Shown here piece by piece: positions 1-39,434 of a stretch of 39,434 bases of DNA (position 1 is the first letter of the stretch; the number at the start of each line of letters is the position of its first letter). The position numbers and the translations under genes were made by a program. This DNA is from an uncultured Lachnospiraceae bacterium (GTDB taxonomy: Bacteria > Bacillota > Clostridia > Lachnospirales > Lachnospiraceae). The notes beneath the pieces are model-generated. The model was not told the origin of the DNA, ran no database searches, and worked only from the letters and a program-made list of their open reading frames with translations. The stretch spans positions 1 to 39,434 of the forward strand of contig CAMWLV010000013.1 in NCBI GenBank assembly GCA_947175175.1, read 5' to 3'.

Positions 1-30
1 AGCTGGACATTTATACGGCGTCCTTGTCAC

Positions 31-58
31 AAGTAATTTCTGAACAGTTCCTAAGGCA
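31..58. repeat. Solo terminal repeat of the MITE-like family
   Basis: This stretch matches the right end of the fold-back element at 1431-1596 (about 22 of 26 aligned bases, ending AACAGTTCCTAAGG against GACAGTTCCTTAGG). It lies just upstream of the kinase-like gene. The rest of the copy is either outside the window or lost. Its presence argues against the far-upstream TTG start of that gene, because the start would then lie inside the repeat. Confidence 0.5.
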
Positions 59-86
59 CGTGATGGATCAATATGAGGATAATATT

Positions 87-623
87 ATGGACACGAAAAT
101 GGTTGTAAATAAAAAAGAGTACGAAATACTTCGATTATTAGGAAAGGGCAAAGGTGGATATTCTTATCTGGCAAGTGACGGAACGCAAAAATATGTCCTA
201 AAGCAAATCCACCATGAACCCTGTGATTATTATCAATTTGGAAATAAGATTGAGGCAGAGATAAACGATTATAACCGCCTCAAAGAAATCGGGATAAAAA
301 TTCCTGCCATGATTGATGTCGATCTCCAAAATGAGCGCATTTTAAAAGAGTTTATTGACGGCGATACCATTTACGAGTTGGTTTTGCAGGATAAGATGAA
401 ATCCGCCTATATTGACCAACTGCATGATATGTGCCGCTTACTATATGCTGCCCATACCAATATTGACTATTTTCCGACAAATTTTGTAGTACAGAATGAA
501 GAAATGTACTATATCGATTTTGAGTGCAACGCATATATGGACGAATGGAACTTTGAAAACTGGGGCATCAAATACTGGTCAAAAACTCCGGAATTTTTGC
601 AGTATGTGGAGGAACATTCATGA
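87..623 (+). CDS. Small protein-kinase-fold protein (RIO/Bud32/phosphotransferase-like)
   Basis: The product is a 178-residue protein with a minimal kinase fold. A glycine-rich loop (GKGKGG, about residues 19-24) is followed by a candidate ATP-anchoring lysine in YVLKQI (about 39). A DxxPxN catalytic loop (Asp about 127, Asn about 132) precedes an IDFE metal-binding motif (about 143-146) that replaces DFG. There is no transmembrane segment or signal peptide. The ATG at 87 is chosen because GAGG lies 8 bases before it; in-frame starts at 63 (ATG) and 24 (TTG) lack a good ribosome site, and the latter falls near a repeat remnant. The frame is complete, but at under 180 residues it lacks most of a eukaryotic-type C-lobe. 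The substrate is unknown; phosphorylation of a protein or small molecule is inferred from the fold only. Confidence 0.6.
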   Translation: MDTKMVVNKKEYEILRLLGKGKGGYSYLASDGTQKYVLKQIHHEPCDYYQFGNKIEAEINDYNRLKEIGIKIPAMIDVDLQNERILKEFIDGDTIYELVLQDKMKSAYIDQLHDMCRLLYAAHTNIDYFPTNFVVQNEEMYYIDFECNAYMDEWNFENWGIKYWSKTPEFLQYVEEHS

Positions 624-676
624 TTTCTTATGGAACCCTTTGTATGTCCGGGCAGACTGATTATCTTAAAATGCGC

Positions 677-1405
677 CTAATCAATTCCAGTCTGTGTCAG
701 CACCTCCATAAGCGAACCATTTTCTGACACATATCGATACACTGGCGCCGCATCCTTATGAAATACAGGTGCACGATTGATATAAAAACCGTCTATTCCT
801 GCAGCTTTTGCGCCCGCCATATCTGATTTGAGTTCATTTCCTATCATAACCGACTGCGATTTATCCAACCCATACCTTTCACAACAGATATTGTAAAATT
901 CGGGATCCGGCTTCATGCAGCCTTCGTCTGAAGAGATTAGTATACCGTCAAAATATGGCACAAGCCCTGTTTGTTCCAGTTCCGTCCATGTAAAGCTTCT
1001 CTGTGCATTTGACAGAAGATAAATCTTTTTTCCGGCTTTTTTCAATCCGTCAAGACATGTGATGGTGTCAGGGAAAAGGCACATATAGATCAGCGAAATT
1101 CTTCTGAAATTCTCGCAAAGATGCAGGATCTCCTCATCTGAAACCTTATAACCCTTTATCTCAAAAACGTCCCGAAACACATCATCAACACATATCTCAG
1201 GCTTGATCTGTCTGCCCTCCTGCATGGCATTATCCCGATACTGTTTTTCCAGAGAAGTATATAATCTGTAAAATAACTTCCACTCAAAAAAATACCCCTG
1301 CTTTCTCAGCCACTTGGCATATTTTTTATAAAAATTTTTGCTATACTCGTCTGTATGAATATCAATTAATGTACCATACAAATCAAAAATATAATTTTGA
1401 TACAT
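677..1405 (-). CDS. HAD-superfamily hydrolase (subfamily IA)
   Basis: This 242-residue protein carries the four HAD motifs. DLYGTL near the N-terminus supplies the nucleophilic Asp and has Tyr in place of the usual second Phe. LLSN is motif II, the Lys of CMKPDP is motif III, and GNELKSD is motif IV. An alpha-helical cap lies between motifs I and II (about residues 15-110), as in phosphoglycolate-phosphatase-like enzymes. It probably dephosphorylates a small soluble metabolite in the cytosol; the substrate cannot be read from sequence. AGGAGG lies 10 bases before the ATG at 1405 and 7 before an in-frame GTG at 1408, so either start is possible. It is convergent with the kinase-like gene. A fold-back repeat begins about 25 bases upstream of the start. 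Confidence 0.85.
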   Translation of the reverse strand: MYQNYIFDLYGTLIDIHTDEYSKNFYKKYAKWLRKQGYFFEWKLFYRLYTSLEKQYRDNAMQEGRQIKPEICVDDVFRDVFEIKGYKVSDEEILHLCENFRRISLIYMCLFPDTITCLDGLKKAGKKIYLLSNAQRSFTWTELEQTGLVPYFDGILISSDEGCMKPDPEFYNICCERYGLDKSQSVMIGNELKSDMAGAKAAGIDGFYINRAPVFHKDAAPVYRYVSENGSLMEVLTQTGID

Positions 1406-1430
1406 CACTGCAAAACCTCCTGAAATTTTT

Positions 1431-1596
1431 CTTAGGAACTGTCAAGAAATAACTTTTAAATAGTACGCCGGATTTATCTTCAAGAGTGCCTCTCAAAAAT
1501 CAGGCGCCTAGCTGGGCTATGTAACTGATTTTTGAGTGGTGCTATTGGAGATAAAGACAAGCAATATTAAAAGTTATTTTTGGACAGTTCCTTAGG
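1431..1596. repeat. 166-bp MITE-like fold-back element
   Basis: The ends are inverted repeats of about 29 bp (1431-1459 and 1567-1596; about 26 positions match), with outer sequence TTAGGAACTGTC. An inner perfect palindrome pairs CTCAAAAATCAG (1492-1503) with CTGATTTTTGAG (1525-1536). The intervening arms also pair imperfectly, so the whole element can fold as one long hairpin. It holds no open frame of note. Related ends occur at 31-58, 4089-4112 and 10246-10323, which is the pattern of a small non-autonomous mobile element. No clear target-site duplication was recognised. Confidence 0.7.
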
Positions 1597-1646
1597 TACA
1601 AACTACACACCAATTATCGTTCTCTGCATAAGTATAAGACTTCCTT

Positions 1647-1751
1647 TTAGTCACCAGCAAATCTGTCATATTTGCATTTCCCCAGCCAGCTCGACAAATT
1701 TTGATCTGGGAACAAAGACTTCACTGGTATTATCTGACCGCGATCCTTCAT
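1647..1751 (-). CDS. Possible 34-codon ORF with strong ribosome site
   Basis: A short frame begins MKDRGQIIPVKSLF and ends FAGD. It starts 6 bases after GGAGGGG on the minus strand, an unusually good ribosome site for a random frame. The protein has no recognisable domain. It may be the intact start of a gene whose remainder was lost when the adjacent fold-back element (1431-1596) or other DNA inserted. The stretch 1597-1888 otherwise holds nothing recognised. Confidence 0.25.
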   Translation of the reverse strand: MKDRGQIIPVKSLFPDQNLSSWLGKCKYDRFAGD

Positions 1752-1888
1752 GACATACCCCTCCGCGATATTATCGTAGCATACATTTTTAGTTTAAACA
1801 ATATGAATTTCTAAATATGCACATTTTGTATCGTTATTATTCTTCATTATATGACAAGAATATTTGATTTTTACTAAAAAAATCGTTG

Positions 1889-1917
1889 TTGCCTTACCCT
1901 TATTTTGAGGGTATAAT
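1889..1917 (+). promoter_or_regulatory. Sigma-A-type promoter of the XRE gene
   Basis: TTGCCT (1889-1894), a 17-base spacer and a perfect TATAAT (1912-1917) lie 19 bases before the start codon at 1937. GAGGTG at 1924-1929 is the ribosome site. The short leader leaves room for autorepression by the regulator, which is inferred. Confidence 0.65.
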
Positions 1918-1936
1918 AACAGTGAGGTGATAGACT

Positions 1937-2485
1937 ATGACAGCATATGCGGTTTCCAATGAAATCTATGGAAAAAATATCAAATCCATCAGAAATAGGC
2001 TCGGACTGACACAGGCAGAGCTTGCCAGATTAGCGAATGTATCCGTCAAAACGATTGAGCGGTGGGAATCCAGCACAAAAGCAATAACTGGCCCTATTGT
2101 TACTTTAGCCAGAGTATTCAACGAATATCCTCAAATCGTCGAAAATATGATCATTCCCGGAAATCCCTACCCACTGAGGCTTTGGTATATGCGTGAAAAT
2201 GAGATCTGCACCATCATTGACGTAGACGAGCGGCTCCGGAAAGTCAGAGTCCACAATTACACCAACGACTATATCTCCAGAGCATTTGGAAAAAATGATC
2301 GTCCGACATTTGAGGAATATGAAGCATTTCTGGAATCAAGATGTTTTCCGAGGGAACGGGATAAAATGAAACTAATTCTGGCAGACCTCGACCTTCCATT
2401 TTATGATCCGTTCCTGATCATAGAAAAAACAGAAGGAAGAATGGCAGAGGACGATTACTGGATCCGCATTGAGAAAGGGTATTAA
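1937..2485 (+). CDS. XRE-family HTH regulator with a C-terminal domain
   Basis: This 182-residue protein begins with a Cro/C1-type helix-turn-helix (about residues 14-62: LTQAELARLANVSVKTIERWE). Its C-terminal domain of about 110 residues is rich in aromatic and charged residues (FPRERDKMKLIL, YDPFLIIEKTEGRMAEDD). From memory, this kind of C-terminal half occurs in regulators paired with toxin or kinase partners in Clostridia, but no such partner is complete here. A strong promoter and ribosome site precede it. A 50-codon frame follows immediately (2496-2648) and could be what remains of a partner. A DNA-binding role is secure; the target genes and the antitoxin idea are inference. Confidence 0.8.
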   Translation: MTAYAVSNEIYGKNIKSIRNRLGLTQAELARLANVSVKTIERWESSTKAITGPIVTLARVFNEYPQIVENMIIPGNPYPLRLWYMRENEICTIIDVDERLRKVRVHNYTNDYISRAFGKNDRPTFEEYEAFLESRCFPRERDKMKLILADLDLPFYDPFLIIEKTEGRMAEDDYWIRIEKGY

Positions 2486-2495
2486 TGGTATTCGT

Positions 2496-2648
2496 ATGGT
2501 AAAATTGTTTGAGCAGAATATTAGAACAAACGAACGGCAGTCATCTAATGCTTTATTGTCAAATGAAATCTATTATCCCGATGATATCAAACAGAGAGTG
2601 CGGGATCTTATAATAATGCAGCGACGCAAATATCATTATCTATTTTAA
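2496..2648 (+). CDS. Possible 50-codon ORF downstream of the XRE gene
   Basis: This frame begins MVKLFEQNIRTNERQ and ends RRKYHYLF. It starts 10 bases after the XRE stop codon and overlaps the last codons of the convergent MFS gene by 9 bases. No good ribosome site precedes the ATG; GAAAGGG is about 20 bases away. The composition looks protein-like, with a basic C-terminus. It is either a small partner of the regulator or the remnant of a lost downstream gene. No domain was recognised. Confidence 0.25.
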   Translation: MVKLFEQNIRTNERQSSNALLSNEIYYPDDIKQRVRDLIIMQRRKYHYLF

Positions 2649-3857
2649 CTCAATGTTGTAACCACACGTTCCATTTACATTCTTCGCTATCTTATGATGA
2701 ATCGCCAGCCCCACCAACAGCAGAACCGGAAAAACCACTGCACATAGTATACCTCGTGCCAAATTGTCATCCAGCAATCCCGAAAAAATCCCCACGAAAG
2801 TCGGTCCGCCCGAACAGCCAACGTCTCCGCCGAGCGCAAGCATCGCAAAGAGCGCTGTTCCACCAGTAGGCATGGACTTTGACGCTAAGGAAAAGGTTCC
2901 CGGCCAGAGGATTCCGACAGAAAAGCCGCAGATACCACAGCCAACAAGCGATAATGCCGGTACCGGCGCCAGTGCGATCAACAGATAGGAAAAGAGACAC
3001 AAAATGCCGCTTCCCACCATGCATTTTTCCAGTGGAAGCTTCTCTCCGAACTTTCCATAAACCGCCCTTGCACTTCCCATCGCAATCGCAAAAAACATCG
3101 GTCCTGCCAAATCCCCGATTGTCTTGGACACCTGCAGTCCCTGCTCCGCAAAGGTGGATGCCCACTGACTCACTGCCTGTTCACAGGAACCTGCACATGC
3201 CATAAGCAGTACAAACAACCAGAACACTTTTGAGGTAAACAGCTGTCCCAGAGACATTCCCTTCTCGTCCTCTGCCAACAACTCTGGGACTGGAACTTTC
3301 ATAAAAGCAATCATATTGGCAATCGGAACCAGCGCCCATACAACAGCCATGACTCTCCAGTTTGAGATTCCGGCAATATGGAAAAACAGCGTCGAAATCA
3401 ATACAACCCCGACATGTCCCCAACAGTAAAAGGAGTGCAGCAGGCTCATTGCTGTCTCTTTGTTTTCCGTGGGACATGCCTCCATCACCGGACTGACCAC
3501 AACCTCAAGCAGACCGCCGCCAACGGCATACAAGACAGTGGCAATCAGCAGACCGGCATATGCATTCGATAAAAGCTCCGGCAATATGGTCAAGGCAATC
3601 AGCCCTGCCGCCGCAACTGCGTGTGCCAGAAGCATAGCCGCCCTATATCCAATCTTATCCACAAACCCAACCGACGCCGCGTCCACCAAGAGCTGAACCC
3701 CAAAATTGATCGTGACCAGAAATGTGATCTGCGTCAGCGCAATTTCGTAGCTGTTATGAAATGTCAGAAAAAGCAGCGGCACAAAATTATTTACGATCGC
3801 CTGCACGATATACCCCACAAAACAAGCGTACATTGTCTTATTATAATTGCAATTCAT
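2640..3857 (-). CDS. Major facilitator superfamily transporter
   Basis: This 405-residue integral membrane protein has about 12 hydrophobic segments in two halves. The central loop holds LLAEDEKGMSLGQLF (about residue 195-210). Between the second and third segments, DKIGYRAAM resembles the MFS loop-2/3 signature. The second half is rich in small residues (LALGGDVGCSGGPTFVG). It is probably a secondary carrier for a sugar or related small solute; the overall look recalls FucP-like members, but the substrate is not determinable. The ATG at 3857 has AAGGATGG upstream. It is monocistronic by layout and convergent with the XRE gene. No truncation is seen. Confidence 0.85.
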   Translation of the reverse strand: MNCNYNKTMYACFVGYIVQAIVNNFVPLLFLTFHNSYEIALTQITFLVTINFGVQLLVDAASVGFVDKIGYRAAMLLAHAVAAAGLIALTILPELLSNAYAGLLIATVLYAVGGGLLEVVVSPVMEACPTENKETAMSLLHSFYCWGHVGVVLISTLFFHIAGISNWRVMAVVWALVPIANMIAFMKVPVPELLAEDEKGMSLGQLFTSKVFWLFVLLMACAGSCEQAVSQWASTFAEQGLQVSKTIGDLAGPMFFAIAMGSARAVYGKFGEKLPLEKCMVGSGILCLFSYLLIALAPVPALSLVGCGICGFSVGILWPGTFSLASKSMPTGGTALFAMLALGGDVGCSGGPTFVGIFSGLLDDNLARGILCAVVFPVLLLVGLAIHHKIAKNVNGTCGYNIELK

Positions 3858-4215
3858 GACTATTATCCATCCTTATGTTTTTCTTCTTCAAACTCTTTGC
3901 AAACTTGTAAAATAAAGCTTGCATTCTCTTATTAGAAATTCTTTTCGTTTTTCAATGCATAATAGTAACACAAATAAACGGAAAAGTACACATTGTCTTT
4001 CAAAAATATGTTTGATGCAGTTTTGATACAATTTCGATACAAATATGATGCATACTGCATTTATAATATTAGATGAAACTTTAAAAATAGAACTGTTAGA
4101 AATAACTTGTAACAAGGACACCATATTAATTTCCATCCACCATAGAAGAAATATTATGACCTATCGATGGTGAACAGTGTTTCAAACATGCTCTGAAAGA
4201 AGGAGATTGATGACA
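3858..4215. other. Intergenic region with repeat end and direct repeats
   Basis: This divergent spacer separates the MFS gene from the exported protein gene. It contains two GATACAA direct repeats (4025-4031 and 4036-4042), an AT-rich TATAAT at 4062-4067 without a convincing -35 box, and a solo MITE-family end (4089-4112). An 82-codon minus-strand frame within it has no ribosome site or protein-like composition and is not called. Confidence 0.4.
4089..4112. repeat. Solo left-type end of the MITE-like family
   Basis: The sequence AACTGTTAGAAATAACTTG closely matches the left terminal repeat of the element at 1431-1596 (AACTGTCAAGAAATAACTT). No matching inverted partner was found nearby, so this is a solo or decayed copy. 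Confidence 0.45.
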
Positions 4216-5157
4216 ATGAAAAAAGTTTTAAAAATGCTATGCATTCTACTGATCCTTGTCTGCTGCCTGCCCCTCGTATCTAGCGGCCGCAATAACTATC
4301 AATCCGTTTCCTGTCCCTATCCATTGAGACAGATTACAATGTACAATGAAAAAACTGGCTGGGGATTGTCTTTGGAAAACGAAGTTCTCTTCACAGAAAA
4401 TGGAATCGAGCATTTTGAACCAGTCAGAAGTTTAGAAAATACAGACACTGCCTCCGGCCGATTTGCCAGTGCCGCTTTTATCGATCAACAGACGGCCTAT
4501 ACGGCCTGCTATTCATTTGACGACAATCAATTGATTGTAGAGCGCACAGGCGACTGCGGCGCCAGCTGGCAGCAGACATTTATTGATTTCGAGGACTATG
4601 CGGATATCTGTGACTCTGGAAGTATCTTCCTGAGTTTTTTTGACGCACGGAATGGATACCTTCTGTGCTGCTCCACTCCTGCTGCCGGTCTGATGACCAA
4701 ACTCCTGTTTTTTACAGATAATGCTGGAGATACCTTTTACTTTATCTCTGATTTGACTGATAAAATCGTGGGGTATCCTCAAGGGATTACTGCTGTGAGT
4801 GAAGAACAAATCTATATTGCAGTCACTTATCATGGCATTGACAGTTATTTATATGAGTCATCAGATTGTACAAGGACATGGGAGTGTGTTGAGATTGTTC
4901 CCAGAACAGAGGATATAAAATATGTTGACGGATATGCGCCCATTTTTTATGACAATGAGAAACAAAAGGGCATCCTTCTCTTGAAAATAATGAAGGAACA
5001 AGCAGTCTATCAGTTGTTTACCACCAAAGACGGCGGTGATAACTGGTTCTTGGAGCGCGAACTGCCCTGTGACACTCCGCTTCACTACTCCATTGCCGGT
5101 GACAACCAGATTTATATTATTGATCCGTCTGGAAATGTATTTGTTTCGTATTCTTGA
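4216..5157 (+). CDS. Exported beta-propeller-like protein with BNR/Asp-box repeats
   Basis: This 313-residue protein begins with a typical export signal: MKKVLK, then a hydrophobic run (LCILLILVCCLPLVSS) and polar sequence from about residue 26. The mature part repeats a short pattern of aromatic strands. It carries Asp-box-like motifs such as TGDCGASWQ, TDNAGDTF and TKDGGDNW, each typical of BNR/YCF48-like beta-propellers. Catalytic sialidase residues were not recognised, so an enzymatic role is not claimed; a binding or cell-envelope role is inferred. The ATG at 4216 is preferred because AGGAG lies 10 bases upstream; an ATG at 4210 would be only 4 bases from it. The promoter of the downstream RNA ligase gene overlaps its last codons. 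Confidence 0.65.
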   Translation: MKKVLKMLCILLILVCCLPLVSSGRNNYQSVSCPYPLRQITMYNEKTGWGLSLENEVLFTENGIEHFEPVRSLENTDTASGRFASAAFIDQQTAYTACYSFDDNQLIVERTGDCGASWQQTFIDFEDYADICDSGSIFLSFFDARNGYLLCCSTPAAGLMTKLLFFTDNAGDTFYFISDLTDKIVGYPQGITAVSEEQIYIAVTYHGIDSYLYESSDCTRTWECVEIVPRTEDIKYVDGYAPIFYDNEKQKGILLLKIMKEQAVYQLFTTKDGGDNWFLERELPCDTPLHYSIAGDNQIYIIDPSGNVFVSYS

Positions 5158-5182
5158 CAACGATTCTATCCAGTGTTATAGT
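5154..5182 (+). promoter_or_regulatory. Strong sigma-A-type promoter of the RNA-repair cassette
   Basis: TTGACA (5154-5159), a 17-base spacer and TATAGT (5177-5182) form a near-consensus promoter. It begins inside the final codons of the upstream gene. Transcription would start near 5189, giving a leader of about 150 bases before the ligase start codon. Confidence 0.75.
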
Positions 5183-5188
5183 GAGGAT

Positions 5189-5338
5189 TAACTAAAGTTT
5201 TTGTTTTTCGATCGGAGGCTCCCCATGTAATACTATATTCTGACAGTTCAATACAGACAAAACCGCAGGCACGAAAAATTATCGACAAATCGTGACTGTT
5301 CTTTTTGTATTTGTAAATTCAGAATATAGGAGGATTAT
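5189..5338 (+). promoter_or_regulatory. Structured 5' leader of the RNA ligase gene
   Basis: The leader holds a perfect 11-bp outer stem: CTATATTCTGA (5233-5243) with TCAGAATATAG (5319-5329). Nested inside are AATACA/TGTATT (5250-5255 with 5306-5311) and CACGA/TCGTG (5270-5274 with 5290-5294). The outer stem ends within the ribosome site AGGAGG (5328-5333). Upstream CTCC (5219-5222) could pair with GGAG of that site, or with the local GGAG at 5214-5217. ACAGT (5243-5247) can pair with ACTGT (5295-5299) in a competing fold. It matches no riboswitch class I know. Control of translation is inferred. Confidence 0.55.
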
Positions 5339-6166
5339 ATGGAACAGATTTTTAAATACCCGAGAACCAGGCATCTTGAAGGTTCTAAGGCACAATTGGG
5401 TGACGAAGACCTAAAATGTGTAAGATTAGATGAGATCAAGGATAAATACTTAGTCCTTGAAGAAAAAGTAGACGGCGCCAACTGCGGCATCAGTTTTGGC
5501 AGCGATGGAAAGATGTATCTACAAAGCCGCGGTCACTTCTTAAACGGCGGATATGGTGAACGCCAGTTTGATTTATTTAAACTCTGGACGGGCTGCTTTG
5601 AGGACAGACTGCGCCGACTGCTGGGAGACAGATATGTCATGTACGGTGAATGGCTGTACGCAAAGCATACTGTATTTTATGACAGGCTGCCTCACTATTT
5701 CATGGAGTTTGATATTTTTGACAAAAAGGAACAGCGCTTTTATTCCACCCGTAAACGCAGGGAGTTCCTTGGAAATGCCCCTTTTATCTGCTCTGTCCGT
5801 GTATTGACAAAAGGATACTTCGAGACATTGGGAGACATTGAAAAATGGATTGGCGCAAGCCTTTTTATTTCCGGGGAGGCAAATAACAGCTTTCTTGCAC
5901 AATGCCAGAAAAGCGGAGTTAATTCCGAACAAGCCATTTGCCAGACCGATCTGACAGGAATCATGGAAGGTATTTATATCAAGGTAGAGGACGGAGATTA
6001 TGTAACCGACCGCCTGAAGTTTGTGCGGGGTTCTTTCCTCAACACGATTCTTGATTCAGAAAGTCATTGGGTAAGCCGTCCGATCATCGCCAATTGTCTG
6101 GCAGACGGAGTTGACTTATTTGCTATGCAGGAAGGCGGGGAATCCAATGAAGCAGGAAATTCTTAA
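5339..6166 (+). CDS. RNA ligase family protein (ATP-dependent polynucleotide ligase)
   Basis: This 275-residue protein has the ordered motifs of covalent nucleotidyltransferases. Motif I is EEKVDGANCG, with the adenylated Lys at about 43. LQSRGHFL follows at about 61-68, YGEWLYAKHT at about 102-111 and EFDIFDK at about 123-129. Motif IV is EGIYIKVE (about 210-217) and motif V is DRLKFVR (about 224-230). It should seal 3'-OH and 5'-phosphate RNA ends through a ligase-AMP intermediate in the cytosol. The gene overlaps the next one by 20 bases. That gene encodes an HD-Pnk end-healing enzyme, so the two form a heal-and-seal RNA repair unit. AGGAGG lies 5 bases before the ATG. The biological RNA substrate, for example a cleaved tRNA, is not known. 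Confidence 0.85.
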   Translation: MEQIFKYPRTRHLEGSKAQLGDEDLKCVRLDEIKDKYLVLEEKVDGANCGISFGSDGKMYLQSRGHFLNGGYGERQFDLFKLWTGCFEDRLRRLLGDRYVMYGEWLYAKHTVFYDRLPHYFMEFDIFDKKEQRFYSTRKRREFLGNAPFICSVRVLTKGYFETLGDIEKWIGASLFISGEANNSFLAQCQKSGVNSEQAICQTDLTGIMEGIYIKVEDGDYVTDRLKFVRGSFLNTILDSESHWVSRPIIANCLADGVDLFAMQEGGESNEAGNS

Positions 6167-7286
6167 AGAAATCCGCAGCAATGGTTTTTCTTTCCATCAG
6201 CTCTCTGTCCGTTATCCTGAGTTATACTTGTTGAAAAATATTCCCCAAGATCCAGAGTATCACGGAGAAGGAGATGTATACAACCACACCGAAATGGTAT
6301 GTGAAAAGCTGCTGGTACTTCCTAAATGGAAGGGATTAGAAAAAGGAGAACAGGAACTTTTATTCCTGGCAGCTGCTTTCCATGATATTGGGAAAATATC
6401 CTGCACGAAACAGGAAGACGGAAAATGGATATCGCCAAAGCATACCATAATAGGGGAAAAGGTATTCCGCCGAATGGTCTACAGGAACGCGGAACTGTTT
6501 GGTCTGACCTTCCATCAAAGAGAAATGACGGCGAAACTGATTCGATATCATGGACTGCCTGTATGGTTCTGGACGAAAGAACGAACCGAGTTTGACTTAT
6601 TGAAAGCGGCAGAAAGTATTCCTTTGCGGCTTTTATATCTGCTTTCCAAAGCAGACATACAGGGACGAATTGCAAAGGAGCCTGGACAGTTGGAAGAACA
6701 GGTGGAATTATTTGCAGACTATGCAAAGGAATTGGGCATATGGAAGAAACCATATGCATTTGCGAACCCCTACACAAAATATCAATATTTTCATAAGGAA
6801 GACCTGTGGCATGATGCTGCATTATATGATGATACGGAATTTGATGTAATTTTAATGTCAGGGCTGCCTCTGGCGGGAAAAGACAGCTGGATCAATCGAC
6901 ATGGCATGGGAATGCCCGTCATCTCCCTTGACAGAATCCGCGGACAGTTAGGCGTTCCGCCTACAAAAAATTCTGGCAGAGTTGTTCAGACTGCTATGGA
7001 ACAGGCGAGAACCCTTTTGCGACAAAAGAAATCATTTATTTGGAATGCGACGAATATCATTCAGGAAACCAGACAGAAACTGGTCGAACTCTTCGCAGGA
7101 TACGGTGCTCGGGTACATATTCAGTATCTGGAAGTGCCTTATCAGGAGCTGCTTTCCAGAAACCAAAAAAGGGAACGATATATCCCAGAACCTGTTTTGG
7201 AAGATATGATTCGAAAACTGGAACTGCCGACGCCTTGGGAGGCATATGAAGTAACTATAGTTTCCCCTGAAAACACTGGGGATTAA
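6147..7286 (+). CDS. HD-Pnk: HD phosphoesterase fused to a 5'-OH polynucleotide kinase
   Basis: This 379-residue two-domain protein has an N-terminal HD phosphohydrolase module: YNHT (His about 47), FHDIGK (His-Asp about 79-80), KHT (about 99), RYHGLP (His about 135) and KADIQGR (Asp about 170). The C-terminal module is a P-loop kinase: GLPLAGKDSW (about 239-248), then SLDRIRGQLG (Asp about 262) and a lid-like region NQKRERYIPE. The same architecture in Runella slithyformis HD-Pnk is known to remove 2',3'-phosphates and phosphorylate 5'-OH ends, which makes ends fit for ligation. The ATG at 6147 lies inside the ligase gene's last codons after AGGAAGGCGGGG, so translation is probably coupled. 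An upstream in-frame TTG at 6111 is less likely. A weak hairpin terminator follows. Confidence 0.85.
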   Translation: MKQEILKEIRSNGFSFHQLSVRYPELYLLKNIPQDPEYHGEGDVYNHTEMVCEKLLVLPKWKGLEKGEQELLFLAAAFHDIGKISCTKQEDGKWISPKHTIIGEKVFRRMVYRNAELFGLTFHQREMTAKLIRYHGLPVWFWTKERTEFDLLKAAESIPLRLLYLLSKADIQGRIAKEPGQLEEQVELFADYAKELGIWKKPYAFANPYTKYQYFHKEDLWHDAALYDDTEFDVILMSGLPLAGKDSWINRHGMGMPVISLDRIRGQLGVPPTKNSGRVVQTAMEQARTLLRQKKSFIWNATNIIQETRQKLVELFAGYGARVHIQYLEVPYQELLSRNQKRERYIPEPVLEDMIRKLELPTPWEAYEVTIVSPENTGD

Positions 7287-7294
7287 ACTTAGAA

Positions 7295-7334
7295 AAAGGG
7301 CTGCTGCATTCACTAATTTATGTGGCAGTCCTTT
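7295..7334 (+). terminator. Hairpin terminator after the RNA-repair cassette
   Basis: The arms 7295-7309 and 7320-7334 pair as AAAGG, a G-T pair, CTGC, two mismatched positions and CAT, around a 10-base loop. The right arm ends in CCTTT, but the T run is short, so it may be a weak terminator. Confidence 0.5.
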
Positions 7335-7402
7335 ACATATGAAATGTATTTTTCGAAGCGAATACATCCTTAAGATAAAGAATTTGATACAGGAGTAAAT
7401 AT

Positions 7403-7660
7403 ATGTCAGATCTAACATCTATGATCAATATCGGAAACGAAATGGCAAAAAAACTGAATACCGTCGGAATTGATTCCTCCGAAAAACTGATCGAACTCGG
7501 TTCCAAGCAGGCATTTTTAAAGCTGAAAGAAACCTATCCCCAAGTCTGCTTGGTTCATTTATATGCCTTGGAAGGCGCAATTCTCAATACCGAATTCAAC
7601 AGTCTTTCGGAAGATAAGAAAAGAGAGTTAAAAGAATTTAGTGATTTCCTAAAGAAGTAA
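7403..7660 (+). CDS. TfoX C-terminal domain protein
   Basis: This 85-residue protein matches the free-standing TfoX_C module throughout: an N-terminal NIGNEMAKKLNTVGI helix-hairpin-like segment, then SSEKLIELGSKQAFLKLKE and a LYALEGAIL core. In Proteobacteria the domain is part of a competence regulator; stand-alone copies in Firmicutes have no settled role. The fold resembles small nucleic-acid-binding helical domains, so DNA binding is possible but unproven. AGGAG lies 7 bases before the ATG. A short inverted repeat (about 7341-7364) precedes the gene. It converges on ogt with a 7-base gap. Confidence 0.75.
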   Translation: MSDLTSMINIGNEMAKKLNTVGIDSSEKLIELGSKQAFLKLKETYPQVCLVHLYALEGAILNTEFNSLSEDKKRELKEFSDFLKK

Positions 7661-7667
7661 TTTCTCC

Positions 7668-8201
7668 TTACAATGCCGTGCCTTTTGTAGGAATAAAGAA
7701 CTTCGATATATCTGCTTTTTCCAATGTCAAAAGCCGCACCTTTTTGTCGATACCGCCCGCGTAACCTGTGAGGCTTCCGTTTGTACCGACTACTCTGTGA
7801 CATGGTATAATCAGGGAAATCGGATTGTGGCTGACTGCACCGCCGACCGCGTGTGCTGACATTCGCTCCATTCCCCTCTGTCCTGCGATCTCTTTCGCAA
7901 TCGCTCCATAAGTCATGGTGTGTCCGAAAGGAATTTTTAGCATAATTTCCCACACAGCTCTGCGGAATGGTGTAGTCTGCATAGACAGTGGGGGTGTAAA
8001 ATCCGGCTCCTGTCCTCCGAAATAAAGGTCAAGCCATTGACCAGTCTGCTCAAAAATCGGAAGTTCTCTCTGTTCGTTTTCTTCTGAAAGAGTACTGCCA
8101 TAATATTTCTGACCATCAAACCATAAACCCGACAACTTCTCTCCATCACTTGCAAGGGTAATCGTGCCAAGCGGAGAATTGTAGTAATGTATATATTGCA
8201 T
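7668..8201 (-). CDS. ogt: Methylated-DNA--protein-cysteine S-methyltransferase
   Basis: This 177-residue suicide repair protein moves alkyl groups from O6-alkylguanine (and O4-alkylthymine) to its own cysteine. The active site IIPCHRVV (Cys about 134) and the following GTNGSLTGYAGG are intact. The helix-turn-helix stretch before it (TMTYGAIAKEIAG) holds the DNA-inserting segment. The N-terminal ribonuclease-like domain is short, as in single-domain Ogt proteins. The last 15 residues or so (ADISKFFIPTKGTAL) extend slightly past the usual end. AGGAGA lies 9 bases before the ATG. The gene follows the unknown 155-residue gene by 24 bases on the same strand and may be read from the long upstream operon. 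Confidence 0.9.
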   Translation of the reverse strand: MQYIHYYNSPLGTITLASDGEKLSGLWFDGQKYYGSTLSEENEQRELPIFEQTGQWLDLYFGGQEPDFTPPLSMQTTPFRRAVWEIMLKIPFGHTMTYGAIAKEIAGQRGMERMSAHAVGGAVSHNPISLIIPCHRVVGTNGSLTGYAGGIDKKVRLLTLEKADISKFFIPTKGTAL

Positions 8202-8225
8202 AGTATTCGGTCTCCTGTATCCATT

Positions 8226-8693
8226 TCATTTTTTCAGTCCCATATACCTTTTTGTCTCCTCTGTTGAATCAATGCAGGGAATCTTTTGCACAAACGCATC
8301 AAAATCTTCATTTCCATAGTATTCTCTCACAACCTGTCTGATCACCTCCAGCGAAACAATCCCGCGCACCTGCGGTGTAAACACTCCAAAGGGCGTCTCC
8401 AGCTGAACCCTCTGTGTCATCTGCTCCTTTTCCTTATTGATCAATTCATATGTACGGAAATCCCCATTCGGCAGGTCAATGCGTGTCTCCCCGATAAACT
8501 GATCGTCCACACCATAAAATTGCAAAATCGCATCAGCTGATTGAAGGATCACAAAATCTTCTTCTCCTCTATCGATCAAAAGGATAAATCTGTCGATATC
8601 CTCATACAGAACACACTCCTCCTGATATCCTGATGCAAGCTCCACATCCACTACACGTTCTTCCTGAAACAACTTCTTTATCTCCATTTCCAT
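8226..8693 (-). CDS. Conserved-looking protein of unknown function (155 aa)
   Basis: I do not recognise this family. The 155-residue protein is acidic and soluble, with alternating hydrophobic residues that suggest a beta-rich N-terminal half (ECVLYEDIDRFILLIDRGEEDFVILQ). The C-terminal part is more helical (SLEVIRQVVREYYGNEDFDAFVQ). There is no signal peptide or membrane segment. It starts 7 bases after the MoxR stop codon, so it is almost certainly co-translated with the MoxR/VWA operon and may be a small accessory or adaptor. An in-frame ATG at 8687 has better spacing to GAGGG than the one at 8693, so the start is uncertain by two codons. Confidence 0.65.
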   Translation of the reverse strand: MEMEIKKLFQEERVVDVELASGYQEECVLYEDIDRFILLIDRGEEDFVILQSADAILQFYGVDDQFIGETRIDLPNGDFRTYELINKEKEQMTQRVQLETPFGVFTPQVRGIVSLEVIRQVVREYYGNEDFDAFVQKIPCIDSTEETKRYMGLKK

Positions 8694-8700
8694 CCGCCCT

Positions 8701-10212
8701 CTATTTCATCAACTCGTCAATCTCCGCCAATATATCCTTCTTGCGCTCAGAAAACAGCATGTCCTTGTTGTGTTTAAAATATGCCTGACAACCATATTTC
8801 CCGATAAAATGCGCCGAATAGCTGTTTGCAGTAAGCTCCGTCACCAAAATGAGCAATTCCTGACTGCCCATCTCAAAAGCTTCCTCGCAGAACGCAAACA
8901 CATTCGTCAGATTACTGTCCGTCTGCGAGACAAGTTTTGTGAGTGCCTTTTTTCTCTTGTCAAAATCGGCTTTCAATAATTTAAATGCTGCGTCCCCGCT
9001 CGCCGGAGCTTTCTGGGCGATCAGTTCTAACTGCTCATCCAAGGCAGCAATTGTGAGATTCAGTATGTACTCGCGGTCTGCGGAGAGATTCCCCGCTCTC
9101 TTTCCGACAGAAATCTCCTTGCGCTCTGCTGAGATCTGCCGCTTGACTACCTCCAGGAAATCCTTTTCGATCACAAAATCCGCCCGCATCAGTTTCAGGC
9201 AGTTTACCAATTCCATGACCGCCCCCTCCTGTGCGAATACATCGCGGAGCGTACCAATCAGGGCATCTGTCAGCAGACCCAGCAATGACAGACGCTCGTC
9301 AAATTTTGCCGCCTTTGCGCGCTTGACAATCTCCTTTCCAGCCTTTCCGGCGAGAATCTTGTCAACCTGGTAATCTGACCTGTACTTTTTAAACAAGTCG
9401 TAGTACACTGCAAAGCTCTTGGCAATTTTTTTGTTCTGCAGATACTGTACTACGAGCTGCTCCGTGACAGGAATATCCTTTTGTTCATATAATTTTACCA
9501 TGTCAGAGAGGTCACTCCAACCGCGGGCAGTCACAAAGCTTTTGCCGTCCACAGTGGTTTCTATTTTATAAAAGTCGTCCTTTTTAATATCCAGATAAGT
9601 CGTGATCGCGGGGTGCGTCCCCTTGACATAGGCGTATTCCTTCCAGACCTCATAATCGGCTTCCACGTCAATCCGCTTCAATCTGTCCCATGTCACAATG
9701 TCAAACTCGCGCACAGAATTGTTGTACTCCGGGGGATTTCCCGCAGTGACGACAATCCACCCACTGGGTACGTGATGACGTCCAAATGTCTTGTACTGCA
9801 GAAACTGCAGCATTGCAGGGGCAAGCGTTTCCGAGACACAATTAATCTCGTCAAGGAACAAAATCCCCTCCTTAAAACCCGTCCCCTCAATTACATCATA
9901 AACTGAAGCAATGATCTCGCTCATCGTGTATTCACTGACACTGTACTCCTCACCGCCGTAATTTTTCTTGACGATAAACGGGAGTCCCAGCGCCGACTGA
10001 CGGGTGTGGTGTGTCATGGAATAGCTGACCAGACCGATCTGCAGTTCCTGTGCGATCTGTTCCATGATCGCTGTTTTTCCAATGCCCGGTGCACCCATAA
10101 GAAATATGGGACGCTGCCTTTCGATGGGAATCACAAAATTCCCAAACTGGTCTTTTGTCAGATAAGCTGACACCGCGTTTTTAATATCTTCCTTTGCCTG
10201 CTTGATGTTCAT
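8701..10212 (-). CDS. MoxR-type AAA+ ATPase
   Basis: This 503-residue ATPase has Walker A GAPGIGKT (about 40-47), Walker B ILFLDEIN (about 117-124) and a sensor-1 region VVTAGNPPEYN. A second half of about 230 residues (helical, charged) is longer than in minimal MoxR proteins. MoxR ATPases typically act as chaperones with VWA-domain partners, to activate metal- or substrate-binding proteins. Here a VWA-like DUF2201 gene sits at the head of the same operon, with four LRR paralogues between them. The ATG at 10212 is chosen, with AAGGAG 12-13 bases upstream; a GTG at 10245 is also in frame. A fold-back repeat lies just upstream, between this gene and the last LRR gene. Confidence 0.85.
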   Translation of the reverse strand: MNIKQAKEDIKNAVSAYLTKDQFGNFVIPIERQRPIFLMGAPGIGKTAIMEQIAQELQIGLVSYSMTHHTRQSALGLPFIVKKNYGGEEYSVSEYTMSEIIASVYDVIEGTGFKEGILFLDEINCVSETLAPAMLQFLQYKTFGRHHVPSGWIVVTAGNPPEYNNSVREFDIVTWDRLKRIDVEADYEVWKEYAYVKGTHPAITTYLDIKKDDFYKIETTVDGKSFVTARGWSDLSDMVKLYEQKDIPVTEQLVVQYLQNKKIAKSFAVYYDLFKKYRSDYQVDKILAGKAGKEIVKRAKAAKFDERLSLLGLLTDALIGTLRDVFAQEGAVMELVNCLKLMRADFVIEKDFLEVVKRQISAERKEISVGKRAGNLSADREYILNLTIAALDEQLELIAQKAPASGDAAFKLLKADFDKRKKALTKLVSQTDSNLTNVFAFCEEAFEMGSQELLILVTELTANSYSAHFIGKYGCQAYFKHNKDMLFSERKKDILAEIDELMK

Positions 10213-10245
10213 ATTGTCATCATGCTCCTTTCTTTCTCTGCACAC

Positions 10246-10323
10246 TTAGGATCTGTCATGAAATAAACTTTCATTTTGACTTGCCTAAATCAGAATTAAA
10301 AGTTATTTCATAACAGCTCCTTA
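10246..10323. repeat. Compact MITE-family hairpin between LRR and MoxR genes
   Basis: The left arm (TTAGGATCTGTCATGAAATAA, 10246-10266) pairs with the right arm (TTATTTCATAACAGCTCCTTA, 10303-10323) with few mismatches, and the spacer is about 36 bases. The arms resemble the ends of the element at 1431-1596. The 78-bp element fills most of the gap between the two genes, so the operon mRNA would carry a stable hairpin here. Confidence 0.6.
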
Positions 10324-10327
10324 TATT

Positions 10328-12064
10328 TCAAACAATTTCATTGTCACTGTTCTTAATACGAAAGTGTTTTTCTCTGCAATAGGTTTCTGTCTTACTTCCC
10401 TTGGGACAGTATATAAACAGTTTTTGATTGTAGGGGAACACCTCTGCCGAGAGACGCTCTGATTGGTCAGACAGCAGCCGCTGAACAGATTTGGGCATCC
10501 TGATCTCTCTCAGTTTATCGCACGCATTAAACGCATGTTCTTCGATTTCAAGAACTCCTTCACAGACGCATACCTTTTCAAGCTCCATGCAGCCAAAAAA
10601 TGCTTTCTTTCCGATTTTCCTGACTGTCCCAGGTATTGTAATGTTTTTCAATGATCTACAATCCCAAAATGCACATTCACTGATCTCAGAAACGCCCTCA
10701 GGAATGTTAATCTCCTTCAAGGCCCACATCTGGCTGAAAGCATAACTGCGGATCTGCCGAATCGTTCTGGGCAGCGTAATGTTCGTAATCCTGCGATGCT
10801 GTTGAATATGTTTCAAGCCTCCCGCGGAATGATAATCCCCCACACAGACAGCATTCCCTGCAAATGCGCCGATCTCGATTGCTGAGACTATACTTTTACC
10901 AATCTTTTCCGGCACAATGACCTTCTCATTCCTGCCTTTGTAATTGGTGATGATCAGTGTGCCGTCCTCTCTTTTTTTGTAGCTCCATATCTTCCTTAAC
11001 TCGGCAACAGAATTGGGAGAAGCATTCAGTTCACGCATCAGCTTCTTTTCCGCTTTTTCAGCCTCCGCAGCAAGATCCGCAGTGCGGTTCTTATAATCGA
11101 GCAGCCATGCCGTTGATTCCATTTTGCCGTTTTGGGCAGCATACTCGATCATCTCGTCGCGCTTGCGTGGAAGTTTTAGCCAGCCATACTGCGCGACAAT
11201 CTCAAGGCAGGCAACATTCTCATAGAAAATCATCTCCTGCATCAGTCTTTTCTTATTCATTTTGGACTGGTTAAAATGATCCAGAAAGAATCCCAAATAT
11301 TCCGGCGAAAAGAATCGGTTGTGATTTACATGACAGAGCCAGTCAGTATAATGCAGCTTTTTGTCTTTAGACGCCTCCAAAGAATCAATTGTTGACTGTT
11401 CCCTGCCAAGTTCTGAGATCAATGCGGACATGACGCGGATAAAGTTTTCATCTCTCAGATGCTCTATCAGACTACAATACGCAAACCACGCGTTGCCCCC
11501 GCCGCCCTCTGTCAGCATTTTTTGCTTCTCATCAGAGATTGTGACTCCCTTTCCTTTCAACGCGGCAGTCATATTCTTATCATCAGTGAGGATTGCAAAA
11601 TACAAAAAGTCTCCCGGACGAAAACAGACTTTCTCCGCATTGTCGCAAAGATATTCCACAACTTGGATCAGTTCCTCCTCACAGACCGGCTTTAGCGGAT
11701 TGCCTTTCCGGTCAGCCAGCTTCTCAATATACCTTTTCCATATGTAATCACCTGTTATATGGATATTTTTTATCAAAAATAAGATAAAAAAGTCTGGCAG
11801 GTATGTCGCAAGTTCATTTTCAAATATCTGCGGAAATAAAGCGCGGACTGCCTCCATATCTTGGTGAAAGGACGCGCCGTTTTCGACCAGAACTTTCACC
11901 ATGTCCAATCCGCGAAAACGACCTGCAATCCCCAGAATGTGGGCAGTAAATACACCTTTTCCCAACTTCTGGTAAAGCTTTGCGACCTCGGCAGGTGTGT
12001 CGTTGATCACAGCCTGTTCCAGCGCCGCGATTCCATCTGCTTTGGCCTTTGTTAAACTACTCAT
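10328..12064 (-). CDS. Ankyrin-like/BspA-type LRR protein, paralogue with 4 repeats
   Basis: This 578-residue protein is the last of four tandem paralogues in transcription order. The N-terminal half has an ankyrin-like motif (GIAGRFRGLDMVKVLVENGA, about 45-64) and a long helical region. A second ankyrin-like stretch (KKRDEMI-type, with TAWLLDYKNRTAD) lies near 305-335. After a conserved IWSYKK...TNYKG linker come four 23-residue LRR_5 repeats (pattern I.IP..V..I...AF..C..L) from about 440 to 535. A C-terminal cap follows (YCPKGSKTETYC). It has no signal peptide, unlike surface BspA proteins. It starts 18 bases after the previous stop with AAAGGAG in the gap. A receptor or recognition role is inferred from architecture. 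Confidence 0.75.
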   Translation of the reverse strand: MSSLTKAKADGIAALEQAVINDTPAEVAKLYQKLGKGVFTAHILGIAGRFRGLDMVKVLVENGASFHQDMEAVRALFPQIFENELATYLPDFFILFLIKNIHITGDYIWKRYIEKLADRKGNPLKPVCEEELIQVVEYLCDNAEKVCFRPGDFLYFAILTDDKNMTAALKGKGVTISDEKQKMLTEGGGGNAWFAYCSLIEHLRDENFIRVMSALISELGREQSTIDSLEASKDKKLHYTDWLCHVNHNRFFSPEYLGFFLDHFNQSKMNKKRLMQEMIFYENVACLEIVAQYGWLKLPRKRDEMIEYAAQNGKMESTAWLLDYKNRTADLAAEAEKAEKKLMRELNASPNSVAELRKIWSYKKREDGTLIITNYKGRNEKVIVPEKIGKSIVSAIEIGAFAGNAVCVGDYHSAGGLKHIQQHRRITNITLPRTIRQIRSYAFSQMWALKEINIPEGVSEISECAFWDCRSLKNITIPGTVRKIGKKAFFGCMELEKVCVCEGVLEIEEHAFNACDKLREIRMPKSVQRLLSDQSERLSAEVFPYNQKLFIYCPKGSKTETYCREKHFRIKNSDNEIV

Positions 12065-12081
12065 CTGTTTATTTGTCTCCT

Positions 12082-13974
12082 TTAGTCAACACTGTTCTCA
12101 AACCGAAATCCCTTTTCCCTGCAGTACGCTTCTGCCTTGCTTCCATCTGGACAGTATATGGTCACTTTCGGGCAGCCGTGGAATATCTCAATGGTAATGT
12201 CAATATTTGTTTGAACAGTCAGCAAACGCTGAACTGATTCTGGCATCTCGACCTTTTCCAAATTGCTGCAGTCTTTAAATGCGCACTCCCCTATTTCAAG
12301 AACACCCTCACAGATATGCACTTCCTTAAGCCCGCTGCAGTTCCCAAATGCCCACTCTCCTATTTTTTCTACTGTGCCGGGGATCGTGAGTTTTTTTAAG
12401 GAAGTACATCCTTTGAAAGCATACTTGTCAATTTCCCTGACGCCTTCACAGATACACACTTCCTCAAGCTGACTGCAACTCGCAAACGCATACCTTCCGA
12501 TTTTCTCCACTGTGCCGGGGATTGTAATACTTTTCAAAGATTTACACTCACTAAATGTATATTCATCAATTTTCTGCACCGTGCCAGGAATCAGAATGCT
12601 TTGCAAAGCCTTACATCCATTGAATGCAGATTCACCAATTTCCTTAACACTCTCGGGAATGTTGATTTCTTCCAATGCCCACATATCCGCGAAGGCACTC
12701 CTGCCAATAGACTGAATCGTCCCTGGCATTGTAATCTTTGTGATCTTACGATGTTGATGTATTTGATCCCATGTCAGATAAAAGTTGACATAGGAGCCTC
12801 TAAATACATTCACATCAATTGTCGTGACGATTCCTTTGCCAATCTTTTGTGGAACCGTTACTTCAATCTCCTTACCTTTATAGTTGGTGATCATCAGTGT
12901 ACCATCTTCCTGCTTTTTATAGCTCCATATCTTTTTTAATTCGGCGACAGAATCCGGCGAAGCGTTCAGCTCGCGCATCATCTTCTTCTCGGCTTTTTCC
13001 TGTTCGGCGGCAAAATCAGCGGTGCGGTTTTTAAAGTCAAGCAGCCATGCAAGCGCCTCCGTCTTTTTGTTCTGGGAAGCGTACTCGATCATCTCATCGC
13101 GCTTCTTTGGCACGTCAAGCCAGCCCGCTTTCTCAATGACCGGCAGCGCATCCAGGGCGTCCTCGTCAATCAGTCCGCGTATCATTTTATACTTGTTCAT
13201 CTTATCCTGCCTGAAATGGGACAGGAAATAGTCAAATATGCCAATATCCCGAAAACGCATTTTCGTGATATCAAACATTTTCTCCGTATAGTAAAACGGC
13301 TTTCCATCAAGCTCCATGGCAAGCTGCTGCATCACTTCCAGGTAATCCTCATCGGGGAGTTTTCCTGTCATGGCACCATACTCATACCAGTAACCATCCG
13401 TTGCAGCGCCGCCCTCCGTGATCGTCTGAACACGCCTTTCGGAGAGTTTGAAACCGCGTTTTTTCAGTTCCTCATAAATGACGGTATCCCTGGCATAAAT
13501 CGCGTAAAAAAGCATCTCCTCGGGCTGAAACATCAGTTTTTCTTTATTTTGAATCAGATAGTCCAGCACGCGCACCCGCTCCTCATCCGCAAGAAACGGC
13601 AGCGGTTTCCCTGTGTCTCTTTTTGCATTCTTCGTAAATTTCATTCCCTTCATACTGCAGGCGCCTTTTAATCCGCCGCGAAGGATTTTCAACAGGTACA
13701 GCGAGTAATTGGTGCGGTAGTTTGCATACTTCTGACCGATATAACAGCGGTACTTTGTCTCGATTTCCTCCGTCGAAGGAAAATCAAAAGTGATTCCCTT
13801 TTCAAATAATGCCGCTACCATATCCAGCCCCCGAAAGCGGCATGCTAACCCCAGCGCCGGCGCCGACATTTCCACATCGCCAAGTTCTTCATATACTTTC
13901 AAAAGCTCCTCGACGGAGCAGTTGATGACCGCCTGCTGCAGCTGCGCGGCCTTTTCCACCTGCGTAAGTTCCAT
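12082..13974 (-). CDS. Ankyrin-like/BspA-type LRR protein, paralogue with 7 repeats
   Basis: This 630-residue protein has the same plan as its neighbours. The N-terminal module begins MELTQVEKAAQLQQAV with an ankyrin-like segment ALGLACRFRGLDMV. A middle module contains AEKKMMRELNASPDSVAELKK. Seven full 23-residue LRR_5 repeats follow, of alternating types: IPGTVEKIG..AF..C and ICEGV.EI..AF..C. The C-terminal cap is YCPDGSKAEAYCREK. The start at 13974 matches the paralogues' first residues and lies 7 bases after GGAGG; upstream in-frame ATGs at 13989 and 13980 are less likely. The gap to the previous stop is only 2 bases, implying coupling. No export signal is present, so it should be cytosolic. 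Confidence 0.75.
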   Translation of the reverse strand: MELTQVEKAAQLQQAVINCSVEELLKVYEELGDVEMSAPALGLACRFRGLDMVAALFEKGITFDFPSTEEIETKYRCYIGQKYANYRTNYSLYLLKILRGGLKGACSMKGMKFTKNAKRDTGKPLPFLADEERVRVLDYLIQNKEKLMFQPEEMLFYAIYARDTVIYEELKKRGFKLSERRVQTITEGGAATDGYWYEYGAMTGKLPDEDYLEVMQQLAMELDGKPFYYTEKMFDITKMRFRDIGIFDYFLSHFRQDKMNKYKMIRGLIDEDALDALPVIEKAGWLDVPKKRDEMIEYASQNKKTEALAWLLDFKNRTADFAAEQEKAEKKMMRELNASPDSVAELKKIWSYKKQEDGTLMITNYKGKEIEVTVPQKIGKGIVTTIDVNVFRGSYVNFYLTWDQIHQHRKITKITMPGTIQSIGRSAFADMWALEEINIPESVKEIGESAFNGCKALQSILIPGTVQKIDEYTFSECKSLKSITIPGTVEKIGRYAFASCSQLEEVCICEGVREIDKYAFKGCTSLKKLTIPGTVEKIGEWAFGNCSGLKEVHICEGVLEIGECAFKDCSNLEKVEMPESVQRLLTVQTNIDITIEIFHGCPKVTIYCPDGSKAEAYCREKGFRFENSVD

Positions 13975-13976
13975 CT

Positions 13977-15989
13977 TCATTCCTCCCATACAAACTGATT
14001 CTTAATATTCTTTCTCTTACAATACGCCTCCGCCCTGCTCCCCTTTGGGCAGATTACAGTCAGATTCGGACATTCTTCAAACACATCATAATGGTACTGA
14101 CCTTGATTTTTGCTTCTTATGCGCTGGACGGACTTTGGTATGAAAACCTCCTTTAGATTCTGGCATCTGGCAAATGCGCCCTCCTCAATTTCCTTCACAC
14201 CTTCACAGATCTGTACACTTTCCAACATCTTACAATACATAAACCCGTCCTTTTTAATTACTTTCACAGTACCTGGCACTATGAGGGTTTTCAAGGAAAT
14301 GCATCCACCAAATGCATATTCGCCGATTTCCTCCACGCCCTCACAGATACACAATTCTTCCAGTTTCAAGCATTGTGAAAATGCATGGTCGCCAATTTTT
14401 TTCACATTTTCAGGGACAATAATCCTTTTCAAAGAACCACATTGCACAAATGCCATCTTTTCTATTTCATGAACCTTTCTGGGAATCACAATCTCCTCCA
14501 GTGCCATGCGGAAAAAAGTACATGCACTTATTTTCTCTATGCCGTCAGGGATTGTAATCCTTTTTAAGGAACTACATCCGGAAAATGCCGAACAGCCAAT
14601 CTCCTTCACTCCTTTGGGAATATGGATCTCCTTTAATGACCGCATCTTATCAAAAGCGCCTGCGCCAATATACTGAATTGTCTCTGGCAGCACGATCTTC
14701 GTTATTCCCTGATGCAGCTCGATCTGCTCATCGGTAACTCTCGGATTGAAACGGTCTGTTACGGATAATCTGCGCCTATCTTCTGCTTTCATGTAAGTTT
14801 GTCCCGTAAATGCCGCTTTTCCGATTGCCGTGACAACACTTTTCCCGATTCTTTCCGGCACAATGACCTCTATAGCCGTACCCTTATAATTCGTGATGGT
14901 GAGTGTGCCGCCCTCTTCTTTCCTATAGCTCCATATTTTCTTTAATGAAACAACCGAATCCGGTGCTGCATTCAGCTCGCGCATCATGTTTTTTTCAGCC
15001 TTTTCCTGCTCCACGGCAATATCGGTCGTGCGGTTTTTGTATTCGAGCAGCCATGCAAGCGACTCCGTTTTGCCGTTTTCCGTGGCATACGCTATCATCT
15101 CATCGCGCTTTTTCGGCAGTTTCAGCCACCCCTCCTGCTCAATGACGGGAAGTGACTCCGCGGCATCTGCGTCAATCAAATCACGTATGATCTGATACTT
15201 TTTCATTTTTTTCTGATTGAAATGAGCAAGGAAAAACGCAAATACATCTATATCGTGAAAACGATTTTTGGTAATATCAAACATCTTTTCCGTATAACGA
15301 AACGGCTTTTCCTGCATCTCCAGATAAAGCTGCTGCATGACTCTGATATAATCCTTCTCGGCAAGATTTCTAGTCATGGCACAAAACTCAAACCAGTATC
15401 CGTCTGCCATGATACCCTCTGTAAGCGCGTAGATACGCTTCTCTGAGAGAGTAACATTACGCTTTTTCAGCTCCTCAAAAATGACAGCATCCTTTGCAAA
15501 TATAGCATAAAAAAGCATCTCCTCGGGCTGAAAGGACAGCGCCTCCTTCTTTTCGATCAGATAATTGAGCACTTCGATACGCTCCTCGTCCGCAAGAAAC
15601 GGCAGTGGCTTTCCATCGTCCCTCTTTGCGTTCTTTGCAAATTTCATGCCTTTCAGACAACATGCGCCCTTTATCCCTCCCCGAAAACTTCTGAGCAGGT
15701 ACAGCGAATAATTGGTGCGGTAATTCTCCCTGTAATTCGCATGCTTCTCACCGATATGGCAGTGGTATTTTATTTCGATCTCCTCGGTTGACGGGAAGTC
15801 AAAGACTGCCCCTTTTTCAACCATCGCCTTTACCAGGGCAAGTCCCCGGAAACGACAGGCAAGTCCCAGCGCAGGTGCAGACATTTCCACATAACCAAGC
15901 CCGTCATATATTTTAGAAAATTCCTCAACAGAACTGTTGATCACTGCACGCTCCAAAAGCGCAGCTTTTTCCTCCTGTGCAATCCCCAT
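13977..15989 (-). CDS. Ankyrin-like/BspA-type LRR protein, paralogue with 8 repeats
   Basis: This is the longest paralogue, at 670 residues. The N-terminal module starts MGIAQEEKAALLERAV and contains the ankyrin-like ALGLACRFRGLALVKAMVEKGA. The middle module keeps KKRDEMIAYATENGKTES. Before the repeats it carries an extra loop of roughly 15 residues (TYMKAEDRRRLSVTDRF) absent from the others. It has eight LRR_5 repeats, one of which (ISACTFFRMALEE) is a residue short and lacks the usual Cys. The C-terminal cap reads ICPKGSRAEAYC. AGGGGA lies 6-7 bases before the ATG, and the gap to the upstream paralogue is 45 bases. Length variation lies mainly in repeat number, which suggests expansion by unequal recombination. 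Confidence 0.75.
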   Translation of the reverse strand: MGIAQEEKAALLERAVINSSVEEFSKIYDGLGYVEMSAPALGLACRFRGLALVKAMVEKGAVFDFPSTEEIEIKYHCHIGEKHANYRENYRTNYSLYLLRSFRGGIKGACCLKGMKFAKNAKRDDGKPLPFLADEERIEVLNYLIEKKEALSFQPEEMLFYAIFAKDAVIFEELKKRNVTLSEKRIYALTEGIMADGYWFEFCAMTRNLAEKDYIRVMQQLYLEMQEKPFRYTEKMFDITKNRFHDIDVFAFFLAHFNQKKMKKYQIIRDLIDADAAESLPVIEQEGWLKLPKKRDEMIAYATENGKTESLAWLLEYKNRTTDIAVEQEKAEKNMMRELNAAPDSVVSLKKIWSYRKEEGGTLTITNYKGTAIEVIVPERIGKSVVTAIGKAAFTGQTYMKAEDRRRLSVTDRFNPRVTDEQIELHQGITKIVLPETIQYIGAGAFDKMRSLKEIHIPKGVKEIGCSAFSGCSSLKRITIPDGIEKISACTFFRMALEEIVIPRKVHEIEKMAFVQCGSLKRIIVPENVKKIGDHAFSQCLKLEELCICEGVEEIGEYAFGGCISLKTLIVPGTVKVIKKDGFMYCKMLESVQICEGVKEIEEGAFARCQNLKEVFIPKSVQRIRSKNQGQYHYDVFEECPNLTVICPKGSRAEAYCKRKNIKNQFVWEE

Positions 15990-16034
15990 TATCTTTCCCC
16001 TTTGAATTCCATATACACCATCTATATAATGCTT

Positions 16035-17717
16035 TCAATCATCGCTGTACTGGAAACGTACACGCTTTTCTTTGCAGTATTCCTCTGCTTTGCTCCCTTT
16101 AGGACAGTACACAACTGCTTTAGGACAGTAGTCGAAAATTTCGTATTTGCTGATACCTATTAACATAGTGTTCAGACGCTGAACAGATTTTGGGATTCTA
16201 ATCTCCTGCAGATTGTCACAATTCCAAAATACACACTGGTCTATCTCAAGAACACCCTCACAGACACACACCTTTTCAAGTTTCCTACAATAAGAAAATG
16301 CATCTTTCCCGATTTTCTTTACCGTTCCGGGAATGGTAATTTGTTTCAGGGAAGTACATTTATCAAATGCGTACGCATCAATTTCCTTAACACCTTTTGG
16401 AATGGAAATATCTTTCAATGCCTGCATATCAGAGAAAGCATACTGTCCAATATATTGCAGTGTGTCTGGCAGTATGATCTTTGTAATCCGGTTATGCTGC
16501 TCTGTTTGCTCCGTTGTTACTTTGGGATTTGAATAATCTGCAGCAAATGCCCCCTTTCCAATACCTGTAACAATCCCTTTTCCTATCTTTTCCGGAACCG
16601 TGACCTCGGTATCTGTGCCTTTATAGTTGGTGATCAGCAGCGTTCCGTCCTCCCTTTTCCTATAGCTCCATATCTTCTTTAACGCGGCGACAGAATCCGG
16701 TGCTACATTCAGCTCGCGCATCATCTTTTTCTCCGCTTTTTTCTGTTCCACGGCAAAATCAGCCGTGCGGTTTTTGTAGTCAAGCAGCCAGGCCAGCGAC
16801 TCCGTTTTGCCGTTTTCTGAAGCATATGCAATCATCTCGTCACGTTTCTTCGGTGTCGCAATCCAGTTTTCCCTCTCAATTACTGGCAGGACTTCCGCAG
16901 CATCAATCTCAATCAGACCGCGTATGATCTGATATTTTTTCATCTTCTCCTGCGTAAAGTGAGCGAGGAAAAATTCAAATACTTTGACATCATAAAAGCG
17001 TTTTTTCGTAATCTCATAGAGATTCTCCGTAAAGCGAAACAGCCTTCCGTCCAATTCTGCGGCAAGCTGCTGCATGACCGTAAAGTAATCCGCATCGGAA
17101 AGACGCTGTGTCATAGCAATATACTCCAGCCAATATGCGTCCATCGCTGCATCGACGTCCGTAATCGTATGAACGCGAATCCCGGAGATTCGAACACCAT
17201 ATCGTTTCAATTCCTCCACAATGACAGTGTCCCCAAAATAAATCGCATAATAAAGCATTTCTTCCGGGTGAAAGGATATCTTTTCCCTGTTCTCCAACAG
17301 ACATTTCAATACATTGATACGTCTGTCGTCTGAAAGAAATTCCAGCGGCTCTCCCGTCTCTCTTTCCGCGCTATGACTCAGCGTCATTCCCTTAAAACAA
17401 TATGCCCCTCTTAAATCTTCATCAAAAACCTTCAGCAGATACAGGGAATAATTCGTGCGGTAATTGCCACACTTTCGACCGATATAACAATTGTATGTCT
17501 CCTCAATTCTCCTCTTTGAAGGGAAATCAAAGGAAGCGCCCTTTTGAATCAAAGCCCCTGCCACATCAAGCCCACGGAACCGGCACGCCAGTCCCAGCGC
17601 CGGCGCCGACATTTCCACCTCACCAAGTTCCTCATAAATTTTTAAAAGCTCCTCGACAGAGCCATTGATCACCGCCTGCTGCAGCCGCGCGGCTTTTTCT
17701 TCCTGTGCAATCTCCAT
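16035..17717 (-). CDS. Ankyrin-like/BspA-type LRR protein, paralogue with 4 repeats
   Basis: This 560-residue protein is the first of the four paralogues in transcription order and directly follows the VWA-like gene (15-base gap, with a GGGGGAG ribosome site in it). It begins MEIAQEEKAARLQQAV with ALGLACRFRGLDVAGALIQKG, then the shared helical middle region (KKRDEMIAYASENGKTES). Four LRR_5 repeats run from about residue 420 to 515, and the cap is YCPKGSKAEEYCKEK. Large parts of the N-terminal and middle modules are close to those of the next two genes, so the array arose by recent tandem duplication. No signal peptide or membrane segment is seen. The ligand is unknown. Confidence 0.75.
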   Translation of the reverse strand: MEIAQEEKAARLQQAVINGSVEELLKIYEELGEVEMSAPALGLACRFRGLDVAGALIQKGASFDFPSKRRIEETYNCYIGRKCGNYRTNYSLYLLKVFDEDLRGAYCFKGMTLSHSAERETGEPLEFLSDDRRINVLKCLLENREKISFHPEEMLYYAIYFGDTVIVEELKRYGVRISGIRVHTITDVDAAMDAYWLEYIAMTQRLSDADYFTVMQQLAAELDGRLFRFTENLYEITKKRFYDVKVFEFFLAHFTQEKMKKYQIIRGLIEIDAAEVLPVIERENWIATPKKRDEMIAYASENGKTESLAWLLDYKNRTADFAVEQKKAEKKMMRELNVAPDSVAALKKIWSYRKREDGTLLITNYKGTDTEVTVPEKIGKGIVTGIGKGAFAADYSNPKVTTEQTEQHNRITKIILPDTLQYIGQYAFSDMQALKDISIPKGVKEIDAYAFDKCTSLKQITIPGTVKKIGKDAFSYCRKLEKVCVCEGVLEIDQCVFWNCDNLQEIRIPKSVQRLNTMLIGISKYEIFDYCPKAVVYCPKGSKAEEYCKEKRVRFQYSDD

Positions 17718-17732
17718 ACTCTTCTCCCCCTC

Positions 17733-19097
17733 TCAGATCTCGTCGCTTCTGAGCACTAATTTCATTGCCCATGACGGTACGTCATAATTATTAAAGGAAT
17801 CTTCAATAAATACAAATGCAGTATCATAAGGCGGTTTCTTTTGCGGAAATACGCCACATCCATCCGTAAAATAGATCAGACCTTTCAGATTTTCAAACTC
17901 GTGATTGTCCACCATCGTATTGACATGCTCAAACACAGGTCGGAAATCCGTTCCTCCCAGCCCGTGAAGCTTCATTTTCTTTAGGTAAGCGTCAAACTCC
18001 TCCTGTGATGTGATCTTCGCGTCCTCCTGAATGACTGTGTCGCACTGGATAATGTGCAGGTTGATCTTGGTAAAAAAGCTTTCCGTGCTCTTGAGAATGT
18101 TATATGTTTTCTGCACAAAGGTCTGTACCAGTTCACCCGATGTCGAACCAGATGTGTCGATCGCAACCACAAATTCCCGTATGCGCTTTACTTCCTTGTA
18201 TTCAAGCGGCTCGATCAGGGGCATATCCTCATACAGCTGCAGTCCGTAAGTGTAAAAATTATAGTCAAATTCATCCGGATTGAGCTTCATCACCTCTCCC
18301 CTGACGGCAAATTTTTTGAGAAATTCCGTGTAATCATAGCGCTCCCTGTTCACTTCCCGTAAGTTCTGCGTCAGCAGTCCTGTCTCGGTTCCCCTGCTCT
18401 TGACAAACACTTCCAATTCTGTCTGCATGCGCAGCGCAATGCCCGCCCAGCCTTCCACGAGCAGGATTCGATTGACCGGAATGAGCGCACCTCCGTCAAA
18501 TCCGCCATAGAGCCCCAGCTTTTTCTTCTGTTCTTCCGTCAGATACCAGAGAAAATGATCATCTCCCTTGAATAATAATGACAGTCTTTCTACCAAGTCA
18601 TCGGAAAGCTTCTCACTTAAAAAATAGCTGTAAATTTTTTCCGCGGAAATGGTCTGGATCTTCTTCTTAAAGAGGTCGAAAAACTGAATCTGCTCTTTGG
18701 CTTTCTTGATATTCAGGTAACTCAGCTCCAGATCATTGATCGCACTCTCCACCGCAATATCACACGCCAGATTCCACATATCCTGATTTACAAGGGTGTT
18801 TACAAAAAAATGCTTGAAAACACAATGCAGTACCGTATGAAGAAAATTGCGTATGGGAAGGTTTTCATCCAGCATGTAAGCTTTCAGAATATGTTCCGGA
18901 TCATAGATATAGATCTCCCCGTCGCTTGCCGTAAAAGGCGTTAATTCAGGTTTCGGGGAAATTTTGAATTGATTGAGCGACATATCCATGAACCGCATAT
19001 TGACCAGCAGCTTGTTCTTTGACATCTGGAGAATCTCAGCCGCTATTTTTTCTGTTTTTTTCTGTTTTTCCTGATCAAATTCTTTTTCGTTTGACAA
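17733..19097 (-). CDS. VWA-like DUF2201 protein (degenerate metallopeptidase plus VWA-like domain)
   Basis: This 454-residue protein is the head of the operon. Its N-terminal region matches the putative metallopeptidase part of DUF2201, but the expected HExxH is HTVLH (about 87-91) with a further His at 96. The catalytic Glu is therefore replaced by Thr, and peptidase activity is doubtful. The C-terminal VWA-like domain has a MIDAS-like DTSGS (about 314-318), GGTDFRP (about 381-387) and YFTDGCG (about 409-415), so metal binding should be intact. Such proteins commonly pair with MoxR ATPases, one of which ends this operon. The start is an unusual TTG at 19097 with GAGG about 11 bases upstream; no nearby in-frame ATG fits. 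Confidence 0.8.
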   Translation of the reverse strand: MSNEKEFDQEKQKKTEKIAAEILQMSKNKLLVNMRFMDMSLNQFKISPKPELTPFTASDGEIYIYDPEHILKAYMLDENLPIRNFLHTVLHCVFKHFFVNTLVNQDMWNLACDIAVESAINDLELSYLNIKKAKEQIQFFDLFKKKIQTISAEKIYSYFLSEKLSDDLVERLSLLFKGDDHFLWYLTEEQKKKLGLYGGFDGGALIPVNRILLVEGWAGIALRMQTELEVFVKSRGTETGLLTQNLREVNRERYDYTEFLKKFAVRGEVMKLNPDEFDYNFYTYGLQLYEDMPLIEPLEYKEVKRIREFVVAIDTSGSTSGELVQTFVQKTYNILKSTESFFTKINLHIIQCDTVIQEDAKITSQEEFDAYLKKMKLHGLGGTDFRPVFEHVNTMVDNHEFENLKGLIYFTDGCGVFPQKKPPYDTAFVFIEDSFNNYDVPSWAMKLVLRSDEI

Positions 19098-19150
19098 TTT
19101 ATTATTACCTCGTTTAAAAATCTTTCAATAAATTTTGTATTCCAAATTTT

Positions 19151-19179
19151 ATTTTACGCCTCCACACTATCACCGTCAA
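19151..19179 (-). promoter_or_regulatory. Promoter of the VWA/LRR/MoxR operon
   Basis: On the minus strand, TTGACG (19174-19179) is followed by a 17-base spacer and TAAAAT (19151-19156). This leaves a leader of about 45 bases before the TTG start at 19097. No other convincing promoter was found between the genes of the operon. Confidence 0.6.
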
Positions 19180-19205
19180 GGCTTTCCACCAGAGGAATTC
19201 GAGAC

Positions 19206-19247
19206 AAAAAGCACGATACCCGCCAAAAACGAATACCGTGCTTTTTT
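19206..19247 (-). terminator. Terminator after the lipoprotein gene
   Basis: A 10-bp perfect stem, AAAAAGCACG (19206-19215) with CGTGCTTTTT (19237-19246), closes a 21-base loop that adds two further pairs. Runs of A and T on both sides make it potentially bidirectional. It separates the lipoprotein gene from the VWA operon promoter. Confidence 0.75.
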
Positions 19248-19288
19248 AGCTTTGTTTTAAACAAATGTTTATTGTAATATTCCTGTAA

Positions 19289-20476
19289 TTATTCGGCAAA
19301 ATCCATCAGGATATCATCAATCTCATCCCATGCTTCCTGCTCGACAATACCATCCTCGAGATCAATTCTATAGGACTTTATAATCGGTTCCCGATAGGAA
19401 ATCTCATCTACTTTGGCACTGACTGCGTCCAGCATACCCTGTGCATATTCATCTCCCTCAAGACCACTCTCTGCCACTGCCTGAATGTCATCTATGATAA
19501 TATCAACAAAATTTGTCGGATACATTGTAATCTCGAAACTTCCCCGGAGCGCGCCGTCATCTAAGTCGACAACGGGATCATCCCATTTGAATTTAGCAAG
19601 AATTGCTTTGGATACATCATAGAAACCTGTTAAAATTCCCTCATCGACCGTCTGAGAATCAATATCCAGGAAATACATCAGGTTCTGCGCATAATAATCC
19701 ACTTCGGAGTCATACAGTTCCTGCGCCCCTTCCATGGTATCAAATTTATTTTCTACATAAGTATCAAATTCACCGTAAAAACTTGCCTTTAATGCATCAT
19801 TGATAAACTGTACACACTCTTCGGCATTGGTCACAGAGCCCCAGTTCGAATCAGCCAATCCATATGATACCCTCGTGACTTTGTCAGACAATATAAAAAT
19901 CTCTACAACAATATCAAGACCATCGCTGTTCGTATAATAATAGCAAAGAGACTCGCTGTCTTCCTCCTGTGGCTCACCATAAGCATTGACCACATCCTCT
20001 TTCGTACTCTTACAATTAATTCCGCCTGGCAGTATGACCTCCAGTGATTTTTTGCCATCAAATACGTTTACAGAAAGATACGAAACTGTAGCCTCCTCAA
20101 TCTTTTTCGGGTCACTTTCGAAATTGATAGCACACATTCTGACATATTCCGAATCCCGCTCATCACTGAATACCTCAAACTGGGTCGATTCTACATTATT
20201 CTCCAACGTAAAAGTATTGATATTCTCATAATTTCTGGAAATATGCCATCCGTTATTTGTCCAGTCTGACATTGCTGACGGGAAGGAGTACTTCACCCCA
20301 TCAATCAGCAATTCCCCACTCTCCAGCTTATCGCTGATGGAAACTCCTGACTTTTCATTGGAGGTCGCTGCCGTTCCATTGACAGCCAATCCGTTGTCTG
20401 CTTTTCCCAAACCGCCGCATGCTGTTATCTGTAGACATAAAGCAGTACACAAACCAATTAATACCAACTTTTTCAT
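19289..20476 (-). CDS. Lipoprotein of unknown function (DUF5105-like C-terminal part)
   Basis: This 395-residue protein has a lipoprotein signal: MKK, a hydrophobic run and lipobox ITAC with the lipidated Cys at 20. A Gly/Ala/Ser/Asn-rich linker follows. A first domain of roughly 50-200 holds VKYSFPSAMSDWTNNGW and a CKSTKEDVVNAYGEP stretch, reminiscent of small outer-face beta domains. A second, helical domain (DALKASFYGEFDTYVENKF, then YYAQNLMYFLDI) resembles DUF5105-type lipoprotein domains. The protein is strongly acidic and should be anchored to the outer face of the membrane. The role is unknown. It has its own consensus promoter and terminator, so it is monocistronic. GAGGGG lies 9 bases before the ATG. 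Confidence 0.7.
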   Translation of the reverse strand: MKKLVLIGLCTALCLQITACGGLGKADNGLAVNGTAATSNEKSGVSISDKLESGELLIDGVKYSFPSAMSDWTNNGWHISRNYENINTFTLENNVESTQFEVFSDERDSEYVRMCAINFESDPKKIEEATVSYLSVNVFDGKKSLEVILPGGINCKSTKEDVVNAYGEPQEEDSESLCYYYTNSDGLDIVVEIFILSDKVTRVSYGLADSNWGSVTNAEECVQFINDALKASFYGEFDTYVENKFDTMEGAQELYDSEVDYYAQNLMYFLDIDSQTVDEGILTGFYDVSKAILAKFKWDDPVVDLDDGALRGSFEITMYPTNFVDIIIDDIQAVAESGLEGDEYAQGMLDAVSAKVDEISYREPIIKSYRIDLEDGIVEQEAWDEIDDILMDFAE

Positions 20477-20513
20477 TGTTTTAATCCCCTCTCTTTAAAC
20501 CTTTGTTAATGCG

Positions 20514-20527
20514 TGTAAACGTTAAAA
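20514..20527 (+). promoter_or_regulatory. Possible cre site at the lipoprotein promoter
   Basis: TGTAAACGTTAAAA fits the CcpA site consensus at all but one conserved position (A instead of C near the 3' end). It lies directly downstream of the -10 box, around the expected transcription start, a place where CcpA would repress. Confidence 0.35.
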
Positions 20528-20556
20528 ATTATATTCCATGTACCGAATTCTGTCAA
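20528..20556 (-). promoter_or_regulatory. Consensus promoter of the lipoprotein gene
   Basis: On the minus strand, TTGACA (20551-20556), a 17-base spacer and TATAAT (20528-20533) match the sigma-A consensus at all twelve positions. The leader is about 45 bases. Confidence 0.85.
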
Positions 20557-20595
20557 TATAAAAAAAGTGAAATCTTATTAAAACTTGTTAAAATA

Positions 20596-22587
20596 TTATT
20601 CAATGTCTCTCCCCTCTTGATTTGGTTCTTTTGCAAAAAACCGGTGTATCTCCTCTGCCACATTTGCCGTAATTCCTGGCACATCGGAGATTTGGGTGAC
20701 ATCTGCGGCTCGAAGCTCCTCAATCGACTTAAAGTACTTCATCAGCGCCTTCCTGCGGCTTGGTCCCACACCTGGTATCTCATCAAGAACAGAGTGCACC
20801 TGCGCCTTGCTCCGGAGTGACCGGTGATATGTAATCGCAAAGCGGTGTGCCTCGTCCTGTATGCGTGTGATCAGCTTAAAGCCCTCGCTGTGTGTATCGA
20901 TTGGCAGTTCTACATTGTTAAAATACAACCCTCTCGTGCGATGGTTGTCATCCTTTACCATACCACAGACCGGAATGCTGATGCCAAGTTCCTCCAATAC
21001 CTGCAGTGCAATATTGACCTGACCGCGCCCACCGTCCATTAACAGCAGATCCGGAAATTTCGTAAAACTTCCAAAATCCTCCCCGACACTGTTCTCATCA
21101 AGTTTCATCTCTTCCCGCTCATTAAGACCATGTTGAAAACGCCTTGTCAGGACTTCATGCATGCAGGCATAGTCGTCTGGTCCTGCGACAGTCTTCATTC
21201 GGAACTTCCTGTAATCACTGCGCTTAGGTTTTCCTTTCTCATACACGACCATAGAACCCACATTTGCAAAACCACTGGTATTTGAGATGTCGAATGCTTC
21301 CATGCGCGTCAGCGGACTAATACCGAGAATTTCCTCAATCTCCTTCACCGCACCGATGGTTCTGCCCTCCTCGCGTTTAATACGCTCTCTGTCCTGACTT
21401 AAGACAAGCTGGGCATTCCTTGCCGCCAGGTCCACAAGCCGTTCCTTAGAACCTTTTAATGGTACTCTCAAATGAACGCGCGCTCCCTTTCTGCTCGTCA
21501 GCCAACGCTCCACGAGCTCCATATCCTCAATTGCTTCCTGAAGCATGATTTCTCTTGGTATAAACGGCGTTCCCGCATAAAACTGTTTCACAAAACTCGT
21601 CAGAATATTATCTGCCGTCAGTTCCTCAACCTGAGTCATATAAAAGTGTTCCCTGCCGATCAGCTTTCCGTTTCGCAGAAAAAATACCTGCACGACAGTC
21701 TCGTTTCCATCAATTGCAAGTGCAATAATATCTTTGTCCTCTCCCACATTGTCTGACATCTTCTGCGTCTCACTGACTTTTTTGACACTCTCAATCAGGT
21801 CTCGGTATTTGATTGCCTCCTCGAAATCCATCTTTTCTGAAGCCTGCTGCATCTTCTCCTTCAATTCTTTGATAATTGGCTGCTGTTTTCCATTCAGGAA
21901 ATCAATCGCCATGTCAATCCGCTGTCCGTACTCCTCCTTGGGGATATTCCCCTGACAGGGCGCACAGCACTGACCAATATGATGATTCAGGCAAGGCCGC
22001 TCCTTACCGCAGTCCCGCGGCAGTTTTCTGTTGCACGTCCGCAGCTGATAGAGCTTATTGATCAAGTCAATGCTCTCCTTTACGCCGCCATTGGTAAAAG
22101 GTCCAAAATACTTTGCCTTATCCTTTTTCATCTGACGCACGGACATAACACGCGGAAAATCTTCACCAAGTGTCACTTTAATATAAGGATAGGTCTTGTC
22201 ATCCTTCAACAATGTATTGTATTTGGGGGAGTATTCCTTGATCAGATTGTTTTCCAGCACCAGGGCTTCCAGCTCGGAATCCGTCACAATGTACTCAAAC
22301 CGTGCAATCAGGGAGACCATTTTATCGATCTGCGGTCCGCGCCCGATATTTTCCTTAAAATAAGAGCGCACCCTGTTGTGCAGGTTCTTTGCCTTTCCCA
22401 CGTAAAGAATTGTGTCGTCCACATCATGCATGATATATACACCTGGTTTATTGGGAAGTTTGCGAAGCTCTTCTTTCACGTCAAATTCATTTGATTCGGA
22501 CTCCTTGAGCGCTTTTTCCTTGTTCTCCGGATCTTTTATTGCTGGTTCTTCCATTTTTATCTCAACCTCCTGTGTTGTGTTCGGCAT
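20596..22587 (-). CDS. uvrC: Excinuclease ABC subunit C
   Basis: UvrC makes both incisions in nucleotide excision repair together with UvrA and UvrB. This 663-residue protein has a GIY-YIG nuclease (KPGVYIMHD near 47-55, then [18 protein letters not shown]) and a four-Cys region (CNRKLPRDC...[13 protein letters not shown]). A UVR motif ([14 protein letters not shown], about 252-265), the RNase H-like C-terminal nuclease ([22 protein letters not shown]) and two terminal helix-hairpin-helix motifs ([25 protein letters not shown]) follow. It is slightly long because of a charged N-terminal extension of about 35 residues. AAGGGGG lies 8 bases before the ATG. It follows ftsH by 81 bases containing a perfect hairpin. 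Confidence 0.97.
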
Positions 22588-22620
22588 CTCTATATCCCCC
22601 TTTTCTCATCAATTGTGCAC

Positions 22621-22659
22621 ATAGAGGGAGTACACGCTTCCTATGTGTACTCCCTCTAT
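22621..22659 (-). other. Perfect 15-bp hairpin between ftsH and uvrC
   Basis: The arms 22621-22635 and 22645-22659 are exact inverted complements (outer ATAGAGGGAG) around a 9-base loop. No T run follows on either strand, so it is not a standard intrinsic terminator. It lies in the ftsH-uvrC spacer, close to the uvrC ribosome site, and may act as an mRNA processing or stability element. Confidence 0.6.
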
Positions 22660-22668
22660 ATTCTAAAC

Positions 22669-25149
22669 CTACCATCTGTTATCGTTATTCTGATTCCCAT
22701 TTACATTTCTGTCCCACACAGCGCCAAACCGTGAAGTCTCACCATTACTGCCATTATCCTCTGGCAGATTCACATTTTGCGGTGCCTGCGAATTCTGATA
22801 GGGATATGGATACCTGTTTTGCGGTGGATTTGGGTACTGCTGCTGTGGTACGGACCCCTGCGGTGGATTTTGATAGGAATTTGGGTACTGCTGCATCGGA
22901 TTCTGCTGTTCTGAACCCTGCTTCGTATTTTGGTAAGGGTTCTGGTTCTGCTGCATCGGATTTTGCTGTCCCTGATTTTGTTGCTGATTCTGCTGTTGCA
23001 GCTGCGCTGGATTCCAATCATATGCAGGCGGCATGTGCCACTTATTTTCTTGCTGCTGCGCCGTGTATGCAGGCTGCGGTATTCCGTCACGAAGCTCTTC
23101 TGGTGTCGGGATTCGCACCTCCTCTTTGCCATTCGCATCCTTTGTCACTTTCGCATCTTCCGGTTTCCCATCTGTCTCATCCTTCTTCTCCTCGGGTTCA
23201 GGCAGTCCCTTCGCCTCGCGGTATATCTTCATAAATTCCTTACCAGTAATCGTCTCTTTCTCAATCAGGTGCGCAGCAAGCTGATCCATTACATCACGAT
23301 TCTCGCGAAGCATTCCAAGTGCTTCCTCGTAGCACGCCTTAAGCATATTCATGACTTCCGTATCAATCTCCGCTGCCGTATTGTCCGCACAATTCAGCGA
23401 ACTTCTACCCTCCAGATATTGGCTCTCAATGGTCTCTAGTCCCATCAGCCCAAACTTTTCGCTCATACCATACCGCGTGATCATCGAGCGCGCGATACCC
23501 GTCGCCTTCTCGATATCATTCGACGCACCCGTCGTGACCGTGTCAAACACAATCTCCTCCGCCGCGCGTCCTCCCAGAAGTCCGACAATCATGTCGTGCA
23601 GCTCATCCTTGGAATTCAGATATTTCTCATCCTCCGGCACATGCATGACATAGCCAAGTGCCCCCATAGTGCGCGGTACGATCGTGATCTTCTGCACTGG
23701 CTCCGAATTTTTCTGCAAAGCGCTGATCAACGCATGACCGACTTCATGATACGAAACGATTTTGCGCTCCTCCTTGCTCATGATGCGGTCTTTTTTCTCC
23801 TTGCCGACAAGCACCACCTCGACTGCGTTGAACAAATCCTTCTGGCTGACAAACTCCCTGCCCTCTTTAACTGCATTGATCGCCGCCTCATTGATCATGT
23901 TGGCAAGGTCAGCGCCCACAGCACCGCTGGTCGCAAGCGCGATCGCATCAAGGTCAACTGTCTCGTCCATCAGAACATCTTTGGCATGTACTTTTAATAT
24001 ATTGACACGTCCTTTCAAATCGGGCTTATCCACAATGATACGCCTGTCAAAACGTCCGGGTCGCAGCAATGCCTTGTCGAGAATTTCCGGTCTGTTCGTC
24101 GCGGCGAGGATAATGATACCCTTCTTGCCGTCAAAACCATCCATCTCGGAAAGCAATTGGTTCAAAGTCTGCTCGCGCTCCTCGTTTCCGCCGCCATACT
24201 TCGAATCGCGGCTTCTGCCAATCGCGTCAATCTCATCGATAAAGATGATACAGGGCGCATTTTTCTCCGCTTCCTTAAACAAATCGCGCACACGTGATGC
24301 ACCGACACCTACGTACAACTCGATAAAGTCAGAACCGGCAAGCGAGAAGAACGGAACCTTCGCCTCGCCTGCAACTGCTTTCGCAAGCATCGTCTTACCA
24401 GTACCCGGAGGTCCCACAAGGAGTGCGCCCTTCGGAAGCTTCGCACCGATTTTCACATATCTGCCCGGATTGTGCAGGAAATCAACGACTTCCTGGAGGG
24501 ATTCTTTTGCCTCGTCCTCACCCGCGACATCCCGGAATGTGATGCCTGTTTCCTTCTGTACATACACTTTCGCATTGCTCTTACCCATGCTGAAAGCGCC
24601 ACCGCCGCCCGTCATCTTCCGGAAGAGCAGGCTTAACAATCCCCACATCAACAGGATCGGTACAATATAGTATAACAGCGAGAGAATGATGCCGGATCCA
24701 TCCGGAACTGTTCCGCGCACCTCCACCCCTGCATCAAGCAGCCGTTGCGTAAGTGTCTCGTCATCCTCCACTTTTCCTGTGATATAGGTCACCCTGACTG
24801 CCGAAGCAAGCAGATTGTTCGGACTCTGATTATCCTGTGCGCCTGATACCGGCGTAATCTCAATCTGGCTTGATTCGATCTTTACCGACTCAACCGTTCC
24901 TGCGTCCACCATCTCGATAAACTTGTTATACGAGATTTCAACCGTCGTGGCACCTGACACGGCGCGCGTAAAATAGCTGATGCAGAGCAGTGACAGTACT
25001 GCCGCAGTGATCATTATGATAATACTCTGCTTTTTCGGGTCTCTTCCATTATTATTGTTGTTTCCATTCCCACCGTTACTGCCGTTTCCTGGTCCACCGT
25101 TATTCCGGTTGGAATTATTGTCATAATTGTTGACCTGATTGTTGTCCAT
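22669..25149 (-). CDS. ftsH: ATP-dependent zinc metalloprotease FtsH with Q/N/P-rich tail
   Basis: This membrane protease degrades misfolded membrane and regulatory proteins. The 826-residue product starts with an Asn/Gly-rich stretch of about 45 residues. A first membrane segment (IIIMITAAVLSLLCISYF), an extracytoplasmic domain and a second segment (LSLLYYIVPILLMWGLLSLLF) follow. The AAA+ module has GPPGTGKT, IIFIDEIDAIG and an arginine-finger region RPGRFDRR. The peptidase has the zinc motif HEVGH. Beyond the usual end, about 130 residues of Gln/Asn/Pro/Tyr-rich sequence form the C-terminus, partly as 20-residue repeats. AAAGGA and AGGA lie upstream of the ATG at 25149; an ATG at 25188 lacks a ribosome site. 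The long tail is the odd feature. Confidence 0.95.
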   Translation of the reverse strand: MDNNQVNNYDNNSNRNNGGPGNGSNGGNGNNNNNGRDPKKQSIIIMITAAVLSLLCISYFTRAVSGATTVEISYNKFIEMVDAGTVESVKIESSQIEITPVSGAQDNQSPNNLLASAVRVTYITGKVEDDETLTQRLLDAGVEVRGTVPDGSGIILSLLYYIVPILLMWGLLSLLFRKMTGGGGAFSMGKSNAKVYVQKETGITFRDVAGEDEAKESLQEVVDFLHNPGRYVKIGAKLPKGALLVGPPGTGKTMLAKAVAGEAKVPFFSLAGSDFIELYVGVGASRVRDLFKEAEKNAPCIIFIDEIDAIGRSRDSKYGGGNEEREQTLNQLLSEMDGFDGKKGIIILAATNRPEILDKALLRPGRFDRRIIVDKPDLKGRVNILKVHAKDVLMDETVDLDAIALATSGAVGADLANMINEAAINAVKEGREFVSQKDLFNAVEVVLVGKEKKDRIMSKEERKIVSYHEVGHALISALQKNSEPVQKITIVPRTMGALGYVMHVPEDEKYLNSKDELHDMIVGLLGGRAAEEIVFDTVTTGASNDIEKATGIARSMITRYGMSEKFGLMGLETIESQYLEGRSSLNCADNTAAEIDTEVMNMLKACYEEALGMLRENRDVMDQLAAHLIEKETITGKEFMKIYREAKGLPEPEEKKDETDGKPEDAKVTKDANGKEEVRIPTPEELRDGIPQPAYTAQQQENKWHMPPAYDWNPAQLQQQNQQQNQGQQNPMQQNQNPYQNTKQGSEQQNPMQQYPNSYQNPPQGSVPQQQYPNPPQNRYPYPYQNSQAPQNVNLPEDNGSNGETSRFGAVWDRNVNGNQNNDNRW
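22801..22980 (-). repeat. 60-bp imperfect tandem repeat encoding the FtsH tail
   Basis: The segments 22861-22920 and 22921-22980 align at a 60-base period and encode 20-residue units of the type QNPMQQ..N.YQN..QGS. A weaker third copy lies around 22800-22860. The unit is in frame, so copy-number change would lengthen or shorten the tail without breaking ftsH. Confidence 0.6.
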
Positions 25150-25261
25150 TTTCCTGTGGTATCCTTTCTGATTTATGTCATGATTCATCTGTCAAAGGTC
25201 TATTGATCCATGATCCCTATTATCAGCATAAAACATGCCTGTGCAGCTCATCGCAATTATA

Positions 25262-25290
25262 ATTATAGAGATTTCATGGTTATAAATCAA
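25262..25290 (-). promoter_or_regulatory. Promoter of ftsH
   Basis: On the minus strand, TTGATT (25285-25290), a 17-base spacer and TATAAT (25262-25267) give a good sigma-A promoter with a leader of about 105 bases before the ATG at 25149. No regulatory structure was recognised in the leader. Confidence 0.65.
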
Positions 25291-25328
25291 CATAATCTTT
25301 GTGATTTCTTTGTGAAAAGTTTCTAAAA

Positions 25329-25472
25329 AGTTACTGTTCACTCTCCCATCAAAGTAGTGGGAATCAAGCGCCAAAATGCTTGCCCTTTAGCATTTTGTGT
25401 GCATAAATGTTGCTGTTCACACCGAAAAAACGTATAAACATGCAAAACACAGTAGGGGTGTGAACAGTAACT
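25329..25472. repeat. Second fold-back intergenic repeat (about 144 bp)
   Basis: The outer inverted repeats AGTTACTGTTCAC (25329-25341) and GTGAACAGTAACT (25460-25472) are exact. An inner pair, CTGTTCACACC (25413-25423) with GGTGTGAACAG (25457-25467), is also exact and shares the right end. A 9-bp hairpin, CAAAATGCT/AGCATTTTG (25372-25397), lies in the left half. It is unrelated in sequence to the 1431-1596 family. I recall the GTTACTGTTCAC core as recurrent in Lachnospiraceae intergenic DNA, but this needs a search. Confidence 0.55.
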
Positions 25473-25549
25473 CTAAAAAGCCAATCCTTCGCAGTTTATA
25501 CCCTATTAACATACACCGCCGCTGCATAATTTATGTAATAAACTATTTT

Positions 25550-25578
25550 TTGATTTTTCAATGACTTTGCGATATAAT
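25550..25578 (+). promoter_or_regulatory. Promoter of the retropepsin-like gene pair
   Basis: TTGATT (25550-25555), a 17-base spacer and TATAAT (25573-25578) precede AAGGAAG and the ATG at 25605. The transcript would have a leader of about 20 bases. Confidence 0.65.
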
Positions 25579-25604
25579 AAGTGATAAAGAAAGGAAGTGA
25601 ACAT

Positions 25605-25841
25605 ATGGCAGAAAGATTGACAAGACAACAGATGGCTGAAAAATATCCCAATACATGGCTAGGGCTGGCCAATGTAAAATATGCCAATGATGACGGAGTA
25701 ACTTTAGAGTCTGCCGAAGTAATATATACAAATAAATCAAGTAACGAATTGTTGATGATACAAATAGCAGGAACTGACAACGTAATCAGATGGTACACAA
25801 ACGAGAACGGATTGCCATTGGGAGTAGCGGGGATATTATAA
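25605..25841 (+). CDS. Small protein (78 aa) paired with a retropepsin-like protein
   Basis: This 78-residue soluble protein begins MAERLTRQQMAEKYPNTW and contains YANDDGVTLESAEVIYTNKSS and ELLMIQIAG segments. It is probably a small alpha/beta protein. I recall similar small proteins next to aspartic-protease-like genes in Clostridia, but the function is not known. Its stop codon overlaps the start of the next gene (TAATG), so the two are translationally coupled and their products are probably made in fixed proportion. An in-frame ATG at 25581 is rejected because AAGGAAG sits between it and the ATG at 25605. A role as partner, substrate or inhibitor of the protease-like protein is inference. 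Confidence 0.65.
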   Translation: MAERLTRQQMAEKYPNTWLGLANVKYANDDGVTLESAEVIYTNKSSNELLMIQIAGTDNVIRWYTNENGLPLGVAGIL

Positions 25842-26380
25842 TGCAGATAACAATACAATTGGATCATGAATCACGGCGACCAATAGCTAATTTAAACTGG
25901 TTCCGCGGTTGTCGTGCTCTTGTGGATACAGGAGCACTTTTTCCTATATGGAATGGAGACGGAAAAAGTCTGGAAGACGGATTTCATGACAAACTTCAAC
26001 AAAAAGATATAATATTTGGCGGTTTCGGTGGAAAAGCCAAAGGCGATTTATATAGAGTTCATTTTGAAATGAATGGCTTATACTATCTGGATATGCCTAT
26101 AATAGCCAGTGAATTAAAAGAAGCCAACTGGAATATTATACTATCTGCAACAATGTTCGATGGTATGATATACGAGATTGATACCATCAGCAAAAGATTC
26201 AATATAGATACCAAAGATAACCAGCCCATCAGGATATTAAGACTATCTAAAGATAAGGATAATCATTTTTCTGTATATTTGGCCGAAACATATAACGCAG
26301 AAAAAGATTATTATAAAAATAAAGAAAAACAGCATCAAAGTCCTACACTGAACTGTAACTCATATTCATATAAAAAATGA
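25841..26380 (+). CDS. Retropepsin-like aspartic protease-family protein
   Basis: This 179-residue cytosolic protein carries the retropepsin active-site motif ALVDTGA (Asp about 29). A flap-like IFGGFGGKAKGDLY region and a hydrophobic closing motif NIILSATMFDGMIYEID (about 110-126) follow, where retropepsins usually have ILG. One such domain would need to dimerise to form the active site. The C-terminal 50 residues are polar and lysine-rich, and probably disordered. There is no signal peptide. It starts at the ATG overlapping the previous stop. Bacterial stand-alone retropepsin-like proteins are poorly characterised, so protease activity is probable by motif but unproven. It runs toward pyrG with a 90-base gap. 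Confidence 0.6.
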   Translation: MQITIQLDHESRRPIANLNWFRGCRALVDTGALFPIWNGDGKSLEDGFHDKLQQKDIIFGGFGGKAKGDLYRVHFEMNGLYYLDMPIIASELKEANWNIILSATMFDGMIYEIDTISKRFNIDTKDNQPIRILRLSKDKDNHFSVYLAETYNAEKDYYKNKEKQHQSPTLNCNSYSYKK

Positions 26381-26412
26381 AAAAACTATAGCTTTTTACT
26401 ATGGGCGCGTTG

Positions 26413-26418
26413 TATAAT
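26413..26418 (+). promoter_or_regulatory. Likely -10 box upstream of pyrG
   Basis: A perfect TATAAT lies 53 bases before the pyrG ATG. The -35 region is weak (TAGCTT at an 18-base spacing). The initial transcript lacks the G-run and attenuator seen in the Bacillus pyrG leader, so that type of control is not evident. Confidence 0.45.
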
Positions 26419-26470
26419 AGTAGAATATTTAAAAGGTTTACAACAAAAAGATGAAAGGAAAAGTTAGGTT

Positions 26471-28075
26471 ATGCCAGTTAAGTATGTATTTGTAACCGGC
26501 GGTGTAGTTTCCGGTCTTGGAAAAGGAATTACAGCTGCTTCACTTGGACGACTTCTCAAAGCCAGAGGCTATAAAGTAACCATGCAGAAGTTCGATCCCT
26601 ATATCAACATTGATCCCGGTACGATGAACCCCATTCAGCATGGGGAGGTTTTTGTCACGGACGACGGCGCGGAGACAGATCTTGACCTCGGGCACTATGA
26701 GCGTTTTATTGATGAAAGTCTGGACAAGAACTCCAACGTAACCACAGGCAAAGTCTACTGGACCGTGCTGCAGAAGGAACGTCGCGGCGATTACGGCGGA
26801 GGCACGGTTCAGGTCATTCCTCATATTACCAATGAAATTAAAAGCCGTTTCTACCGCAATTTTACCGATCCCGACATGCGTATTGCCATCATCGAAGTCG
26901 GCGGTACAGTCGGCGATATTGAGAGCCAGCCTTTCTTAGAATCCATCCGGCAGTTCCAGCACGAAGTCGGTCATGAAAATGCCATCCTGATCCATGTGAC
27001 ACTGATTCCCTATCTGAGCGCCTCACAGGAAATGAAGACCAAGCCGACACAGGCAAGCGTCAAGGAGCTGCAGGGAATGGGTATTCAGCCGGATATTATC
27101 GTGTGCCGGAGTGAGCATGAGCTCGACCAGGCATTGAAGGACAAGATTGCCCTTTTCTGCAATGTGCCAAATTCCCATGTACTCCAAAACCTTGATGTCG
27201 AATATCTGTACGAAGCTCCGCTTGCAATGGAAAAGGAACATCTTGCCGAGGTTGCCTGCGAGTGCCTGCACTTAGACAGCCCCGAACCAGACCTTGCAGA
27301 CTGGACAAAGATGGTCGAAGACCTCAAATCACCCACGCAGGAAGTAACGATTGCCCTGGTTGGAAAATATACCCAGCTTCATGACGCCTACATTAGTGTC
27401 GTGGAAGCGTTAAAGCACGGTGGTATTCCGCAGCACGCCACTGTCAATATCAAGTGGGTGGACTCAGAGCACGTCAATAAAGATAACGTCGCGGAAACCT
27501 TAAAAGACGTCAATGGTGTTCTCGTTCCGGGCGGATTCGGAGACAGAGGCATTGAAGGAATGATCGATGCCATCCGCTATGCGCGGGAGAACGGCATCCC
27601 GTTCTTAGGTCTCTGTCTTGGTATGCAGCTTGCAATCGTGGAATTTGTCAGAGATGTCGTTGGATACAATGATGCGCACAGCATCGAGCTCAATCCAAAC
27701 ACAACCCATCCTGTCATCGCACTGATGCCTGACCAAAATGGTGTGGAAGATATCGGCGGAACACTGCGGCTTGGCTCCTACGAGTGCCATCTTGACACAA
27801 CCTCCAAGGCATATAAACTCTATGGAAACGAGGTGATCCACGAGCGCCACAGACACCGCTACGAGGTCAACAATGACTACCGCGTCTCTGTGACAGAAAA
27901 GGGCATGCTTTTGTCTGGTCTCTCACCTGACGGACGTATCGTGGAGATGGTGGAAATCCCCTCACATCCGTTTTTCCTTGCAACGCAGGCACACCCAGAA
28001 CTTAAGAGCAGGCCAAACCGACCGCACCCTCTGTTCAAGGGACTGATCGAAGCTGCCATAAATTACAAAAAATAA
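26471..28075 (+). CDS. pyrG: CTP synthase (glutamine-hydrolysing)
   Basis: The enzyme converts UTP, ATP and glutamine to CTP, the last step of pyrimidine nucleotide synthesis. The 534-residue protein has the usual length. The N-terminal synthetase domain starts [19 protein letters not shown] (P-loop) and contains [14 protein letters not shown] and [11 protein letters not shown]. The C-terminal class I glutaminase domain has [12 protein letters not shown] (nucleophilic Cys about 382) and a HPE motif ([11 protein letters not shown]). It stands alone between the retropepsin pair and fba, with a strong bidirectional terminator 14 bases after the stop. No unusual residue was noticed. Confidence 0.98.
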
Positions 28076-28088
28076 AAAATCGCATAAT

Positions 28089-28126
28089 ATCTAAAAAGCA
28101 GGTCGTTTGTGACCTGCTTTTTAGAT
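28089..28126. terminator. Bidirectional terminator between pyrG and fba
   Basis: A 16-bp perfect stem (28089-28104 with 28111-28126) closes a 6-base loop, GTTTGT. Its core is AAAAAGCAGGTC/GACCTGCTTTTT, so a T run exists on both strands. It serves the converging pyrG and fba genes. Confidence 0.9.
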
Positions 28127-28142
28127 CGCTATTCTATTGGAT

Positions 28143-29006
28143 TCAAGCCTTTCCAACAGACCCGAACAGATTCATCTTGATCTTAACGATTTCCTTGATT
28201 GCCTCAGCACCCGGAGCAAGCAGCTTACGAGGATCAAATCCCTTGCCCTCCAAGTCCTTTCCAGCCTCGATATACTTACGAGTTGCCTCCTGGAAATAGA
28301 GCTGGCACTCTGTATTGACATTGATCTTAGCAACGCCGAGTGAGATTGCCTTCGCGATCATATCATCAGGGATACCTGTGCCGCCATGGAGAACCAACGG
28401 CATGATGCCTGTCTTCTGCTGAATCGCATCCAGTGTCTCAAAGCTTAATCCTGCCCAGTTTGCAGGGTATTTTCCATGAATGTTGCCGATACCTGCTGCG
28501 AGCATATCTACACCCAGATCAGCAATCTGCTTGCACTCCTCAGGATCTGCACACTCACCCATGCCTACAACGCCGTCTTCCTCGCCACCGATTGAGCCAA
28601 CCTCTGCCTCAATAGAAAGACCAAGCTGATGTGCCACTGCAACAAGCTCTTTTGTCTTTGCGATGTTTTCTTCGATCGCATAGTGAGAACCGTCAAACAT
28701 GATTGATGTAAAGCCTGCCTTGATGCACTTGTAGCATCCGTCATACGTACCATGGTCTAAGTGGAGCGCTACAGGAACTGTGATACCGAGATCGCCGTCC
28801 ATCGCCTTCACCATCGCGGAAACAGTGTTAAATCCTGTCATGTATTTACCAGCGCCCTCAGACACACCGAGGATAACAGGGCTGTTTAACTCCTGCGCCG
28901 TCTGTAAGATAGACTTTGTCCACTCAAGATTATTGATATTGAACTGACCTACCGCATAGTGACCTTCTTTTGCTTTCTTAAGCATTTCTGTAGCTGATAC
29001 TAACAT
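28143..29006 (-). CDS. fba: Class II fructose-1,6-bisphosphate aldolase
   Basis: This 287-residue zinc-dependent aldolase cleaves fructose-1,6-bisphosphate to dihydroxyacetone phosphate and glyceraldehyde-3-phosphate. The signature ALHLDHGTYDGC holds the catalytic Asp and a zinc-binding His. Further metal ligands are expected in EAEVGSIGG, GNIHGKY and LVLHGGTGIP. INVNTECQ supplies phosphate-binding residues. The protein is full length. It is transcribed divergently from a PPi-type phosphofructokinase gene, so two consecutive glycolytic steps share one regulatory region. GGAGG lies about 9 bases before the ATG at 29006. Confidence 0.97.
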   Translation of the reverse strand: MLVSATEMLKKAKEGHYAVGQFNINNLEWTKSILQTAQELNSPVILGVSEGAGKYMTGFNTVSAMVKAMDGDLGITVPVALHLDHGTYDGCYKCIKAGFTSIMFDGSHYAIEENIAKTKELVAVAHQLGLSIEAEVGSIGGEEDGVVGMGECADPEECKQIADLGVDMLAAGIGNIHGKYPANWAGLSFETLDAIQQKTGIMPLVLHGGTGIPDDMIAKAISLGVAKINVNTECQLYFQEATRKYIEAGKDLEGKGFDPRKLLAPGAEAIKEIVKIKMNLFGSVGKA

Positions 29007-29046
29007 AAATCCAAACCTCCATCATTGATAATAAATTTTCCGTAAA

Positions 29047-29060
29047 ATGGCAATTGCCAT
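29047..29060. promoter_or_regulatory. 14-bp palindrome just downstream of the fba promoter
   Basis: ATGGCAATTGCCAT is a perfect palindrome at the expected fba transcription start (about 29064). Its position suits a repressor operator. No known regulator was assigned. Confidence 0.4.
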
Positions 29061-29070
29061 TAATATATTA

Positions 29071-29099
29071 AGTATATCGCTATTAAAGATAAATGTCAA
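29071..29099 (-). promoter_or_regulatory. Promoter of fba
   Basis: On the minus strand, TTGACA (29094-29099), a 17-base spacer and TATACT (29071-29076) give a near-consensus sigma-A promoter, as expected for a highly expressed glycolytic gene. Confidence 0.8.
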
Positions 29100-29130
29100 T
29101 TTTTTAACATGGTATCATTAAAAATTTTTG

Positions 29131-29144
29131 TGTAAGCGCTTACA
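29131..29144. promoter_or_regulatory. Perfect cre (CcpA) palindrome
   Basis: TGTAAGCGCTTACA is a perfect 14-bp palindrome that satisfies the catabolite-response consensus. It lies between the two divergent promoters, centred about 60 bases upstream of the pfp start point and about 73 upstream of the fba start point. CcpA sites in such positions often activate; this is inferred. Confidence 0.8.
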
Positions 29145-29161
29145 TTTTTTAGTCAAATCTA

Positions 29162-29190
29162 TTGTATATTCTGACAAAACATGGTACACT
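29162..29190 (+). promoter_or_regulatory. Promoter of the phosphofructokinase gene
   Basis: TTGTAT (29162-29167), a 17-base spacer and TACACT (29185-29190) form a moderate promoter just downstream of the cre site. The leader is about 80 bases and shows no clear structure. Confidence 0.55.
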
Positions 29191-29278
29191 TTCAGCATCA
29201 GCAATTGTGTAACCTGTATTTGGGGCACTTCTCTAACCCGCTCTCATGGTACAGATGTTTTAATATTAGGAGGTATTT

Positions 29279-30505
29279 ATGCACAGAAATGTAATCGTCG
29301 GCCAGTCAGGAGGCCCAACATCAGTAATCAATTCAAGTTTGGTCGGTGTGTACAAGACAGCACACGACCGCGGCGCCAAAAAAGTGTACGGCATGCTCCA
29401 CGGAGTCAAGGGACTTCTGGACAGACAGTATGTAGACCTGTCAGAACATATCTGTTCGGATCTGGATATCGACCTTTTGAAACGCACCCCTTCATCCTTC
29501 CTCGGCTCATGCCGTTACAAGCTCCCCGAGATCAGGGATAACCGGGAAGTGTATGACAAAATTTTTGAAATATTGGAGGAGCTGGATATCGAGGCATTTT
29601 TCTATATCGGCGGCAACGACTCCATGGACACCATCAAGAAGCTCTCGGACTATGCTATCCTGATCAGCAGTGACATTAAATTTATGGGGGTTCCCAAAAC
29701 GATCGATAATGACCTCGCCTGCACCGACCATACACCAGGTTTTGGAAGCGCCGCGAAATATATTGCATCTGTCACCAAAGAAATCATCAGGGACGGACTA
29801 GTGTACGACTACCCTGTTATCACAATATTGGAGATCATGGGACGCAACGCCGGATGGCTTACTGCTGCCACTGCACTTTCAGCCGGGGAAGACTGTGAAG
29901 GTGTGGATATGATCTTTCTTCCCGAAGTTGCCTTTGACATTGATGTTTTCATGGAAAAAGTAAAGAAACTGTGCCAGAGTAAACGCTCTGTTGTCATTGC
30001 AGTGTCAGAGGGGATCAAGGTTGCCGATGGACGATATGTCTTTGAGTTGAAGGACCATGTGGAATTTGTTGATGCTTTTGGGCACAAACAGCTGCAGGGA
30101 GCCGCAAAGTTCCTGGCGGACAAGATTGGCGCCGAGTTTGGTGTGAAGACGCGTGCCATTGAGCTCAGCACCTTACAGCGGTGCGCATCACATATGACTT
30201 CGCGCGTAGATATCACAGAGGCATTCCAGGTAGGCGGTGCCGCAGTCAAGGCTGCTTTTGAGGGCGATACCGGAAAGGTTGTCGTGCTGGAACGCGTTTC
30301 CGAAGATCCTTATATCTGCACTATAGGTACGCAGGATGTTCACAAGATTGCAAATATTGAAAAGAAAGTTCCATTAGAATGGATCACACAAGATAATACT
30401 TATGTGTCTGACGAGCTGATCCACTATATCAGACCCTTGATCCAGGCTGAGTTGTCACCTGTAATGGTGGATGGACTCCCCAGACACCTGAGGCTGACTC
30501 TGTAA
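29279..30505 (+). CDS. pfp: 6-phosphofructokinase, probably pyrophosphate-dependent
   Basis: This 408-residue enzyme phosphorylates fructose-6-phosphate to fructose-1,6-bisphosphate. The N-terminal VGQSGGPTSVIN is the phosphate-binding start. GGNDSMDT has Asp where ATP enzymes have Gly, and PKTIDND has Lys in the position diagnostic of PPi use, so pyrophosphate is the likely donor. MGRNAGWL and the C-terminal ITEAFQVGG are also conserved. If PPi-dependent, the step is reversible and saves ATP, which is common in anaerobes. AGGAGG lies 5 bases before the ATG. It is divergent from fba and converges on the GH1-ManA gene. Confidence 0.88.
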   Translation: MHRNVIVGQSGGPTSVINSSLVGVYKTAHDRGAKKVYGMLHGVKGLLDRQYVDLSEHICSDLDIDLLKRTPSSFLGSCRYKLPEIRDNREVYDKIFEILEELDIEAFFYIGGNDSMDTIKKLSDYAILISSDIKFMGVPKTIDNDLACTDHTPGFGSAAKYIASVTKEIIRDGLVYDYPVITILEIMGRNAGWLTAATALSAGEDCEGVDMIFLPEVAFDIDVFMEKVKKLCQSKRSVVIAVSEGIKVADGRYVFELKDHVEFVDAFGHKQLQGAAKFLADKIGAEFGVKTRAIELSTLQRCASHMTSRVDITEAFQVGGAAVKAAFEGDTGKVVVLERVSEDPYICTIGTQDVHKIANIEKKVPLEWITQDNTYVSDELIHYIRPLIQAELSPVMVDGLPRHLRLTL

Positions 30506-30513
30506 CCCAAAAT

Positions 30514-30554
30514 ATTCCCTTGTAAAATGCCCATACAGCAGCTTACAAGGGAAT
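30514..30554. terminator. Bidirectional terminator after pfp and the mannan operon
   Basis: The arms 30514-30525 (ATTCCCTTGTAA) and 30543-30554 (TTACAAGGGAAT) are exact complements around a 17-base loop, with T-rich sequence on both outer sides. It ends both converging transcripts. Confidence 0.8.
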
Positions 30555-30585
30555 TTATTTGTCACTTCACAGCACATGAAAAAGA

Positions 30586-32901
30586 TTAATTATTTATCGT
30601 CGAAGCAATCAGCTCCATCTTACCCTGAAGCTGTGCTTTCCCAAAGCCGCTTGGCAGGATAAAATGATCCCCCTTCTTGATCAGCTGTCCGTTGATCAGT
30701 CCATCCCCCTCAACGACACTCATGATCAGAAATGGATAATCCTGTAAAACTTCCATGCTGCCGTCCACATCAAGCTTCCACACCTGATAATAACTGCACG
30801 AGATCAGCTGATTCACTGCATTCTTTGCATCTGCAGAAATGTTGATGACGCTCTCTTCCACTGACTTTGCGGGAACAGTGATGACATCGATACTCTTCTC
30901 GATATGAAGTTCGCGGGGCTTGCCGTTCTGCAGGCGTCCATAATCATATACGCGGTATGTGATGTCCGAATTCTGCTGTGTCTCAAGAATCTCAATGCCG
31001 CCCTTGATCGCGTGGACAGTGCCTGGATCAATCTGGATAAAATCGCCCTTCTTTACAGGGACTTCTCGCAGAAATTCTTCCCATCTGCCATTGCCTATCA
31101 TATCCTCCAGCTCTGCCTTGTCCTTTGCATTATGACCAATCACGAGCGTCGCCCCCTCTGGAGCGTCAAGGATATACCAGCACTCTGTCTTTCCAAAGGA
31201 ACCATTCTCATTCTTTCCGGCATACTCGTCATTCGGGTGCACTTGAATGCTCAGATCATCATTTGCGTCAATGATCTTGATCAAAAGCGGGAATCGATCT
31301 CCTGCCACGTTGCCAAAAAGCTGCGGCTCCTCTGCCCAGAGCTGGCTCAATGTCTTCCCGGCATAAGTGCCCTCTTTTATCGTACAATCCCCATTTGGGT
31401 GCGCGCTCACTGCCCAGCACTCTCCGGTATTTTCTCCCGGAATCTCATATCCCCACTTGCTGCCAAGCTTGTTTCCACCCCAGATCATCTGCTTGAATAC
31501 AGGGTCCATAAACAATATTTCCTTATTCGCATCCACACTGTTCATACTCAATATCCCTCCATTTGTCTCCATTACCTTCTGATACCAGAATGCCGAATCC
31601 TTTGCAATGCGCTTCTGAGTCGCAAAATCCACATAGACGAGACCAAAACGCTCACTATATCCCTTGTCCCACTCAAAATTATCCAGGAAAGTCCACAGGA
31701 AATACCCCCGGATATCAACACCATCATTCACTGCCTTTTGCAGCTGTGACAAATATTTGTCAAGAAAATCAATCCGGTTGCTGTCGTGCACACATCCGTC
31801 AGCAGAAATCTGGTCATGACAAGACATACCATTTTCTGTGATATAGAGCGGTATCTGATAGCGCTCATACAAAAATTTGGTTCCCCAGTATAAGCATTCC
31901 GGCGTTACCGGCCAGTTTGCTGCTGTCTTCGGAAATCCTGCAGGCCTGTCGACATACTCTGGCTTTCCATCATCACCCATTCTGATATAGTAACCATTGT
32001 ATATGTTCTGCCCCATAAAGTCAATCGGCTGGTGAATCAGCTCCATATCCTCGTCTGTGATCTTTGGCAGGTAATCTTTGTATTTCTTGAGTGCCTCATC
32101 CGGATACTTTCCCAAAAGTACCGGATCTGCAAACCATGCCACATTCCATGTCCAGTTCTCGATCGGCTGATCAAAGCCAAAATAAATGCTCCTTGCCGCC
32201 TCGATATCCTCTGGCTTGTCCGTGTAGGGATACGCCACACCACAAGTCGGTGCATATCCGATTTTAACGGGTTGTTTTGCATATTTTCTAAGCTGCTTTA
32301 CTGCATTTCCATGAGCGCGGAGTGCGTTATGTGCGATCTGGAATACCTTCGCTGGCTCCAGCTTCAGTCCCGGCGCATGAACGCCGTTCAAATATCCCAG
32401 TCCTACAAAACACTGTGGCTCATTTAATGTAATGATATACTCTGACAAATCAGTGAAATTCTCCGCAACAATCTTCGCATACTCGCCGAACCACTCGATT
32501 ATATCCTCATTGAGCCAGCCACCCTTGTCCTGTAATGCCTGCGGTAACTCCCAATGATACATCGTAATATATGGCACGATATCGTTTTCTATCATGCACT
32601 GTATCATATCGCGGTAGAGTGCAACCGCTTTTTCATTGATCTTTCCTGTGCCCTCTGGCATAATGCGCGACCAGCTCAGGGAAAAACGGTATGCTTTCAC
32701 ACCCAGAAGGCGCATCATGGCGATATCTTCCTTATACCGATGAATATGGTCACAAGCCACATCTGCATTCTGATCATTATATACTCTGCCTTCCTCGGCA
32801 AAGGTATCCCAGATGCACTTTCCCGCACCGTCCTGCGCATCCCTGCCTTCGATCTGATAGGCACTGCTCGCCACACCCCACACAAAATCTTTTTTGAACA
32901 T
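30586..32901 (-). CDS. Fusion of GH1 beta-glycosidase and class I mannose-6-phosphate isomerase
   Basis: This 771-residue protein joins two normally separate enzymes. Residues 1-452 are a full GH1 glycosidase, with acid/base Glu in TLNEPQ (about 161) and nucleophile Glu in YITENG (about 356). The FEWDKGYSERFG motif fits non-phosphorylated substrates, so beta-glucosidase or beta-mannosidase activity is likely. Residues 453-771 are a complete ManA-type isomerase, with metal ligands in QVHPND (about 553-558), KTECWYIL (Glu about 573) and GTVHAIKGG (His about 630), and the Arg of ITYRVYDYGR (about 650). It converts mannose-6-phosphate to fructose-6-phosphate. AGGAGG lies 8 bases before the ATG at 32901; an upstream GTG-like frame extension to 32955 is rejected. 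It is the last gene of the mannooligosaccharide operon. Confidence 0.9.
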   Translation of the reverse strand: MFKKDFVWGVASSAYQIEGRDAQDGAGKCIWDTFAEEGRVYNDQNADVACDHIHRYKEDIAMMRLLGVKAYRFSLSWSRIMPEGTGKINEKAVALYRDMIQCMIENDIVPYITMYHWELPQALQDKGGWLNEDIIEWFGEYAKIVAENFTDLSEYIITLNEPQCFVGLGYLNGVHAPGLKLEPAKVFQIAHNALRAHGNAVKQLRKYAKQPVKIGYAPTCGVAYPYTDKPEDIEAARSIYFGFDQPIENWTWNVAWFADPVLLGKYPDEALKKYKDYLPKITDEDMELIHQPIDFMGQNIYNGYYIRMGDDGKPEYVDRPAGFPKTAANWPVTPECLYWGTKFLYERYQIPLYITENGMSCHDQISADGCVHDSNRIDFLDKYLSQLQKAVNDGVDIRGYFLWTFLDNFEWDKGYSERFGLVYVDFATQKRIAKDSAFWYQKVMETNGGILSMNSVDANKEILFMDPVFKQMIWGGNKLGSKWGYEIPGENTGECWAVSAHPNGDCTIKEGTYAGKTLSQLWAEEPQLFGNVAGDRFPLLIKIIDANDDLSIQVHPNDEYAGKNENGSFGKTECWYILDAPEGATLVIGHNAKDKAELEDMIGNGRWEEFLREVPVKKGDFIQIDPGTVHAIKGGIEILETQQNSDITYRVYDYGRLQNGKPRELHIEKSIDVITVPAKSVEESVINISADAKNAVNQLISCSYYQVWKLDVDGSMEVLQDYPFLIMSVVEGDGLINGQLIKKGDHFILPSGFGKAQLQGKMELIASTINN
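31543..31560 (-). promoter_or_regulatory. Internal ribosome site and ATG at the ManA domain
   Basis: Within the fused frame, GGAGGG (31555-31560) is followed after 9 bases by an in-frame ATG (31543-31545), exactly where the isomerase part begins (MNSVDANKE, residue 453). This would permit a separate 319-residue ManA to be made from the same mRNA. It may be a relic of the ancestral two-gene arrangement. Confidence 0.55.
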
Positions 32902-32958
32902 TATTCCAACCTCCTGATTTTTGAAAAAACTGACAAGCCTATATAACAATCCCACGTA

Positions 32959-34065
32959 TCATAATATTTTTGCAATATACCCCGCCAGCACTTCCGCTGC
33001 CTGCTTATGGCACAGATATCCTGGGTGCTCCCGCGAACCTACGCTTTCTGTTGTTGTGTCTGGCAGCTGCAGATAGGACACATGCCTGTCTCCTGTTGCC
33101 TCGACATACTCGGCTACAGCCTCACACAGATAGAGCTGTATATCCGTCCCAAGCATACCATAGCACCATACGATCCTCGCATTTGGATTGCACTCCCGAA
33201 TCAGCGCTATGAAATCCTTCACCGCCTGCTGCAATGCACGCATATCCTCCATATTATAAGAACCGTCTGGATTCTTGCGCATTTTGTGGGACTTGCCGCT
33301 TGCCTCGTCCACCCACTGCGGCTGTTCAAATGCGCTCGCGTCATTTGTCCCCAGGTTCACGATTACGCAATCCGGCTGCCAGCTTGTGAAATCATGCGGC
33401 TTATTTCCGCCAAACCGCTCATTTTCCCCGCTCTGCATCAGACTGCAGATTTCCTTATAATATTTTGGTATCGCCCCCCGCGTATTATTGTCCCATGTAC
33501 TGTAAACACCCCAGCCACTCTGGGAAAAAACCCTGTATTCCGCGTCAAGCTTCTCTGCCGTCTGATATGCATAATCCCTGATTGCCGAAAAAAACATAGG
33601 AATCCAGTCCTGTTCCTGTTTCGCTCCAAAAAGCCCTTCCCCCGAAGTGATGCTGTCCCCGATAAATTCCAGTTTCAGCTTTTTTTCCTCCACGGGCACA
33701 AATCCGCCGTCATGGCGCAGCGCATGGATATGAATATATGAGTTCCCATCGTCGCTCATCGCCTGCAAGTCCTTATAAAAACGTACATTCTTAATATTCT
33801 CAGGATTCATGCCGCGAAACAATGGCACCCAATATCTGCCCTTTTGCAGCATCTGTCTGCCCACCCAGTCACCATTCACTGTATAGCTAAACCATGGTTC
33901 GAACATATCATATGTAACCTCCAGCTCCACCCAGAGCTCCGAACCAGTCACATTGCACTCAAATCCGCTCGCCGTCCAGAAAAGTGTCAACGGCTCGCGG
34001 CACGTCGTTGTCCTTCCATGCACTTTTACCTCCGGTATATCCTTAATCAATGTCTCTGTAAGCAT
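32959..34065 (-). CDS. CE2-type acetylesterase (mannan oligosaccharide deacetylase)
   Basis: This 368-residue SGNH esterase has the two-domain layout of carbohydrate esterase family 2. An N-terminal beta-sandwich of about 125 residues (FWTASGFECNVTGSELWVE) precedes the hydrolase domain. That domain has GDSITSGEG (Ser about 138), a VNLGTND block and a C-terminal HPG (catalytic His about 348). It lacks a signal peptide, so it acts on imported oligosaccharides, as does the CE2 enzyme of the Roseburia mannan locus. It would remove acetyl groups that block the phosphorylases. It lies 57 bases before GH1-ManA and after a terminator-like hairpin. AGGAG lies 8 bases before the ATG, within a leader shared with the CE17 gene. 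Confidence 0.85.
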   Translation of the reverse strand: MLTETLIKDIPEVKVHGRTTTCREPLTLFWTASGFECNVTGSELWVELEVTYDMFEPWFSYTVNGDWVGRQMLQKGRYWVPLFRGMNPENIKNVRFYKDLQAMSDDGNSYIHIHALRHDGGFVPVEEKKLKLEFIGDSITSGEGLFGAKQEQDWIPMFFSAIRDYAYQTAEKLDAEYRVFSQSGWGVYSTWDNNTRGAIPKYYKEICSLMQSGENERFGGNKPHDFTSWQPDCVIVNLGTNDASAFEQPQWVDEASGKSHKMRKNPDGSYNMEDMRALQQAVKDFIALIRECNPNARIVWCYGMLGTDIQLYLCEAVAEYVEATGDRHVSYLQLPDTTTESVGSREHPGYLCHKQAAEVLAGYIAKIL

Positions 34066-34073
34066 TTTATCTT

Positions 34074-34092
34074 CTCCTACTCCTTATATCAT
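34074..34092 (-). repeat. Leader repeat shared by the two esterase genes (copy 1)
   Basis: This 19-base ribosome-site segment is the same as 36422-36440 except for one base. Read on the minus strand it gives AAGGAGTAGGAG, a double Shine-Dalgarno-like motif before the CE2 start; the other copy precedes CE17. Confidence 0.55.
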
Positions 34093-34100
34093 CGAGTATG

Positions 34101-34129
34101 AAAAGAACGCCGAATACCGGCGTTCTTTT
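34101..34129 (-). terminator. Terminator-like hairpin inside the mannan operon
   Basis: A perfect 12-bp stem, AAAAGAACGCCG (34101-34112) with CGGCGTTCTTTT (34118-34129), has a 5-base loop. It separates GH130_2 from CE2, and no room for a promoter remains between it and the CE2 start. It probably attenuates expression of the last two genes or protects the 3' end of a processed mRNA. Confidence 0.7.
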
Positions 34130-34143
34130 TCCATATAAACAAC

Positions 34144-35178
34144 CTATCTCTTTCCAATCTCAGTGTCCGAATTCGTCACCTTACTATTATTCTTGATGTA
34201 GTCGACAATCTCATCAAGTTCTGTAAACGCAAGACCTACATAGCTGTCTGCAGCACCATAGTAGATTGCGATTCTACCTGTCTCTGAATCATGAATGGTC
34301 GCGCACGGGAAGCATACATTCGGAACGAACCCTCTCTCCTCATACCACTCCTCCGGAGTCAGCAGGAAATTCTCACAGCGATACTTCACGATAGAAGGAT
34401 TGTCAATATCGAGGATCGCTCCGCCGATGGAGTAAACATATCCGTTACATGTACCAGATACTCCATGGTAGAATAACAGCCAGCCTTCGCTTGTCTCGAT
34501 CGGAGCTGCGCCGCCGCCGATCTTTACGGACTCCCACCACTCATTGCCTTTTCCCATCACGTGTCTGTGCTTGCCCCAGTAAACCAGATCAGGGCTCTCA
34601 CTCACGAATACATCACCAAACGGTGTATGGCCTGAGTCAGAAGGACGGCTCAGCAGCATGAAATTGCCGTTGATCTTTCTGGGGAACAAAACTGCATTTC
34701 TGTTAAATGGAAGGAACGGATTCTCAATACGTGTGAAAGTCTTGAAATCTGTCGTCTTCGCCATACCGATTGCCGCACCATAGAAATCCTGGCACCAGAT
34801 GATGTAGTATACATCCTCCACCTTTACAAGACGGGGATCATATGCATATACTGGCATGAAGGGCTTGCCTTCCTCATCCACAAACTCGATCTTGTTGGCC
34901 TCAAAATCCCAGTGGATCGCATCCTGGCTGCGTCCGAGATAGATATAAGGAATACCGTTTGTCTGCTCACCGCGGAACACTCCGATAAATGCACCTTCAT
35001 ATGGGATTACTGCGCTGTTGAAGATTCTTGCCACACCCTTTACCGGATTCCTTCCAATAATAGGGTTCTCATTGTATCTCCAGATTGGTGCATCAGCCAC
35101 ACCTGTTGTCTTTCCATCTGCTCTGTCCTGCCAAGGCATGTTGGGAACAGCCGGACTCATCATTTTTACTTTGCTCAT
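34144..35178 (-). CDS. GH130 phosphorylase, beta-1,4-mannooligosaccharide type (GH130_2-like)
   Basis: This 344-residue five-bladed propeller enzyme would phosphorolyse beta-1,4-mannooligosaccharides from the non-reducing end to mannose-1-phosphate. The conserved N-terminal NPVKGVARIFNSAVIPYEG, the catalytic-Asp region YAYDPRLVKVEDVYYIIW and GGGAAPIETSEGWLLFYHG match GH130. The length and N-terminal MPWQDRADG-type start fit subfamily 2 better than subfamily 1. It is intracellular, with no signal peptide. The ATG at 35178 has GGAGG 8 bases upstream; a start at 35193 would overlap that site. It works with the GH130_1 enzyme two genes upstream. Subfamily assignment is inferred from length and motifs. 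Confidence 0.88.
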   Translation of the reverse strand: MSKVKMMSPAVPNMPWQDRADGKTTGVADAPIWRYNENPIIGRNPVKGVARIFNSAVIPYEGAFIGVFRGEQTNGIPYIYLGRSQDAIHWDFEANKIEFVDEEGKPFMPVYAYDPRLVKVEDVYYIIWCQDFYGAAIGMAKTTDFKTFTRIENPFLPFNRNAVLFPRKINGNFMLLSRPSDSGHTPFGDVFVSESPDLVYWGKHRHVMGKGNEWWESVKIGGGAAPIETSEGWLLFYHGVSGTCNGYVYSIGGAILDIDNPSIVKYRCENFLLTPEEWYEERGFVPNVCFPCATIHDSETGRIAIYYGAADSYVGLAFTELDEIVDYIKNNSKVTNSDTEIGKR

Positions 35179-35216
35179 TTTAAAATCCTCCATATCTTTT
35201 TAATTCTTTATTTACT

Positions 35217-35243
35217 GCGAGATTGTGCCCTGCACAAACTCGC
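35217..35243 (-). other. Intercistronic hairpin between CE17 and GH130_2
   Basis: The arms 35217-35228 (GCGAGATTGTGC) and 35232-35243 (GCACAAACTCGC) pair with one A-A mismatch and a 3-base loop. No T run follows, so a role in mRNA stability is more likely than termination. Confidence 0.5.
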
Positions 35244-35266
35244 TGGGTGAAACTTAGAAATTCTTT

Positions 35267-36412
35267 TCATCCTGAGATCACTGACACTAAATAAAATGGT
35301 ACTTTGTCATCCTCGTGTGTCGTTGTCAGCTCAATCTCAACATGATGTTTTCCATAGGGAAGATGTTCCGCAATCGTATCCAGATGAAGACTGTCCCCCC
35401 ATGTCTCCTCGAAGTTGCCGTCGAGTATCTTTGCATTGTCCAAGTCGCCATCGACCACAGCCCTTGCAATGCATGTAGGCTGCACTACTGACTTGCGATA
35501 TTGTACGCTGAAACAGCTTCCTATTATATCAAAGCCTATATGTGCACCCTTTTTGTCTGCTGTCCAGCCACGCCGGAATATTTCCCGGATATCATTCTGC
35601 GGCTGTTCATCTATTGTAAAACCGTCATTCTCTGTAATGACAGATTCACTGTTGTCATTCTGATACCTCACAGAGTTCTCATAAGCATTCAGTGTCACAG
35701 GTGTCATTTTCTGTACATCCAACTGGTTGTCTGCTGCCTCATTTCCTGCTTTCAGTTCTTCATAAACTGTATTCAGGAAATTGATAATGACCTCTGCCAT
35801 CAATCCATGTCCCTCGTCGTTCGGGTGCAGGTCATCCTCTGTGATATCACGGCTTGTATATGTACCGTCCAGTACCTTCTCGTACAGTGTCGGCTTCATG
35901 CTGACGCATGGCAGATCGTAAGTCTTTCCGATCTTGATATGCTGTGCCTGTGCATTGATGCCATTATCATAACGCACACTGTTCACGATCAGGATAGCAG
36001 GTCTGGTTTCATTACTGTATATTTTTCTAATGAGCCCTTCGTAGGTCTCAAGGAAATGTTCATTGTCATCATCATTTACACTAAACTCTACGACCGTAAA
36101 ATCAATCTTTTTTGACAGCAGATCGCTGTCAGCCCTCGCTACGCCAAACTGGGAAGTCGTCCCCCCGATTCCGGCATTGACATATGTGACCTTTGCATCC
36201 GGAAACGTCTCACACCACCATCTGTATACCAGATAGGCATAGCATGTCTCTGGAGTTGAGGACAGACAGCCCTGCGTGATGGAACCGCCCAAAAAACCCA
36301 CGGTAATACTCTCTCCGCGCATCGCTTTCTTCATCACTCTCTCAATTCGATAAAGATTTCCTTTATTCATAACGCCCTTGCTGCAATCGATTCCATACTT
36401 TTTGGCACGCAT
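35267..36412 (-). CDS. CE17-like SGNH acetylesterase with C-terminal beta domain
   Basis: This 381-residue esterase has a GDSL/SGNH core: GFLGGSITQG (Ser about 44), NAGIGGTTS, VEFSVNDDDNE and the C-terminal DDLHPNDEGH (Asp/His about 198-201). A beta-rich domain of about 150 residues follows (GFTIDEQPQNDIREIF to the end), consistent with the CBM35-like module of the Roseburia CE17 mannan acetylesterase. It has no signal peptide. It would take acetyl groups off imported mannooligosaccharides with positional preference different from CE2. AGGAGG lies 8 bases before the ATG. It sits 50 bases after the GH130_1 stop. Identity as CE17 rests on motif order and operon context. Confidence 0.85.
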   Translation of the reverse strand: MRAKKYGIDCSKGVMNKGNLYRIERVMKKAMRGESITVGFLGGSITQGCLSSTPETCYAYLVYRWWCETFPDAKVTYVNAGIGGTTSQFGVARADSDLLSKKIDFTVVEFSVNDDDNEHFLETYEGLIRKIYSNETRPAILIVNSVRYDNGINAQAQHIKIGKTYDLPCVSMKPTLYEKVLDGTYTSRDITEDDLHPNDEGHGLMAEVIINFLNTVYEELKAGNEAADNQLDVQKMTPVTLNAYENSVRYQNDNSESVITENDGFTIDEQPQNDIREIFRRGWTADKKGAHIGFDIIGSCFSVQYRKSVVQPTCIARAVVDGDLDNAKILDGNFEETWGDSLHLDTIAEHLPYGKHHVEIELTTTHEDDKVPFYLVSVISG

Positions 36413-36421
36413 CTGTTTGTC

Positions 36422-36440
36422 CTCCTACTCCTTCTATCAT
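36422..36440 (-). repeat. Leader repeat shared by the two esterase genes (copy 2)
   Basis: This is the same 19-base segment as 34074-34092 with one difference, placed before the CE17 start. The match suggests copying of a translation-initiation cassette or a common ancestry of the intergenic regions. Confidence 0.55.
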
Positions 36441-36462
36441 GTGGGACTTACTACTTCTCACA

Positions 36463-37644
36463 TTACCGATTCATATATTCCAAATTCTTTCTGATAAACC
36501 CGCATCTCTGCTCCACGCACTTCACAGAGCGAAGCGGATCTTGCGGTGTGTTGAACACATAATCCACAAGCTTGTCTATCGTTGTCGTTGCCACGTGGAG
36601 CCTCGTATCACTTGAAGCATAGTAGATGTACACATCGCCATTCTCCCGCGCGATCGCACCGTTTGTGAACACGACATTGGATACATCACCGACTCTTTCA
36701 GACCCAAGAGGTGCGATGAGGAATCCACTCGGCTCCGCGATCACCTTTGTCGGATCATCAAGCGCTGTGGCAAACGCATACACAACATAGCGAAGTCCTG
36801 CCGCTGTATTTCTGACACCATGGGCAATGTGGATCCAGCCCTTCTCCGTCCTGATCGGCACTGCACCAGCGCCATTCTTAGCCTCTGTGATCGTATGGTA
36901 CTTTCTCTTGCTCGTGATGATCTCCTCATCAATCACTGCATGTGTGATATCCTCACACAGACCAAAACCAACTCCTCCGCCGCTCCCTGTGTCGATAAAA
37001 TCGTCCATTGGTCTGGTATAGAACGCATACTTGCCGTCCACAAACTCCGGGTGAAGTACCACATTCCTCTGCTGCGGAGAGTTCAGTGTCTTTAGATTGT
37101 CAAGTCTCTCCCATGTCTTTAAGTCCTTCGTCCGCACGATACCTGCCGCTGCAACTGCCGCTGACAGATCATTCACTGTCGTATCCTTGCTCTCGGAGCA
37201 GAATACACCGTAGATATATCCGTCCTCATGTTTTGTAAGACGCATGTCATATACGTTTGTCTCCTCCGGACACACATCATCGAGCAGAACCGGATAATCC
37301 CAGAAACGGAAACCATCAATGCCGTTGTCACTCTCTGCTACTGCAAAGAACGACTTTCTGTCATTTCCCTCGACTCTTGCCACAAGGTAGAACTTGTTGT
37401 TTAATTCGATTGCACCAGAGTTCATCACTGCATTCACACCGAGTCTCTCCATAAAGCAGGGATTCGTCTCTGGATTCATGTCAAATTTCCAGAAGAGAGG
37501 AATATGGTCACGTGTCAATACCGGATATTCATACCGGTCATAGATGCCATTGTAGAAATCACTCTTTACATTTTTGCGATTGATGATCTCCTCATACCTC
37601 TTCATTACCTTTGCCTTGTTTTCCTCAAAAAGCTTATTTGTCAT
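36463..37644 (-). CDS. GH130 phosphorylase, 4-O-beta-mannosyl-glucose type (GH130_1-like)
   Basis: This 393-residue phosphorylase would split mannosyl-beta-1,4-glucose with phosphate into mannose-1-phosphate and glucose. Subfamily 1 features are the N-terminal helix with [30 protein letters not shown] and [15 protein letters not shown]. The catalytic Asp lies in [13 protein letters not shown], and [19 protein letters not shown] is conserved. The substrate would be made by the epimerase encoded just upstream, whose gene overlaps this one by 11 bases. AAGGAG lies 8 bases before the ATG. It is cytosolic and full length. Confidence 0.92.
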
Positions 37645-38830
37645 CGCTCAATCTCCTTATTACTTCAAAACACATTCTGCCATTGTGATATGGACATTTC
37701 CACGGCTCCACGATCGGCTGCGTCTCATCCGGCCTGCCATCTGTACTCACTCTCCAGTACCACTCCCTGCCTGCCGCATAGCCATCACGCTGGTCGATCA
37801 GATGACCCTTAATAAACGTCCAGACATTCTGCGCTGCACTGAGGTATTCCCCGCGTCCTGTCTTTTCATAACCGTTCAGGAATCCCACAACCGTCTCCGC
37901 CTGCACCCACCAGATACGCCAGTCATTCACAACGCCTTTCTCGCACTCGTTGGCAAGAGAAGAACCGTTGAATGCCACCTTGTAAATCTGGTCTGTCAAG
38001 TCTCTCGTGATGGGTGACAGCTTCTTCTCATATGCATCATCTCCCAAAACTGCAATACTCCTGTCCACAAGCCATGCAGTCTCTATATCATGGCCATAAG
38101 AATGCAGATCAATGATCGGATTCCACTTGTCGTCAAAAAACACTTCCTGACGGTGCAGTTTTGGATTATACACCTTTGCGGCAACAATATCCATCATCCA
38201 CTTGATCTTGTCCGCTACCTTCTCATTATGATCAACCCTGTATAACTCCGTGTAAGCTTCGAAGACATGAAGCAATGTGTTCATCGTCTTCGATGCCATC
38301 ACTCCGTTTTCTGAGAGTTTATCGTTGTCAATCTCGTTGAATGCCTCATCAAAGGCTTCCTTATAACCCAGCTCATCGCGCATCTTTCCCTCGATAATGT
38401 CGTAGAGCCGATATGCCATGTCGAGCGCTTCCCTATCCTTGCTTGCCTCATAATAAGAGGATAATGCGTAGATTGAAAAGGCCTGATTGTAAGTATGTTT
38501 TAATGTCTCTGCTGGCGTTCCGTCATAATTCACCGACCAGTACACACCGCCATTTTTCTTGTCCCAGCACACATTTTTCAAAAATTCAAATCCATGTGAC
38601 GCCTCCTCAAGAAGACTGCTATCTTTTAAAAGGGTATATGCATTGGCAAAAAACCATGTGATGCGGCTGTTGAGGATACAGCCCTTGACCGCTTTCTGAT
38701 CCGCTTTCAAATCATACCCTAGATAACCTGTATAACCGCCATTCTCATTGTCCCTTAGACTTTTCCAGAATGGTATGATATCTTTTGTGAGGTGTCTTGT
38801 CACCTCCGAGCGCATTTCTGAGTTAGTCAT
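37634..38830 (-). CDS. AGE-family oligosaccharide 2-epimerase (mannobiose/cellobiose type)
   Basis: This 398-residue alpha/alpha-barrel epimerase converts the reducing-end mannose of mannobiose or longer oligosaccharides to glucose, making the substrate of the GH130_1 enzyme. Family hallmarks are [15 protein letters not shown] (catalytic His), [17 protein letters not shown], the [10 protein letters not shown] start region and [10 protein letters not shown] near the end. It has no signal peptide. It follows a terminator and a palindromic region, and precedes GH130_1 with an 11-base overlap, so it is the first gene after the transporter genes. AGGAGG lies about 7 bases before the ATG. Mannobiose rather than cellobiose is inferred from the operon. 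Confidence 0.92.
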
Positions 38831-38930
38831 AATAAGCCTCCTAAATTTAAGTAGCTAAATTTAACTATGTTTATCTTAACAATTAATCTCTAAAACTGCA
38901 ATTAGGAAATATTCCAAAAGTATTTGTCTA

Positions 38931-38949
38931 TTTTTACCATTAGTAAAAA
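38931..38949. promoter_or_regulatory. Palindrome upstream of the epimerase gene
   Basis: TTTTTAC and GTAAAAA are exact inverted 7-mers separated by 5 bases. Two direct CTAAATTTAA repeats (38841-38850 and 38855-38864) lie nearer the gene. Their location in the only sizeable spacer of the operon suggests regulator sites, but no regulator is assigned and no clear promoter was found. Confidence 0.35.
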
Positions 38950-38962
38950 TTTTTTACCTAAA

Positions 38963-39010
38963 AAATATACTGCACCGCTCTATTTTCCGCACAAACGATG
39001 CAGTATATTT
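38963..39010 (-). terminator. Terminator after the ABC permease gene
   Basis: A 12-bp stem, AAATATACTGCA (38963-38974) with TGCAGTATATTT (38999-39010), has a 24-base loop and is followed on the minus strand by a T run. It would end or attenuate the transporter transcript before the catabolic genes. Confidence 0.7.
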
Positions 39011-39045
39011 ATTTTAGCTACTATTTTTAACTAATATTTAAGTTA

Positions 39046-39434
39046 TTAGCCCTTAACAGCTCCAGCTGTAAGACCAGAGTAGATCTGATTCTGGAACGCG
39101 ATGAAAATAATAAGCGCCGGAAGCAGACTGATAATAACGCCTGCGCAAATCAGGTTATACTGGCTTCCAAGTGGTCCTGTAAAGGTATACAGAGACATTG
39201 CAACCGTCTGAAGCTTCTTGTCGGACAGATAGAGCATCGCACTGTAGTACTCGTTGTATACGCCAACCCCTTTCAAGATCATACAAGTTACAATTGCCGG
39301 TTTCAAAAGCGGGAACAAGATCTTAAAGAAAATTGTAAAGTAACTTGCTCCATCCATAAATGCTGATTCATCCAAAGAAGTCGGAATATTTTCAAAGAAC
39401 TGAATAAACACATAAATTGAAATAACATCTGTAC
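39046..39434 (-). CDS. ABC sugar transporter permease (MalG type), partial
   Basis: Only the C-terminal ~129 residues are in the window; the open frame continues past the right edge without a start codon. The EAA motif that contacts the ATPase is clear (LDESAFMDGAS, then FPLLKP). Membrane segments include AIVTCMILKGVGVYNEYYSAMLYL and a terminal ICAGVIISLLPALIIFIAF, and the protein ends GLTAGAVKG as is common in this family. In this operon it would import mannooligosaccharides with an extracytoplasmic binding protein and a second permease, expected further right. Confidence 0.92.
   Translation of the reverse strand, partial: TDVISIYVFIQFFENIPTSLDESAFMDGASYFTIFFKILFPLLKPAIVTCMILKGVGVYNEYYSAMLYLSDKKLQTVAMSLYTFTGPLGSQYNLICAGVIISLLPALIIFIAFQNQIYSGLTAGAVKG

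Follow-up and report, generated by a model that had tools for sequence, protein, structure and literature searches.

Pairs of a MoxR-type AAA+ ATPase and a VWA protein are widespread, and to our knowledge the way in which such pairs choose their targets is known in few cases. In the accessible portions of the published accounts, the VWA protein of CbbQO is a substrate adaptor (PMC4660213) and that of NorQD plugs the MoxR ring (PMC9976466). As far as these portions describe them, NorQ-NorD (PMC9976466), CbbQ-CbbO (PMC4660213) and RavA-ViaA (PMC10585395) pair an AAA+ motor with a VWA protein that contacts the substrate, and the locus analysed here resembles them in this. The published MoxR-vWA ternary conflict systems, to the extent covered by the available text (PMC7159879, PMC8195603), link a MoxR AAA+ protein and a vWA protein to a system-specific third component, and the present locus has the same three parts, with leucine-rich repeat (LRR) proteins as the third.

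Architecture of the locus

The window (the whole stretch of 39,434 nucleotides that was analysed) carries a DUF2201/VWA gene (17733..19097, minus strand; 454 aa; open reading frame and Pfam) and a MoxR-type AAA+ ATPase gene (8701..10245, minus strand; 514 aa from a GTG, 503 aa from a conserved start at 10212), which flank four tandem LRR paralogues. This layout had been described in an earlier note on this DNA and was confirmed, with all open reading frames present on the minus strand. Paralogue P1 (16035..17717, minus strand; 560 aa) consists of a helical N-terminal domain (NTD), a flexible linker and BspA-type LRRs (about 16035-16673). The same architecture is found in P2 (13977..15989, minus strand; 670 aa), which has the longest LRR part, in P3 (12082..13989, minus strand; 635 aa), both from open reading frame and Pfam, and in P4 (10328..12064, minus strand; 578 aa), whose NTD is the most divergent among the four. 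Since the conserved ATG of the MoxR gene lies at 10212, the gap between P4 and MoxR is 115 bases. Among the nearest flanking genes in the window are uvrC, ftsH and ogt, and Rfam gave zero matches at gathering scores within the window.

A single promoter for the operon, as had been proposed, is plausible: a possible sigma-70-type site (TTGACG, 17 nt, TAAAAT; 19151..19179, minus strand) agrees at 10 of 12 positions, a consensus match only, and the site scan observed 34 such sites against 22.8 +/- 5.6 in shuffles. The small gene at the operon end (8226..8693, minus strand; open reading frame) had been counted as a member of the system, and this was not borne out, as it lies outside the conserved unit in the compared loci. 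Its product corresponds only to the C-terminal half of open reading frames of 273-327 aa at other loci (L123-L131, n=9). Matches to it were found in 11 of 38 genus genomes, own genome counted, and the remaining sites listed are on different contigs from the MoxR genes of the system.

Conserved motifs of the MoxR-type and VWA proteins

On the MoxR-type protein, Pfam placed AAA_5 (E 5.2e-8) and AAA above cut-off and bpMoxR below it (24.7 against a cut-off of 27). The protein carries GAPGIGKT, LFLDE, an asparagine and an arginine that we take to be Walker A, Walker B, sensor-1 and an arginine-finger-like residue, respectively. All 10 aligned relatives have G51, P53-G-I-G-K-T58, D132-E133, N170 and R188 unchanged. 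On the VWA protein, DUF2201 (E 4.5e-13) and DUF2201_N (1.9e-5) were above cut-off and the Pfam VWA family itself below. Its C-terminal VWA domain has an intact MIDAS (D-x-S-x-S, T, D), with D314, S316, S318, T383 and D412 invariant in all 10 relatives. In the DUF2201_N region, H-x3-H-C-x3-H is kept and invariant in 10/10 aligned relatives, and the metallopeptidase glutamate is absent from the window protein and from every aligned row (10 relatives).

The LRR paralogues

All four paralogues carry LRR_5 (Pfam, E 7.9e-28 to 6.2e-62), and several solved surface LRR proteins were among the fold-comparison matches. The NTD is predicted with confidence to be mostly helical. It had been called ankyrin-like, and this likeness was weaker than claimed: the Pfam ankyrin matches are all below the curated cut-offs (the best, Ank_3 on P1, 20.3 bits against 22.3, with lower scores for Ank on P1 and for Ank_2 on P4), P2 and P3 have none, and a profile of 63 relatives touches solved ankyrin proteins weakly (E 2e-4 to 6e-4). 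Because the LRR part filled the fold-comparison list, the lack of an ankyrin row there is not evidence. No strongly hydrophobic N-terminal segment was present in the paralogues, the VWA protein or the MoxR-type protein (six proteins), from which an upstream lipoprotein, taken as a control, differed in the same check. Inspection for hydrophobicity and motifs found no LPxT[GA] cell-wall motif in the paralogues, and the earlier view that they lack an export signal was upheld.

A helical module shared with single-copy relatives

Related Clostridia VWA-MoxR pairs carry an LRR protein with a helical module of about 75 residues (module X; such proteins are called LRR-X below) that is homologous to the end of the window NTDs. 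Profile A4, which was built from single-copy-type triads only with the window paralogues left out, recovered all four of them (E 7e-6 to 2e-4). The module lies directly before the LRRs in P1 (16758..16976, E 1.6e-5) and was located at 15021..15236 in P2 (E 1.9e-4), 13015..13233 in P3 (E 9.5e-6) and 11069..11305 in P4 (E 6.7e-6), all on the minus strand. Homology of the module between the array and single-copy types was further found by HHalign (96.3%, E 1.8e-9), and when the module profile was run against just the 36 array paralogues tested, it matched 36/36 (E 1e-10 to 2e-6). In the triad tree (18 rows), the array clade is nested inside with support of 100/99. Judged by sequence, the array belongs, as one branch, to a wider MoxR-VWA-LRR triad.

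Distribution and linkage

Among 38 genus genomes, the NTD was found in 13 and the cognate MoxR (86-100% identity) in 12, all inside those 13 (Fisher p 5e-9). The other NTD loci (n=54) comprise 28 with VWA and/or MoxR, 17 that stop at contig or locus ends and 9 that are free-standing, with 8 of the 9 in genomes that hold such a MoxR; one NTD genome (L081) had zero MoxR matches. A check for NTD homologues occurring mainly without MoxR/DUF2201 neighbours showed that they do not. In 11 of 12 other loci with all three, the genes follow each other on a single strand as VWA, NTD-LRR and MoxR, and loci where VWA and MoxR are both present have 1 to 6 NTD-LRR genes. The VWA-MoxR pair is on the opposite strand in L050, the MoxR frame is split in L045, and two or three VWA-linked arrays show no MoxR in the available sequence that follows, 9.5 kb in L046, 5.7 kb in L052 and 2.1 kb in L049.

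In the class survey, the window-type MoxR clade was found in 24 of 391 genomes, and in the phylum sample in 4 of 299; many of the genomes surveyed are incomplete MAGs. Module X (profile A4, E<=1e-4) was detected in 22 of the 391 class genomes. All 22 belong to the 24 genomes with the MoxR clade, and 0 of 367 others gave such a match (p 5e-34). The test is partly circular, because 14 of the 22 supplied the A4 rows, taken from genes beside MoxR; the other 8 contributed zero rows, yet were positive. Five genomes that lack the MoxR clade gave weak matches (E 4e-4 to 1e-2). LRR-X directly adjoins VWA or MoxR in 17 of the 24 genomes. It is one gene off in G274, 5-6 kb off in G079 and G232, and elsewhere in the genome in G329 and G139, and was not found in G339 (contig end) and G374 (divergent), which have the pair. 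In a genome outside the class sample (G631), LRR-X adjoins the MoxR-VWA pair. The full NTD was found across the 391 class genomes only in the own genome and in one marginal broken match.

Sequence change and selection

Conservation falls from MoxR through VWA and NTD to LRR. In 14 pairs hand-picked from 46 reciprocal-best pairs, dN/dS was 0.03-0.29 for the NTD and 0.12-0.41 for the LRRs. The LRRs change faster than NTD, VWA and MoxR but are under purifying selection overall. The idea of diversified sensors is weak: faster LRR change was seen, and pairwise dN/dS in the pairs tested did not point to positive selection. Within the repeat, positions 15-16, 19-20 and 22 vary most, and the strand is only middling. 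Swapping of LRRs among paralogues is minor (3/46 pairs), and in some pairs a higher dS in LRR than in NTD hints at recombination.

Proposed mechanism and alternative explanations

The earlier note placed the LRR array as third partner in a shared intracellular machine; for these paralogues without export signals, the place as third partner that shares one machine is supported by linkage, recurrent order and co-occurrence, and the docking-like module adds to it. We favour, with moderate confidence, an intracellular MoxR-VWA remodelling ATPase whose LRR adaptors or sensors would dock via module X. The MoxR protein would form an ATP-driven ring with the VWA protein as its co-chaperone, and each LRR protein would be an exchangeable adaptor or sensor that attaches to the VWA/MoxR core by module X and binds a target with its LRR solenoid. 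ATP hydrolysis would then remodel the target or the complex. Relatives mostly have a single LRR-X gene; in the window's branch it has multiplied, so that one machine may serve several recognition proteins, including ones whose genes lie at other places in the genome. The LRR repeat proteins probably select what the motor acts on, the selector gene being a row of four here.

It is unlikely, in our estimate, that the locus is a conflict or defence system in which the LRR array senses phage or other invader proteins in the cell, with the MoxR-VWA pair as a threshold switch, the role suggested for the pair in the published ternary systems. Such a role would fit the presence of a third partner rich in repeats beside the MoxR-vWA pair, the varying LRR copy number, the LRR as fastest-changing part, the accessory distribution (cognate MoxR in 12/38 genus genomes against 31/38 for the MoxR of the single-copy triad) and the differing chromosomal sites between subclades, judged by flanking genes (a clean empty site was not obtained, the 3' side of uvrC being variable). 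However, the Pfam matches on VWA, LRR-X and MoxR proteins include no effector domain (on VWA, DUF2201_N and DUF2201/VWA are the only families above or near cut-off). A comparison of 14 array loci, of which several are truncated by contig ends, showed no extra gene or effector that is constant beside them. No defence family was above cut-off in NCBIfam, and none was convincing in PADLOC, where PADLOC-DB 2.0.0 gave partial matches only (MoxR best to IetA, E 4.7e-6, residues 15-73, others weaker; P4 to PDC-M61A, E 0.0024), no matches on the other five proteins and no significant full-length match on any. Searches of viral contigs with NTD and MoxR profiles (two peptide patterns each) and of plasmids with MoxR found no relatives, the window flanks (uvrC, ftsH, ogt) also speak against defence, and dN/dS is at most 0.41 in the pairs tested.

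A dedicated chaperone role, in which the MoxR-VWA pair folds the LRR-X proteins as clients or assembles them into a complex, seems improbable to us, although strict co-occurrence would be expected for a client no less than for an adaptor, module X could be a client tag, and MoxR/VWA pairs are described, in the accessible text, as maturation or remodelling chaperones (PMC9976466, PMC4660213). One contig with 16 NTD-bearing open reading frames, many of them shortened, together with the orphan copies, would be odd for a single maturation step, and no other subunit or enzyme is constant at the compared arrays. Many surface proteins contain LRR_5, and strong matches to it are frequent in the class (51/118 genomes), but ordinary BspA-type surface proteins lying by chance between MoxR and VWA genes are a very improbable explanation, given the missing export signal, the recurrent gene order and the specificity of module X.

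If the remodelling ATPase with LRR adaptors is correct, target choice by an AAA+ remodeller would become a modular, testable problem, and BspA-type LRR proteins without an export signal, from a family usually taken for surface proteins, would gain a job. The choosers seem here to be separate LRR proteins with a common module, from single copies to long arrays.

Comparison with known systems

The third components named in the available text on ternary conflict systems (PMC7159879, PMC8195603) are VMAP, iSTAND, FtsH, beta-propeller, iSTAND2 and TERNS3, whereas here it is LRR with module X, often arrayed; Pfam, NCBIfam and PADLOC gave no match of these six types on the six proteins. The hosts named there are actinobacteria, cyanobacteria, planctomycetes, chloroflexi and proteobacteria, in contrast to Clostridia here, and no effector or EAD domain was found in the window system, unlike in those described. 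The window P-loop reads GAPGIGKT, compared with the GXXXTAKS frequent in the FtsH and beta-propeller types (PMC7159879), and the N-terminal motifs given there for VMAP-type MoxR (WxhapG, PsWRxa) were not seen on reading the sequence, where 39 residues with no tryptophan precede the P-loop. The likeness to these systems noted earlier thus extends to the linked pair and its third component and stops at marker motifs and effectors, and membership in the published conflict systems is unproven. Searches of the open-licence PMC literature found no description of a MoxR-vWA pair with an LRR protein as its third component.

Unlike in NorQ-NorD, CbbQ-CbbO and RavA-ViaA, the VWA protein belongs to the DUF2201 family, with a metallopeptidase-like N-terminus that lacks the catalytic glutamate, and target choice is apparently left to separate LRR proteins. 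Compared with BspA-type LRR proteins such as TpLRR (6mlx), the window paralogues lack an export signal and are fused to a helical NTD with module X. Eukaryotic NLR-type immune receptors, an analogy only, likewise couple LRR recognition to an NTPase; the present parts differ in being separate polypeptides, with a MoxR-type rather than a STAND NTPase and no effector domain found. Tentatively, and with some doubt, the locus may represent a class of MoxR-vWA ternary system that has not been described before and occurs in gut Clostridia, probably serving intracellular recognition of foreign or damaged proteins. In it, an interchangeable LRR receptor repertoire with a common docking module would share one ATPase switch and would thereby be the functional analogue, in bacteria, of LRR receptor repertoires.

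Linkage of the NTD-LRR arrays to VWA and MoxR genes

A profile of the helical, ankyrin-like N-terminal domain (NTD) of the four window paralogues P1-P4 was scanned against one genome per species, giving 54 loci, all from records titled as Lachnospiraceae, Oscillospiraceae/Ruminococcaceae or otherwise unassigned Clostridia. The NTD genes stood with VWA and/or MoxR genes in 28 loci (both 12, VWA only 10, MoxR only 6), reached the contig or locus end in 17 and were free-standing in 9. The one-strand order VWA, NTD-LRR genes, MoxR was observed in 11 of the 12 loci with both partners; in L050 the VWA-MoxR pair lies on the opposite strand from the NTD-LRR genes, and L045 has its MoxR frame broken in two. 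Six of the ten VWA-only arrays extend past the end of the available sequence, and L031 has 1.6 kb of sequence beyond its array. MoxR was not found in the 2.1 kb behind the array of L049, the 5.7 kb behind that of L052 and the 9.5 kb behind that of L046; these arrays consist of nine, six and four NTD-LRR genes behind VWA, respectively.

Among the nine free-standing loci, five (L059, L060, L062, L063, L068) each belong to a named isolate that also has a MoxR-bearing locus, three (L067, L074, L083) have MoxR profile matches in their genomes, and the genome of L081 gave no MoxR profile match. L047 and L071 lie on one contig (JAAVIE010000097.1) with an unusually long array of 16 NTD-bearing ORFs of 125 to 588 residues, many shortened, and MoxR at one end.

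Of the 38 genomes of the genus, 13 had the NTD and 12 of these also the cognate MoxR (86-100% identity); the remaining 25 had neither. The NTD genome lacking the cognate MoxR, G005, is 76% complete and, from equal contig coordinates, appears to be that of L031, where a VWA gene (91% identical) adjoins the paralogues. The window's genome carries two more NTD-LRR genes on another contig, C1, and VWA and MoxR were not seen near them in the stretch of C1 read.

The single-copy form and module X

The window's genome also encodes a second VWA-MoxR pair (VWA 43% and MoxR 56% identical to those of the window), followed by one LRR protein of 314 residues; this MoxR type (54-57%) was present in 31 of 38 genus genomes. 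Most such single-copy LRR proteins end in a docking-like helical module of ~75 residues, module X (the proteins carrying it being LRR-X). Its profile, A4, was built from 18 sequences that exclude the array form and aligns to NTD profile positions 239-319 (HHalign 96.3%, E 1.8e-9). It matched all 36 tested array paralogues directly before the LRRs (E 1e-10 to 2e-6, with those 36 as search space) and, in the window's genome, the single-copy partner, P1-P4 (E 6.7e-6 to 1.9e-4) and the two C1 genes. The module lies ahead of the LRRs in array proteins and in G303, and after them in most others read.

With clade membership defined by MoxR profile A2 (E<=1e-60), the MoxR clade was present in 24 of 391 class genomes. 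An LRR-X gene adjoined VWA or MoxR in 17 of these, was one gene away in G274 and 5-6 kb away in G079 and G232, and was encoded elsewhere in G329 and G139; it was not found in G339, where a contig end cuts the locus, or in G374, the most divergent. At E<=1e-4, A4 matched 22 of the 391 genomes, all within the 24, a co-occurrence test that is partly circular because the A4 rows derive from 14 of the 22 positive genomes; eight genomes without an A4 row were also positive (G079, G139, G232, G274, G303, G329, G399, G405). Weak matches (E 4e-4 to 1e-2) occurred in five genomes without the MoxR clade, and LRR_5 alone is common (51/118 class genomes at E<=1e-30). The phylum sample of 299 genomes held the MoxR clade in four, one of them new, and in G631, from this later sample, an LRR-X gene of 1177 residues adjoins the VWA-MoxR pair.

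In G329 (L105) the VWA frame next to MoxR is broken into two ORFs, and the sole LRR-X gene detected lies on a different contig; this system is possibly decaying. More distant MoxR-DUF2201 pairs occur in L096 (22% and 31% identity; HExxH glutamate retained in the VWA) and L118 (47% and 25%), and an LRR neighbour was not detected at either.

Phylogeny and sequence change

A MoxR tree (56 proteins, with identical sequences and any loci listed as duplicates or overlaps removed) placed the array clade as a single branch of 18 rows (100/99) nested among the triads of VWA, MoxR and LRR-X. The genus arrays grouped with three Oscillospiraceae/Clostridia rows (93/88), separate from four others; the deep branching order is unsure because of long branches elsewhere in the tree. 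Judged by its flanking genes, the array locus is next to uvrC in one subclade and at other sites in other subclades.

Paralogues were compared as 46 reciprocal-best, non-independent pairs from 11 locus sets (NTD identity >=75%); LRR identity was lower than NTD identity in 43 and equal after rounding in 3. The dN/dS values were 0.02-0.07 for MoxR, 0.04-0.10 for VWA, 0.03-0.29 for the NTD and 0.12-0.41 for the LRRs. The recognition parts are thus the fastest changing, yet constrained.

Other genes in the window

An RNA-repair-like pair on the plus strand (5339-7286) consists of an RNA ligase (PF09414) and then an HD + AAA_33 kinase-like gene, with homologues of both genes also near ogt in L037 and L041. 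The small minus-strand gene at 8226-8693 corresponds to the C-terminal half of a family of 273-327 aa, whose members sit immediately 3' of uvrC in three relatives (L128, L129, L131), and may be a remnant. A 789-residue ORF (30586-32955, minus strand) joins GH family 1 to phosphomannose isomerase; together with two GH130 genes and one for a GlcNAc 2-epimerase, it resembles a mannan utilisation locus.

Proposed mechanism and comparison with published systems

The NorQD account describes a MoxR ring plugged by VWA (PMC9976466) and the CbbQO account a VWA protein as substrate adaptor (PMC4660213). By analogy, MoxR would form a ring with VWA as co-chaperone, on which LRR-X proteins would dock via module X and present LRR-bound targets. 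The main alternative is that LRR-X is a client of MoxR-VWA instead of an adaptor. An adaptor would be expected to show what is seen here: module X is tied to this MoxR clade, it changes side relative to the LRRs, and within the arrays LRR-X is multiplied and VWA and MoxR are not. A defence role is possible, by analogy.

Searches of open-licence PMC literature found no account of the MoxR-VWA-LRR-X triad. The words "leucine" and "ankyrin" are absent from the main text of PMC7159879, where "LRR" occurs once, within a reference; the portions of PMC8195603 consulted mention LRRs with different proteins, AP-GTPase and animal. In the passages on the ternary systems consulted in these two papers, an LRR is not named as third component. 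The third part of the MoxR-vWA systems described there is VMAP, iSTAND, FtsH or a beta-propeller, and later iSTAND2 or TERNS3, whereas in the Clostridia triad it is LRR-X.
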